This document shows positions 1 through 64,000 of a stretch of DNA of 64,000 bases, one piece after another. Position numbers and translations under genes: made by a program. The stretch's first letter is position 1. Every line of letters begins with the position of its first letter. Origin of the DNA: Mayamaea pseudoterrestris (lineage: Eukaryota > Bacillariophyta > Bacillariophyceae > Sellaphorales > Sellaphoraceae); the NCBI GenBank assembly GCA_027923505.1, contig BROI01000038.1:1-64000 (forward strand), in the 5' to 3' direction. The notes under the pieces were generated by a model. That model worked only from the letters and a program-made list of their open reading frames with translations, made no database searches and was not told the DNA's origin.

Positions 1-3000
1 GCTTGGGACATGATCCAAGGTCACAAATGGATATTGTATAGTGGATTCACTTTGTGCATTTGCACTCCTGTGTTTTTGCTTCCAGATGAAGTTGCTGGTA
101 TGTACTCGCTGACACCCAGCAGTGGCAAACATGGAAGGTGCCCTCTATCGTACAGCCACTGTGCATGTCGAGCACACGGAGCCCAACTCTTCCTTGTGAT
201 TTGTTTTGCGCTCGTTTCCTGCTTGCCTTTTGCCTTCCTCGCGCTTCGTTGCAGTCGACATCAGTCCCCACAATCTCTTTTAAGCTGGCTTGGGGCATGG
301 TCCAAGGTCAGAAATGGATATTGTATAGTGCGTTCACTTTGTGCTTTGCCTCCTGCATGTTGCCTGCTTCCAGATCCGCAGAAGTTGCTGTTGTATGTAC
401 TACCCAACTGCCGAACACCAACCTAGCAGTGGCAAACTGAAGTGCCCACACTCTTCGTGCAGCCGCTGTGCATGTCCGAGGGCACAAGACATACCTCCTT
501 GGTGAATTTGTTTTGCGCATCAGCCTCCTGCTTGCCTTTTGCCTTCAGGTCAGCAGCTTCAGTTAGCAGGTACTATGTGACTGCCTAGATCCCCACAATC
601 TCTTTGTAAACTGGCTTGGGGCATGATCCAAGGTCACAAATGGATATTGTATAGTGCATTCACTTTGTGCATTTGCCTCCTGCATGTTGCCTGCTTCCAG
701 ATCCGCAGAAGTTGCTGGTATGTACTACCCAACTGCCGAACACCAACCTAGCAGTGGCAAACATGAAGTGCCCACACACTCTATGCGTACAGCCACTGTG
801 CATGATCCGAGGGAACAAGACATACCTCCTTGGTGAATTTTTTTTTGCGCATCAGCCTCCTGCTTGCCTTTTGCCTTCAGGTCAGCAGCTTCAGTTAGCA
901 GGTACTATGTGACTGCCTACCCTAGCAGTGGCAAACATCAGATCCCCACAATCTCTTTGTAAACTGGCTTGGGGCATGATCCAAGGTCACAAATGGATAT
1001 TGTATAGTGCATTCACTTTGTGCATTTGCCTCCTGCATGTTGCCTGCTTCCAGATCCACAGAAGTTGCTGGTATGTACTACCCAACTGCCGAACACCAAC
1101 CTAGCAGTGGCAAACATGAAGTGCCCACACACTCTATGCGTACAGCCACTGTGCATGATCCAAGGGCACAAGACATACCTCCTTGGTGAATTTGTTTTGC
1201 GCATCAGCCTCCTGCTTGCCTTTTGCCTTCAGGTCAGCAGCTTCAGTTAGCAGGTACTATGTGACTGCCTACCCTAGCAGTGGCAAACATCAGATCCCCA
1301 CAATCTCTTTGTAAACTGGCTTGGGGCATGATCCAAGGTCACAAATGGATATTGTATAGTGCATTCACTTTGTGCATTTGCCTCCTGCATGTTGCCTGCT
1401 TCCAGATCCGCAGAAGTTGCTGGTATGTACTACCCAACTGCCGAACACCAACCTAGCAGTGGCAAACATGAAGTGCCCACACACTCTATGCGTACAGCCA
1501 CTGTGCATGATCCAAGGGCACAAGACATACCTCCTTGGTGAATTTGTTTTGCGCATCAGCCTCCTGCTTGCCTTTTGCCTTCAGGTCAGCAGCTTCAGTT
1601 AGCAGGTACTATGTGACTGCCTACCCTAGCAGTGGCAAACATCAGATCCCCACAATCTCTTTGTAAACTGGCTTGGGGCATGATCCAAGGTCACAAATGG
1701 ATATTGTATAGTGCATTCACTTTGTGCATTTGCCTCCTGCATGTTGCCTGCTTCCAGATCCGCAGAAGTTGCTGGTATGTTCTACCCAACTGCCGAACAC
1801 CAACCTAGCAGTGGCAAACATGAAGTGCCCACACACTCTATGCGTACAGCCACTGTGCATGATCTGAGGGCACAAGACACACCTCCTTGGTGAATTTGTT
1901 TTGCGCATCAGCCTCCTGCTTGCCTTTTGCCTTCAGGTCAGCAGCTTCAGTTAGCAGGTACTATGTGACTGCCTACCCTAGCAGTGGCAAACATCAGATC
2001 CCCACAATCTCTTTGTAAACTGGCTTGGGGCATGATCCAAGGTCACAAATGGATATTGTATAGTGCATTCACTTTGTGCATTTGCCTCCTGCATGTTGCC
2101 TGCTTCCAGATCCGCAGAAGTTGCTGGTATGTACTACCCAACTGCCGAACACCAACCTAGCAGTGGCAAACATGAAGTGCCCACACACTCTATGCGTGCA
2201 GCCATTGTGCATGATCCAAGGGCACAAGACATACCTCCTTGGTGAATTTGTTTTGCGCATCAGCCTCCTGCTTGCCTTTTGCGTTCAGGTCAGCAGCTTC
2301 AGTTAGCAGGTACTATGTGACTGCCTACCCTAGCAGTGGCAAACACCAGATTCCCACAATCTCTTTGTAAACTGGCTTGGGGCATGATCCAAGATCACAA
2401 ATGGATATTGTATAGTGCATTCACTTTGTGCATTTGCCTCCTGCATGTTGCCTGCTTCCAGATCCGCAGAAGTTGCTGGTATGTACTACCCAACTGCCGA
2501 ACACCAACCTAGCAGTGGCAAACATGAAGTGCCCACACACTCTATGCGTACAGCCACTGTGCATGATCCGAGGGCACAAGACATACCTCCTTGGTGAATT
2601 TGTTTTGCGCATCAGCCTCCTGCTTGCCTTTTGCCTTCAGGTCAGCAGCTTCAGTTAGCAGGTACTATGTGACTGCCTACCCTAGCAGTGGCAAACATCA
2701 GATCCCCACAATCTCTTTGTAAACTGGCTTGGGGCATGATCCAAGGTCACAAATGGATATTGTATAGTGCATTCACTTTGTGCATTTGCCTCCTGCATGT
2801 TGCCTGCTTCCAGATCCGCAGAAGTTGCTGGTATGTACTACCCAACTGCCGAACACCAACCTAGCAGTGGCAAACATGAAGTGCCCACACACTCTATGCG
2901 TACAGCCACTGTGCATGATCCAAGGGCACAAGACATACCTCCTTGGTGAATTTGTTTTGCGCATCAGCCTCCTGCTTGCCTTTTGCCTTCAGGTCAGCAG

Positions 3001-4486
3001 CTTCAGTTAGCAGGTACTATGTGACTGCCTACCCTAGCAGTGGCAAACATCAGATCCCCACAATCTCTTTGTAAACTGGCTTGGGGCATGATCCAAGGTC
3101 ACAAATGGATATTGTATAGTGCATTCACTTTGTGCATTTGCCTCCTGCATGTTGCCTGCTTCCAGATCCGCAGAAGTTGCTGGTATGTACTACCCAACTG
3201 CTGACCACCAACCTAGCAGTGGCAAACATGAAGTGCCCACACACTCTATGTGCGACAGCCACTGTCGGCCAAGGCATACCTCCTTGAAGAATTTGTTTTG
3301 CGCATCAGCCTCCTGCTTGCCTTTTGCCTTCAGGTCAGCAGCTTCAGTTAGCAGGTACTATGTGACTGCCTACCCTAGCAGTGGCAAACATCAGATCCCC
3401 ACAATCTCTTTGTAAACTGGCTTGGGGCATGATCCAAGGTCACAAATGGATATTGTATAGTGCATTCACTTTGTGCATTTGCCTCCTGCATGTTGCCTGC
3501 TTCCAGATCCGCAGAAGTTGCTGGTATGTACTACCCAACTGCCGAACACCAACCTAGCGTGGCAAACATGAAGTGCCCACACACTCTATGCGTACACCAC
3601 TGTGCATGATCCGAGGGCACAAGGAATTCTTTGGTGAATTAGCTTTGCGCTTCAGCCTTTGCTTGCCTTCAGGTCAGCAGCTTCAGTTAGCAGGTACTAT
3701 GTGACTGCCTACCCTAGCAGTGGCAAACATCAGATCCCCACAATCTCTTTGTAAACTGGCTTGGGGCATGATCCAAGGTCACAAATGGATATTGTATAGT
3801 GCATTAACTTTGTGCATTTGCCTCCTGCATGTTGCCTGCTTCCAGATCCGCAGAAGTTGCTGGTATGTACTACCCAACTGCCGAACACCAACCTAGCAGT
3901 GGCAAACATGAAGTGCCCACACACTCTATGCGTACAGCCACTGTGCATGATCCGAGGGCACAAGACATACCTCCTTGGTGAATTTGTTTTGCGCATCAGC
4001 CTCCTGCTTGCCTTTTGCCTTCAGGTCAGCAGCTTCAGTTGGCAGGTACTATGTGACTGCCTACCCTAGCAGTGGCAAACATCAGATACCCACAATTTTT
4101 TTTGTAAACTGGCTTGGGGCATGCTCCAAGATCACAAATGGATATTGTATAGTGCATTCACTTTGTGCATTTGCCTCCTGCATGTTGTCTGCTTCCAGAT
4201 CCGCAGAAGTTGCTGGTATGTACTACCCAACTGCCGAACACCAACCTAGCAGTGGCAAACATGAAGTGCCCACACACTCTATGCGTACAGCCACTGTGCA
4301 TGATCCGAGGGCACAAGACATACCTTCTTGGTAATTTGTTTTGCGCATCAGCCTTCTGCTTGCCTTTTGCCTTCAGGTCAGCAGCTTCAGTTAGCAGGTA
4401 CTATGTGACTGCCTACCCTAGCAGTGGCAAACATCAGATCCCCACAATCTCTTTGTAAAGTGGCTTGGGGCATGATCCAAGGTCAC
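1..4486. repeat. Satellite array A, 352-bp units
   Basis: About 13 head-to-tail copies. Unit starts (GGCTTGGGGCATGATCC) lie near 1, 289, 614, 967, 1319, 1671, 2023, 2375, 2727, 3079, 3419, 3758 and 4111, with a partial unit at 4462. The central units are exactly 352 bp and nearly identical; the left edge and the copies near 3419 and 3758 are shorter and more diverged. Each unit has two related halves: TGCATTTGCCTCCTGCATG...CTAGCAGTGGCAAACAT and GCGCATCAGCCTCCTGCTT...CTAGCAGTGGCAAACAT. The second landmark follows the first by about 173 bp, so the unit is a diverged dimer of a roughly 176-bp monomer. Short open frames occur on both strands only because the unit repeats. The array continues past the left edge. 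Confidence 0.97.
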
Positions 4487-6779
4487 AAACGCCCCTACAG
4501 CAAGCCCTGTAGGTGCCTAAAATACACCAGAATGGTGCCAACATCCTTATTCCGGCTGCGCTACAAGATAGTTGGCTTGACTGGTGTCTCAGGGGATGGC
4601 AATGTATTCGGTGACAACTTGTCACCAGTCTCAGCCTGCAGATGCCGTGACATTCAAATGCCCCTACAGCAAGCCCTGTAGGTGCCCAAAATACTCCCAA
4701 ATGGTGCCAACATCCTTATTCCGGCTGCGCTACAAGATGGTATGCTTGGCTGGTGTCTCAGGGGATGGCAATGTTTTGGTGACAACTTGTCACCAGTCTT
4801 AGCCCACAGATGCCGTGACATTCAAACGCCCCTACAACAAGCCCTGTAGGTGCCCAAAATACATAAGAATGGTCCCTAATCCTTATTCAGGATGCGCTAC
4901 AACATGGGGTAGGCTTGGCTGGTGTCTCAGGGGATGGCAATGTATTTGATGACAACTTGTCACCAGTCTCAGCCCGCAGATGCTGTTACATTCAAACGCC
5001 CCTACAGCAAGCCCTGTAGGTGCCCAAAAATACTCCCAAATGGTGCCAACATCATTAATCAGGCTGCGTTACAAGATGGTAGTCTTGGCTGGTGTCTCAG
5101 GGGATGGCAATGTATTTGGTGACAACTTGTCACCAGTCTCAGCCTGCAGATGCCGTGACATTCAAACGCCCCTACAGCAAGCCCTGTAGGTGCCCAAAAT
5201 ACTCCCAAATGGTACCAACAACATTAATCAGGCTGCGCTACAAGATGGTATGCTTGGCTGGTGTCTCAGGGGATGGCAATGTATTTGGTGACAACTTGTC
5301 ACCAGTCTCAGCCCGCAGATGCTTTGACATTCAAACGCCCCTACAGCAAGCCCTGTAGGTGCCCAAAATACACCCAAATGGTGCCAACATCATTAATCAG
5401 GCTGCGCTACAAGATGGCAGTCTTGGCTGGTGTCTCAGGGCATGGCAATGTATTTGGTGACAACTTGTCACCAGTCTCAGCCCGCAGATGCCGTGACATT
5501 CAAATGCCCCTACAGCAAGCCCTGTAGGTGCCCAAAATACACCAGAATGGTGCCAACATTATTTTTAAGGCTGCGCTACAAGATGGTAGGCTTGGCTGGT
5601 GTCTCAGGGGATGGCATTGTATTTGGTGACAACTTGTCACCAGTCTCAGCCTGCCGATGCCGTGACATTCAAACGCCCCTACAGCAAGCCCTGTAGGTGC
5701 CCAAAATACACCAGAATGGTGCCAACATCATTAATCAGGCTGCGCTACAAGATGGTAGTCTTGGCTGGTGTCTCAGGGGATGGCAATGTATTTGGTGACA
5801 ACTTGTCACCAGTCTCAGCCCGCAGATGCCGTGACATTCAAACGCCCCTACAGCAAGCCCTGTAGGTGCCCAAAATACTCCCAAATGGTACCAACAACAT
5901 TAATCAGGCTGCGCTACAAGATGGTATGCTTGGCTGGTGTCTCAGGGGATGGCAATGTATTTGGTGACAACTTGTCACCAGTCTCAGCCCGCAGATGCTG
6001 TGACATTCAAACGCCCCTACAGCAAGCCCTGTAGGTGCCCAAAATACACCCAAATGGTGCCAACATCATTAATCAGGCTGCGCTACAAGATGGCAGTCTT
6101 GGCTGGTGTCTCAGGGCATGGCAATGTATTTGGTGACAACTTGTCACCAGTCTCAGCCCGCAGATGCCGTGACATTCAAATGCCCCTACAGCAAGCCCTG
6201 TAGGTGCCCAAAATACACCAGAATGGTGCCAACATTATTTTTAAGGCTGCGCTACAAGATGGTAGGCTTGGCTGGTGTCTCAGGGGATGGCATTGTATTT
6301 GGTGACAACTTGTCACCAGTCTCAGCCTGCCGATGCCGTGACATTCAAACGCCCCTACAGCAAGCCCTGTAGGTGCCTAAAATACACCAGAATGGTGCCA
6401 ACATCATTAATCAGGCTGCGCTACAACATGGTAGGCTTGGCTGGTGTTCAGGAGATGGCAATGTATTTGGTGACAACTTGTCACCTGTCTCAGCCCGCAG
6501 ATGTCGTGACATTCAAACGCCCCTACAGCAAGCCCTGTAGGTGCCCAAACATACACCAGAATGGTGCCAACATTATTGTTTAGGCTGAGCTACAAGATGG
6601 TAGGCTTGGATGGTGTCTCAGGGGATGGCAATGTATTTGGTGACAACTTGTCACCAGTCTCAGCCTGCCGATGCCGTGACATTCAAACGCCCCTACAGCA
6701 AGCCCTGTAGGTGCCCAAAATACACCAGAATGGTGCCAACATCATTATTCAGGCTGCGCTACAAGATGGTAGGCTTGGA
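4487..6779. repeat. Satellite array B, 169-bp units with 676-bp higher-order period
   Basis: Fourteen head-to-tail copies. The landmark CCCCTACAGCAAGCCCTGTA recurs about every 169 bp from 4491 to 6689. Each unit carries two dyads: GGTGACAACTTGTCACC (8-bp arms, one central base) and CCTACAG-N6-CTGTAGG. Variants such as GGTACCAACAACATTAATC, GTCTCAGGGCATGG and CAACATTATTTTTAAGG recur in the same order at a spacing of 676 bp (four units), so 5092-5767 and 5768-6443 look like a recent four-unit duplication. The change from array A happens at a shared CACAAACG/TTCAAACG stretch near 4484. Confidence 0.97.
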
Positions 6780-7690
6780 CCAAAGGTTTGGCCATGCAGG
6801 TGCTCATTTAATGCTCCATTGGTGCACCAGTGGTGTCTTCGAGACAGATGGCCCTTCAACTGGCGCTCAGAAGGATTTTCCTTCTCACCGTCACTGAGCT
6901 ACTTGAATGCCATGTAGGGGTTTCACCACGCCAAATGAACATATGGGACAAGGGTTTGGCCATGCAGGTGCTCATTGGATGCTCCATTGGTGCACCAGTG
7001 GCGCCTTCTAGGCAGATGGCCCTTCAAGGGGCACTCAGAAGGCTTTTCCTTCTCGCTTCCACTGAGCTACTTGGATGCCGTGGATGGTTTTCACCACACC
7101 AAATGAACATATGGGACAAGGGTTTGGCCATGCAGGTGCTCATAGGATGCTCCATTGGTGCACCAGTGGCGCCTTCTAGGCAGATGGCTTTTCAACTGGC
7201 GCTCAGATAGATTTTCCTTCTCGCCATCACTGAGCTACGCGGATGCCATGGAGGGGTTTCGCCACGCCAAATGAACATACAAGCAAGGGTTTGGCCATGC
7301 AGTTAATCATAGGATGCTCCATTGGTGCACCAGTGGCGCCTTCTAGGCCAAAGGCCCTTCAAGGGGAGTTCAGAAGATTTTTCCTTTTCGTCGTCACGGA
7401 GCTACACAGATGCCATGGAGGGGTTTCACCACGCCAAATGAACATACAGGACAAGGGTTTGGCCATGCAGGTGCTCATTGGATGCTCCATTGGTGCACCA
7501 GTGGCGCCTTCTAGGCCGATGGCCCTTCTACCGGCGCTTGGAAGGTGCTTCCTTCTCGCCGTCACTGCGCTTCTTGGATGCCATGGAGGGGTTTACCACG
7601 CCAAATGAACACATGGGACAAAATTTTGCATGCAGGTGCTCATAGGATGGTAAAGTGGTGCTCCAGTGGCACCTTCTACTGGCAGGCAGA
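6780..7690. repeat. Satellite array C, about 168-bp units
   Basis: About six copies; the landmark TTTGGCCATGCAGGTGCTCA recurs near 6787, 6955, 7122, 7290 and 7458, with a degenerate last copy near 7620. Units are more diverged than in array B and differ in sequence from A and B. Each contains CATTGGTGCACCAGTGG, whose core TGGTGCACCA is a perfect palindrome. The array decays into unique DNA around 7690, some 280 bp before the first gene. Confidence 0.93.
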
Positions 7691-7730
7691 TGACGGGGCT
7701 ACGACGGGGCGTACTTGCGCGTCGTAGTTT

Positions 7731-7743
7731 GTACCGGTACGAC
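7731..7743 (+). promoter_or_regulatory. GTACCGGTACGAC motif upstream of the ParB-like gene
   Basis: A 10-bp palindrome GTACCGGTAC followed by GAC, about 230 bp upstream of the start at 7971. The identical 13-mer occurs at 20899 and, inverted, at 35303. A promoter role is inferred only from recurrence and position. Confidence 0.4.
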
Positions 7744-7970
7744 AAGAAGAATGAAATCGCATCAAGGCAACAACATCGATACATGCGAGATTTCGACGGG
7801 GACTTGAGAAGCCAACCAGGAAGCGCTGCAGCGAAATGGGAACAATTTGAAATAAAAGCTACACCTGCTAGACTCAAATCGTTTCTTATTCATTATTCAT
7901 TAAACGAATTTCGACGCATGTATCGTTGAGAATTGGCACGATCCATTCTTGGACACCGCTATCCGCCACC

Positions 7971-8777
7971 ATGGCACCATCAAAGCAAAAGAAAACGACT
8001 CTTGACGAACTTGTCTTGATGGATCCTGACCTGCTTCGGTTTCAGCATAGTCGAATTCGTCCCGTATTTTCAGGTTGCGGGCGGAGTCTTAAGGAAACGC
8101 TGCAGTCTATACTCGACGGAAGACTGCATCCATCCAATCTTCCTCCTATGCAAGTGATTGCAGGAACGGCAGAGAATGGCGGAGACGAGCCTTGCTATAT
8201 TTCATTGAACAATCGACGACTTTGGATTATGAAGGAGTGTAGAAAGCAAGGGTTGTTGGATGATAACAAGATCGGCGTCCGAGTTCGACAAGCAAAAAGT
8301 ATTGCAGAAGCCAACCGATACGTGGCTGCGAACTGTTCCTTGCATGCATCAATTATGCGAGAGAATGCTGCAAAAACACGTGAAAGAAAAGAAACGGTTG
8401 AGCTCGAGGTAGAAAATGTGGAGAATGGAGATGGAGGCGTCAATAATGCTGGAGAGGGCGAGCACGACGTCGCAAGTATCTCGTCGTCGGACGATGCAGA
8501 CAATGAAAGTGCTCCACAACAAGTCTCCATGCAGAATCGATTTGGGATACTTGACTCGTCCAGCTCCGATGACGATGATGATGATCAATCAGATATAGAC
8601 GTCAACAAAGATGGCGACGGTGGTGAAGTTGGTAGTCTCAAAAAAAGTCTGCTACAACTTGCCAACCTTCGCCTTCCGTCGTCGGTGCTCACTGAGGATG
8701 CAGCTATGCAACACCTCACGCAAATGAGATCACCCGATGAGAGTGCCATGCAAGCCAATGAGGATCCTCGGTTTTGA
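7971..8777 (+). CDS. ParB/sulfiredoxin-like fold protein with acidic C-terminus
   Basis: A 268-aa frame starting at an ATG in a strong context (CCGCCACCATGG). Residues about 15-110 carry a pattern I associate with a conserved eukaryotic ParB/sulfiredoxin-like family: FQHSRIRPVFSGCGR, then LPPMQVIAG, then SLNNRRLWIMKECRKQGLL and a KIGVRVR strand. FSGCGR occupies the place of the GCHR motif of sulfiredoxins, but no enzymatic activity can be claimed. The rest is acidic and low-complexity (SSSDDDDDD near residue 200), typical of a nuclear protein. It ends at TTT TGA, 17 bp inside the likely start of the downstream metallopeptidase frame and one frame away from it, which is unusual for adjacent eukaryotic genes. 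Fold assignment is moderate; the reality of the gene is good. Confidence 0.75.
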   Translation: MAPSKQKKTTLDELVLMDPDLLRFQHSRIRPVFSGCGRSLKETLQSILDGRLHPSNLPPMQVIAGTAENGGDEPCYISLNNRRLWIMKECRKQGLLDDNKIGVRVRQAKSIAEANRYVAANCSLHASIMRENAAKTRERKETVELEVENVENGDGGVNNAGEGEHDVASISSSDDADNESAPQQVSMQNRFGILDSSSSDDDDDDQSDIDVNKDGDGGEVGSLKKSLLQLANLRLPSSVLTEDAAMQHLTQMRSPDESAMQANEDPRF

Positions 8778-9805
8778 CCATGAGCATATTCTCTGCGACG
8801 GCATGCACGAATACACCGAAATCATTGACAATTCGACAAATCCATATTTTTCGGTGCAACTTGAGTGCGGTGTGACAGTCTATTGCGCTCCCAATGTCTT
8901 TTCGCAGTGCCCATCAGTGCTTGGTGACCTAGAGTCCGACTTGATGGATTGTTTGAACTTACTTCCGAGGAATCTGCACCGCCTGATACGACGAACTCGC
9001 GTTTGGGTGAATTCGTCCTATCAGTATGGACCGCGCAATTCTCCCATGGTTGTCAACCACACGACCGCGCATCATCATCCTGGGTGGCTGGCGTGGGCGC
9101 ATGATCGTCTCGACAAGACGTATGAAATAGAAATTTACAATTGTTACGATTACCGACGGATGCGGCTGCATTGGAATGGGTGTGGCTTGGTACTGCATGA
9201 ACTCTGCCATCTAATTCATCAGTTTGCACTGGCTGATGGCCTTGAAAACAAGCCTGTCATGGAGGCGTACGAAACGGCGCGGGCGTCTGGTCTATACGCT
9301 AACGTTCGTCGACGAGACTGGGCAGGAAAGCGACGAGGATTGTGATTTAGCATACGCGATGGTAGACTGTAAGGAATTTTTTAGCGAGATGTCGGTTGCA
9401 TACTGGAGCAAGGGATATCGTGAGCTCGACCAGGAGAATGAATCCGAGCTACTTTGCTGTACGCCGCCACTGATGGAACCTACGGTCATTGAAAGGGTCC
9501 GCGGCCAAATGCCCGAACATGCTGAGTCTTTTGAGAAGAATTGTAGCCACAAAACGCACTCGCCCATTGAATCGTTTCTGCAGAGAATGTTTCTTCATAC
9601 AAAGGAACAGCGCATGTGCAACAAGTTTTACCCGTTTACGTGTGGTCAATTGCGAAACTACGATCCAGCGACCTTTACGGCCGTGAGTCGACTATGGAAG
9701 GAAATTGCAGGTTGGCATGATCCGACCGTGGACGATGAGGACATGTCTCGCGGCAACGGCCGTTGGTGTTGGTTGGCGCCTTTGTCAGTTCGCAAGGACC
9801 CGTAA
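8761..9805 (+). CDS. Zinc metallopeptidase-like protein (HELCH), frame broken near 9326
   Basis: The first frame (ATG at 8737 or 8761 to a stop at 9345) contains HELCHLIHQF, an HExxH zinc site at about residue 150, preceded by TTAHHHPGWLAWAHD and MRLHWNGCGL. The frame one base ahead, read from about 9326 to 9805, supplies EFFSEMSVAYWSKGY, where a third zinc-ligand glutamate and the Met region would lie, and a C-terminal NKFYPFTCGQLRNYD. The frames join around GCAGGAAAGCGACGAGG if one base is skipped. A 46-bp intron (9285-9330) would also restore phase, but it is shorter than any intron placed here and removes a conserved-looking stretch. So this is a single-base break, a programmed +1 shift or an assembly error. 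The family appears intracellular: there is no signal peptide. It ends 101 bp from the convergent SET gene. Confidence 0.75.
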
Positions 9806-9905
9806 CCATTATATAGTGATACTGTAAACTTATAAGCAGTCAACTGTATGCAGCGCCAAGTGGAGGCGGCTACATAATTACATTAAATTATGATTTATCT
9901 TCCTT

Positions 9906-11493
9906 TCAATCGTCACGAAAGAAAACCACTTGCTCCTGTTCCATAATTCCCGAATCGGCCACACTGTACCAGTCAGGTGTCTCGTTGGATTGCAGTCGAT
10001 AATCGTAAAATAGTTCTTCGTCGCAAATGTCGCGACGGGCAACCAAGCACAGACCGTGCATGACAATGGGCTCATTGTAGAATGCCCGACTCTTCCAACT
10101 TGGCTGCCTTGCGTACGCGTTGGGTAAGTATTTCATGTAAGCGTGTGACTGACATTCGCCTGCTGCGTCCGACTCCAGGTCATGGAACATTCGTTCCGAA
10201 AAATCAATCATGGTCGTTAAACAATTAGGCCGTGTTTTGTGCAAGGGATGGTTCACCATGTGACCGAGCGCCCACGGATTGCATCCACTTGCGTTTCCAA
10301 CTAGTACAGTTACTGGTGATTGCCTCGAATCGATGATAAAGTCATCGAACCGAAGCGAAATGAAGCAATGTTCATCCTCCTCGTCAAGATGTGCCATCAC
10401 CTCCGGTGCTGTAGTCAGCAGATGCTCCTTTGGCCAAGCATCTCCAGGCTGGAATGAAACAATCGATCCTGTCAGGGCACTTCCATCCACGAAGACTCCT
10501 CGACCAGCATTTGGAATGGATGATCGCAACGACAAGATGGAGTAACCAATTCGACGGCGAATACAAGCGGACCGAACCAGGTTAATAGTTTGATACTTGC
10601 GCATGAGCTGTAGACTCGATGGCGCAAGAGTGGACGTATCGTTACCAAAAGGGTCATTCCGATGTGCTTGCGTTTCTCCTCTAGTGAGGAAGAGGAGTAG
10701 CAAAGTAATGGCCTCTTGCTTGGTGGTCAGGAAGCCTGTCAACGAGGGCGAGCATGAGTCCGTAGCGGTAGCCATTTGGTCTTGCAAGTCGGCAAGTTCT
10801 TGCTCCAAAATAGCGATAAAGGACCCCGAGTCCATTCCCCAAAAAAGGATCCAAGCCGTTCGAATGGTTGAGTTGGGTATTAGTACACGGAAATAATTTC
10901 GAATCAACTTGACGAAAGGTATGAATGATTTCGACAACTTGCGGATGAATGGCGTCCTGCAACTCAATGCGCAATCGTTCATTTGACATTTCGTCTAGCC
11001 TCCTTTCGTCAAGTTTCTCAATAGCAGCTTCGTATAGCGCATCCTTGTCTTGGTCATGCGCTAATTGGTTTGTTGACAGTGAGTTCGCAGATGCAAGTCG
11101 ACAAAGGCGTCGATACTCAAGTGCTAGCAAGGACAAGTAAATATACTGTCGCTCGAGCAACTTTTTGGGATTCTCAAAGTCGTCGCCAACTAGTATAGTT
11201 CGAACAACCGATTGTATTCGAGTAAAGAAAGTTCGCCTTTGTGCTAACTTGCTACCGGTTTGGAAATTCACATGTGAAAAGGTGACTGACGTGACGGCGG
11301 ATGAATGAGACGACGACGATAGAGTTGCTTGGATTGGAGGTCCCTTTACATGATGAAGCTTTCTCGTATAAATTGCTGATGCATTGATTGTAACTGCTCT
11401 CCGACCAGCCGTGAGCGTCATTGTCTTGGGGAGACGTATGATCCGTAAGGTATGGTCTCGATGCTGATTTGGGTCGACGAGAAGAATGGACAT
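9906..11493 (-). CDS. SET-domain protein, SETD9-like
   Basis: Proposed as complement(join(9906..10802,10909..11493)), 493 aa. The 106-bp intron starts GTTGAT, holds a TACTAATAC branch-point-like site and ends TTTTGGAG; phase 0 joins HTFRQ to QELADL. The SET hallmarks lie in exon 2: SSIPNAGRGVFVDG opens the domain, LGHMVNHPLHKTRPNC corresponds to the NHS/C motif that binds AdoMet, and VARRDICDEELFYDYR is the ELxYDY catalytic tail. A Cys-rich post-SET is not seen. The arrangement and the IPNAGRGVF opening resemble animal SETD9 more than histone methylases of the SET1/SUV type, so the substrate is unknown. The N-terminal 190 residues are helical and charged. A GTG-GAC weak donor slightly downstream is an alternative; exact splice points are inferred. 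Confidence 0.8.
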
Positions 11494-12295
11494 GGCTGGT
11501 CGGCGTCGAGCTTCTCATGAAAACTCGTCTCAAGGCAATAATAAGAATCGTGGTATACAAATGAAAACTATTCGTTGAGGCAATAGTAGACCACAGTGAA
11601 AGCAGTTGGACGAAACACACCGACACTTTCAGTGGTGTTACGACACCAAGACCGTTGCAAACGCGGCACGCTCGAATCGGCTCGCGACTACCAATGAGCT
11701 CGTCTCACTTTTTCGAGTGATGCCTAACATCTCCACGATTAAGCATTAGAATCCAAGAACATTTCAGCATTACCTTCATCATCCATATGTATAGCCGTTT
11801 AAAGAGCATGCAAGTCAATTTAGCGGTTGTAGCAGCATATTCTACGCGTGCATCAATCGACTCCCTCCGAGGCCTGCAGGCGCTTGACACATTCACTCGC
11901 GTGGCGTCATGGATTTCAACACGTCGACGCGGCACGAAGGAACCGATTTCATTCGACCAAAACATTGGATGGCTCTTGCCTCTCATTGCTTGCTTGCTTG
12001 CTTCGACTTTCTCTTCTTGTACTGAATTGTAGTATCATACTGCTCAGAGGTTCATCTTCCATTGAACAACGAGAGCTTCTTACTCTTTGTTGCAAATTTA
12101 AATTGCATTGGTCTGCCAGCAAGTGTCATTCGTTCGTTTCATAAACTGCCTCTTGAATAAGTCCTTCTGCAAACTTTCTGCTGTACTGTACGATTTAAGG
12201 ATCATTGGCCATTGACTTGCTCAGAAGCTTCTGGAGATAGAAGAAGAGCGAGCGAGAGAGTGAGCGGAATCGAGACGTCTCTGCGGGCAGCATCA
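11494..12295. other. Divergent intergenic region, SET gene / Pumilio
   Basis: No convincing coding exon. It contains a short CTTG run (TTGCTTGCTTGCTTCGAC near 11988) and pyrimidine-rich stretches before the Pumilio start. It probably holds the promoters and 5' leaders of both flanking genes. Confidence 0.5.
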
Positions 12296-15271
12296 ATGAT
12301 TAACTCTTCCATTGCAGCAACGCGTGAAGGCAGCAACCGCCATGAGGAATTCGCTCCTACAAGCGCTAACGGTAGCGACGGAGCAGAGATCCATTCCCTT
12401 GGAGAAGCACTTGCTGGAGTGACTCTTGGAAACTCTGCGACGGCTAGCTTTGGATCCTCCCATGATCCAATTGCTCGAGCCGACAGTGGGACTGGATGGG
12501 GAAACTTCACTGCGACTGACAGCGGCAATGGAGCCTTTTCTAATCTCTCAAGCAGTAACCAACAGAATGACGATTTGGCCTTGTTTCTTTCCCAAGACCC
12601 TTCCAAGACGCTTGGAGAGTCAGTGTTAAAGCTTAGCAACTCGAACCTTGTTGACCTCCATTACAAGGACCAGCAGCAACAGCAGCACCACCACCACCAC
12701 CTTGAAACAAATATGACAAAGTCAGAGTCGCAGTCGTCCTTTCGCATGCATACCGGATCTGGAAGTGACTTGCGCGAAACACTTGGACCAGTCGTCAAGG
12801 CGAATAGTTTCGCGGACGGAGTTTCGCGCGGACGTACTCGTGACTCGTCAGTTTGCTCCGCCACTGGAACGACTGCTTCCAGTCGGTCCGTTTCTCCCTT
12901 TGCCAGCAGCAGTCAAGGCGGATATACGCATAGCAGCGATCATTACTCGCGCGCTAGTCAAGGATATGGAAACCAGCGCTATGGAACGCCGCCCATGACG
13001 GGAAGCGTCTTTACAGATGTTCTTGGTCGAAGCGTGCAGTCGCCTCATCACACTCAAGAGGATGAACGCTCTAGCAGCGGTTACTCCATGTCAAAGAGAG
13101 CAGGATCGCATCCAAGTTTGGCAACGGTGGACTCGCACCAGACACATCATCAATCGCCATACTCGATTAGCAAGGAGCAGCAGAGACAGCAGCAGCGATT
13201 TAGTTCCGGCGGAAGCAGTCCGTTCGAGACGCCTAGTCACCATGGCGGCAGTGCTTCTTTTGCTAGTGAAAACAACGATTCATCAAGCCCAACGCTTCCA
13301 ATTGCGCAGCACACGCAGCCTCAAGTGCTCTACATGGCGGTTCCCTCGCCGGATGGCCGTGGCCAAGTCTTACAGCCGGTGCAAATGATGCAGCTTCCAG
13401 GCAAGCCCTATCATTTTGTCAGCAATACTTCCTTGCCGGCGACTCAGCAGCAGCAGCTGCTTCAGGTAGTGCCGCAGTTGATGACGGGAACAGCATCAGT
13501 CGATAGTTCCAACCACGGCAATGCCAACTCCATGATGGTGCTTCCACCTCTCGAGGATGTATCACTGCAGGCGCCGACGTTGCCGACTACCAACTACCAA
13601 GCAAGTCCTTTGGTTGCCACCAATCGCCCTCGCTTAGCCAGTTATGGAAGTGATAGTGGGCCATTGACGACAGCGCACAACACCTCGCACAGTCATCAGT
13701 TTACTCTTGATGTTGCGCCAGCTCCATTGACGCAGCCCGACAACGCCCGCTCTAGCGCATCGGTCAACTCGCGCACGTCGAGTCCATTTACCACCAATGA
13801 TCCAGCACTGGCCTTGTTGTATGCCTCACCTCAGCGTCCGCAGCTTGATGCGCTTTTGGGGCAGGTTCGTCGACTATCGAGGGATCAAGTCGGTTGCCGC
13901 TTGGTCCAGCAGGCGCTCGACGAGGAAGGTCCATTAGCAGCAACGATGATTATGAATGAAGGCTTGGCTTTTTGGGGTGAAGCTATGATTGATCCGTTTG
14001 GCAACTACTTGTTTCAGAAGGTGCTGGAAAAGGTTACAGCCGAGGAGCGTATTACGCTCATCAAGTCAGTTAGTCCGAGGCTTGTCAATGCGAGTTTAAA
14101 TCTCCATGGTACCCGCAGTGTTCAAAAGGTGGTGGAGCTTTGCGCTTTAGATGAGCAGAGTCGACCCGTGGAGGCGGATGGAGAAAGTGCGGCGGATATT
14201 TTGGCTACAGCTTTGGGACCTGCGGCCGCTCGGCTCTGCATTGACAGTCACGGCAACCACGTCATTCAGCGCATCTTGCTCAAGTTTGGCCCCAAGCACA
14301 CGCGGTTCGTCTTTGATGCTGTGGCTGCCAATGTGGGAGACGTAGCTCGTCATCGGCATGGATGCTGCGTCATTCAGCGCTGTCTTGATTCTCCGTCGGG
14401 CGAGGCACGGAGTATGTTGATTCTTCGCATTGTTGAGTTTTCGCTCGAGCTCATGCAGGATGCGTATGGTAACTACGTAGTTCAGTACGTTCTCGACGTT
14501 TGTCCCGACGAGGATGTTCATGCCGTTTGCGAAAGTGTCGTCGGAAAGGTCAATGTTTTGGCGGTTCAAAAGTTTAGCTCCAATGTTATGGAGAAGTGTC
14601 TGGAACGCTGCTCGGACCGAGTTAGGGAGCAGTATTTGCACGAGATGAGTGATCCCGAACGTATTCGGGAAATGATGATGGACCCGTTTGGCAACTACGT
14701 GGTCCAGCGTGCGTTGGCAGTTGCGACTCATGCGCAAGCCATTCGCCTCGTGGAAGCCATGCGTCCGCATTTGACGGCCACGCAAACGATTGGACCACAG
14801 GGTCAACGCAACGGTGGTGTGCGTAACACCGCAGGAGGACGTCGCATAATTGCCAAGATTTGCCGCCGATTTCCGCATTTCACTCTGAGCGAAGATGGCA
14901 TTTCGGAACCACTGAACCAGCTCAAGGCGCATGGCCATCGCCACCATATACAGCATCAACAGCAGCCGTACCATCATCACATGCACCAGCAACCGATGCA
15001 GTATCAGCATCAGCCTCATGTCATGGTCTCGCCCTACTCGTCCATTGGTCCACCGCCGCCATCGCTGCAGCAACCGTTCTACTCGCATGATCCTCGCATG
15101 AACTCGCCTCCTGGATTTATGAACATGGCGCTGCCACCAGTCCAGCAGCAGCAACAACATCAAGTGCAGGCGCAGCAGCAGCTAATGCCGTCGTTTTACA
15201 ACATGGGAGATGGCAGCAATCTTTACTTTGACCAGCAGCAACAGTTTGGTGGCGGGTATCGGGACATGTAA
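12296..15271 (+). CDS. PUM: Pumilio-family RNA-binding protein
   Basis: An uninterrupted 991-aa frame; the first in-frame ATG is at 12296. Eight PUM repeats fill residues about 510-830: DQVGCRLVQQAL, PFGNYLFQKVLE, LHGTRSVQKVVE, SHGNHVIQRILL, RHGCCVIQRCLD, AYGNYVVQYVLD, FSSNVMEKCLE and PFGNYVVQRALA. These are the canonical helix-2 base-contacting triplets, so it should bind UGUA-type 3'UTR elements and act as a cytoplasmic post-transcriptional repressor, recruiting CCR4-NOT in other eukaryotes; a CNOT2 gene lies 16 kb away. The N-terminal half is Ser/Gln-rich, with a Gln-His run near residue 125. The C-terminal 140 residues are Gln/His/Pro-rich. Low-complexity flanks are typical of the family. 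No intron is needed. Family assignment is secure; target RNAs are unknown. Confidence 0.98.
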   Translation: MINSSIAATREGSNRHEEFAPTSANGSDGAEIHSLGEALAGVTLGNSATASFGSSHDPIARADSGTGWGNFTATDSGNGAFSNLSSSNQQNDDLALFLSQDPSKTLGESVLKLSNSNLVDLHYKDQQQQQHHHHHLETNMTKSESQSSFRMHTGSGSDLRETLGPVVKANSFADGVSRGRTRDSSVCSATGTTASSRSVSPFASSSQGGYTHSSDHYSRASQGYGNQRYGTPPMTGSVFTDVLGRSVQSPHHTQEDERSSSGYSMSKRAGSHPSLATVDSHQTHHQSPYSISKEQQRQQQRFSSGGSSPFETPSHHGGSASFASENNDSSSPTLPIAQHTQPQVLYMAVPSPDGRGQVLQPVQMMQLPGKPYHFVSNTSLPATQQQQLLQVVPQLMTGTASVDSSNHGNANSMMVLPPLEDVSLQAPTLPTTNYQASPLVATNRPRLASYGSDSGPLTTAHNTSHSHQFTLDVAPAPLTQPDNARSSASVNSRTSSPFTTNDPALALLYASPQRPQLDALLGQVRRLSRDQVGCRLVQQALDEEGPLAATMIMNEGLAFWGEAMIDPFGNYLFQKVLEKVTAEERITLIKSVSPRLVNASLNLHGTRSVQKVVELCALDEQSRPVEADGESAADILATALGPAAARLCIDSHGNHVIQRILLKFGPKHTRFVFDAVAANVGDVARHRHGCCVIQRCLDSPSGEARSMLILRIVEFSLELMQDAYGNYVVQYVLDVCPDEDVHAVCESVVGKVNVLAVQKFSSNVMEKCLERCSDRVREQYLHEMSDPERIREMMMDPFGNYVVQRALAVATHAQAIRLVEAMRPHLTATQTIGPQGQRNGGVRNTAGGRRIIAKICRRFPHFTLSEDGISEPLNQLKAHGHRHHIQHQQQPYHHHMHQQPMQYQHQPHVMVSPYSSIGPPPPSLQQPFYSHDPRMNSPPGFMNMALPPVQQQQQHQVQAQQQLMPSFYNMGDGSNLYFDQQQQFGGGYRDM

Positions 15272-15774
15272 ATTGTGTGGCTCAAACACTGCAGCGAGGA
15301 TGATGTTCAGTCATTTGATAATAGATGAGTGAATGGAGCAAGAATGTGTTTAAAGCCTTTTTCTTGACGAGATGTACCAAAAGCGACAAGAAAGAAAAAG
15401 AATAGAAAATGTGACAGACACGACGAGTATATATATGTAGTATCATTGAGTCGACAAGGATACATTAGAAAAAAATTAAAGTGTTGTACACGTATAGATA
15501 ATGATGGAAAAAAAGTTTGTCTACTACCGTGCTTATGATCTATTGCGTCGGTCGGCTTCATCGGTAGATGCGATTCATACTGAAGCGATGCAGTACTAAT
15601 CTGATATACGATGCACCTCCCGGACAATAGGGTACTGTATATCGTCAGTTAAAGTTGTGTATTTAAAGGAATAATAAAGGTACGTGAGCTGTCGTGGCCA
15701 TTTCTAGCATCGTTTGCCACAATACCAGATTGCCCAATATAATCGTTACGTCACTCGTCGCAGGACATTATTAT
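15272..15774. other. Convergent intergenic region, Pumilio / coiled-coil gene
   Basis: Contains AT-rich 3' flanking DNA with TATATATATG near 15430 and AATAATAAAG near 15670, compatible with cleavage/polyadenylation zones of the two convergent genes. No coding signal is convincing. Confidence 0.5.
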
Positions 15775-16679
15775 TCATTTCTTGTTCAACTGACGCTCCT
15801 CCTCCATGAGTTCCTCGCTGACACGTCGATGGTCCTCCTGCGCTTTGTAGAGAGCTTTGCGAAGCTCTTGTCGCTGATGAATATAGGAACGAATGAGTGT
15901 GTGAGCCAGTGCGCGATTGTTACTGATTGTTTAAAAAAAAGATTACAAAGTACTCTTATTCGTACCTTGCTCAACTGAGACCGGACCGCGCTTCCAAGCT
16001 GCTGAATAATATTATTCTTGTCTTGCTCCAATCCGTGCAGTCGCTTCGTTTCGCGCAGGCAAGCTTGTAGTTGCTGCTCCTTCCAATCCGTCTCGTCGTC
16101 CAACGCTTGCGCCTTGGACGACAGCAAGTCAAGCTTGGCATGACGTTTTTCGACGCCCTGATTATGAATTTGAATTGCTTCTTCCAGGCGACGCTGATAT
16201 GCTTGTTGTTTGGCGACTTGCTTGCCCATGGAAATCGCCTCGTTTTCGCGTTCCGTTTGCTGTTCACGGACGTCTCGCTCTAGCGCTTCATATTCGCGCT
16301 GCAATGCGTCTCGTTCTGCCCGACATTGCTCAAGTTGCGACTCTAATTGAATGTATTCAAGTTCAACGCCGTGACATTGACGAGCAGCAATTAAAAATTT
16401 GGAACGAGCATTGGCTTGCATATTGCGTTGAGCATTCGACAGTGCACTTTTGCGCTCGTTGTACTCCTGCTCCGCTTGCTGTAATAGCTGACGCTCCTTT
16501 TCATGCTCCAAGACTTGCTTGTGCATCAATGAGACGAACGATTGACTGTTTTGATTCAACTGACAGGAAGCGGCATCGGAGGAGAAATCCACCGTCGATG
16601 GTAATGCGGAATTAGCAGCTGAATCTTTGGCTGTTTCGGGAGCTGTCTTGCGACTCTTTAAAGTTCCTGAAATCGTCAT
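15775..16679 (-). CDS. Coiled-coil protein of unknown function
   Basis: Modelled as complement(join(15775..15873,15966..16679)), 270 aa. Exon 1 ends SQLSK at GTACGA; the 92-bp intron ends TCATCAG; exon 2 continues RQELRKALYKAQEDHRR and ends EEERQLNKK. Reading through the intron instead gives an unlike, hydrophobic tail, which supports splicing. Residues about 45-265 are continuous heptad-rich helix (EKERQLLQQAEQEYNERKSA, ERDALQREYEALERDV), so the product should be a rod-like dimer. The N-terminus is Ser/Ala-rich and disordered. No motor, microtubule or membrane domain is visible. It could be a cytoskeletal, centriolar or tether protein; I do not recognise the family. Confidence 0.8.
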
Positions 16680-17313
16680 TATTCAACAGAAAGGTCTCAA
16701 TTTCCGCGTATGATGATGGCTAATGGCTTAGAGTTGCGTCGTGAGGACGGTTGATGGTGGAACTTGGATGGATTTTATTCTCGTCTATGGTCTATGGTGA
16801 CAAGCATTGCCCTTGCAGTGTCATCGCAGCGGTAATCAATATCATGGCATAAATACCGACGCTTATATCAATGACTCATTTATATTTAACCCTTTCAACT
16901 GAATGACGCTCGTGACGTCGTTCTTTTATTGCCTGATGCATGATTTCGTGCCAGATGTGAGTCATCATCATCCGCATCTCGATCCGTTTTTCCTCCATCC
17001 TCCATCCAATGCGACATCACCACTCTTGAAGCAGCTTGTATATTAAGCGAGAAACCAGATATAGGTGCTTTTCTACCTCACTTTTGAATTGGCCTTATTA
17101 ACGTAGAGAGCGCGAGAGACGAACTTTGATTGCTCAACGGCGAACAGTAAAAGTATTATCATCACGCGCTTGTCACTTTCACGCTCCAATCGACTGGTCC
17201 TCCCAGGTTTTATCGTGTTGCTTGCGTCAACATTTATTCAAGCAACTGATACACAAGTTGTAGTTCTGAAGCGTCTCTCGCTGGGCAGCATCCGCTGGGT
17301 ATTGGAGACGTCG
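16680..17313. other. Divergent intergenic region
   Basis: Lies between the coiled-coil gene and the dCMP deaminase gene. It has CRE-like ACGTCG/TGACGT fragments (GACGCTCGTGACGTCGTTC near 16902). The deaminase frame is open from about 17170 but lacks an ATG before 17314. No other gene seen. Confidence 0.45.
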
Positions 17314-19041
17314 ATGACTACTTTGAATGAAACGGAAACCTCTTCGTCCGTCCCGATGAATTCTATAACGAAACGCTTTAAACAAACCAAAGAAACGGCG
17401 GATACGCAAGCATCAATGAATATTACAAAAAGTTCAACAATTCCCGTATCATTGGCTTCTCTGAAGGAGGCTCCATGTTGCGCCGAGTCGCCGTCATCCA
17501 TTTCAATGCTCTCATTGCCGTGTCAAACGTTGTCCGGTGGGTCGGTTTACCCACTATCGCAGCAACAAATTGATTCAGTTCTTTGGAATGAAGCGAAATA
17601 TTTGACGTCAAAGTCGTCAATGATGAAAGAAGCTACTGGTGCCACAAAGTTGGAGACGGGGCCATCTCTCGACGGCAGTGCCGAGCCACGCCAAGAAACT
17701 GCTACTGCAGCTAGTGCGACTAGTCAATCCAACTCTCCAGACTTGAAAGCAGTCATACGAAAACGTAAAGACTACTTGTCATGGGACGACTACTTTATGG
17801 CAGTCGCAGCACTATCGGCCATGCGATCCAAGGATCCAGTTACCCCAACCGGAGCATGTATTGTGGATGAAAGACAGCGAATTGTTGGGATCGGCTATAA
17901 TGGGTTTCCTCGCGGCTGCAGTGACGATTTATTGCCGTGGAAAACTACAACAACGTCAGATGATGCGAGCAAAGAATCGTCAGTGTCAATGCGACTGCCT
18001 CCATCAATGTTTGTCGTGCATGCAGAAGTGAATGCCATTCTGAACAAGTGCTCGGCCGACGTTGCAAATTGCCGCCTCTACTGCCAGCGCTTTCCGTGCC
18101 ATGATTGCGCCAAGATGATTATCCAAAGTCGAATACGCAAAATATTATATAGCGAGTCGGGCAAAGAGTGTTGTCATGATGCAAATGGTGGAAGCAATTG
18201 TGATGACGGTGAATATGACGATGCGAGGACAAGTTTGCGAGCAAGTCGCATCCTGCTGAGCCTTGCTGGCGTTGAGATGATTCAACTTAAGCCGAGCCGG
18301 CCAATGATCGACTTGGATCTGGTGGACATGCGTCAAAGCACGATTGCTGTTGGTGACGAAGAGGGAGTTGCGACGAATGCCGCGTCCATCGACGAATTAA
18401 GCGTAAATGAGCGAGTGACACAGCTTAGACGGCTTTCCACGTCGACTACGATTGACGAGTCGCATCGCCAACTGCTACTGCGTGAAGCCAACTATGATCC
18501 GCTCCTGCACCCGCCAACGCGACGCCCCAACGTATTGTCATGGGACGACTACTTTACCAGCATGGCCGTCCTGACAGCCCAGCGCTCCAAGGATCCCAAC
18601 ACACAAGTGGGCGCCTGCCTTGTAGACGACCAAAAGCGCATTATTGGCCTTGGCTACAATGGATTTCCATCTGGTTGCTCTGACGATGACTTGCCATGGG
18701 CGCGTCACGCAACTAACAGTTTGCACTGCAAGTATCCCTACGTCTGTCACGCTGAAATGAATGCCATTTTGAATAAGGGCAGCGCCGATGTTCGGGGAGC
18801 CACCTTGTTTGTTGCTCTTTTTCCGTGTAACGAATGTGCAAAAGTGACTGTCCAGGCAGGAGTCCGCGAGGTAGTTTACGTGCATGACTTTTATCATGAC
18901 ACAGATGCATGCCGGGCGAGCCGCATCATGTTCACCTTGGCTGGAGTGAAGCTGCGGCGACATGTTCCGGCCGTCGCGAGGATTAGGCTGGGGTTGGAAC
19001 TTGAATGTGGCTGTGTCGATGCTCCGGGCGGAGGAAAGTAG
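17314..19041 (+). CDS. DCTD: Double-domain deoxycytidylate (dCMP) deaminase
   Basis: A 575-aa single-exon frame with two complete dCMP deaminase domains, about residues 150-355 and 405-560. Each begins with LSWDDYF and has the phosphate/allosteric loop GYNGFPRGCSDD or GYNGFPSGCSDD. Each keeps the full zinc site: HAEVNAILN with PCHDC in the first, HAEMNAILN with PCNEC in the second. The enzyme converts dCMP to dUMP, feeding thymidylate synthesis. Typical family members are single domains of about 180 residues that assemble as hexamers, so this is a tandem duplication with both active sites intact. The N-terminal 145 residues are Ser/Thr-rich with no recognised domain. The frame is open upstream without an ATG and would encode a hydrophobic stretch, so an additional 5' exon cannot be excluded. 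Confidence 0.95.
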   Translation: MTTLNETETSSSVPMNSITKRFKQTKETADTQASMNITKSSTIPVSLASLKEAPCCAESPSSISMLSLPCQTLSGGSVYPLSQQQIDSVLWNEAKYLTSKSSMMKEATGATKLETGPSLDGSAEPRQETATAASATSQSNSPDLKAVIRKRKDYLSWDDYFMAVAALSAMRSKDPVTPTGACIVDERQRIVGIGYNGFPRGCSDDLLPWKTTTTSDDASKESSVSMRLPPSMFVVHAEVNAILNKCSADVANCRLYCQRFPCHDCAKMIIQSRIRKILYSESGKECCHDANGGSNCDDGEYDDARTSLRASRILLSLAGVEMIQLKPSRPMIDLDLVDMRQSTIAVGDEEGVATNAASIDELSVNERVTQLRRLSTSTTIDESHRQLLLREANYDPLLHPPTRRPNVLSWDDYFTSMAVLTAQRSKDPNTQVGACLVDDQKRIIGLGYNGFPSGCSDDDLPWARHATNSLHCKYPYVCHAEMNAILNKGSADVRGATLFVALFPCNECAKVTVQAGVREVVYVHDFYHDTDACRASRIMFTLAGVKLRRHVPAVARIRLGLELECGCVDAPGGGK

Positions 19042-19243
19042 ATCGAATAGGTTTTTATCTAATTGTATTAGCGTCCGTTATCCCTGTAGAATGGCTGGCT
19101 CAAGTTATTTACAAGTCAAGTACATCCGCTAGTAACTTATTACACAACAGAAACCCCATAGTTTTTCTTTTATACTTTTTAAATGTAATTAAATGCATGT
19201 TCCCATATATCCACAGGCCTTTCTTGCCCTTGTTTCTTCAAAT

Positions 19244-20389
19244 TTACATAAAATACGTACGGTGTCTCAGGTTGGCAAGTCTAGCGCCCCAACGGAACTC
19301 TGACTCGTTACATTCCATCTTGTCTTCCAAGAATAGGTTACCCATGGCCATTTGGAGCTCGTCCATGGCGTCTTCGTGATTGTACACTTGAGCAGCTCGG
19401 CGGCCCGTCGGGATCGAGGTGGCGATCCACACGACAAGGCCGACCGCGAGTCTGACAAGTAGAAGAATCTTGGCTCCAATGAGCAAGACAATCAACGCGA
19501 CATGGTACAAAACCGGAAGAAAGGTGGCGTAAATGACAAGGCGGCCGCCCAAGCTTGAGTCGTCGTGATAATATACGAGCCAATTGAGTCCCACCAACAG
19601 CAGCGCCAGACTAATCGCAAGGAAGCGCCATCCAGTCAACAGCACGAGCGTCTCGCCATATCCCATCCAGTAAACAAACTTGGCAGAGAGTGATGCTCCA
19701 ATGGCGCAGGTCAAGAACGCCGACAGCTGCGTATCGTCGTGTACCCAATCGCCATCAACCACAATGCATGTCATGAACCACGAGGCCATGAGACTGTAGA
19801 CCCAAGCCAGCAAGCCAGCACTCTGAGCATTTTGCGTGGCGCAGTCATTGACGTAGCGAATCGGCCAGGTGAGTCGGTTCCACTTGCGTCGCACAACGTA
19901 AATGGCCGTTCCAAAGATGGTAGCGCAAGTCAAGACCAAGAAAAAGTCGAGAACGACGCAGAGTCCACATAGCGCCATGAAAAATCCAGACGCAAAGATG
20001 GTCTTGATACCATCTACCACCTTGTCAATCGCCCATACCGTGATGGATATTGCGCTAATGAGCAGCAATACAGAAAGAGCCATGACACTGCGTGGCTTTT
20101 CCAACTTGTTTCGGAGCGTCTTGTTCCTACGTCTCTTCGTCTTGCTTGTAATTCCAGTCGTGAGTTCCTTCGCTCCAGTCGATTCGCTTGTGACTGATGC
20201 AAACTGCATAATGTCCTTGGACTTGTCTTCCTGTGTTTCCATGCCGTAAATGTTGGCGTTGGAGTAACCCATATTCGCGTTTGAGACGGACGCATCCACG
20301 TTTGTGATTGCAGTCTTGTCCGCCTTGACGCAGACGGTCGTGCTGGCAATGCCGAGCAATAGAATGACAGAAGCCTTGAAATTGACCAT
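19244..20389 (-). CDS. Multi-pass membrane protein, unknown
   Basis: A 381-aa frame starting ATG at 20389. The first 24 residues look like a cleavable signal peptide (VILLLGIASTTVCVKAD), followed by about 70 polar residues with a basic cluster KTKRRRNK. From residue about 100 there are roughly eight hydrophobic segments, for example VMALSVLLLISAISITVWAI, FLVLTCATIFGTAIYVV and VALIVLLIGAKILLLVRLAV. The tail is acidic and soluble. The signal peptide points to the endomembrane system. I see no transporter, GPCR or enzyme motif. It ends 202 bp after the convergent deaminase gene. Confidence 0.75.
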   Translation of the reverse strand: MVNFKASVILLLGIASTTVCVKADKTAITNVDASVSNANMGYSNANIYGMETQEDKSKDIMQFASVTSESTGAKELTTGITSKTKRRRNKTLRNKLEKPRSVMALSVLLLISAISITVWAIDKVVDGIKTIFASGFFMALCGLCVVLDFFLVLTCATIFGTAIYVVRRKWNRLTWPIRYVNDCATQNAQSAGLLAWVYSLMASWFMTCIVVDGDWVHDDTQLSAFLTCAIGASLSAKFVYWMGYGETLVLLTGWRFLAISLALLLVGLNWLVYYHDDSSLGGRLVIYATFLPVLYHVALIVLLIGAKILLLVRLAVGLVVWIATSIPTGRRAAQVYNHEDAMDELQMAMGNLFLEDKMECNESEFRWGARLANLRHRTYFM

Positions 20390-21880
20390 GGTGACTTGTC
20401 TTGTTGAACGAGAAACGCTGCTTGACTTGAGTGTTAAAGGTAGGGAGTAGGGAGTAGGGAGTAGATAGCTGTCACAATGGTGAATGGCAAGGGGAATGTC
20501 GCTTGCGATTCGATTGCAACAATGAAATTATGACAAAGAGTGACAGTATGCGGCGCTTGCGGAATGATTTTTCCGCCGGTAGCCTCTAGCTGTCGTGTTA
20601 CGATTGATCATACGGTGTTGGCGATGAATGAAACGGACGGCCGAGTCGTGGCGACAGCGTCACAAGAGGTACGATCATTCTCGCTTCTAGCTACCAGTAG
20701 CCATGGCTGAGCCTAAAGGTGTTGAACTAAATTAGCAGTGACCATTGGTCGACTCGAAACAGAGCCATTCGCAATGCCAATCGCCGCCGCCATGGCGCCA
20801 TGGCGGGTCGACTTGCGATGGAGAAAATGCGGAAAAGTCCTTCCGGGACTTGCTACACTTTGGGTCAGACTGATGACCAATGTGACTTCCGTGTAGCGGT
20901 ACCGGTACGACCTAATTTTTTACTGTGGCGACGGTTTCGGCTTCACAAAATAATCTTCCCATCCACCATGAAGAAGAAACGGTGCTTTTGATGCATTGCG
21001 CCGCCGCTCCGCTGTCTGAAGCCTGTTACATTGACATCAAAGCACTTGACGCAAATCAACAGTCTCGACATTACCAAACCGTACAGACACCTGCCACCAG
21101 CCATCTGCCACGGCGACATTTGCTTGATTGATGTCACACCAAAGCATAAAGCATAGCTTCATGAACGCAAAAGCCAATGATCGATCGTTCAAAAGACTTT
21201 ATAATCAGCTTCTCATTGAATCTTCGCAACTGGCTTTGATTTGATATGCGAGCGAATAAACATGGAATGCCGCGATCATGATCAACGTCACAACAATTAA
21301 CAAAGTCCGCCTACAAAGCAATTCGAAACACAAATGTCCAATAAATTGTGCAATTTGGCCATCGACGATTTCCATTTCATGCATTTCCTTTCCGCTTGAT
21401 CGATGTTATGGCGGATTGGCCATACTCACAGCTATCGAATGCTTTCACGAGCGACGTTACTGCAACGAATTCAACGACTACAGCAATAGGCGAACGTTCC
21501 GTCGGCTGCTTCTTTCTTTGCGACGCGCTTGTTTCTGAATCTTTTTGACAAGTCGATGCTGCATGTAACCAGGTGCGAACGCATGTTGCATCCACCGAAA
21601 CGAGTCAATCAAGAATCAAGGCGTTTGTGCGCTCCATGGCAAGCCCATGTCGTGAGCGTCTGCAAATTGTCCGTGTTATGCTATGCAAACGCGGTTCACT
21701 TAAAAGATTAGGCTGCCTAGACAATACAAGTAGTTGTAGGCGAAGGATATGCGCTTTCTAGGGTGCATTCCGTCCGAAATGCCGCGAAGCACAAGTGCTC
21801 AAGGGACGGTACAACACGCCGCGTCAAAACACTCCAAGAGTAACAAAATAACCGACGTAATTAATTAACATCCAACTTAA
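20390..21880. other. Gene-poor interval with GTACCGGTAC site and heptamer microsatellite
   Basis: No coding exon is convincing. At 20441-20468 a TAGGGAG heptamer repeats about four times. The palindrome GTACCGGTACGAC lies at 20899-20911. The rest is unique sequence, presumably 5' flank of the membrane protein gene and 3' flank of SEC61 gamma. Confidence 0.5.
20899..20911 (+). promoter_or_regulatory. GTACCGGTACGAC motif
   Basis: Exact copy of the 13-mer at 7731. It sits 510 bp upstream of the membrane protein start at 20389, in an otherwise featureless interval. Function is inferred from recurrence only. Confidence 0.35.
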
Positions 21881-22233
21881 TTAGTTACCAACAAGAATAT
21901 TATTGATAGGAATGTGAATGAGCTTGACGAAAAAGCCAATGAATCCCATGATCAAAAAGCCGACTCCCTGTGATTTGCGCGATGTAATAAAGCAAACGCG
22001 ACATTAGGTTCAGAAGAGATAGCGAATGTTTGCAGAACATAGGGAATGCTCCTCACCACCATAAACCAGTCTCCTCATTTGCTCTCCCGTGTTTAACTTA
22101 CAGTGGCTCGCGCGATGGCTGAAAACTCCTTGCGATCCGGCTTGGTGCATTTCTTGACAAGATGGACTGAATCCTTTGCGAATTGTCGCAGCGGCTCGAT
22201 CAATACCTCGTTGAATCCTTCCTTGTCAGCCAT
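21881..22233 (-). CDS. SEC61G: Protein translocon subunit SEC61 gamma
   Basis: A short split gene, complement(join(21881..21967,22102..22233)), 72 aa. Exon 1 reads [10 protein letters not shown]...[20 protein letters not shown]. The intron (134 bp) starts GTAAGT and ends AATCACAG. Exon 2 encodes [20 protein letters not shown] and ends INNILVGN. The basic [10 protein letters not shown] segment and the single tail-anchor helix are the hallmarks of Sec61 gamma/SecE, which clamps the Sec61 channel in the ER membrane during co-translational import. Length matches the family (about 68-72 residues). Splice sites conserve frame exactly. Identification is secure although neither exon is long enough to stand out as an open frame. 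Confidence 0.97.
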
Positions 22234-23141
22234 TGTGATTGTTTATGTTCTGCTTCGTTTAAATGTTAAAAGGGAGGAGGAGGCGGAGAAGGATGGAAGT
22301 GCGTGTGAGAAAACATTGTCATTGATGCGCACGTGGAAGCGACCAGTGACGTTAAAAGTCGCAACACAAGTGACGAGTTGCAAGCAAACGAAAGCGTCAA
22401 ACGTTTGCTCTCCTAATTAGAGTAGCACGGACTGCAACCTCTCACTCGCATTTTGTCATTCGTCGCCTCTCGACTCATTCATCGCCATGATTCCATCATA
22501 CTGTCAAACGTGCCCCAGAAAAGACTTGTCTTCAACAGAGCGAACCAGCAAGCTCTTTAATTATCAAGGATTGGAAGCTTTTCTCGCTATTCGAAACTCC
22601 ATGCTCGAATCGAATGGTACTTCGTTATAGTGAAATGCTCGTGTATAGTGTAAGTTTAACTTGCATGCATGAGTCGCCATTGCTTTGCCTCGCCTCGCGT
22701 CAAACCTCACGCAACTATTTCCCGCGTCCAGGCCATCTATCTTTCTCTCTCTTGCATATCAAAAGTAACGAGCACTCCTACCTTGATTAACGTACAATGC
22801 TACGCAACAACAATTAATTGTTTTGTGCGGTCATGCGATCATCGCCATGGTCGGCCGCGTCGGTCATTCGTCGTGGCTCATGACCTTTTTACGGTGGTGG
22901 TAAGACATATTGACCTTGTCGATTATTAGCTACTGCTGCACTACCATCAGAACAGCCTGCGGTGACAAGCTGCGTCTTGTATACATGCCAAATACTGAAA
23001 ACAATGTGATATTATAGAGCAATACCTATAGGTTGATGGACCAGTTTATAGGTTAAAGCCGAAGCTCAAATCATCGGCCCCAACCCAAGTTGTTGCGCCG
23101 CCTCGACGCGTTTCAATCTACGATACTGTACTGTATAGCAC
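22234..23141. other. Intergenic region between SEC61 gamma and the GDP-fucose transporter
   Basis: About 900 bp with no recognisable coding exon or RNA gene. It includes a 47-codon open frame near 22491 that has no family resemblance and is probably chance. Confidence 0.4.
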
Positions 23142-24315
23142 CTACTTGGACGACTTGTTTTGTCCCGCTTCCAAATCGTGAGAGTCGCTCTTGTGTAAAG
23201 CTTGCGCCGCAGACTTGCCTTCCGCCATTTTTACTAGTGTGTACGCCAGCGACCCTCCCAGCACGACAAATATACTGACAACACCCAAAAACGTTGGCTG
23301 ATTCTTCCAAATGTAAAAGGCCATGATGGACTGAACGCCAGCCTTGGCTGTTCCACTAATGTTATGCGTCAGTGGACTCGTCGCCTTGATTTGTAGCACC
23401 GTGACGATTCCTGAGAGGACGTAATTCGAATAGACGAACGGCGGTGTGAGACGAGCGAAATGCGAAGTTCATTCATTCACTTTAAATCGGCCATTCCTAC
23501 TATATACAGTACATACCAATGGAGAAGCCAAAGACTCCAGCGACTGCCATGGCCGACCAAAAGATTGGACTCATAAACTGCTTGGTAAAACCAGCCAAGA
23601 TTGCATCGTGCTCGAAAATGAGCATGAGCGGAATGAATAGAATGCAGGCATTGATGTTATTGTAGTAAGTCAGCTTCCAGTGATCGTTCTCAACAACTGG
23701 CAAAACCTTTTTCGTGTAGATTGAATTGAGCGAAACAAAGAGCGACGAAAGCACTCCCGAAATGGTTCCCCAAAGCGAAAAGTTAAGCTCGCCCTTGCTT
23801 CCCATGAAGAAACCCAAAATGACAATCATGAGACACATCATGACGCTAAATGATGTTCTGGTTCCCAAAAGAGCTTGCGTGAAAATGACATTGAAGACAA
23901 TCGTCAAGGATCTTGCGACATTGTAGAATGAAACTTCGACCCATTTGAGGCAAAGGTTGTTGAAGGTAATCATTCCGACAAAGATCAAACTGAGCGGAAA
24001 GACCTTGCGTCCAGTGCCGACGCGATACTCTGCCTTTGGAAATTGCGCCCAAAAGGATGGTTTTCGATTCGATTCGCTTTCATCGTCCGACTTGGCCAGT
24101 GCGTCGTACTCTCGCGCCTTCATGCTTTGAGCAAACCGTCCGGCCAACCAGCAAATCCATGCCGTGACAACGCACTGAAACCACGTGACGAAGAGTGGAG
24201 CTGGTAGAGATATTTCGTCACTACTCATTAATGCTTTGTTCAAGTAGACCATGCTAATCGACACGAACCAGTAGGTGGCCACAACGGAGGCAATGTAGGA
24301 TTGTTCCGTCATCAT
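23142..24315 (-). CDS. SLC35C1: GDP-fucose transporter-like nucleotide-sugar transporter
   Basis: Modelled as complement(join(23142..23410,23517..24315)), 355 aa. The 106-bp intron runs GTATGT...CTCTCAG and splits the codon in FSIG^IVTVLQIK. Several stretches match the GDP-fucose transporter (SLC35C) family closely: SFYNVARSLTIVFNVIFTQ, SLNSIYTKKVLPVVENDHW, LTYYNNINACILFIPLM, and LQIKATSPLTHNISGTAKAG. About ten hydrophobic helices fit the drug/metabolite transporter fold, in Golgi or ER membrane, exchanging GDP-fucose for GMP to supply lumenal fucosylation. The C-terminus is short and basic. Start chosen at the first of two tandem ATGs; upstream in-frame sequence lacks an ATG. Fucose is abundant in heterokont glycans, which agrees with the role. 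Confidence 0.93.
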
Positions 24316-24861
24316 GATGGAATGATGAATGGTAACGATGGTGCGTGTTGCTTGGACGTAGAATGTGTAGGCTGACACTCACTTCCGATTTTCTCGTCTT
24401 TGCTTTGGTTTTCTTCTTGCGCTTAGAAAGATTCAACTACTAGCTACGGTAGGATACAGTGTCTATGCTGTTGGACGGTGCATCTTCATGGTCGAGGGCC
24501 GACCGACGGAAGGCGCAATCCTCGCAAGGGTCAAGGAAAATGACCAGAATGGAAAACTAGGGTTCGAGTTTTCATGATGATGAATGGACTACACTTTGGT
24601 CAAGTGTTGCGTCAGGGTTAAGTTTTGCAACGTCATTTGCAAGAAACTTCAAGTAAGAGTACACTGAAAGCCATACTCGTATCAATTTTGAATGACGAAC
24701 GCCAAGTGACAGCCGGGCCGAGTCGAAGCGAACAGTCCTTTGATGGGATTCTTCTTTGGATCGCACCTCGTGTCACGGCGTGGCATCAGCCTTCTCTCCG
24801 CAAGGATCAAGATCCTCTATTATCATCACAATCCACTGGTACCGGTACACTGCACGACACG
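24316..24861. other. Divergent promoter region with two TACCGGTA palindromes nearby
   Basis: Separates the GDP-fucose transporter from the acidic protein gene. GTACCGGTAC lies at 24839-24848, only 14 bp before the ATG at 24862; another TACCGGTA lies inside the coding region at 24924. Confidence 0.4.
24839..24848. promoter_or_regulatory. GTACCGGTAC palindrome in 5' leader
   Basis: Same 10-bp palindrome as at 7731, 20899 and 35306. Its position just before an ATG suggests a core-promoter or 5'UTR element; unproven. Confidence 0.35.
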
Positions 24862-25500
24862 ATGAAGGACCTTTCGCATTCGCAGGAACGTTCACTCCGC
24901 TTTGACGCTGCTCCCTTTTACCCTACCGGTAGTACAAGTGGCATCATGTCCTCACTGCCATCCTCGTCCTACGAGTTTGCCATTTACAATGAAGGCAAGC
25001 CTTGCATGATGGCAACTAGCGAAGCTGATGTGAACAACATTCTCCATGGGATTCAAGACGATGCGCTGGATGAAGGATTTCCGCCCGATGCAAGGGACGC
25101 GGCTGAGCTCGAAGACGTTGATGCTTACAACGAAATGCAGGCCTTATTGGATTTGATGGAAGAGCGAGACGAGGAGGCGCGAGAGAGGTACAGCCACGTC
25201 GGCAAGCGCTGGGAGAGTCGTCGTCAACAAGGACTGGGCGTTGGACAAAAGCCGAAGCAAGCGAGTAGCAGCGCTTTGATGAACAGGGATGGAACGTCCA
25301 AGGCCATGATGATGCCACACTCGCCGCCTCGCATTCCAACGCAAGCCATTCAGACGCACTCGCATCACAATTTCTCCAACAAGGTTATGCATGACATGGA
25401 TCCTCGTCGACCGGACCGCTCTGGAGGCATGGGTCGTCAAAGCAAGGGAATGTATCACTACGGGCCTCGTGAGGTGCGCATTCAGCAGCCGCGCAAGTAG
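24862..25500 (+). CDS. Unknown protein with acidic middle and basic tail
   Basis: A 212-aa frame; the first in-frame ATG is at 24862, although the frame is open for 79 codons upstream without ATG. Residues about 65-105 are acidic and helical (DARDAAELEDVD, LLDLMEERDEEARERY). Residues 125-212 are Gln/Ser/His/Met-rich and basic (MDPRRPDRSGG, GPREVRIQQPRK). No enzymatic or membrane motif. Composition resembles RNA-associated or P-body-type proteins, but that is a guess. Confidence 0.65.
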   Translation: MKDLSHSQERSLRFDAAPFYPTGSTSGIMSSLPSSSYEFAIYNEGKPCMMATSEADVNNILHGIQDDALDEGFPPDARDAAELEDVDAYNEMQALLDLMEERDEEARERYSHVGKRWESRRQQGLGVGQKPKQASSSALMNRDGTSKAMMMPHSPPRIPTQAIQTHSHHNFSNKVMHDMDPRRPDRSGGMGRQSKGMYHYGPREVRIQQPRK

Positions 25501-27426
25501 AAATTCCCGCTGGAACTACAAGTGATTGCATGTTTTGATGGCTTTACATAATGCTGCATTCGCTCCTTCACAAGCTTGCCACATTAATAAACATAACTGT
25601 GAATCAAACAACAAGAATGAGTTGACTCGGTTGCGTTGCTTGTTTTCGCAACGAGTCTAAACAGAAACAATAAACAGAGAAACAAAAAAACATTGATCAT
25701 GCTCGAATATTTAATCCGCACCAACAACTAGCTTACAATACAGAACTAAAAAACTCAGTTATATATGTTTTAGATTACGCCTTCTTCGTATGCTACGTAG
25801 TCGGATTCACAGTCAGTCGGTATGCTTTCATACACGTAGTGTAATTACGAGTATGCGACATAGTCTCATTCAGTCGGTAGCTTGCCGATTCGTCGTCGCG
25901 CATTTGGTGCTCAAAGGGGCGGTAGCATATTGCGCCAATGTTGGCGGCACTGAATCTATGAAAGCATGCTTGACGGCGAAGAATTGACGATGGGTGCCAC
26001 ACATTCGACCGACTGGATCATTAACATTACCATGAAATGCGCCTGAAAAGCGAGCCGACAAATCCAAATCAATAGCGGACCACCAAGGCAGTATACTAAC
26101 TAGCGCCTGCTGATGATGCGGTCGAGGCAGTACATGATTAACAAAAGTAGAACGTCCGCGTTGGTCGAAGCGTCCGTGCAACATCCAGCCACGTAATCAT
26201 GGAGCGCACCACGAGACCCGTCAGCAGGCAAGACCAAGCCAATGAAACCACCAAACATGCCTTTAAGGATGCCGCGGAAGGAATTGGATGGATCTGTTGG
26301 GCCGACGCAGAAGCGGCTAATCCTTTGGCAACATAGCCGAGCGCCCAACTTGAAATCCTGCAGGAAAAATCTTTTATAGGAACAAACGGACTGGGCTAGC
26401 GGAGCGGAGCGGCTTCAACAGTGCAAAGAGCATCGTGAATTTAACATCGCACAAGGCTGTTAGCTACGGCAGGTCTGTGCAGGCAACAGTGCGGTAGCTT
26501 CCCAACCGCTGTCTCTTGCGAACAGTACAACATGACTGCCTATATGCATTGCAGCCGCCCCCTGATAGGCCAAGCTGCCATTCAACTCTACACGCTGGGT
26601 CATTGCCAATGCCAATGCGGCAGCCTTTAACATCGCACGAGTTTGCCAACGTTGATTGCTGTGTCGTATTGGGCGCACTGAGTTCGAATCAACAACTAAA
26701 ATAGCAACCTTCCCCACAACCACGACAAGCCTGCCGCTTACTCGCATCAGACAAATTCTAAACGAACGTTCATAACGCAAACGAGTTACAGCTTTTGCTG
26801 TACCAGCGTTGTTGCGAAAAGGTGACAAACTAAGCTGATGGACAGACGTTGATTGCTATGTTGCTTTGCTCGCAATTCAATGTTCAACATCAGATTCGAG
26901 TAGAGCTCGCTGCGTCTTGTTGACGTGTCCATTTTCGCAATTCGGCATCGTGCATCGTTGCTCCTGGCCGCAAGGGTGGCGGGATGGTAGCAACAGTAGC
27001 ATCGACGAATAATTTTCTTCACAGCGAAGAGCTTGTTTGCTTGAAGTCCAAGTCGTTTGCCTAAACTGCGACTGACGATTGTTGTCGACATGCAGTTGAC
27101 TGTTATTCCATGAAACTCAATGATCGATAGAAAATGAACAAGAAATGGTTCACTGGTGTGTCGCCGTTCCAGTGTTCATGCAGTCGACGATGATTCATGC
27201 CAAAAGAGTGTTAATGAGCTTGTACTCCCGGAACGCGGTGGGCAAAAAGGGACGACAAACAGCAAGCGAAACGCATCCCTCTTTTTGCGATGTTGATGGC
27301 CTTGCCGGGTAACTTCTTTATCAGTCGCGTTACTGCAAGACAATTGTATCAATATTATGAATGATGTAAAGGATGATTCGCACCCATCCTTTGTCCGAGG
27401 TAGATGGTATCAAAAATGACGACGGA

Positions 27427-27455
27427 GCTGCTGCTGCTGCTGCTGCTGCTGCTGA
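27427..27455. repeat. GCT triplet microsatellite
   Basis: Nine to ten consecutive GCT triplets in non-genic sequence. Confidence 0.9.
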
Positions 27456-27997
27456 CATAACCAGTCGGTCGTTGGCGCCTGCTTCGACGAAATCCATTAG
27501 TCATGCTGCTGCTCTACTTTTGTTGGATGGGTTCGACAATGTATGCTTTCAGTCGACTACCGGAGCCGCAAGCAGGACCAGTGTAGAGAGTCGCAGTCGC
27601 TGATTGATTGCTGTGCGATGCGAGATACCTCGTTCATTGGACAGTCAACAAACCAAATCACAGTCAGTGCAATGATTAGAAGCTTCAATGTTTCGGTCGG
27701 AAAGATATGCAGATACGTTGTATGTTCTCCTCAATGTGTATAATACCTATCTAGCGGTTGAACTGACAGTGAGTCGACAGACTCATTGATAGAGGAAAGC
27801 GAAGTTTCGTCACATCGTCAGTTGGCGGAGCGAGTGAAAATGAAAGCATCATGGCATCACGTCAATAAATGATGATGCTTATTCAAACGGCCATTCGTCA
27901 GCAAATGTATAACAGGTACGTACAGTATTGTGCTTGTGGAAGCGAAAGAGGAAGCAACCAACGAGGACTGCCTCGCAGTCAAGTTCGTGCCCAGGAA

Positions 27998-28425
27998 TTT
28001 TCACTGGCACACGTTTTATACTATTGCCTTGATGACGGAATTGACACTGGCACTCGTTTCATACTAAAGCCTTAATGAAGTAATTGACACTGGCACTCGT
28101 TTCGTACTATTGCCATGAGACGTAGTTTTCACTGGCATCCGTTTCGTACTATTGCCTGATGACGTAGTTTTCACTGGCACTCGTTTCGCGCTAATGCTTG
28201 ATGACGTAGTTTTCACTGGCACTCGTTTCGTGCTATTGCCTAATGACGTAGTTTTCACTGGCACTTGTTTCGTACTATTGCCTTGAGACGAAGTTTTCAC
28301 TGGCACTCGTTTCGTACTATTGTCTTACTGTAAATGACGTAGTTTTCACTGGCACTCGTTTCGTACTATTGCCTTAATGACGTAATTGACACTGGCACTC
28401 GTTTCATACTATTGCCTTGATGATG
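27998..28425. repeat. 42-bp minisatellite, copy 1
   Basis: About ten imperfect tandem units built on TTTTCACTGGCACTCGTTTC, then GTACTATTGCCTTAATGACG. Most units carry TGACGTA, a CRE-like bZIP core. Some begin AATTGACACTGG, others GTTTTCACTGG. The same unit occurs in inverted orientation at 40031-40400. Lack of unique spacers excludes CRISPR. Confidence 0.95.
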
Positions 28426-28957
28426 ATCTCGAATGACTATCCAACAAAGTGTACAAAATGCCGAGAGTCAAGCATCGAGAGCAAATCCATCAATCGTTTC
28501 AGCTGCACGTTCCTCTCACTTGAATCGAACTCTTTACCTGCTTCATTTCAGCGTTATAACTGTAGTTGAATATTGACTGTGGTGGCGCTCGTAATAGCAG
28601 TGTTGGTCTTACAAGTGCGCGCGCTTGAACCTGCGGAAAGAACATGAAACAAACCTTGATGGAGACGCATGACGAGCCTTATGCTGGTGCCGCCTTTACT
28701 TGACGAAATACACCCAGTCTTTGCCCGTCACAATATATATCTACAACGAACAATGAGATAGTCTGACTTGCACGTCGAACCCTTTTCGTATCATGAAGTC
28801 CAATATCGACGACCTGCTGCCATATGGATGCAATGTCTGCCAGCTCATGTATCATTAATATTAACCTGATGCTTTCACAGCAACTGACGAATGCGGACAA
28901 AGATGGCTTTGAAAACATGAAAATTCTTTATCGGCTGCTGTCAAGCCGACTGGATTT

Positions 28958-29290
28958 ATGGTATATGTCGGCATGGAATCGCAGCTGGCGCTCATTGTCC
29001 ATTTTACAATCCACTTGGTCGTCGCATTCATCGTCGTAAAGAAAATGACGCACCAGCGGGTCCACGAACACTTGCGTCATGTTGCAAAACACGCTGGAGA
29101 AACATATTGCAGGTGCATACCGCCCTTTGATCCTTTACCAAACTTTTGGCGATGGATGTCGCTGATTCCTCTGGCTTTTGGGCATAAGGACTTGAACATT
29201 GGACTGGATGGAATGAGTGCTTTGCTCCGAATTCAATGCTTTGACATGTCCCTCTCGGTCGCGAATGGCGGTCCTGCTGCTACAATGTGA
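28958..29290 (+). CDS. Possible small membrane protein
   Basis: A 110-codon frame with one clear hydrophobic helix (LALIVHFTIHLVVAFIVV, residues about 10-28) followed by a basic segment and a hydrophilic tail rich in Trp/Phe/Leu. Codon choice looks coding-like, but no family is recognised and no conserved splice partner is evident; a coding-like stretch in another frame lies just upstream (28880-28990). It may be part of a decayed or multi-exon gene. Confidence 0.2.
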   Translation: MVYVGMESQLALIVHFTIHLVVAFIVVKKMTHQRVHEHLRHVAKHAGETYCRCIPPFDPLPNFWRWMSLIPLAFGHKDLNIGLDGMSALLRIQCFDMSLSVANGGPAATM

Positions 29291-31229
29291 AGAATGATGT
29301 GTCACTTACTTCGGCTCGTCATGAGTCCTTAACTTGCAGCAGCGATCGGTATCTGTCCGTCAAAATCGATAGCAAAGGAACACCGTTTGAAAAACGAATA
29401 TTGCCGAGTTATCTTGTGGTTTATGCAAAGGGGAGGTGTGAGTTGGTGGGCCACATTTCATCGAGCGATGAGTGAGATTCGACGAGTTGCATGTGTTGAG
29501 AATGGTGATTGCGAGAAGGGTGAGCATAGCCCATGCGCCTCTCTTCCGTGCTACCTTTTACTGGTTATAAAGCTGCGTCTACCTTGCTTGTAAAACGCCG
29601 TCGCGATAGGAAAACTGGCATTGGCGTTTGCGGAATTAAAAAAAGGCGGTCCTAGATTTGTCATAACGATCGTTTCAGCTATACACCAGGCAGGCAAAGT
29701 ACGTATGGAGAGTGCGAGACAGCAAGGCGTCCAAGATGTATCAGTCGCGTGAACACCAATCAACAACTGCAGCCTTTATAGCCGCAAAGTTTGCGGCCAC
29801 GGCCAGCACTTGTCTCGCTGCGCCGTAAGCCTTATTGTCATCCATTTGACGCATTAACCTTGGTACGTTCTGGCACAACGTCTTGTGCCTTAGTTGCACA
29901 TGGGAATGTCAGTTATTGCGCGGCAGCAATTGAATATAGATTGTCTTTGCACCGATCAGCATGGGCAGAGCCACGAGTTGTAAGCCAATGCTAGTCGGAA
30001 ACGCCCTTGGAATTCGCTATTTGATCCAACCAAGGCATTTGTAACGTTACAGCAGGAAGCAATGGAAGTAAAAAAGATGTGATAAGCCAAGCTCCCTTCA
30101 CGTTCTGTATTATATCGCTCTGCCGCCAAGTGTACCAGATGAATGTTTCTTCAAAGGTGAACCAGCCTACGATCGCCAAGTCGAGCGGCTGGGCAAATGA
30201 ACTCGGCACTTGAAGCTATCACAGTTAGCATGACATGGTAGTAGGGCCAATCGCCGACTTCAAATGTGACAACGCAGCGTAAGAACAAGCCTATGCAATG
30301 GTCGGCCATTGGACACCCTTGCAAAAAAGAAGCAGCGATCAAGATCGGCTATATCAATCCTGAAAGTGAATTATGCTTGGGCATATTCTCATGGCGCCGT
30401 CAGTTGAATGCGTTGCCGACAAAAGGCATTGGGCGACTTTATTGTTTGAAGGCGATTATATTGCGCGGTCATCGCGCATAACAATTTGCGAGATGAAAGT
30501 ACGTGCAGGAAAGTTGGAGCAAGTGCAACAAGCGCTCCGCCCCATGAGACTGGTTATTTTCAAGCAATGATCAGGCGCTTATAACATCATTACGTATGTA
30601 TTGATACTTGTCATTGACTATGTACTCGTCATTGAAAAGTACTCTAGTAATGATCATCGCGCCGCCAAGCGCTCGTAGAGTCGCCTTCTCTTTGTAGCGA
30701 AACGATAGCTAACATAATGAGCGTCTGTCCGTGCCAAGCGATTTTGCCGCAACTCCCTTGCGCTCGTTTGAGCAATCTCAATGCATGTCGCTGCGACATG
30801 AGCGTGCGGATGGGAGAGGCTGCATCAACCATCCGGACCCAAGGGCAGCAAATTCGACTCATGGCAATAGAAGACCTTCCTTGCATCACTTAGAGAGTCT
30901 TGGTAGGTAGTAAAGAGACTACGGAAGACGAAAGGAAATGAGCCGATTGATTTCACGCCGGAAAAACGCGAGAATGGTGTCATCTACTTGTTCTGCTGCA
31001 TTGATTGCGACAAAGAGCTCATCGCTCAGCATTATAAATGTAGCATGATCATAATTTTGCATGCTGACATAATCAGTAGCAGCGCTGACTTGATCTTTTT
31101 CTCTTGCTTTCAGAAGGTGAACGATAACTTGAGGTGACAGGAGGCAAGGGCTGCATTGCATTAAAGTCGACGACTCGAGGTCCCATCCATTATATTCATA
31201 GAATTTTTTACAATAATCATTCGATCATT

Positions 31230-32656
31230 ATGGATGCAGCTTCATCAGCATCTTCCGTCGCATCTGGAGGTCTCGACGGAGTTTCTGCATCAGAATTCCT
31301 AAACTTGGGAATGTTTTCTCAGCAAGCAGCAACGCAGCAGCAACTTGGCGAAGGAAACAATGCAACTTCATTTGGATCGTCATCACTTGGACTTGTCAGC
31401 AACGGCTTTAACGATGCAGGGTCCTTTGACTTGTCAGACTTTCCGTCTTTGGCTGGAACCGGAGGAGGAGGGGTGCCTGGGGCATCCAACGGCTTGTCCG
31501 CTGCAATGCGACAGCAGCAATTACTTGCAGCAGCTGCTCAGCAACACGGCAACAATACTAAGAATGCAAACAATTTATATCGACTCGCTATGAATAGCAC
31601 TGCCGCAGGAGCAGGTGGACCCAATGGGAATAATTTTAGCATGACGACTGAAGACTTCCCGGCGCTCGGAGGAACGTCCTTGCAACAACTAGCGCCAATG
31701 GGATCGTCACTATTGGCATCGCAACGGGCGCCAAGTAGTGGAAACCATCATGGAGGCAGCAGCATGTACTCTTCGTCAGATTTTGTAGAACATCAAGTAG
31801 GCGGTGATGCAGCGTTATCGGCAGGGACCGGATTACTTGGAGGTGCAGGCTTGGGAGGACTCGGGTCAGCTCTGCAGCAGCAACAGCAATCGTCGGCCGG
31901 TGGAGGCGTTCGATCGCAGCAAACGCAACAGCAACAAGTACTTAGCGCTGCCGTTGGATCGGGATCTGCAACGTCGCAGTCGGCACCAGCTAGTGGGGGA
32001 GGCAATGCACTGGCAGGCGACTATGGTTTACTCGGATTACTAGCTGTCATTCGCATGACCGACGCGGATCGGAATGCTTTGGCGCTAGGATCAGACCTGA
32101 CGCTTCTAGGACTCAATTTGGGATCAGCCGAGCAGATTTACAGTACCTTTTCGAGTCCGTGGTCGGATGCACCTGTGTCAAAAGAACCACATTACCAGGT
32201 ACGATGAAGGAGTGCTGCAGTGGGAACGTGATGCACATATTCTCGCACCTTGTAAGTTCATTATTCAATTTTGCCTTTCCATGCTCCTTTTCGCAGCTTC
32301 CAATGTGCTACTACATGCACCCACCAGCATTGAAGACGGGTCACTTGTCCAAGTTTCAGCTAGAGACGCTTTTTTACATTTTTTACGCACTGCCCAAGGA
32401 TGTTCTGCAGGCGTACTCGGCGCAGGAACTTTACACGCGCGAATGGAGATTTCATGCTGAACTAAAGCTTTGGTTCAAGCGAGCGACGGCAGCTGATGGT
32501 GCACCAAGCAACAATGCAACGAACGTTTCATCGCAGTTTCTATATTTTGATATTGGTGCATGGGAGCGGCGCTTGTTTAACGGCACCATGAGTCAGAATG
32601 TGACGCAAGGTTTTCTGACAGAGGAGGAAGTGAGAGTCAAATTTGCAAGCTCGTAG
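31230..32656 (+). CDS. CNOT2: CCR4-NOT complex subunit 2 (NOT2/3/5 family)
   Basis: Modelled as join(31230..32198,32297..32656), 442 aa. The 98-bp intron (GTACGA...TTTCGCAG, phase 0) splits KEPHYQ^LPMCYYMHPP. The NOT box covers roughly residues 285-440: DYGLLGLLAVIRMTDADRNA, LALGSDLTLLGLNL, then FQLETLFYIFYALPKDVLQ, AAQELY-like SAQELYTREWRFH and ELKLWFKR. This is CNOT2-type and binds CNOT1 to help recruit the deadenylase to mRNAs in the cytoplasm. The N-terminal 280 residues are Gln/Gly/Ser/Ala-rich with two FPALGG/FPSLAG motifs typical of NOT2 N-termini. Start at 31230 is the first in-frame ATG of the SSVASGG segment. Pumilio, also in this window, recruits the same complex in other organisms. 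Confidence 0.96.
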
Positions 32657-33320
32657 CGAAGGAGTTTGGAGCGAAGGTTTGTTAATCTACAGTACGAAGT
32701 CATTGTGGAGGTACAGCATGCTGCATTCCTCGTCGCTTTCTTGCTGTTGGAATGTAATGTAGAAGCATCGGAGCATGGTCGCGCGTAATTAAGATTGTGC
32801 TATAGATTAATATCATTTGTGATGAATTTCCGTTGCAGAGACTGGCTGCCTTGCGTTCATATAGTGCCACATGCTCCAGCAGTGGCTCATCATACTTTTG
32901 AAAGCAATATAACGGGCAGTGTCGCGCATTTTCTGATTGAGCCACTGCTGCAAACGATAGTCGGCGGGGTAAAAGTCGCGCGTTCCAAATGGAGCGTCCA
33001 AATAGGCGGTCAATCAACTCTTTGGAAATATAAGTCGGTGACGCTGTCGGCCGATTTTCCTCCTGGCTCTTTTTGGTTAAAAGCGTTTGCGATTGCAAGA
33101 GTTCGTGCCCGTTGAACGTGTCCAAAGGCAGCAAGGTTGGCTGATACAATTGTGTTTGTTATAAAACAAGTGCGTTAATTTATACTGTTTAAAGTGTAAG
33201 CTATTCTCAGTCCATCAAAGGCTTCAATTATCATCAACGCTTTTGAGCCAAGTGGCGTCACTTTCCAGTAATCGTTTCCCATCACAAATATGACCAAAGC
33301 AGACTCGACTCCGCTCATGT
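32657..33320. other. Convergent interval with an aminoacyl-tRNA synthetase relic
   Basis: Lies between CNOT2 and the LRR-like gene. Apart from the HisRS-like relic at 32820-33013 no feature is seen. Confidence 0.5.
32820..33013 (-). pseudogene. Histidyl-tRNA synthetase-like fragment
   Basis: On the minus strand one frame reads APFGTRDFYPADYRLQQWL and NQKMRDTAR, then a shift by one base continues as CFQKYDEPLLEHVALYERKA. Together these match the N-terminal motif-1 region of class II histidyl-tRNA synthetase (GTRDFxP...W...AR..GFxEYDxPxLE...LY.RKAG). The match covers only about 65 residues; no ATG precedes it and the rest of the enzyme (motifs 2 and 3, anticodon domain) is absent on either side. 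It appears to be a truncated, frame-broken gene copy. The functional gene must lie elsewhere. An alternative source is the HisZ paralogue. Confidence 0.7.
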
Positions 33321-35096
33321 CTAGTTTTCCGTCGGTGGAAGACCACGGATACGCTTGCTAAAGCGAACCGGAGCCGCCGGCGACGTGCGACGACGCTTCT
33401 TGGCTCGCTCTTCCACGAGCGTCGCATCTTGCGCAGATGTCAGAGATTCCTCCATACTCGTCATGCGCTCGCTGCCAGGTGCATCAGAAAGCATCTGATC
33501 TGCACGACGCTTTTTTGTCGGTGGTACGTTGGCCAACTCCGACACATCTTGTTGCGACTGGTTGGTTGGTAAAAGTTGAACGTTGTTCGTAATTGTCACG
33601 GGCCGCAAAACTGGCCGGATAGGCTGGGCGGCTTCAGTGAAATAATGCAGACGCTCGACAGAACTGCTAGAACAGTAAATGCGATTTTCAGCAACGATTT
33701 GCTTCATTTCAGTCGTCTGTTGCTGGCCTACCGTGTCCATTCCCCAACAATCGAGGTCAAACTCTTCCAAGTGTCGCGTCTCGTGGACTGCATTGATGAG
33801 AGAACGCATATCAATCGGCGTATCGTGGTCAACCAATTTCATCTTGAGCGACTTTAAAGGCGTGCCACGTCGCATTAAACTGGAGAGGGAGTCGCTCAAG
33901 TTCTGGTCCAAGTTTCCGATCACCTCGAGCGACAAGCCATGAATCTTCCAAGCATCTTTCTCCGTTCCAGTAAAATTCGCTGCCGTCGCAGAAGTCATGT
34001 ACGACGTGAGACTCAACATCTTGTTGATTGGAGCACGCGGCAAGAAACGCGCCAAGCTATCCAAAAAGTCCGGAGGGTAGCTGTTTCCAAGGTCTTCCTC
34101 TCCATCAGGATTCGTCAGATGAACTTCGACCTTTCCGACACCTGAACAGCCCAATGCTTCGCCGAGCAATGCGCCCGAGCTGTCCGGCAAAGTGATATGA
34201 TACATGCCGAGCTCAGGAAGGGTGCTAGTTGCAATTGCTCGACCAGCAACCTCCACCGCTTCGGCATTCTCGAATCCCAAGCGCTTGAGAGTCAGCGACT
34301 CCAGTCCCTGTCGGCCCAACAAGAGTCCAATCGAGCTTGCAACGTCGGCTGACGACAAGCAAACAAGAGGCGCAGGCAGTCCTTTTTGCATCATTTGAGA
34401 CTCTGCACCTGTCAATGGCATACCCTGGACATGTTTTGCCTCCCCTTGGGCACCGCATGCCGCCAAGAGTGAAACCGTTTTGATGTTTGGAATATTCGAC
34501 GCCGTTTGGCAGTGACTGTTGTACGCCATGTGTGGAATATCGAGCGACTCCAAATGCATGAGAGTAGCATGCCCAATCAAGGCTTGTTCGATAATCAAAG
34601 ATGCCTGCGGATCATTGTCAGCGAATCCCAATCGAGTGTTCGTGACGCCGGCGCATGAGTGAATCATGGCGGCAACAGATGGTGCATTCTCCGCATCAAT
34701 ATCACGGAACTCCAGCGTCTTGACAGAATTAAGCAAGGAGATGAGGCTTCCAATCTTGTCAAAGAATTCAATCAAGCTTTGGCTCGTAGGCGCCAATTCC
34801 TTGAGCTCCTTCAAAACGTGCTTCCACTCGTCAAGCGTACAAGTGATGACATGAGGTTTAAGCTTATCGAGAGCCTCCATGTAGCGCTTGAACAAGTCTG
34901 GATTCGTCGCCAAGCCAACGAGCGGTTCAAAAAAGAGTTGTTCAAGCTCGTCTCCGTCATTGATTGTTTCAAGAACAAGCACTTTGATATCCTCCATCCG
35001 CTCGGCTCCACGAGCTGCCACCGCACGAGCAATCTCCGCCTCGCGCTGCTGCTGCAGCTGCAGCAGCAGCTCGTTTGTCATCGTTTCTTCTTCCAT
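33321..35096 (-). CDS. LRR-like protein with nuclear localisation signals
   Basis: A 591-aa single frame; first in-frame ATG at 35096. Residues 1-120 are helical and charged (LLLQLQQQREAEIARAVAAR). Residues about 125-460 show irregular leucine-rich spacing (GLESLTLKRLGFENAEAVEV, LKSLKMKLVDHDTPI, HLEEFDLDCWG) suggesting a degenerate LRR solenoid similar to the many LRR-like proteins of diatoms. The last 110 residues are low-complexity with two basic clusters, KKRRAD and AKKRRRTS, consistent with nuclear import. No kinase, F-box or NB-ARC domain. A GTACCGGTAC site lies about 210 bp upstream. Confidence 0.8.
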   Translation of the reverse strand: MEEETMTNELLLQLQQQREAEIARAVAARGAERMEDIKVLVLETINDGDELEQLFFEPLVGLATNPDLFKRYMEALDKLKPHVITCTLDEWKHVLKELKELAPTSQSLIEFFDKIGSLISLLNSVKTLEFRDIDAENAPSVAAMIHSCAGVTNTRLGFADNDPQASLIIEQALIGHATLMHLESLDIPHMAYNSHCQTASNIPNIKTVSLLAACGAQGEAKHVQGMPLTGAESQMMQKGLPAPLVCLSSADVASSIGLLLGRQGLESLTLKRLGFENAEAVEVAGRAIATSTLPELGMYHITLPDSSGALLGEALGCSGVGKVEVHLTNPDGEEDLGNSYPPDFLDSLARFLPRAPINKMLSLTSYMTSATAANFTGTEKDAWKIHGLSLEVIGNLDQNLSDSLSSLMRRGTPLKSLKMKLVDHDTPIDMRSLINAVHETRHLEEFDLDCWGMDTVGQQQTTEMKQIVAENRIYCSSSSVERLHYFTEAAQPIRPVLRPVTITNNVQLLPTNQSQQDVSELANVPPTKKRRADQMLSDAPGSERMTSMEESLTSAQDATLVEERAKKRRRTSPAAPVRFSKRIRGLPPTEN

Positions 35097-35302
35097 ACGG
35101 CTTATCAAGTATTATCGTTAGCTGACAGACTATGCTTCTGGTAATGCAGGAATGGTTCAAGTAAAGCACAAATGTGGCAGCAACGACTCGCGAATGGATG
35201 CAAGTTTGGCGGAAATGGCGATGATCGTTCGTGCGATGAAGCTCGGCGCGCGCGACCTCTTTAAGTGTCGCACAGGGTCTCCACATGGGATTGAAACTTG
35301 AG

Positions 35303-35315
35303 GTCGTACCGGTAC
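35303..35315 (-). promoter_or_regulatory. GTACCGGTACGAC motif upstream of the LRR-like gene
   Basis: Exact copy of the 13-mer at 7731, on the minus strand and about 205 bp upstream of the minus-strand start at 35096. Distance and orientation relative to the gene match those at 7731 / 7971. Confidence 0.4.
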
Positions 35316-36576
35316 AAACGAGTTTCGGAATCGTTCATTCGTTCCACTCGCCTCCGACCTGCACGACCTCCATGCCTTGACAACTCTCTATGCAGCTTAC
35401 ATTAACGATCATTACTAAAGTATACAGTGAATTATCGATAAGATATTCAGAGCTTTGGATTTCGCGTGGTCAATCTGGCACTGGATGAGAATGCAGCATG
35501 CAACATGCAACTTGTCGGCTTGTCGGCTCAGGCGACAACTTCGGCTCTGTCCGAAAGTCATGCAACCGACGAGATACTTCGTTCTTTCGGTTGATATAGA
35601 TTCATTCATGAGCACAATATTTGATTGGTGGTGTCGCGCTGGTGCCAAGAATTGCTGCGTTGCGAGTTGCGATGTAACATAACACACAAGAACCCAATGT
35701 TAATGTGCTAACTGTAAACAAGACGAGCTTTCCAAGCTGTTTGAAGTAAACTTGGCACAACGACGGTGCATACTCGTTTACGTATGCGACTTGATGGTGG
35801 CGGCTCGCAATAAGCATGAAATCGACTTGTTCGCCCGAATACTTGGACTCTTGTCAGTCGCTTGCTCTCGTTTTCGCACGAAATAATTCGTTGACTGCGG
35901 CTCGTCCACTGAGTGTGTGGCACCACAATGCGACTCCGCTTCAAGCTAAATATGCCGGGCATGTTCGATAAGCGATCGAGCAGGATCGAGGGCCATGATA
36001 CAATCGAAACATCGACTATTCATTTTATGCATTTCATCCCTCACAATCAAGTCTCGTGGACCGGACCGGCTTCATGGTCGAACAACAATGGTGACAGGCG
36101 AGAAGGCTTTGCGCAATTAGAGAAGGGTTTGCAAGCAAACTAACCAATTGCCACGCGGTCCGCGTTGTGCTGCCAAAAATTGAAAGTGAGACGTTTAGGT
36201 GGCAATCATAGTCCTCAGTGATTACACTTCATATGCCGGTAGCGTGTATGATGTGCCAACATATACGTATCAACTGCTGTTGCTGAAATAATCGATGAAC
36301 GTATGGTTTGCTACGGCGATGTATGCAGCAACCCCCCATACTGAACTATGAAAAGCGCGAGATTTAGACATGGCAACATACAACCGTAAGTCTTCAATCG
36401 CTTACGCCGAATCGATTCACAGCAAATCATCCCTTTGTAGAACCTTTTTGAAGTGACGATGCTGGAGTCAAGATCATTCAGCAATAATCAATTGCAGACG
36501 ACAGCGCTGCAAACGCTTGCGTTTACTATTTGCCAGTAAATTGTCTTGTTATCCTCAACGGTTGCGACGCAAATGC

Positions 36577-37234
36577 ATGCGAAAAGAGCGAAATTGCTGG
36601 TTGGCTGGCTGGTTGGTGGACGCTCTGATTCAGAAGCTGCTTCATGGAATGGCTCGACGGACGCTTGGAGCGACGAGTGGAGACAATCACTGCTTTCGTA
36701 TACGGACATCGCCGGAGCGCGTGACGGTAGCGACTGGTCAACGCAGCGACAGTGAAGCCATTCGAACTTTGCACCAAAAGCATGCCGATGTGTGTGTAAG
36801 CTCAGCATCGAGTGGTGTACTTTAAGGAAATTGATGGCGGGGGCCCGCTGTGTTCTTCTTGACGTTTTTCCAAAGTCGGACGAGTCGCTATTTGCCGGCT
36901 CGAATTATCAACTATTGCGGCTGTTGAATGTAAACGCAAATGAAGTGGAACAGCAGTTGTATGACGACTTCGGTGGTATTGGCGACTAGCAGAAACGATA
37001 GAGATGCTACGGGCATTTCGCGGAGCTGGGAGCTGAACCGAGCAGCATTATACAGCCGTTGATCCAGACTCGAGGCAACCAAGCAGTGTTGCCCAATGAG
37101 GAGCTAAGATGGCATGTAGGAGTAGCAGTGGACGACGGAGCCAACTCCTGTATTCATGGGCGTCCGGAAAAGGCAACTTGTGGAGAGTCGTGTAGGGATC
37201 GCACCCGGCCGACGGTGTGTGAGCGTGTCGATTA
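36577..37234 (+). CDS. Candidate multi-exon gene, unknown
   Basis: Three coding-like stretches on one strand can be joined: 36577-36795 (ends EAIRTLHQKHADVC, then GTAAGC), 36876-36972 (SDESLFAGSNYQLLRLLNVN...) after an 80-bp intron ending TTTTTCCAAAG, and 37031 to 37234 (EPSSIIQPLIQTRGNQAVLP...) after a 58-bp interval beginning GTGGTA. The first junction resembles introns elsewhere here; the second is weaker, and without it the product stops at 36989. No family is recognised. It could equally be the remains of a dead gene. Confidence 0.25.
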
Positions 37235-38754
37235 ATTGCCAAGAGAAGCGATACAGGCAAGTAACTATTGCAACTAATATAAGATTACACAGCTTGGTTT
37301 GGGCGAGCGCGTCGTGTAATTGATTCGCTTCAGCAATTGCAAATTGGCGATGGCGCTGTGCATTTAAGCAAGTAACAGCAGCTGTATTCTCCGGCGACGT
37401 GCGGCGGGTCGGACTTATGTAGACAAGCGAGGGAAAGGGAGCGATGACTTCGTTGGTTGATTGTCGTTTTTGTTAAAGCAAGAGATTGTTTTTTGACACG
37501 GATCTTGGTAAAAGTCGCGGGCAAGTAAATTTTATCGGCAAACGCCTGCCACACCCTAAGGTAATAGAGGAGGTTACACTTTCAAAGTCGTTGCACTCAT
37601 ATAAAATCATACAATTGTAATGCAATACTGCGATACTATATACTGGTAATCATTTAGTGAGCCAATCGCCACAACATGCCAAGCCCGGTAGGTCTGCTTT
37701 AGTCTATCGTCGGTCGTGTCCAGTTTGTCGAAAATTTCGCTTCATTATGTCTTTCGTTGCTTTGACAAAATATCGGCATTAAGAGCCAAAAACACATCCA
37801 CAAGGCCGTGAACAGTCAAAAGGAGCGGACATCGCCAAGGACACTCCAACAGAGACGCACTCAGGTGGCGGAGGCGCCTAGAAGAGCAAGAAAAACGTGG
37901 GAGCCAGCTCAGTCTCTGCTTCGGATCTTATGTTATGCTGCCCTAAATGACACAAGCGGTCAGTACGCGAACTTATTATCCAATCTTTTGTCGACAGCGT
38001 AGTGCCGCAGCAATGGTCAGCCGATAAGCCGACATTGTTGGTCGATAAGTGGCTTATCTCATTGAACTGTCATACAAATTTCTTGAATGTCCATCAACCA
38101 AAGCCAATTGCGCATAGTCCAGCTTGTCAGGCGTGTATGATGTTGTGCAGCGCAGCATGAGCTCATTGGGCATGACTATCGTCAGAAGCCATCAGGATGC
38201 CACTCCCATGACGGAGATCAGCGTCAACGCCCAATAATCGCGTAGCCAAAGGATCGATCAACTTGGCAATCTGATTGTCCCTTGGCGTAAATTAAACACT
38301 TTTTGCACTCTATAGAGCGCAACCTTGACTCGTCTGTTTCCCTTGGAGTCAAAGAACCGCGGAGCTTCCACCTCAACGAGAGAATAAGGGCGGGGATGAT
38401 GCAGGAGAGTTCATTCGTTTCTGTTTTGATAATTGTCGTATGCGACTCGTCGCATTTATACTGGATGCAGCGCAGCGCATCGTTCGTTCATTTTGCTTGT
38501 ATTACTACTGTTGAAACTCGACGTTCATTGGCGTTGTTACATGTTCGATATTTTGGTGTAGCATTAGCTTCGTTGTTCTGCTTCTTTGCAACTGCGTTGT
38601 GGTGAGCGGGGAGTCTCCAAACTGCTGTGGAGCTCTTTCGATCGTTTTGACTTCAAGACGTTCGGCCTTTTCGTTTCTAGTATAACAGTATAATGGTGCT
38701 TATCAAAGCCAATTGACTCCCTTTTATCGTGATATTCAATGGCGCTGTTGCTTG

Positions 38755-39045
38755 TTGTGGATGATGGCGTCGCCATTGTCGGTTGTTGTTCGTTGGTTGA
38801 TGTACGACGGCGTTGTCGTTATCATTCGGTCGTTGTCTGTTTTTGCATGATGGCGGCGCCATTGTCGTTCGTTGTATTTTTGTTCATGTACGATGGCATC
38901 ACTATTCGCCTTTGTCGGTCGTTAGTATGGTTTGATGTTGCACGATGGCGTCGCCACTCATCTTTGTCGTTCGTTCGTCATTCATGTACGATGGCGTCGC
39001 CAGTCGTTGTTCATTTATCACCATTCGAGTTTGGTTGTTGTTATG
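38755..39045. repeat. GATGGCGTCGCCA minisatellite
   Basis: About six imperfect units of 42-52 bp, each with (C/G)ATGGCGTCGCCA or a close variant followed by TTGTCGTTCGTTG-type sequence and TTCATGTA. Purely repetitive; open frames here are by-products. Confidence 0.85.
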
Positions 39046-40030
39046 GTTCGTAACAATTCAGCCTGATACTCCAGACTGATGCGAGAAATGGGTTTCAAAC
39101 TCGCTTGCAACTCTGCAATGCGAAACATCATTGTTATGTTCGCAAAGCATGCATGCGGCGCATCCGCCAATTCAATCGATAAAGAGTAATAGCCGGCAAC
39201 CACGTCGCAATATAAGCCGCCCGGTGTTTAAAAAGGGAAAGCAGATATCTTTCCGCAATGTGACAAGCCAGCCGCCAAGGCAATACTCCGGAACATGCTT
39301 CGTGTTGGTTCCTTGTCTCAAACAGTTGCGAACGACTCGCTCATTGGCGAGAAAACTATACGGCAATATCAGAGGTAAAACAATTTTTGCAAATGGGAGG
39401 AGGACGAGTAAAAGTAGAACAGAGCAGTAGATCGCTTGAGCAAACGGAAAGCAAAGATGGATTCGGGTGCTTGATCAGCTTCTCCAAAGCATGCTACCAT
39501 GACAGGAGCAAGCCTGTTTTGCTTCTAACATGTCCTCTGATCGTCATCTGCTTCGACCGTTGTGTCGTGTCATTATGCCTCTCCTTCATGGGACGAAGAA
39601 TGCCGGGATTCATACTTCATAGATTGTAGCAGCAGAAGCGACTGCGCAAATCTGTCATCGACGAGTCATGCTACACGCAGCCAGCCTCCTTGAATGAGCC
39701 GACATGACTGAAAGGACGTATATTTGAACGTTTATTGCTGCATCAGAAGGATTTTTCTCAGCATTCTGTTGGACAAACGCAACGTGCAGCAGAGCAGCAG
39801 GCAGCAGGCAGCAGTGTCACTCGCTCGTCGTCTCGCTGCCAATCTCGTTTCATCATATTCGTTAGGAGCAAAAGCTAACAAGCACCAAACAGTATTCGAT
39901 ATATTCGCCATGGTTTAAATGCCAAGACAGAATGCTTCGTAGCAGGATGGGTGTCGATTGTCGATTATTTTTCGCTTGTGGCTCATTGTTGGATCCAAGG
40001 AGTGCTGCTCCTTGTCCCAAAGCGTTTTGA

Positions 40031-40400
40031 ATGCCAGTGTCGACGCCACAAGGCAATAGTATGAAACGAGTGCCAGTGTCAATAACGTCACAAGGCAATA
40101 ATATGAAACGAGTGCCAGTGTCAATTACGTCACAAGGCAATAGTATGAAACGAGTGCTAGTGTCAATTACGTCACAAGGCAATAATGTGAAACGAGTGCC
40201 AGTGTCAATTACGTCGCTAAGGCAATGTACGAAACAAGTGCCAGTGTCAATTACGTCATGAGACACTAGCACGAAACGAGTGCCAGTGAAAACTGCGCCA
40301 TGAGGCAATAGTATGAAACGAGTGCCAGTGAAAACTGCGTCATTAGGCAATAGTAAGAAACGGGTGCCAGTGAAAACAACGTCATCCACATTATTGCCTT
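40031..40400. repeat. 42-bp minisatellite, copy 2 (inverted)
   Basis: About nine units of GAAACGAGTGCCAGTGTCAA, TTACGTCACAAGGCAATAGT, that is the reverse complement of the array at 27998. Unit length is 42 bp, so frames stay open on both strands as 14-residue repeats (DVIDTGTRFILLPC). Several units carry ACGTCA. The array ends 66 bp before the GluRS ATG and so occupies its promoter region. Confidence 0.95.
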
Positions 40401-40466
40401 ACTGGTGATGGACAAACGTCAACCACCAACATCCGCACATTTTCCGTCTGGGCTCATTCGTTCACC

Positions 40467-43187
40467 ATGGCCGACCTTGATAGCTTGGCAGCCGCCATTT
40501 CTGCCCTTGGCGAGTCGATTCGAACGTTAAAGACATCTGAAAGTCCTGACAAAGCTGCAATTGGAGCAGCAGTCGCTGAACTCGTTGCGAAAAAGAAGGA
40601 ATATTCTGAAGCCAATGGTGGAATCGGCATTGATGGAAAGACGGTGGAAGATGGAAATAATAGCAAGAAGAAGGAAGCAAAGGGACCTGCCAAGCAAGTC
40701 CAAGCCGCAGACTCAGTGAATGCGCAAAAGAAGGCAGCGAAGAAAGCTGCAAAGAAGGCGGCGGCGACGGTAGTCAAGAGTGGAGGAGGCGAAGCAAAGA
40801 AGGACAAGGATGGAAACGGGGATGCTGCTTCCGCTACAACGGCTCCAGCGGAAACTGCTCCAGTGAAGGAAGAAGTCAAGAGTACTGCTAGTAAATCATC
40901 AAACCCAGTCGCTCTGAGCAGCAGCAAGAATATTCCGCTGCAAACAGTCGGCGCTCCAGCCAGTTTGGAACCTTTGCAAGTCTCCATTAACCCCAACTTG
41001 CCGCTCACGCTGCGCCCCATTGTCGCATTATCCGTCGCTTGTCTCACGGATACAGCCATTGACTTGAAAATCACAAGTGATCACAAGCGCGTGACCACGG
41101 CGCTCGGGTTGCAGGGTGGAAACATTGTTAGCGGAGACTTGGCCATGGCTCGCTACCTGGCGAGGCGAGCGTGTGAAACAACGAATGGCACGTCCAGCAG
41201 CAGTGCCATTGCATCATTATATCCAGACAAGGAGGATTCGATTGCAGCAGCCATGATTGACATGTGGATCGATTATGCGGTGTCGTTGCAGCGTCTTGAT
41301 GCGGAACAGCGATTGAAGGCTGTAGCCATGACGGTCGAACATTCCTTGCAAAGTTCGCAGCAAACCTATTTGGTCGGGCAGTCGTTGACTTTAGCAGATC
41401 TTGCCGTCTTTTCAGCTGCTGGCTTCCCGACGCAAGCGTCCGACTTGCTTGCAACGAAACATTCTCTTCCGCAGCAATTTACTGCCACCAAGCGTTGGAT
41501 GACAATGCTTGCCATGCATCCGGCCCTTCAGGAGGCGACGCAACTTTGCATCGGGATTCATGGAGATGAAGCAGTCTTTGACGTTTCGCAAACCATAGAA
41601 CCGCTAGTGGCGGGCATGAGTCCACTCGAGGGAGCCATTGTTGGACGCGTTGTCACTCGCTTTCCGCCGGAACCATCGGGCTATTTGCACATTGGGCATT
41701 CCAAGGCAGTCTTGCTTAACGACTACTATGCTCGGCGATACCAGGGACGTTTGTTGCTGCGATTCGACGATACAAATCCATCCAAGGAAAAGGCTGAGTT
41801 CGAGGAAAGCATCGTCGTGGACCTGGCTGCGCTTGGCGTCAAGCCAGATGTTGTTTCGTACACGTCGGATTACTTTATCGCCATTCAAGGCTATGCTCGT
41901 CAATTAATACTCGGTGGACTTGCCTACATGGATGATACGCCTCAGGAGCAGATGAAGATTGAGCGAGGTGATCGTGTGGAGAGCAAGCATCGTCAGCAAA
42001 CGCCTGGAGAAGCCATGCAGTATTTTGAAATCATGTGCAGCGGTAGCGACGAAGGGTCAAAGTGGTGCTTGCGTGCCAAAATTGACATGGCTAGCGATAA
42101 TGGCACTATGCGTGATCCTGTATTATTTAGACAGAACTTGACCCCTCATCACCGTTCTGGAAGCAAATATTATGCTTATCCGACCTACGACCTGGCGTGT
42201 CCGATAGTCGATTCTCTTGAAGGAGTTTCACATGCTCTTCGAACCACGGAGTATAACGACCGTGACGAGCAATACCAATGGATCCAAGCAGCGCTGGGCC
42301 TCCGGCGCGTTCGTATTCACGCATTTTCGCGAGTCAACTTTGTCAACACAGTTTTGAGCAAGCGTAAGCTGACCTGGTTTGTCGAGCAAGGCTTGGTGAG
42401 TGGATGGGACGATCCACGGTTCCCCACAGTACGTGGAGTTGTGCGGCGGGGATTGGACGTGAGTGCGTTGCGCGCGTTTATGTTGTCGCAAGGTGCTTCG
42501 AGACGGGTTGTCAACATGGATTGGACCGTCTTTTGGAGCGAAAATAAGAAGGAGATTGATAAGGTTGCTAAGCGATTTATGGCCATTGACAAAGAGTTTA
42601 ATGTTAAACTTACAATTACCAACGGACCGACGGAGAGTGACTTTGCATTTGTCGAAACGCCTTGTCATCCCAAGGATCCGTCGCTGGGCAGTCGCGCGGT
42701 GCGTCTTTCGAACAAGATTCTTCTCGAGGCAGCCGATGTTGAAGGAGTTGTCGTCGGCGAAGCGATAGTTCTCATGAGATGGGGCTGCTTTAAAATTACC
42801 CAAGTTGATGGAGGTTTGACTGCCGAATATGTTCCTGACGGTGATTTCAAGCTGGCGAAGAGGAAACTATCATGGGTTCCAGCTGTACACGACGCAGTGC
42901 CGGTGAGCATGTACGAGTTTGACAATTTGGTATCTAAGGATCGGCTAGACGAGGACGACAAATTTGAAGACCATGTTAATCCAAACACATTGGCCATTAC
43001 TGATTTAATTGGCGATGCCGGTTTAAAGACTCTATGCGAGCATGATATCATCCAGCTCGAGCGACGCGGCTATTTTCGTGTTGATCGTCCTTACATGAGC
43101 CAGGACAAGCCACTCATCTTATTCACCGTTCCCGACGGCAAGACAAAGTCGATGTCCGGCCAAGCCGGCAAGTTGGCGCATCGCTAG
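40467..43187 (+). CDS. EARS: Cytosolic glutamyl-tRNA synthetase
   Basis: A 906-aa single-exon frame from an ATG in CACCATGG context. Order: an N-terminal WHEP-like helical hairpin (residues 1-50), a Lys/Ala-rich linker (55-140), a GST-C-like domain (about 190-370, with TYLVGQSLTLADLAVFSAAG), the class I catalytic domain with RFPPEPSGYLHIGH (HIGH, about 397-410) and VLSKRKLTWF (KMSKS-like, about 629), and the beta-barrel anticodon domain to the end. LRTTEYNDRDEQYQWI and DPRFPTVRGVVRRGL are diagnostic of eukaryotic/archaeal GluRS rather than GlnRS. It charges tRNA-Glu in the cytosol. There is no transit peptide, so the organelle enzyme is a different gene. It ends 102 bp from the convergent FG-GAP-like gene. 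Confidence 0.97.
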   Translation: MADLDSLAAAISALGESIRTLKTSESPDKAAIGAAVAELVAKKKEYSEANGGIGIDGKTVEDGNNSKKKEAKGPAKQVQAADSVNAQKKAAKKAAKKAAATVVKSGGGEAKKDKDGNGDAASATTAPAETAPVKEEVKSTASKSSNPVALSSSKNIPLQTVGAPASLEPLQVSINPNLPLTLRPIVALSVACLTDTAIDLKITSDHKRVTTALGLQGGNIVSGDLAMARYLARRACETTNGTSSSSAIASLYPDKEDSIAAAMIDMWIDYAVSLQRLDAEQRLKAVAMTVEHSLQSSQQTYLVGQSLTLADLAVFSAAGFPTQASDLLATKHSLPQQFTATKRWMTMLAMHPALQEATQLCIGIHGDEAVFDVSQTIEPLVAGMSPLEGAIVGRVVTRFPPEPSGYLHIGHSKAVLLNDYYARRYQGRLLLRFDDTNPSKEKAEFEESIVVDLAALGVKPDVVSYTSDYFIAIQGYARQLILGGLAYMDDTPQEQMKIERGDRVESKHRQQTPGEAMQYFEIMCSGSDEGSKWCLRAKIDMASDNGTMRDPVLFRQNLTPHHRSGSKYYAYPTYDLACPIVDSLEGVSHALRTTEYNDRDEQYQWIQAALGLRRVRIHAFSRVNFVNTVLSKRKLTWFVEQGLVSGWDDPRFPTVRGVVRRGLDVSALRAFMLSQGASRRVVNMDWTVFWSENKKEIDKVAKRFMAIDKEFNVKLTITNGPTESDFAFVETPCHPKDPSLGSRAVRLSNKILLEAADVEGVVVGEAIVLMRWGCFKITQVDGGLTAEYVPDGDFKLAKRKLSWVPAVHDAVPVSMYEFDNLVSKDRLDEDDKFEDHVNPNTLAITDLIGDAGLKTLCEHDIIQLERRGYFRVDRPYMSQDKPLILFTVPDGKTKSMSGQAGKLAHR

Positions 43188-43288
43188 AACATAGAATATG
43201 CTTTGACGATAATCTAATTTCAACACTATTACTGGCGTTGAGGTCCAGCTGCTTTAAACACTGTATAAATGCCACATTGCCGCTAACT

Positions 43289-45574
43289 CTACCAGCCGTC
43301 GTCCATGTCTTCCTCGCTGCTTCCAAGAGCAAACACTAAAATCTTGTCCTTTTCGTGGCAAGGAATGTACAGTTTAGCGTAATCCGCTTCCTGTGGCATG
43401 TCAGTTGTAAAGTCGTCGTATCCAACGCCAATGCTTCCAACAGTTGACTCGCACTTGATTTCGACCATGAGCTGGTAATGCGTGCTCGCATCTGGAGGAC
43501 TGTCTTCGCCAGCTAGCTGCAACCTATCAATTTCGTCGGGGCGAAAGATGTAGGCCGCCTCGGCACAGTCACCAGCAACAGCAATGAGAGGTCGTTTCCC
43601 CAGCAGTTTATCCTGTCTACGAGCATGAAACGTGTATACCAAGCCAGGCGCACCAGGATTAATCATATTGGATAATTGCCCATTCACTTTGAAGCCTGAT
43701 GCAACCACAGTTCGTGCCCACGGTTCCGCTTTCCAGGCGTCAATGCCTTCAGGTACTCGATAGGCAAACAGCGATCCGCCCTCGTCACTGTCTGTCAGCT
43801 GAGTAACGCTCCTTGGACGGTCCGCCTCGGCGTACGTGCATTCATGGCTCGTAACGAGTAAGTGAGAAAAAACATCGCCCGCCATCGTAGTCCCAACCGT
43901 TGTGCCAGCATCAATTACGAGAGCAGCTGTGGGCGCTGCTGACTTTGTTAATCCACTCAAACCATCCAAGTCCGCGAGAATGGAGCCAAAGGCTGATCCG
44001 CATTGATCGTCAATAATTCGATCAAATGTCACGCGCGGCTTTAGCCCTTTCCGTATAGAATGCAGACCGACGCATTTGCCAAAGAACTGACTCGAAAATA
44101 CTTCAATAGTATCATCTGATGGATCCAAGTCGGCCACACAAAACATGACATCGGGTCCATCCGCAAGTACGCGTGTCGTCCATGGCGTGTGCCGCGCGCT
44201 AAAGGGATCATATACGGTTCCATCGATCTCAAGTGGCGTGTTTGTAGTCGGGTCAAATGAGTGGGGCTTTGGACACTCAAGCCAAACAAGTTGACCCTTC
44301 TTGCTAATACCCGAAGTGACGCCTCCATTTTCTCGCGACGCCACCGACACTTGACAGCGCGCCGCCAAGAGAGACAGTCGTCCGTCTCCCGTCAAGTCGA
44401 TCCACACGGCTTGATGATAGAACCATCGATGGTGCGTCGCCGGCGTCAAGCTGACCGTCCATTCTCTATGCGGATCACCTGGATACTTGACGACTCGCAA
44501 GCCGCCCCGATCCTTGCCAGGAACCAAGAACCCGTCACAGACGAGTAGTGCGTCTTGGTAATGGAGTTTCTGTCGTTGTTGCACTGTACTTGTAACGTTA
44601 ACGTTCAATATTAATTGCTCCGGCACGGCAACGACTTCGTTTGGCCACTGCAGTATTCGTTCGGTCCTTGTATTCACCGACTCCATGTTTCCCGTCTCGC
44701 AGTCGATGGACTTTAGTATTCCTTTCCGACCTGTGAGAGAAAAACCAGTCACGTACAATGTTTCGGCCGTATCCGTTCCTGTTGATTCAGCAGAATGACC
44801 AGCCGACGGAGCATACCGCGTTGGCAGCAGCGAATGCTTGTTACTATTCATCCTTTGCTGCTTTATAATCGTTTGAACATAGGCGGGTCGCTCGCAGTAT
44901 ACCTCGGCAATCAGTTCCATCGAAACCATGTTATAGTCGCGCTTCAGCTCGACTCGTTCGTCCTCGTCCAACCAGAGTAATCGATCAAAGCTCGCCAAGC
45001 TCTTGGATGGTGCCGTATTGTTGACTAGCAGTTCCGTGCCTTGACCTTGCTTGAGCCAGGACCGAGTTGGATTGTTGTGGACAATGTTGATTGTGAGTGG
45101 ATATTTTCCAGTGATAAAGCGCTGTCGAGTTTGCGTCCGCGAAAGAATGGACTGATGAAACTTGGACAGTCCAGCAAATGTCCGAGCCGATGAATATGAA
45201 GAATGATAAACGTCTTTTACTGCTGTAGATTGCTGATTGCTTTCGTATTCAAGTATTCGATCGTCCCTGTCAAAGAAAAAGGGCGACTGTGATGCCGCTA
45301 TAGCAGGAAGAAATGGTCGAGGGTTTCGCTGCCAGGAAACTTGAAAGGCTTGACAGAATGCATTATTTGCAAAACATGTTTGAATAAAGATGAGACAAAC
45401 TGACGCAGTACTTGTTGACAGTGGCCTCCTTCTGGAACCTGTCAAAGGGTTTATTGGCGTACAGCAGCTGCATGTAGCATTAGCGCTGCTGGATCGTTTC
45501 CGGCCGCTTTGAAGCTGTCCATTTCTATCCATTAATAGATGGCATTTTGATTCTACGAGATTTGGAGGATCCAT
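43289..45574 (-). CDS. FG-GAP/VCBS-like repeat protein, possible secreted or plastid precursor
   Basis: A 761-aa frame (ATG at 45574). Residues about 55-78 are hydrophobic (ASVCLIFIQTCFANNAFCQ) and are followed by AF, so they could act as a signal anchor or a signal peptide with an A^F site as used for heterokont plastid import; the long basic N-terminus before it makes this uncertain. The body has beta-propeller-like repeats with calcium-loop-like motifs: DLTGDGRLSLLAAR (about 393), FCVADLDPSDDTIEVFSS and FGSILADLDGLSG. Such FG-GAP/VCBS blades usually mediate binding or form an enzyme scaffold; specific function unknown. No peptidase or glycosidase motif is evident. Confidence 0.8.
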   Translation of the reverse strand: MDPPNLVESKCHLLMDRNGQLQSGRKRSSSANATCSCCTPINPLTGSRRRPLSTSTASVCLIFIQTCFANNAFCQAFQVSWQRNPRPFLPAIAASQSPFFFDRDDRILEYESNQQSTAVKDVYHSSYSSARTFAGLSKFHQSILSRTQTRQRFITGKYPLTINIVHNNPTRSWLKQGQGTELLVNNTAPSKSLASFDRLLWLDEDERVELKRDYNMVSMELIAEVYCERPAYVQTIIKQQRMNSNKHSLLPTRYAPSAGHSAESTGTDTAETLYVTGFSLTGRKGILKSIDCETGNMESVNTRTERILQWPNEVVAVPEQLILNVNVTSTVQQRQKLHYQDALLVCDGFLVPGKDRGGLRVVKYPGDPHREWTVSLTPATHHRWFYHQAVWIDLTGDGRLSLLAARCQVSVASRENGGVTSGISKKGQLVWLECPKPHSFDPTTNTPLEIDGTVYDPFSARHTPWTTRVLADGPDVMFCVADLDPSDDTIEVFSSQFFGKCVGLHSIRKGLKPRVTFDRIIDDQCGSAFGSILADLDGLSGLTKSAAPTAALVIDAGTTVGTTMAGDVFSHLLVTSHECTYAEADRPRSVTQLTDSDEGGSLFAYRVPEGIDAWKAEPWARTVVASGFKVNGQLSNMINPGAPGLVYTFHARRQDKLLGKRPLIAVAGDCAEAAYIFRPDEIDRLQLAGEDSPPDASTHYQLMVEIKCESTVGSIGVGYDDFTTDMPQEADYAKLYIPCHEKDKILVFALGSSEEDMDDGW

Positions 45575-45719
45575 GATCTATGTAGATCGGATTCCCAGAC
45601 ACTGGATAGCGATAGGAGATGGGCGACGAGAGACGAAAGAGTGCCATCTTCAATCAAACGCTAAAAATGGAATCGGACGTCAGTCATAACCGGTCAGACA
45701 TTTTTTGAAAATCAAACTT

Positions 45720-45957
45720 ATTGGCAGTACACTGTACGCTACAGTGCCAATAACTATGATTTTCATTGACATTTTTAGTACACATTGAGTCACAGTGCCG
45801 ATAACCTGATTCACTTTGGCATAGTACACTTTAATTCACAGTGTCAAAAACTTTGATTTTCATTGACGTTTTATTGTACACTTTGCGTGACAGTGCCAAT
45901 AACTTTGATATTCATTGACATTTCTAGAGTACACTTAAAGTCACAGTGCTACACCGG
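45720..45957. repeat. Minisatellite with CACAGTGCC landmark
   Basis: About four to five imperfect units near 50 bp: TCACAGTGCCAATAACTTTG, then ATTTTCATTGACATTTTAGT and ACAC. It lies 150-380 bp upstream of the FG-GAP-like gene start. Confidence 0.85.
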
Positions 45958-46398
45958 CGCGACAATGTTGTGCGTGACAAGCGACGGACGAAAATCTTGG
46001 GACGGCAATCACGATTAAGATGACCAATCTGCGTCGACGATTGCAAGATCCGTTCACAAGTTAAGAGGAAGAGAGTAATAACCATCGCTGTGCGGCTGCA
46101 TGTTCTGAAAAAGAGTCAAAAGTAGACTGCGAAGCCACATCGAAAAGGCGTATCCAGAAGTCGTACGGATGCATCGATTGCAAGTGCAGCTGGTCTTCCT
46201 GTCGAGCGGTTTGCGTCAAGCAGCAAGTTTGCGGCGGGGTTTGCAATTGATACAGCAAGTTTTGCCGACTCCACACAGAAACCTTATGAGTACTCTTAAT
46301 CTACCAACAATGCCAATCGCCAATCGGTGTCTTGGGTCTTGGCGGCTCTTCACGACCATGGTTCGACAATTCAAGACGAAGCGCATCTTTAACGCGAG

Positions 46399-46996
46399 AT
46401 GAAGGAAGGCAATGCCAAGTTTGAGCGCAAGCTGCAGAAGTATGTGGACGCTGGCGTGATGCTGGAGAAGCCATCACCGATGCAAATGTCCAAGCTTGCC
46501 GACGGCTTTTTAAAGTGGCACGAAATGTACGACACAAAGGCGTACATCTACGACGCAGCGCTTGTCATGCCAACTTGGAAGTGTTCGACATGCAGAGTAA
46601 GTAGTGTCGGTGCATATTGATGCAGCAAACGCAACGTCTCAGAGCCAGTCGCCAAAGAAACTACGAGGGCGTTGATGGCGGCGACACCAGCAACAGTTGC
46701 AGCGTTCGCCAACGCTGCGTCGGCGACTGCAGCTCCTGATAACTTTATGTCTGACACCGCGCTGTCAATGAAATGACTACCTCACGTATCTTTTTCTTTG
46801 GTAACGCTGAGTCAGGACGTCAGGACTCCAACAGTGCCGCATCGGACGGTACGACGACGTCTGTTCCTGCTACTTCGTCTGTTGCGAAGACAACATGGAC
46901 TGGATTCCACTAGAGTCATACTGGTGCAGCCGCATTGGCGACACCAAATGCCACGGATTTCAACTCGGCTTTTTCAAGTGGTTTTACCTTGAATGA
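46399..46996 (+). CDS. Probable small Cys-rich protein
   Basis: Modelled as join(46399..46596,46835..46996), 119 aa. Exon 1 has strongly coding-like codons (KFERKLQKYVDAGVMLEKP, LVMPTWKCSTCR) and stops at a GTAAGT donor. Exon 2 follows an acceptor CCAACAG and reads CRIGRYDDVCSCYFVCCED, then DWIPLESYWCSRIGDTKC and GFFKWFYLE. Ten cysteines, several in CxxC or CC pairs, suggest a zinc-binding or disulphide-stabilised domain. No signal peptide. I do not recognise the family. The intron (238 bp) is longer than others here and may hide a further exon: 46645-46776 also reads as an open Ala-rich stretch. Confidence 0.45.
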
Positions 46997-47923
46997 TGCT
47001 CCTGTGTTATGCCGCCACCTCATTGTGTATGGAAATGTGGCCAATCGGTCGAGCACTGGAGGTTTAACGTTGAACCATCATTCCACACGAATAGTATGCT
47101 GTAATCATTGCGGTTGTTTCTACAAGGGGCATTATTTAGATGACATATTCTTCGAGATGCCTGGCGTCTTGCAGTTTGGCACTAGTGCAGGAGTATGCCG
47201 ATGCATCGCAAAATGACTTTAAATTCAGCAGGCAACAAGGAGTATTGCATAGATGTAATGCTTGGTTTTGACTGTATCTGCATAGTCAGCAAGTCTGTCG
47301 CTCGTCCTTTCGTCGTCTCATTTATTCGTGTCGAGGAAGAAAAGGGACGCGAGAATCCGCATTCTAGTACCGGTAAGTCATCTAAGTTAGCCACTCCGAC
47401 ATCCGACTCAAGTTGTCCACGTCACCCATGTTCGGTTCCGAAGACAACGTCACAGATGACGTGCGTGAGGCTTTTTCCCGCTGGGGTGCGTAACGCTTGC
47501 CATTTGCCTCCATCGTCGTCGTCTCCTCCGGCATCCATTGACTGTCACAAACAAGCGACAAGGAGCGAAACAAGTGTCTGAAGGATTTTTTAAAAAAACT
47601 CTACTGGTTCAACTGCTCCGCACTACTTTAATAAACAACTGCATCTGTTACTACTGGTGAGTAGGAGACGGAAGAGGATTTCAAGAGAACGAATTTCTTG
47701 TAAGACTCGGATTGAAACAGCCTCTCGTTGCTTGGCGATTTCGTACAGCCCTCCCTCCAGGAAGCAGACTTTCTTTTGTGTTACGTGGCTTGTTTTGCGG
47801 CAGGACCTTCTGTTTGCTTGCTGCTGCTCTGCGTTGCTCTAGCATCAAGTGATTGTTTCTCACGCAACTTCTTCATTGCAGCTTTTTCGCGCTCGACAAC
47901 TCGACTTTCACATTACCATTAGA

Positions 47924-49858
47924 ATGACTCCATCTACATTGACGATTGACATTTCATGGCTCAAGTACTTGTCGTCTGGAGACTCGATACTTGCCATTAT
48001 CATTGGATTGCTAGGAGCTTTTCTACTGCGAATACTCAGTCGACTCATGGAAGTATCAACGCCATTTCACGTAAGTCTTCATCGATCGACTACCTGAAAT
48101 AGTCGCGTGACAGACGCAGCTCTTACTCACTTATTGGAAACATATTTTTTTACTATGAAAGGCAACCCATGAACGCTTGAAGCAAGTATTTCCCAAGGCC
48201 TTGACAAATAAGGAATTGGTTCATTACATTCGCAAAAATTTAAAGTCACACGGATACAATCAAAATTCGTTAGTCGCTACCTCATTATGTTGCGACGAAG
48301 TCAATCGCGTCTTAGAGAATGACCTGAAGAATACGTATGGAAGCTACTTTTCAATGGGAGGCTTGGCAGGAACTCCTTTTGGAGGAGTGACGGCCTTTGG
48401 TGCAATGTAAGTTGAGCAGCGACGAGTCTTGTATACATGCACGTTCGTTCTGAATACGATTTTCTCATTGAACTTCACATGTTATTACTACAGGGCTCAT
48501 CACATTCCCGACGGAGGATCATGTGTCATTGTTTATGGACCGCATGTAGGTATTGACGCATCCGGCAAGGTTGGGTCCATTGATCGGCGCGGACGAGCCA
48601 AGGCGGGCGCCTGCTGCGGATCGGCAGTTGCCGCATGCGCCTACGTCAAGTCGGTCTTGGATGGAACCGTCAAGGAAACTGGACCGCCATCTTGTCCACT
48701 TGATGCACAGCAAACTTTTGTTGGCCAGTTGCTCCTTCCGCACGCTGAGCGCGTCCATGCGGCCGAAGACCCATTGTGCGAACTTCCGTACGCCCTGTAT
48801 GATGCGCAGAATGAGTTAATGTCGCAGATTGTTGCCAAGGGAGCTTCACATGTTGAATCAGGAAAGATTGCCTTGTTAGGAGGAATTCAAATTAATACGC
48901 CAAACGGAATGTCCGACTACTTTTTGCCATTGAGATTTGTCGTCTTCAACAACCAAGGAGCCAGAATTGACAAAATTATTGACAACTCGGTTCGAAGCGC
49001 AACGGCCAAGATTTCCACAGCCTTTCCGCACGCTCTCACCAACATGGAGCTTGTTGATCGCATCAAGGACATGCTGTCGGATTACGGCTACGGAAAGTCG
49101 ACATTGGTGGCAACTTCACTTTGTTGCGACGAAGTCAACCGGCCTTTGGAGGAAGACTTGCAGGATGCGTTTGGCGAGCACTTTAACATGGGTGGCCTGG
49201 CAGGCTTCCCGTTTGGTGGAGTTACGGGGTTTGGAGCCTTTGCTCACCATATTCCAGGTACGTTTGTTGATCGCTAATGATTGTGACTCGATAGTAATTT
49301 AATGTTGGCTTCTCACGCTTTGCACACCTTCACACTTCACGTCTAACAGATGGTGGTTCATGTCTTGTCGTGTACGGACCTCACGTTGGAGTCGACTCCG
49401 ATGGTAAAGTAGGAACGGTGAACCGAAGAGGACGCATGAAGGGAGGATCCTGTTGTGGAAGTGCCGTTGCCGCCGCCATGTATGTGAATAGCGTCATGAA
49501 GGGCGCCGACAAGGCTGACCTTCCATTAGATCCTCTCGATGCGCAACAAACTTACGTCGGTGAAATGCTTTTGCCGTATGGTGAGCGCCTGCAATCCGCC
49601 AAGGACCCAATGGTGGAATTGCCGCATGCGTTATTCGAGGCTCAGGATGAACTGATGCAAAAGATTATTGCCAAGGGCTGCAAGGAGGTTGCTGGACGAG
49701 GAAAGATTGCCTTGCTTGGTGGCATTCAGATCAACACACCAGAAGGCGTGCCAGACTACTTTTTGCCGCTACGTTTCGAGCTTTTAAATAATCGCGGCAT
49801 CATGATTGAGGATCTCATGCTGGAGACGCACAAGAATCGAAAGATGATTGCGGCATAA
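47924..49858 (+). CDS. Membrane-anchored tandem LCIB / theta-carbonic anhydrase-like protein
   Basis: Modelled as join(47924..48070,48162..48406,48494..49257,49350..49858), 554 aa; introns 91, 87 and 92 bp, all GT-AG and frame-conserving. Exon 1 encodes one hydrophobic helix (SILAIIIGLLGAFLLRILSR, about residues 20-39) and no cleavable plastid signal. Two full LCIB domains follow (about 50-295 and 299-545). Each has LVATSLCCDEVNR, GGLAG-PFGGVT-FGA, AHHIPDGGSC, YGPHVG and CCGSAVAA; the Cys of CCDEVNR, a His of AHHIP and a Cys of CCGS are the probable zinc ligands by analogy with beta-type carbonic anhydrases. LCIB proteins act in the CO2-concentrating mechanism; diatom members include theta-carbonic anhydrase. 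Predicted activity is CO2/bicarbonate interconversion. Tandem fusion plus a membrane anchor is the odd feature. Confidence 0.93.
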
Positions 49859-50126
49859 GTTCAATTGCGTCAGTACTCGGCAGCCGAGTACGACTCAGGA
49901 CGCAACTCGTCGCGTCGCATTCCACAAATCGCACTTTCGCATCTTTCCAAAATGGAGGCACCATACGCACCCTTTCGCCTGTCTGCAGATGTATCTGTTC
50001 ATCATTGTCATTCACTCACATATTACATAGAGAATTGGTTATTGGTAGTATTATGCACGAGTCTAATCTATGTAGAAATGCGAAATCTGCAACTCCACCA
50101 GCTGCGCATGGTAAATTCCTGGCCAC

Positions 50127-51671
50127 TCAGCTCTTGCTCGTTCGACTCCTCATTTCCACCGCCGCATGCATGCCATAATTGTCGTCGCCCTCCTCCTCTT
50201 CGTCTCGCTTGACACTTGCGTATGAGTTCTCGCTCGTTGGACGAAACATCATGCCGGCCGAGACGTAAAATGTGAGTGTGACAAGCTCGACAACAAAGTA
50301 TCGGACCCACAAATACTTGTACGAAAGCATGGAGATGAACAGATACACCAAGATGCGAGTGGCGTAAATGTAGGCAACCACCAAAAGGTAAAAGCTTCGA
50401 AAGAGATGAAGCTTTTCCAAGATTTCGCCCTTGTCACCATCCTGCAAGGCAGCTTCACGGTCTGGTTCGGTTGCAACCTCCTGGTCGCTATAATTGATGC
50501 CAATCAAATCGTCCGACTCATCGCCCATGGTCTTTTCCAGTTTATTGACTTGCCATACAATGGGCAGCAATACGGCGCAGCAGCAGAGAATGTCCACCAA
50601 GTGTAGTATGGCCGTCCATCGCGCATACGAAACCTCGCCCAATGCTTCATGTTCGAGTGCAATGAGCGCCACTTGCGTGACAACCTGCAGAACGAGTACA
50701 CCAGTTACCACTTGCTTCTCATTCTTGTTTAGAAAGGGTTTGACAATGCTCCAGCCTGTGCCAAGTAGTAGAATGACGACGAACAAGAATATGCTTCTCG
50801 CCGTATTCAAAAGGTAGTAAATGACCGTCCATCCTTCGGCATGTCCGTACAAGCGAATGCCGTGGTAGCGAAGGCTTTCCACGAAGGTAGTGATAAACTT
50901 TGTGAAAACAAGTGCCGTCATTATATAGTGAACCTTGTATACGCTCAAAACATGCTGCTGCTTGACGTCGCGCAAGTGTAGCAGCCAAACAATGGCGCAC
51001 ACCAAGTAGCTGACGGCAAAGAGGAAAAAGACTAGCGGCAGTCTCATTTCACCTGCCGTGAGAAATGATGGTTCGCCGTATGAGTCATAGTTGACGTATT
51101 GAAAGTCAACGCGAAAGGTAGATTGAACATTGTCGGCAAGATCGAGATCGTAGCTGCAGACTTGGTAGAGCAAAAAGTATAGTCCTTCCTCGCCCTTTTT
51201 GAACTGGTAGCGAATAGACTTTGGCGCAAATGAGAGTGATGCTAAAGTCTCAGTAGGTTCCATGGCATGTAGAATAATTCCATTGGCTGCCGACGTAATT
51301 TCTTGCTGCTGCTCATCGAAAGTGTCGTCGACAAATGTATCATCCGATCGGTCGTTCCGAAAAAGCTCAAAACTGCAAATCGTTTGGTTGGCTCGCAGTT
51401 GCTCCATGTATCGATAAAAAGCCGCTTCATTTGGAAACCTTTGTAGATAAAAGCCAGCGTCGACAGGAGTACTTTGTTTCGTAGGAAAAGTCAAGACAAA
51501 GTCATTGATTGTCAGCTCGTACACTCCGCCTTGCAGAAATCCAAACGGAGGACCCACGGGACCAATTAAGGATGGTCCATTGTTAATATGAACATTATGC
51601 TTGGTTGCTGCTGTGAAAGACTCTAATATAAACACCAGGAATACGTAGTATGATGGCTTGTAGAGCGCCAT
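50127..51671 (-). CDS. GOST-family seven-transmembrane protein (GPR107/108-like)
   Basis: A 514-aa uninterrupted frame with ATG at 51671. Residues 1-22 form a signal peptide (YYVFLVFILESFTAA); residues 23-215 are a lumenal domain (YELTINDFVLTFP, LYFLLYQVCSYDL); seven hydrophobic helices follow from about 220 (LPLVFFLFAVSYLVCAIVWL, KVHYIMTALVFTKFI, ARSIFLFVVILLLGTGWSIV and others). GWSIVKPFLN after the fourth helix is a signature of the GPR107/108/TMEM87 GOST family. These proteins sit in Golgi/trans-Golgi membranes and take part in protein trafficking. The tail is acidic with Tyr (DNYGM). It is convergent with the LCIB gene (268 bp apart) and diverges from the SNARE gene. Confidence 0.92.
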   Translation of the reverse strand: MALYKPSYYVFLVFILESFTAATKHNVHINNGPSLIGPVGPPFGFLQGGVYELTINDFVLTFPTKQSTPVDAGFYLQRFPNEAAFYRYMEQLRANQTICSFELFRNDRSDDTFVDDTFDEQQQEITSAANGIILHAMEPTETLASLSFAPKSIRYQFKKGEEGLYFLLYQVCSYDLDLADNVQSTFRVDFQYVNYDSYGEPSFLTAGEMRLPLVFFLFAVSYLVCAIVWLLHLRDVKQQHVLSVYKVHYIMTALVFTKFITTFVESLRYHGIRLYGHAEGWTVIYYLLNTARSIFLFVVILLLGTGWSIVKPFLNKNEKQVVTGVLVLQVVTQVALIALEHEALGEVSYARWTAILHLVDILCCCAVLLPIVWQVNKLEKTMGDESDDLIGINYSDQEVATEPDREAALQDGDKGEILEKLHLFRSFYLLVVAYIYATRILVYLFISMLSYKYLWVRYFVVELVTLTFYVSAGMMFRPTSENSYASVKRDEEEEGDDNYGMHAAVEMRSRTSKS

Positions 51672-51873
51672 GGTGAACGTTCATTTTGTGGTCTCGGGAA
51701 TCCCCGCCAATTGAATAAGTACCGCTACGAGTCTCGGCATCACCGCTACGACACATGCCTGCCAAAGAACAAATTCGTCGAGCGGCGCCATGGCGGACTC
51801 TTTCGATCACAAGACTCGTCGTTGAACCATTTTGATACACCTTTGATGGTTATAGAACAGTAATTAAGTCGTT

Positions 51874-53493
51874 ATGGATCATATAGAAAGTTTTGAGGAT
51901 TCTTGTCTGGCCGCTCAGCGCGCCGCTGTCGAATCCTTAAAAATTGGACGAAACACTTTGGAGCAAGCTCAGCAACAATCCGAGCAGCTTGTTCGGGCTT
52001 CAACCATTGCGGATGATACGAAGTATGATTTGGATCATGCAGCTAGACTACTGAAGAATATGACATGGACAGGATGGCTGTCCAACAAGCTTTCAAAGGA
52101 GCCAATGATTGCGAAGAATGTGACAGTCAAGAATGATGCGTCACGTTTCAACGGAGCAGGAGGAGCAGGACCTACAACTGCAACAGCAAACAGACAAACG
52201 CCTTCTACTATGCTCGATGACAATTTGACTTTGATCGATAACGTACCAAAGTCACATCAGGCCGCCGCTCAAAGCCTGTCAAACTATCGAGCGAACCTAC
52301 GAGTCTTGCAAGACTTTTGCGAAAACAATATTAATCAACCAATTGACAATGAAGAGGAGAAGCAACAATTGACAACTCTTCAAACCATTTGCAACGCCAT
52401 GTATGAGACGGCTCGTGTGCAGTTGGAGAAACTGCAGAGTGATTGCACTGCTGCAACTACGGCAAGGGACGATGAGACGATACGATGTGCGCTTCATGCC
52501 GAGTTGCGACAATTGCGCGAACAACAGATGGGTCTACAATCAAGACGACCGCAACGGACTTCTGCGAAACCAACCTCACAACAGTCACTAGTGTTGCAAG
52601 AAAATAATGGTCGCGTGGAGCAGCAGCAGCAGTTGGAACAAGCAGCAACTCCTGTCGCAGTGAATATTCGATCGTCAGTTACCATGAAGGAACCAGCGGC
52701 AACAAAATTAAAACCATCCGCGTCACAGCTACAGGAGCAGATGCAGGGTGATCATTTGCAGTTTCTTTCGAGCAACTTGGAGGAACTCGGTCAACTAGCG
52801 CAGCACTTGAATCATGCCGTCGTGTCATCGGTGCGAACCATGGACCACCTTGAAGATCAGTCGGAAAGTATCTTGGAGCAAACCAAGCATGTCACGCGCA
52901 GAGCTGATCGCATGGCCCGACACTCCAACAGGAGCTGGTTTAGTAGTCGCAGTGCTGGTAGTCGGCACTTGCTTGGACAGGTTGCCATATGCCACGTGGA
53001 ATCGGGTTACTACATGCGCATGTGGAATGGCACAGTCTTTTTGGTACCAGACTTTGACAAGGCCTCTTGTTTACTTGGTATATACGGTACGCAACAGTCG
53101 ACGAAGCAAACTGGAGCTGGGTCGTATGGATTGGTCGGAATCAAGAACCTTGTGGAATGCACCTGGCTTGGCCAAAGCTTGTTGGGATTGCTGGATGCCA
53201 AGGCGACAACGTTTGGTCATCGACAAGAGTGGGAGCTTGATGAAACCTTTTTGATAGAGAGCAATGTAATTGATGGGTCCTCCGCCGACCGGCAAAGGAA
53301 TATTCATGGGGCGGTAGCCGCGACCCCGTCACCACGGCGATTGACGAGATTGCTTTGCGCTTCGGCTGGGTGGGGATCGGGCGCGTATCTCATGGTCGGA
53401 TCAGCTCCTCATTATGCAGTTACTATCGGTGGATCAGGCGTTGACGAAAAGAATAAGGCGGCGATGTGGTGTTTCGTAAATCAGCCTCCATGA
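51874..53493 (+). CDS. Qbc SNARE (SNAP-25-like) fused to a C-terminal beta-trefoil-like domain
   Basis: A 539-aa single frame. Residues about 8-70 fit the Qb helix of SNAP-25/SNAP-29 (ESLKIGRNTLEQAQQQSEQL, then DLDHAARLLKNMTWTGW). After a Gln-rich linker, residues about 287-355 form the Qc helix (LSSNLEELGQLAQHLNHAVV, DHLEDQSESILEQTKHVTRR). There is no C-terminal membrane anchor, as in SNAP proteins. Beyond it, residues about 365-539 look like a fascin-type beta-trefoil: VAICHVESGYYMRMWNGTV, GLVGIKNLVECTWLGQS, EWELDETFLI and WGSGAYLMVG. The SNARE part should form target-SNARE complexes on plasma or endosomal membrane; the trefoil might bind actin or a ligand, but this is inference. SNAP-25 proteins normally end after the Qc helix. 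Confidence 0.85.
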   Translation: MDHIESFEDSCLAAQRAAVESLKIGRNTLEQAQQQSEQLVRASTIADDTKYDLDHAARLLKNMTWTGWLSNKLSKEPMIAKNVTVKNDASRFNGAGGAGPTTATANRQTPSTMLDDNLTLIDNVPKSHQAAAQSLSNYRANLRVLQDFCENNINQPIDNEEEKQQLTTLQTICNAMYETARVQLEKLQSDCTAATTARDDETIRCALHAELRQLREQQMGLQSRRPQRTSAKPTSQQSLVLQENNGRVEQQQQLEQAATPVAVNIRSSVTMKEPAATKLKPSASQLQEQMQGDHLQFLSSNLEELGQLAQHLNHAVVSSVRTMDHLEDQSESILEQTKHVTRRADRMARHSNRSWFSSRSAGSRHLLGQVAICHVESGYYMRMWNGTVFLVPDFDKASCLLGIYGTQQSTKQTGAGSYGLVGIKNLVECTWLGQSLLGLLDAKATTFGHRQEWELDETFLIESNVIDGSSADRQRNIHGAVAATPSPRRLTRLLCASAGWGSGAYLMVGSAPHYAVTIGGSGVDEKNKAAMWCFVNQPP

Positions 53494-54505
53494 TACTCTG
53501 GGCTTGTTTAACGCGACGTCATTCGCCGACTAACAACTCCTTTGCTTCGACCACGAGCAAGAAGTATCGTTATGACTGAGCGTCGATGTGACTGAGTGTT
53601 GAATGCAGTCACGACTACCGGTAATTCTTACAGGAAATTGACGCAGCGACTCTGAACATTTCGATATTCGTTAACTTTTACCGTTTAACGAGGCGAGCCT
53701 GGGAAGTGAAGCGGAACGATTCGATTGCACTATTGTGCTAGTAGATTGCCAGGAGTTCGATACGATAGAGCTGATACTGAACGCATATCAAGTGCTTTTG
53801 GCTTGGATCGCGCCTCTTAAAGCCAACATATTCTGCGTCGCGATTTTCGACGCAACTGATTGCCCGATGGGCTGTTCTTATTCGACCGAGATCGTTTGGA
53901 TTGTCGGCGACATGCTATTCCGACGAAACGGATAATGCACAAGCCACATTGCGGCGCCTTCATTTGGAATGTTACTCTTAACGCATCAAGCTAAAGACGG
54001 TTTTGACGGTATTGCTCATCGTTGTATTGTTGCGAGGCACTGACAGCACGGCTACTTTTTTCCTACACTTTTACGTTATCATAGTCCTTTGCCGGTCTCT
54101 CTACGCCTGGTCGATATAGATGTGTGCATATGTTATATACGATAAATCGATGCATAAAGCAGTTATCACCAAGTATGCTGCTGTCAATCATAGTACAGGT
54201 ATGTGGTCTTTGCAGTGGCACATGCTCGCAGGCAGACCTGCCACCACCAACGCCAACGACACAATGTGCCGCACTACTGCCTGCAATACGTCTCACCCAA
54301 ATGCTGGTTCGACACAGCATTTACTTTAGTTCAATATTGTACCGCGCAGAAGACACATGGAATGAATAATTTTGTTTGTGGAGCTTGTTGTTTGCAGTTT
54401 TACCGGCTCACGCTCGAGTATCCTTGCCGAAAGTTCAAATTCTGGCGCCGATCATGTACAAACGTAGGACCAATCGCAGATCCAACCATCATTGCAATGG
54501 TAAAT
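53494..54505. other. Convergent intergenic region, about 1 kb
   Basis: Between the SNARE gene and the second LCIB gene. One TACCGGTA lies at 53616. Short open frames of 60-85 codons overlap on both strands and show no family resemblance. Confidence 0.45.
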
Positions 54506-55701
54506 TCACTGCAGGTCGTACAAGCCTTCCAGCATGCTCTTGCTGAATCGCCGTCCGCCGGTGCCGCCGGCATCGAAAACCAAGGGCAGAAAGTAGTCGG
54601 ACGCTCCAATTGGCGTGTTGATTTGAATGCCACCCAGTAGCGCAAGAGGCGCATTACTACCGGCTACTTGAACAATCTGTCGGAGCATGGTGTTTTGTAT
54701 ATTAAATAAAATATAGGGCAGCTCCAATGTTGGATCAGCTGCACGGCTGAGTGCGTCCTTGTGCGACAGCAGAAGCGAATTGACTTGCGATTGCTCCATA
54801 TCCAAGCCTGTGAAAGCAGCGGTAGGCTTTGCAGCTCCATGCGTCTCTCCACTATTAAATGCTGGCTGCTGTGGCTGCATGACATACTTGGCAGCCGCCG
54901 CTGCGCTTCCACAGCATGGCGTAGCAACTCCGCCTTGTCCGGCACGTTGAAGCTGCCCCAGCGTTCCATGTTCGTCAATTCCAACATGTGGACCGTAGAC
55001 AATAAGAGCCGATCCGTCGTTTGGAATGTGACTCTGCATGGCTGACTCAATGGAAAATGGTGAAACCAATATGGGTCAACTGTCAGTTCTTTGTTTTCAA
55101 GTCAACAGTAGACGAGTCTGTCGCCTTGTCATTCGTTCCGTACCTTGAAATCCAGTCACCCCGGAGAATGGAAACCCAGCCAAGCCACCCATGCTAAAGC
55201 AATCTCCGTCTTTTTTTACGTGAGTGTAGATGGTGTGAGCAACTACTGCTCATCGGTGATGGTATGAGCAATGACGCAGCGAACGTTGTTTGCTTCACGC
55301 AGCCATCACTTACAGTACGCGCCGAATTCCTGTTCTAGTCCTCGATTGACTTCATCGCAACAGAGCGAAGTAGCCAGTAAAACCTTCGGCGTTGATGGTG
55401 ATGCTCGCGATATTGTTGGTGGAACGAGTTTTGATACTCGACGTGCGAGACTCGAGTATGTCATGGCCCTTGGAAAGGCCTTGGCGAGGGTCTCTTCATA
55501 CGGTTTTATTGCAAGGGAAGCATCTGTCTGTTTTGTTACTTGTGATGCAGGAAGATTTGCTTGTCTCTGCAGCGCCAAGGATCCAGTCAGCAGCTGTCCA
55601 AAAGTTAGACGACGTGATGGATCCGTCACATCCAGCGCAATCGTCCAAGAGAATGACGTCGCCAGCAAACAAAAAATGAAAACACAAGTCGCTCGAGTCA
55701 T
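54506..55701 (-). CDS. Single-domain LCIB / theta-carbonic anhydrase-like protein with signal peptide
   Basis: Modelled as complement(join(54506..55041,55144..55209,55314..55701)), 329 aa; introns 102 bp (GTACGG...GAGTCAG) and 104 bp (GTAAGT...AAAAAAG). Residues 1-25 form a signal peptide (ATCVFIFCLLATSFSWTIA), placing it in the secretory or plastid-bound route; the site is A^LD rather than A^F. The LCIB core includes LLATSLCCDEVNR, FSMGGLAGFPFSGVTGFQ, MQSHIPNDGSALIVYGPHVG and PCCGSAAAA; all three presumed zinc ligands are kept, but the first His of the HH pair is Ser. It ends YDLQ. It is more diverged from both domains of the tandem gene than those are from each other. Role expected in CO2/bicarbonate handling. 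Confidence 0.92.
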
Positions 55702-55971
55702 TGGCAACAATAGGCGAGACGGAAGGACTATCAAGGCTATCAAAATTCAACCATCAAGGCTCTCAATCGTCGTCGGATTTGATACGCTAGCGGCAATGCC
55801 ATTGTGGACGTTTTCAGGTGTTTCAGTGATGGTGCGACATGATTGTGACGCGCGTTCGCGACCACGAAATTCGTAGTCTTCATTTTTGTTTCATCGTCCT
55901 TCCAGCCTAGCAAATCGTTTCCATCTTTCTTTCCAAAGCTCATCAGCTCATCAGCCCATAAACAATATATC

Positions 55972-56991
55972 ATGGAAGACGCCAAGCTGCAAGCCTTGCA
56001 TGATAGTCTTGCCAAGCTTCGAAACGGCGGCCACAAGAAAGGACTCGGTGGTCGAGGTTCAGCTTCAGCTGGTCCCTACAGTTGGAGTCAGTCGAATGCC
56101 GCGCAACAATCGGACGACTCTCACCCACATGGATTACCAAACAATCCATTATATGCCAACTTTGCACCAGAAGGAACGTATGATGCCAATGCTCGACTGC
56201 AGCAATCCCATGGAGATGGGCGTTTCATCAAGCGTGACTTTCGCGACGTTACAGGTGACGATTCTTCCGACCAACAAGACAGTGATAAGGACACAAAACT
56301 TACAAAGGAGGAACGCAAAGCTCAACGAAAGGCAGCTGCCAAGGAAGCGAAGCGCCAGGCAAAACTCGAAGCGAAACGACTGGAGAAAAAATTGCGCAAG
56401 AAGATGGAACAACGCGAGTCGTCGTCATCGTCGACGAATCTAGCTGTCGTTGAGAAGGAAGCTGACAGTAAAGACATTGTAACTCATTCAGTGACATCCA
56501 AGAAGGAAAGGAAACGAAAGGATATTGTTCAAAATGATTGTATAGCTTTGGAGCATACTAACAACGACTCTAGTGTCACGAACGTCAAGAAGAAGCGAAA
56601 ACGATTACTGACTGGTGAGCCAGGTCTCGCTGCCCATGACGACGACGAAGCAGCTACAACAGTAAAGAAGCGTTTGAGTGGCGAGAAGATAAGCATATCT
56701 GAACCATTGGCTGTAGAATCTACTGTCAAGAAAGCAAAGAAGGAGAAGAAGGCCAAACACCGCGTCAATGTCGAATCAAACGCACATGCCGATGTGGAGG
56801 ACTCTTCAATGACAACTGCCATTGAAAAGAAAGCAAAGAAGGACAAGAAGACAAAGCGTCGGGAAGCAGATACACCGAACACTTCGGTCCAAGCTGCTGA
56901 TGATGAACCAACAACATCGGCGGCGGTCGCAGTGCTGAAAAGCGACAAGAAGCCGAAAAAGGAAAAGAAGACTAAAAAGAGCAAGCGGTAA
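55972..56991 (+). CDS. Lysine-rich, probably nucleolar protein
   Basis: A 339-aa frame from an ATG at 55972. The first 110 residues include a conserved-looking stretch (NNPLYANFAPEGTYDANARL, then HGDGRFIKRDF). Residues about 110-150 are a continuous basic helix (KEERKAQRKAAAKEAKRQAK). The rest alternates acidic/Ser segments with KKxKK clusters up to the terminus (KKPKKEKKTKKSKR). Such tails are typical of nucleolar ribosome-biogenesis factors; a G-patch-like KGLGGRG occurs at residue 23. Exact family not recognised. Confidence 0.75.
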   Translation: MEDAKLQALHDSLAKLRNGGHKKGLGGRGSASAGPYSWSQSNAAQQSDDSHPHGLPNNPLYANFAPEGTYDANARLQQSHGDGRFIKRDFRDVTGDDSSDQQDSDKDTKLTKEERKAQRKAAAKEAKRQAKLEAKRLEKKLRKKMEQRESSSSSTNLAVVEKEADSKDIVTHSVTSKKERKRKDIVQNDCIALEHTNNDSSVTNVKKKRKRLLTGEPGLAAHDDDEAATTVKKRLSGEKISISEPLAVESTVKKAKKEKKAKHRVNVESNAHADVEDSSMTTAIEKKAKKDKKTKRREADTPNTSVQAADDEPTTSAAVAVLKSDKKPKKEKKTKKSKR

Positions 56992-57056
56992 AGATCATGT
57001 TAAATTTTGTTGCTTTATTATCTACTTTGCAACCAAATACGTTCCTTGCAGCCCAA

Positions 57057-57695
57057 TTACGCATTCGGATCCATGAGGTTTCCTTCCCGGTCATGCAACA
57101 CTGGCGTGAGCGTCTCCAAGTCAACGTCCACCGTCGCTCCAAGCACCTTCATGAATGCATTGTGATGAACGTAGAGCTTTGACAAACCGTCGTTTAGCGA
57201 GTCAACGTATGGTTTGGCGGTCGTTCCATCCTCCAGCACTTCAAGTGAAACTGCTTCGTCATTTTCCAAATCAATGTCTGCTGGTGTGACAAAGTCGAAC
57301 GAAAATACCATGCGCATGTCTCCATGCTGTTTGGATTGATCGTAGTACAGCATAATTCCAACAATGTCGGGTCTTGGTGGTTTGTCGAGAAGCTGCTTGA
57401 AGAATGTTCGTGCTTGTTCCGTGAGATTGACGGCTGCCTTTTGCGGTATAAACGAATGTTTGCCAGCTGTTCGTTTTCGAGGCGGACTCGCCTTTTGTCC
57501 GGAAAATTGCCGAATAGACAAAGAGTGGAAGCTTAGTAGCTGCATGGAGGTTGAAGGGAATATGGATGACGGAGGAGCTGCGCTGATCATTGAATGCTGT
57601 CGTCTAGACTGCGGCTGCTGAGCGGCTGTCCCAAGACCTCGCTGAATATTCGAGGCGACTCGGAAGCTTCTTGTTCGTTTTGCAATACGATGCAT
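57057..57695 (-). CDS. HesB/IscA-fold-like protein lacking cysteine, probably mitochondrial
   Basis: A 212-aa frame (ATG at 57695). The first 85 residues are basic, Ser/Gln-rich and lack acids (MHRIAKRTRSFRVASNIQRG), like a mitochondrial presequence. Residues about 90-212 resemble the HesB/A-type iron-sulphur carrier fold: VNLTEQARTFFKQLLDKPP, GIMLYYDQSK, MRMVFSFDFV, then a strand containing GATVDVDLETLTPVL where A-type carriers have the loop before CxC. The protein has no cysteine at all, so the three cluster-binding cysteines are absent and cluster carrying is unlikely. It may be a structural or regulatory relative. Fold assignment is moderate. Confidence 0.7.
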   Translation of the reverse strand: MHRIAKRTRSFRVASNIQRGLGTAAQQPQSRRQHSMISAAPPSSIFPSTSMQLLSFHSLSIRQFSGQKASPPRKRTAGKHSFIPQKAAVNLTEQARTFFKQLLDKPPRPDIVGIMLYYDQSKQHGDMRMVFSFDFVTPADIDLENDEAVSLEVLEDGTTAKPYVDSLNDGLSKLYVHHNAFMKVLGATVDVDLETLTPVLHDREGNLMDPNA

Positions 57696-57992
57696 GATGC
57701 AGTTGTTGACTGTAAATGGGAAATGCGTCTTGGATGCAATGCAGACTTCTTGTTCGCGCGGTTCATGGCGCGGAACGCAAGCGAAATGGATGGAATGAGT
57801 CGCGCTGCGATGAAATGACCGGCATAAGAAAATCTTGACACGACTGAAAAGGCAATAGTATCAAATTGAAACCGCTACGACGTGTGACAGCTTCAACTTG
57901 TCGCGGATCCGCCCATCACCATGATCCATGAACATCATCCATCGACTCGGTCGCTCATTCACCTCCATCACCTCCATTACAATCTCACCACC

Positions 57993-58691
57993 ATGACGCA
58001 ATTTTCTCTGCTACTTGCTCTCATAATGCTAATGAACCCCATTATCGATGCCTTTGTAACGCCATCTCCGCCATGTCCAGCTCTTCATTCTCATTCTTCT
58101 GCAAGCAGAATTCAAAGTCAATGGCGAACAAGAAACGCACAAGCGATTACTCCCTCTTCAATGAAAATGTCTCCCATAACCAACGCAGTCTCTGATACAA
58201 TCATGAGTAATATGGTTAGCAGTTCCTCGATGTGGATATCAACAATCGACGCCGATATTGCTAATTTATCCGACAATGAATTTGCTCCCATTTTCGCTGG
58301 CGGAATTCTCGTCATGTTTGGAGGCTTGCTCAGCGCTATTATTGTTGGAACGATTGTCGATCAAAAGAATTTATATGCTACCATCGTTGCTGAGTCGTAT
58401 GCTCAGGGTGACGAAGATGATCAAGAGTTCTGGAAGGGACTCTCAGAGGAAGAAAAGCGCAAGACGCAAGAATTATTGAAGAAAATTAAGGAAAATGACA
58501 ATCGAGGAGCCTCTAATGGATCAGCACCAGCAACAGCAGCGTCATCTGTGCCTTCCTCATCTACTGCTGCCTCGTCCGAAACGGTGACTGCATCATCAAA
58601 GGCAGCAGCTCGACCAGCAGCTGCTACAACGGCCAAGACACCAGAAAAGACTGAGCAGTCGGAGGAGATTGACATATTTAGCGACTACTAG
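57993..58691 (+). CDS. Plastid-targeted single-pass membrane protein, unknown
   Basis: A 232-aa frame; ATG at 57993 (CACCACCATGACG) preferred over 57921, which would add a His-rich extension in front of the signal peptide. The N-terminus FSLLLALIMLMNPIIDAF then VTPSPPCP is a signal peptide whose predicted site is DA^F, followed by a Ser-rich transit peptide: the bipartite pattern of heterokont plastid proteins. One membrane helix (FAGGILVMFGGLLSAIIVG, about residues 105-125) is followed by a charged helix (EFWKGLSEEEKRKTQELLKK) and an Ala/Ser-rich tail ending EIDIFSDY. It should span an inner plastid or thylakoid membrane. Function unknown. Confidence 0.8.
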   Translation: MTQFSLLLALIMLMNPIIDAFVTPSPPCPALHSHSSASRIQSQWRTRNAQAITPSSMKMSPITNAVSDTIMSNMVSSSSMWISTIDADIANLSDNEFAPIFAGGILVMFGGLLSAIIVGTIVDQKNLYATIVAESYAQGDEDDQEFWKGLSEEEKRKTQELLKKIKENDNRGASNGSAPATAASSVPSSSTAASSETVTASSKAAARPAAATTAKTPEKTEQSEEIDIFSDY

Positions 58692-58826
58692 GAAAGTCAA
58701 TTATAGCGTAGTTACTAGACAACGTAACTTGTGCTTTAATAATTGCTAAACGTATACATGTAAGTTAGCCTTCCCGAGTCAGTAAGATCGCATTCATTGT
58801 CCGCTACCACCGCACCAACCATTCCT

Positions 58827-60915
58827 TTATCCGTCTCGATTGCGCAAGAAGTGATCACAAACTGACAGCAGCTGCGTCGAATTCGTCTTTTGCGCCACAC
58901 TCAGAACCGACTCAACAGTATCCTCATTAATATACTTTTGGAGCATGCTTTCACACAACTGCTTCAAGTGATCGAGGAAAAAGCGGTCGGCTAGCTCGAG
59001 CATTTCCACCAATCGAACCACCGTTGCGTCTTGATCATTGTCACCATTTCCGGCCGCAGCTGTTGGAGTCGACTCATCCATTTTCAAGTGACCCGTGTAG
59101 ATGTATTCCATCAGCGACAAAAAACCTCCGTGCGTGCAGTCGGGTATCTCAATTTCGGCAATGTCCGCCTCGCGAAAGCCAGTGGTAAACATGGCGCGAA
59201 AGCAGTCCGAAACCAGCGACAATACCATGCGATGCCCGTAAACACGCTGTCCTTGGACAACAAAGGTAACGTCGGAAAATTCCTCATCATTGAAAAAGTG
59301 TCGGAGCCGACGTTCAACCAGCTGAAGCGATGTTGGTTCGTTTACAATGGCGTGTGGTGGCGGGTCAGTGTCTAGCACAAAGAAGTCGTTCAAGTAGTCG
59401 CTGCCACAGCTGCCACCAAACACAAAGATTTTGCGATTCACTGCCGTGGCAGTATGTCCGGCTCTGCGTATCAAACGAGGTGCGATGAGTCAGAATCTGC
59501 ATCGATCCGTACAGTTTCGTCAATTAGACAACATACCTTCGACCAGGTCCTTGCCCTTGTATCATTACTAATGGCACAGTGTCTTCATCGTTTGGATTGG
59601 GCGACGCATGAAAGGAATTTCTCGGCAAGGCCGCCATGTCTCGAGACCTCCAGTCAGTCCTTCGCGACGACATGAATGACCCGGGCCCTTCTTGCGTGGA
59701 CCCTTGCTGGTGTGCATTGTAAAAGGCGCCTGCGTCTTGCTGGTGATAATGATGAAAATTGTCATATCCTCCTTGTTGGCCTTCCGATCCACCATCATAG
59801 TCGCCACCATGTCCAAATGCATTAGAACTCGCGCGATCGTTTTCGTACATGTTTGGCCCACCAAACCGAAAAATACTCTCATCCGTCTCGTAGTGAATCC
59901 CATTGTCGTTATGGCTGTTACTGCTATTGTTTCCTCCGCGATTGCGACCAGCGTCCGTATCAGCATCCTGCGTAACATCCAACCAAGCCATTTCCTGTCG
60001 ATCCAAAATCTGCAAGTCCTGAAAGCACTTGGCCGACGTTCCTGATCCTCCAAAAAGAAACAAGCGTCCTCGCAATGCCGTCAAGGTCATGCCAGCCCGT
60101 GGATGCGGCAAGACTCCGCCGACGCGTGGACAGGTCCAAACATTCGTGGCAGTGTCCAGAATGTGAATATCGTTGAGCCGCTCCCCTCCGTTCCAGCCGC
60201 CAAAGATGAACAATTCCCCAGTTTCCTCCAGCATGGCACTACTATGATTCGCTCGCTGCTGTGGAATAGCTCCGGTTGTTTCAACTCGACTCCAAGTGTA
60301 CGTGTCAACATGCAGCGCATGCAAGTCGTTCAAGTATTCGCGTCCATTGCCACCTCTGAATACGTAAACACTTCGCTTCGCTTTGCAAAAGTCTGCCGAA
60401 TGCATGTTACAGGCACCAGGTGGATTGCCGCGAACCGCTGGTTGGTACCACTGAAGCTGCCTTCCGCCTGCCGAGATTTCCAAAACGTGACAGTCACTTG
60501 CTGCGAGAGGACCTGTTCCAAGCCAGCCGCCAATAATGATAATGCGGGCGCGTTCCGTAGCATCCTCATCGTCAGGATCAGTCGCCAATGTTGCAGAATG
60601 TCCATTACGGCCCGGAGGAGGCGTGCCGTGGACCATGACAGGAGCAGTCGAATCGTTATTGTTATTGTGCGCATGATGTTGATGGGCATTCAAATTGAAT
60701 CCATTACTTCCAATAACTCCATCCGTATTTCCTCCAGCTTGAAGCGTCTTCATCCATCTCTTGTCCGCAATGGAATACAACCAGAGTGCATTGTGGTTAC
60801 GCCGGCCGTCGTAGCCTCCAAAGCAGTAGAGGTAATTCTTAAAATGAGTCACGGAATGGTTCTTGATCTCGTGAGCCGACGTCAAGGAGCTTGCTTCCTC
60901 CGACCATCGCATCAT
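58827..60915 (-). CDS. Kelch-repeat protein with C-terminal BTB domain
   Basis: Modelled as complement(join(58827..59463,59537..60915)), 671 aa; a 73-bp intron (GTATGT...TACGCAG) splits an Arg codon in GRR^AGHTATA. Five to six kelch blades (YLYCFGGYDG, IIIIGGWLG, SVYVFRGGNGREYLNDLHAL, LFIFGGWNGGERLNDI, LFLFGGSGTSAKCF) occupy residues about 25-320. A Gly/Asn/His-rich insert (about 325-455) is followed by a last blade (IFVFGGSCGSDYLNDFFVLD) after the splice site. The BTB domain is C-terminal (FSDVTFVVQGQRVYGHRMVL, about 525-640). It probably acts as a cullin-3 adaptor with kelch substrate binding. Domain order is the reverse of animal KLHL proteins but fits LZTR1/plant-type arrangements. Confidence 0.93.
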
Positions 60916-61478
60916 CTTGTCAAGTGAGATTCAATTGAAATTTTTCTTTCCAAGTCGTCAAGAGAAGCAGAGTAATCAGTTGAAAGGTAGAAAATATCTT
61001 GCAGAGTGCGCTTCTCAAAAAGACCTGTTGATTGTGCTGTTGCTGCGACGCTTGTCTACCTGACGACGAATGCAGATTGCTGTTGAACCTGATTTATTTC
61101 GAGGCCTTGTTGTTCAAGAAATAATACACTTCGGAATAATCAATCAAGGCAAATAACATGAAAATTTGAGGGATGGCATCAGTTGCAGACGCGTGAGATT
61201 CTCTCCATGGTGGACGACCGTGTTCTCTGGCTGCATGCGAGTCACACGGAGAGCCGGTACCGGTGCGATGCGATGCCTTACTATTGTTGTTTCCGCCTGC
61301 TACCTGCTCATTGATGAGATTGCCTTTACTGTAGCTAATACTCCTCATACACCTGAGAGCATGATAGAGTATGTGTTTTGGCAGTCTGGTAAGGTACACA
61401 GCTCCACTATAGCCATAATGAAGCACAAGTATAATATCACATTCATCCTTTCAATTATTGGTAGCATATATCAAACGT
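60916..61478. other. Intergenic region
   Basis: 5' flank of the kelch-BTB gene and 3' flank of the phosphate translocator. CCGGTACCGG (61254-61263) is a palindrome related to but distinct from GTACCGGTAC. No gene seen. Confidence 0.4.
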
Positions 61479-62903
61479 CTATTTCTTAATGTTCTTCTTG
61501 ATCTTTCCCTTGACGTTAGCCTTGGGGTCCTTGCTTGCGTTCATGGCGAGCGAGTACAACAAGGTTCCGGCAATCGCCACGGACGAACCAACAATGGATC
61601 CTGTGCTCATTGGCGTCTTGAAGGCAATCACCGAAGCAACAATAATGACGACACGTTTGATGGTGTTTCCAACCGCATGTGTCACAGGGTTAACCTTGCC
61701 GAGCGCCAAAAAGGCAACCTCATTGTAGGCGTAGTAGGTCAAACCGCTCATGGCTAGTAGCAACGAAAGACCCTTTTGTGTGTACTTGCCGCTCGAAACC
61801 ACCTTGCCAAAGGCCGAGACCGCACCGGTACCTTCCACAGCCAGCGTGAGTGGAATGAGAATGGCCGTCGACATGGCAGTCAAGACGGCGTACAAGTTTT
61901 GCGCATCCAAGTTTTCGCCAATCTTCTTTCCCGACATGGTCTTCTTGCTCAACACGCCACGAGCAGCCGAACTAACGTTGGAAAGCATGGCGGATCCGAG
62001 TGCGAGCCATGTGAAGGATAATTCCTTGAGCGAGGCAATGGCGACACCTCCAATAATGGGAAGCAACGTCAGGTAGACTGGCGTTGGCAAGATCTGGTTC
62101 AGAAAGGCCGCGTTCAACACGCAGGTAACGACTGGTTCGGACGCCTTGACAATGTGCGCAAAGGAAACGGCACCGGCGCCCAAGGCAATGACGGCACCAA
62201 CGTGCACTCCGGTGTGGCAAAGAGCAATGGGCAGCAATGTCTTTAAATCGTTAAAGCTCAACTTGGGTGCCTTGCGAATGCCGAGAACCCAGAGTGGAAC
62301 AAAGTAAAAGATACCAATCGCCATTTGAATGGTTGCCACCGTCCATGGGTAGTCTAAAACATTGAGGGATTGCTTGTTGTAAATGTTGTAAGCAATGTTA
62401 AACAAGTACCAGAGCGCAAAGTAGGATGCAGTCTGGAGAGTGTCCTTCAAGCCCGAGTCCAACAGTTCCTTGTTGGTGTTCTTAATGTTCTTGTTGTTGT
62501 TATTGTTTCTGGCGCCACCTGCATCAACCGAAAGAGCCAAAGCAGTCGGTGATGATAGTTTACTGATTAGAAATGGTAATGTTGGGTAGAGAGAGAGTGT
62601 GAGTGACGAGAGAAATGTGACAGCGACTAGCGTTGCGAATCGCTCTCAACAGCAGAATCACAGAGTCATCGCTGACTTGACATGTGCGAGACTGGCATGC
62701 AGTTATACCAGACTCTAGCAAAACCATGTATATATAACTTACTTGCTGCTATTGGGCAGAAAGGGACGCTGGACGCTCGACTGACGGTGCGTTGAAGCCG
62801 TCACGCCCGTCTTGGAGGGAGACGTCGCAAAGGCCGATGCTCCGGCGACACCAACGACTGTCAGAAGCAGCAAGAATACTCGTGGCTTCATCATCGTCAT
62901 CAT
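61479..62903 (-). CDS. TPT: Plastid triose-phosphate/phosphate translocator (TPT family)
   Basis: Modelled as complement(join(61479..62562,62743..62903)), 414 aa; the 180-bp intron (GTAAGT...TCTAATCAG) joins FLPNSS^NKLSSPT. Exon 1 is a heterokont bipartite presequence: MMTMMKPRVFLLLLTVVGVA, then GASA^FATSPS, the ASAF site required for import into four-membrane plastids. The mature part has about ten helices and the plastid phosphate-translocator signatures: YFALWYLFNIAYNIYNKQ, SFAHIVKASEPVVTCVLNA, YAYNEVAFLALGKVNPVTHA and VGNTIKRVVIIVASVIAFKT. It exchanges triose-phosphates or related C3 compounds for phosphate across a plastid envelope membrane. Ends in a Lys-rich tail (KGKIKKNIKK). Exact substrate cannot be set from sequence alone. 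Confidence 0.96.
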
Positions 62904-63339
62904 GTTGTTATTGCTGTAGTATACTAAAGCAGAAACAGTATAGTACGCACTGACTGTCACAATGAAACAAGTTGCGAATCTCTTGCTTGGATCGGAGGGC
63001 AAGAAGCCTCATCGTCGCAAAAGGCGCGGCGGTGAGAACAAACGTCAGTCGTCGAATGTCGAGGGTTAAGGTTATGCAAATTTGCGCGCGAAACTGTTCC
63101 CAGTGATGCTGCGACATGAAGTTCGACCTCCACTTGGATCGTTCGAAACCGCACAAACGAGTGATCGCGCTTGTCGATAAGCCATCACCCTGTTACACTT
63201 TCTTACAAGCTACAACATTTTCAAAGCAGAAGAAGAAAATTAAGCTTGGGTTGCGACATAAGAAGAAGGAAGTGAAGAATAGGCTCGACATCATCTCATT
63301 AGTTCACATCATTCTCATCATTAAATACGCCTTGCCATC
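62904..63339. other. Divergent intergenic region
   Basis: Between the phosphate translocator and the right-edge gene. A 35-codon basic frame (near 62962) and a Lys-rich frame from 63116 are present on the + strand; neither is convincing. TGAATTTAAGCTTGG-like AT-rich DNA precedes the right gene. Confidence 0.4.
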
Positions 63340-64000
63340 ATGCGACTCGGCATTCCACCAAAAAAGTCTCGCTCCAAACAATCTGCAGCTGCCGAGCAAG
63401 ACAAGAAACCTCAGCATATTAGCAGTGCAACGATAATTGGTCAGGTGTCGCTGGATTTGACCAAGACTATTTATGAACCATTGATCAGGGAGGTCGCAGC
63501 CAAGCAAATGGAGGATTATGCGGTTCTTCTCGCGGAACATGAAGATGCTGCTGCAGTGAAGGACGAGACGAGCGACGCGGAGATTGGAGCAGACGGTTCA
63601 ACAGTAACGAATCAATCAAGCCAAATTCCCCCAGAACCTCTCTTTTCGTCAACGACAGTCTTGCATGACTTGCTCGAGACTCTTCAGGAGACATCGGATC
63701 ACTTTTTCCCTGCGACTACCTCCAAAACTAAAGTAGCAGGTGGTTACAAGGTGTATGCCAATGCCGCAAAGTTTGAGCGCATGCTGGACGAAAAGTATGG
63801 AATTCTTCGTCCATTCATTACGCAGCATCCGCAGATTGAAAGAACGATTCGATCACTGCAGCGACAATACAGTATGGGACAGTGGAGTCCGATTCGAAAC
63901 TCACCTCCACCCATTCCACGATCAACGTCAATAATCATCTTGTTCATGATGCAGCGGGGTGGAATGCAGTGGCAAGTCTTGCTGCTGACTAGTTTGTTGT
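63340..64000 (+). CDS. Unknown protein, partial at the right edge
   Basis: Open from an ATG at 63340 (CCATCATGCG) to the window end without a stop, at least 220 residues. It starts basic (MRLGIPPKKSRSKQSAAAEQ), then is acidic/helical (IREVAAKQMEDYAVLLAEHE) and has a stretch YANAAKFERMLDEKYGILRP that looks like a folded domain. The end of the window reads into a hydrophobic run (TSIIILFMMQRGGMQWQVLL). Could be an intron boundary beyond. No family recognised. Confidence 0.6.
   Translation, partial: MRLGIPPKKSRSKQSAAAEQDKKPQHISSATIIGQVSLDLTKTIYEPLIREVAAKQMEDYAVLLAEHEDAAAVKDETSDAEIGADGSTVTNQSSQIPPEPLFSSTTVLHDLLETLQETSDHFFPATTSKTKVAGGYKVYANAAKFERMLDEKYGILRPFITQHPQIERTIRSLQRQYSMGQWSPIRNSPPPIPRSTSIIILFMMQRGGMQWQVLLLTSLL

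What the first reader, a model, noticed from the sequence alone, without database searches (positions are those of the whole stretch)
47924..55701. LCIB/theta-carbonic-anhydrase cluster, including a membrane-anchored tandem-domain protein
Three LCIB domains occur within 8 kb: two fused in one chain behind a transmembrane helix, and one secreted or plastid-bound with a signal peptide. All three retain the presumed zinc ligands. Two different address signals suggest carbonic-anhydrase activity placed in two compartments from one locus, which would be a compact piece of a CO2-concentrating mechanism.
Basis: partly seen in the sequence, partly recalled or inferred. Interest (0 to 1): 0.75.

Follow-up and report, generated by a model that had tools for sequence, protein, structure and literature searches.

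The report
Two neighbouring diatom carbonic anhydrase genes
Two neighbouring genes of a small diatom encode enzymes of a known family that interconverts CO2 and bicarbonate, one apparently bound to a membrane facing the cytosol and one apparently sent into the photosynthetic membranes, which could place the same reaction at two ends of the cell's CO2-capturing system.

Summary
In detail: 47924 and 55701 are the start codons of two LCIB/theta-CA genes, three PF18599 domains in all, each with the presumed zinc ligands. The host is the pennate diatom Mayamaea pseudoterrestris; the single-domain protein equals its deposited MPSEU_001093700. The family is known. Phaeodactylum tricornutum has a tandem protein of the same plan (65% identical, N-terminal helix), so fusion and anchor are old. 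One further theta-CA gene was found in the genome.

The single protein is a very long branch; its origin, local duplication included, stays open.

Best reading: a lumenal CO2-releasing enzyme and a cytosol-facing anchored one, genetically linked. Activity, location and CO2 response are untested. Known family, interesting arrangement.

The parts
47924..48070 (+). Exon 1 of the tandem theta-CA gene: start codon and N-terminal anchor
47984..48040 (+). Most hydrophobic 19 residues (SILAIIIGLLGAFLLRILS, residues 21-39), predicted membrane anchor
   Evidence: like-placed helix in P0001 and P0004; helix 19-43 in the model of P0001
48162..48406 (+). Exon 2: first part of LCIB domain 1 (SLCCDEVNR motif, Cys residue 92)
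48494..49257 (+). Exon 3: rest of LCIB domain 1 (HIPDGG, CCGSA) and start of domain 2 (SLCCDEVNR, Cys residue 341)
49350..49858 (+). Exon 4: rest of LCIB domain 2 and stop codon
55314..55701 (-). Exon 1 of the single-domain theta-CA gene: signal-peptide-like start, twin-arginine region, start of the domain
55597..55617 (-). Twin-arginine motif SRRLTFG (residues 29-35)
55144..55209 (-). Exon 2 of the single-domain gene
   Evidence: this splice choice equals the deposited protein
54506..55041 (-). Exon 3 of the single-domain gene: rest of the LCIB domain and stop codon
50127..51671 (-). Unrelated ORF between the two genes: GOST seven-transmembrane protein
   Evidence: PF06814, E 1e-19
51874..53493 (+). 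Unrelated ORF between the two genes: 539 aa, weak V-SNARE_C match under the family cut-off

Best explanation
Two members of the LCIB/theta-carbonic-anhydrase family, each probably an active zinc enzyme, are sent to opposite sides of the diatom's inorganic-carbon path. The single-domain protein enters the secretory/plastid route by its signal peptide and is passed into the thylakoid lumen by a twin-arginine (Tat) signal, where in acid it would turn HCO3- into CO2 for Rubisco. The tandem protein is held by one N-terminal helix, N-out/C-in, so that both catalytic domains face the cytosol at an ER-derived membrane (possibly the chloroplast ER), where at higher pH they would turn leaking or entering CO2 into HCO3-. 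Shown: gene structures, domains, ligands, presence of the signals, old fusion. Inferred: activity, Tat export, topology, which membrane, direction of reaction.
Against: The single protein is a very long branch (1.83 changes per column) and departs at 8 of 71 columns that are at least 90% conserved, against 1, 1 and 2 in the other three domains of the genome. Its place in the tree is open: pairing it with window domain 1 (p-AU 0.321), window domain 2 (0.448), the C21 gene (0.533) or the 8 Tat rows (0.249, likelihood 16.4 lower) is not rejected either. P0168 in the 19-row clade has 34 residues before the domain and no twin Arg. The region after the signal peptide has acidic residues and Leu, not Phe, at the likely +1. 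The window protein's own charge difference across the helix is only one unit, and the charge rule does not name the membrane. No expression, activity or localisation data were available. Shared contig length is indirect evidence of linkage, and in the second tree the rows nearest by path to the single protein were others (P0097, P0147, P0163).
Confidence: 0.45

Rival explanations
1. The tandem protein is a type II signal-anchor protein (N-in, C-out): its domains lie in the ER lumen or outside the plasma membrane and it works as an external carbonic anhydrase.
For: A single N-terminal helix without a cleavage site can insert either way; the window protein's charge difference is only one unit.
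Against: 31 of 31 helix-class proteins have more positive charge on the domain side, P0004 by five units; these rows are related, so they are not 31 independent cases.
Confidence: 0.2
2. The single-domain protein is stromal, periplastidal or secreted rather than lumenal; the twin-arginine stretch is a chance likeness in a fast-changing N-terminus.
For: Long branch; no Phe at +1 of the likely cleavage site; residues 1-47 have pLDDT under 50.
Against: Motif and place after the signal peptide match P0126, P0131 and P0150; 82 of 100,000 shuffles give the motif.
Confidence: 0.3
3. The single gene arose as a local copy of one domain of the tandem gene and then changed fast; that alone explains why the two are neighbours.
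For: Pairing it with window domain 1 or 2 is not rejected (p-AU 0.321, 0.448); neighbouring copies are common.
Against: It shares an intron of the same place and phase (phase 1 in the Ala codon after FG or FQ) with the C21 gene, while the introns in the tandem's domains lie elsewhere (read by eye); identity to the tandem's P. tricornutum relative is only 45%.
Confidence: 0.3
4. The neighbourhood of the two genes has no function; they are two ordinary theta-CA genes.
For: Opposite strands, two long unrelated ORFs between them; motifs of the TGACGY kind are not clearly enriched upstream (2 and 1 per 500 bases, 1.45 per kb over the window).
Against: Chance linkage of two of three genes is 0.17% (a question asked after the fact, and it does not tell duplication from selection); relatives share a contig length elsewhere.
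Confidence: 0.5
5. The single-domain protein has lost catalysis and has a regulatory or structural role.
For: 8 of 71 strongly conserved columns changed; HIPD reads HIPN; long branch.
Against: All ligand and Asp-Arg positions kept; 54 of 279 domains have another residue or a gap at that HIPD column.
Confidence: 0.15

Closest known systems
Phaeodactylum tricornutum tandem LCIB protein P0004 (545 aa, 'predicted protein'; by inspection its second domain is that of PDB chains 9vzj, 9w00 and, but for one residue, 9w05)
   Same: Two LCIB domains behind one N-terminal hydrophobic helix, no signal peptide by inspection; 65% identical over 95%; domains pair off with the window's domains in the tree
   Different: Different species; which P. 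tricornutum gene number it has, and where it sits in the cell, could not be established here
Pt-theta-CA1 (Pt43233), thylakoid-lumen theta-CA of P. tricornutum
   Same: Same family; the window's single protein has a signal-peptide-like start plus a twin-arginine motif that would suit the same compartment
   Different: Its sequence was not read here (Kikutani 2016 is not held); orthology with the single protein is not shown
PtLCIB4 (PDB 5b5y)
   Different: Sits with the single protein in an unresolved part of the tree; no tandem in the solved chain
Chlamydomonas LCIB/LCIC
   Different: Green-algal stromal proteins (recalled), 22% and 17% identical over the aligned part
Porphyridium beta-CA 1ddz
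   Same: Also a two-domain carbonic anhydrase in one chain (recalled), listed
   Different: Classical beta-CA; independent fusion (inference)

Membership tests
LCIB / theta-CA family (PF18599) | Profile match above the curated cut-off | tested here: met
   526.9 and 192 bits against a cut-off of 25
LCIB / theta-CA family (PF18599) | Cys-His-Cys zinc ligands and Asp-Arg pair (ligand identity recalled, not from a call) | tested here: met
   Present in all three domains; His 278, second Cys of CCGS 278, first 275, Arg 276 of 279 domains (the leading Cys was part of the motif used to find domains, so its 279 of 279 is by construction)
LCIB / theta-CA family (PF18599) | Beta-CA-like LCIB fold | tested here: met
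LCIB / theta-CA family (PF18599) | CO2 hydration activity | not testable with these tools
   Needs purified protein
Lumenal theta-CA type | Signal peptide and thylakoid (twin-Arg) signal | tested here: met
   SRRLTFG after a hydrophobic N-terminus; sequence evidence only, no signal-peptide predictor was available
Lumenal theta-CA type | Falls in the clade of twin-Arg theta-CAs | tested here: inconclusive
   p-AU 0.652 with the 19-row clade, 0.249 with 8 rows; other placements not rejected either
Lumenal theta-CA type | Located in the lumen of pyrenoid-penetrating thylakoids | not testable with these tools
   Needs microscopy
Anchored tandem theta-CA of P. tricornutum type | Two domains, N-terminal helix, domains sorting with the respective P. 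tricornutum domains | tested here: met
   the groups of first and second domains have supports of 87 and 82 with open forks; joint window d1+d2 clade rejected p 1.6e-5
Chlamydomonas LCIB/LCIC type | Arg at the position of PtLCIB4 Ser47 (recalled from Jin 2016, not read; PDB lists an S47R mutant) | tested here: not met
   Cys in all three domains

The most novel reading that the evidence does not exclude
Diatoms keep a two-ended theta-CA module as an old genetic neighbourhood: a Tat-exported lumenal enzyme that releases CO2 and a tandem enzyme tethered to the cytosolic face of the chloroplast ER that recaptures leaking CO2 as HCO3-. The second would be a candidate for the unidentified mechanism that prevents CO2 efflux from the diatom chloroplast.
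Probability: 0.12. Interest if true: 0.72.

Novelty: new member of a known kind. Interest (0 to 1): 0.4.

Why it matters
A lumenal theta-CA is essential for the CO2-concentrating mechanism of P. [quoted passage not shown] A helix-anchored, probably cytosol-facing group of theta-CAs would be a concrete candidate. M. pseudoterrestris, in which three theta-CA genes and one bestrophin were found (lower bounds), would be a simple organism in which to test it.

Tried and rejected
Recent local duplication of the tandem gene into the single one: I first took it as rejected, because a clade of the single protein with both window domains is rejected (p-AU 1.15e-4). That test is confounded: window d1+d2 alone is rejected (1.6e-5). 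Tested one domain at a time, it is not rejected (0.321, 0.448). The claim was withdrawn, a rival was added and the novel case was lowered by 0.01 for it.

Fusion within the Mayamaea lineage: rejected (d1+d2 p-AU 1.6e-5).

CO2-responsive promoter motifs (TGACGY, recalled from work on P. tricornutum): 2 and 1 in 500 bases upstream, 93 in the 64-kb window; nothing to claim.

Other CA classes in the genome, as context: alpha 9 matches, beta 2, PF08332 (used for iota) 1; delta and zeta gave none, but those two searches rang in no control genome, so absence is not shown. Matches are stretches, not genes.

Descriptions in print of an anchored tandem theta-CA: none seen in the listings (no papers), nor in the passages. 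The central papers (Kikutani 2016, Jin 2016) are not held, and Nawaly 2023 was not found, so this is weak.

Rows dropped: 4 proteins without the domain motif; domains under 190 aa; proteins not starting with M or with under 30 aa before the domain (P0131, which starts with V, is thus not among the 113). In one search the classes were my own thresholds; of 198 proteins, 84 had too short an N-terminus, and the other 114 fell into 37 other, 32 plastid-like, 31 helix, 13 twin-Arg, 1 MGC. Each homology table shows the best 120 of 651, 847 and 823 hits.

Full report
The organism. The single-domain protein read from the window is identical, over all 329 residues, to MPSEU_001093700 of Mayamaea pseudoterrestris, on a contig of 198,268 bases; the window lies on contig C38 of G000, which has that length. 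G000 has 30.6 Mb in 41 contigs. It is a pennate diatom (recalled).

The two genes. The tandem gene (+) has four exons from 47924 to 49858 and gives 554 residues with two PF18599 domains. Among the 120 rows listed of 651 hits none is identical to it (best 81%), although an identical protein of similar length would have ranked first; it may be modelled otherwise in the deposited annotation. The single gene (-) has three exons from 55701 to 54506. Two long unrelated ORFs lie between them, a GOST seven-transmembrane protein and a protein with a sub-threshold SNARE match.

How many. A six-frame search of the genome with PF18599 gave seven matches, which make three genes: these two and one on C21, deposited as MPSEU_000897100, 274 aa, whose N-terminus (MMRVAVLRVANNGSFQKKLFTSTAVSHA) looks mitochondrial to me (inference). 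Two of three random genes within 7,778 bases is a 0.17% event in a simulation that ignores contig ends; the question was asked after the fact.

Catalytic residues. Over 279 domains taken from 228 proteins (227 fetched and the window's tandem), the presumed ligand His is kept in 278, the second Cys of CCGS in 278, the first in 275, and the Arg in 276; all are kept in the window's three domains. The leading Cys was part of the motif used to find domains. The single protein differs at 8 of 71 columns that are at least 90% conserved; the tandem domains differ at one each and the C21 domain at two. That marks it as fast-changing but not as dead.

The tandem fusion is old and has company. P. tricornutum P0004 has the same plan at 65% identity, and its second domain has solved structures (by inspection). 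In a tree of 74 rows the first domains of the anchored tandem proteins group together (support 87), as do the second domains (82), each with P. tricornutum; both groups have open forks, but a window d1+d2 clade is rejected (p 1.6e-5). Other two-domain proteins, such as the plastid-type one of Seminavis (P0022), have both domains in one separate group, which suggests further fusions (inference).

The anchor. Of 198 proteins that start with Met and hold the domain motif, 84 had under 30 residues before the domain. Of the other 114, 31 fell into a helix class by thresholds of my own: hydrophobic peak above 1.9 from residue 12 on, not classed as plastid-type or twin-Arg. All 31 have a more positive net charge in the 15 residues after the peak than in the 15 before it. 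By the positive-inside rule (recalled) this means N-out/C-in. The rows are related, and the window protein's own difference is one unit. Two tandem relatives start with MGC instead (P0037, P0048), which would suit lipid anchoring (inference).

The other address. The single protein starts MTRATCVFIFCLLATSFSWTIALDVTDPSRRLTFGQLLTGSLALQ. P0126, P0131 and P0150 have a signal-peptide-like stretch, then TRRQTFG or TRRQYFG, a weakly hydrophobic stretch and an AxA-like site, the plan of a thylakoid Tat signal (recalled). Of 113 N-termini of 30 aa or more, 12 carry [STK]R[RK]xx[FLI]G in the first 80 residues; 10 of the 12 belong to one 12-row clade of support 96, the other two being this protein and P0138. 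In the wider clade of 19 rows (support 99), 11 of 11 with 50 or more residues before the domain have twin Arg under a looser pattern; of the rest, P0168 with 34 residues has none, six have under 15 and one is a PDB chain.

Where the single protein belongs is open. It is the longest branch of the tree. Held with the 19-row clade, the likelihood is 6.0 units higher than in the free search (p-AU 0.652); with the C21 gene 1.4 higher (0.533); with window domain 2, 1.8 lower (0.448), with window domain 1, 8.5 lower (0.321); with the 8 Tat rows alone 16.4 lower (0.249). None is rejected. So neither membership of the lumenal clade nor a local duplication of one tandem domain is shown or excluded by the tree. 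An intron of the same place and phase is shared with the C21 gene and not with the tandem's domains (read by eye), which speaks somewhat against local duplication.

Linkage elsewhere. In the hit tables, P0058 (tandem, grouping with the window's domains) and P0171 (the single protein's nearest row in the first tree; paired with support 63, but not among the five nearest by path) report the same longest contig, 108,232 bases. P0009/P0010 (10,803) and P0013/P0079 (9,808) coincide likewise. I did not have the means to fetch these contigs, so this is indirect.

Mechanism. In P. tricornutum a lumenal theta-CA dehydrates HCO3- in the acid lumen of pyrenoid-penetrating thylakoids; its loss is reported to abolish both the constitutive and the low-CO2-induced CCM; prevention of CO2 efflux is named as unsolved (PMC11142338, passages). 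By inspection the single protein is the only one of the three theta-CAs found with a signal-peptide-like start, so it is the natural candidate for the lumenal role in this species if a theta-CA does that work; alpha, beta and PF08332 matches exist in the genome and could do it instead. The tandem protein, if C-in, would act on cytosolic CO2. Which membrane holds it is unknown.

A point to flag. I could not establish whether P0004 is a known numbered P. tricornutum CA. A review shows the P. tricornutum theta-CA as a 517-aa protein, XP_002177507.1 (PMC7215798, passages), while P0004 has 545 residues. If P0004 proved to be the lumenal theta-CA1, my topology for the tandem protein would be wrong.

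Verdict. New here are the twin-arginine motif, the charge bias of the helix-anchored class, the age of the fusion and an indirect hint of older linkage.

Noticed in passing
G000:C38:165959-167320 (-), locus L012: The only bestrophin found in the genome, with an N-terminus like a plastid signal (SISGFS), lies on the same 198-kb contig, about 110 kb from the theta-CA genes; P. tricornutum is reported to have four (PMC11142338). May be coincidence.
   Followed up: partly
P0037, P0048 (no window coordinates): Tandem theta-CAs that begin with MGC, as for N-myristoylation and palmitoylation, a second possible way of tethering a theta-CA to a membrane.
   Followed up: no
G000:C21:539281-540029 (-), locus L010: Third theta-CA gene of the genome with a mitochondrion-like N-terminus; shares an intron place and phase with the single gene of the window.
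   Followed up: partly
window:57921-58691 (+): A 256-aa ORF with an AFVTP motif after a hydrophobic N-terminus, like a diatom plastid signal; no Pfam family at E 0.001.
   Followed up: no
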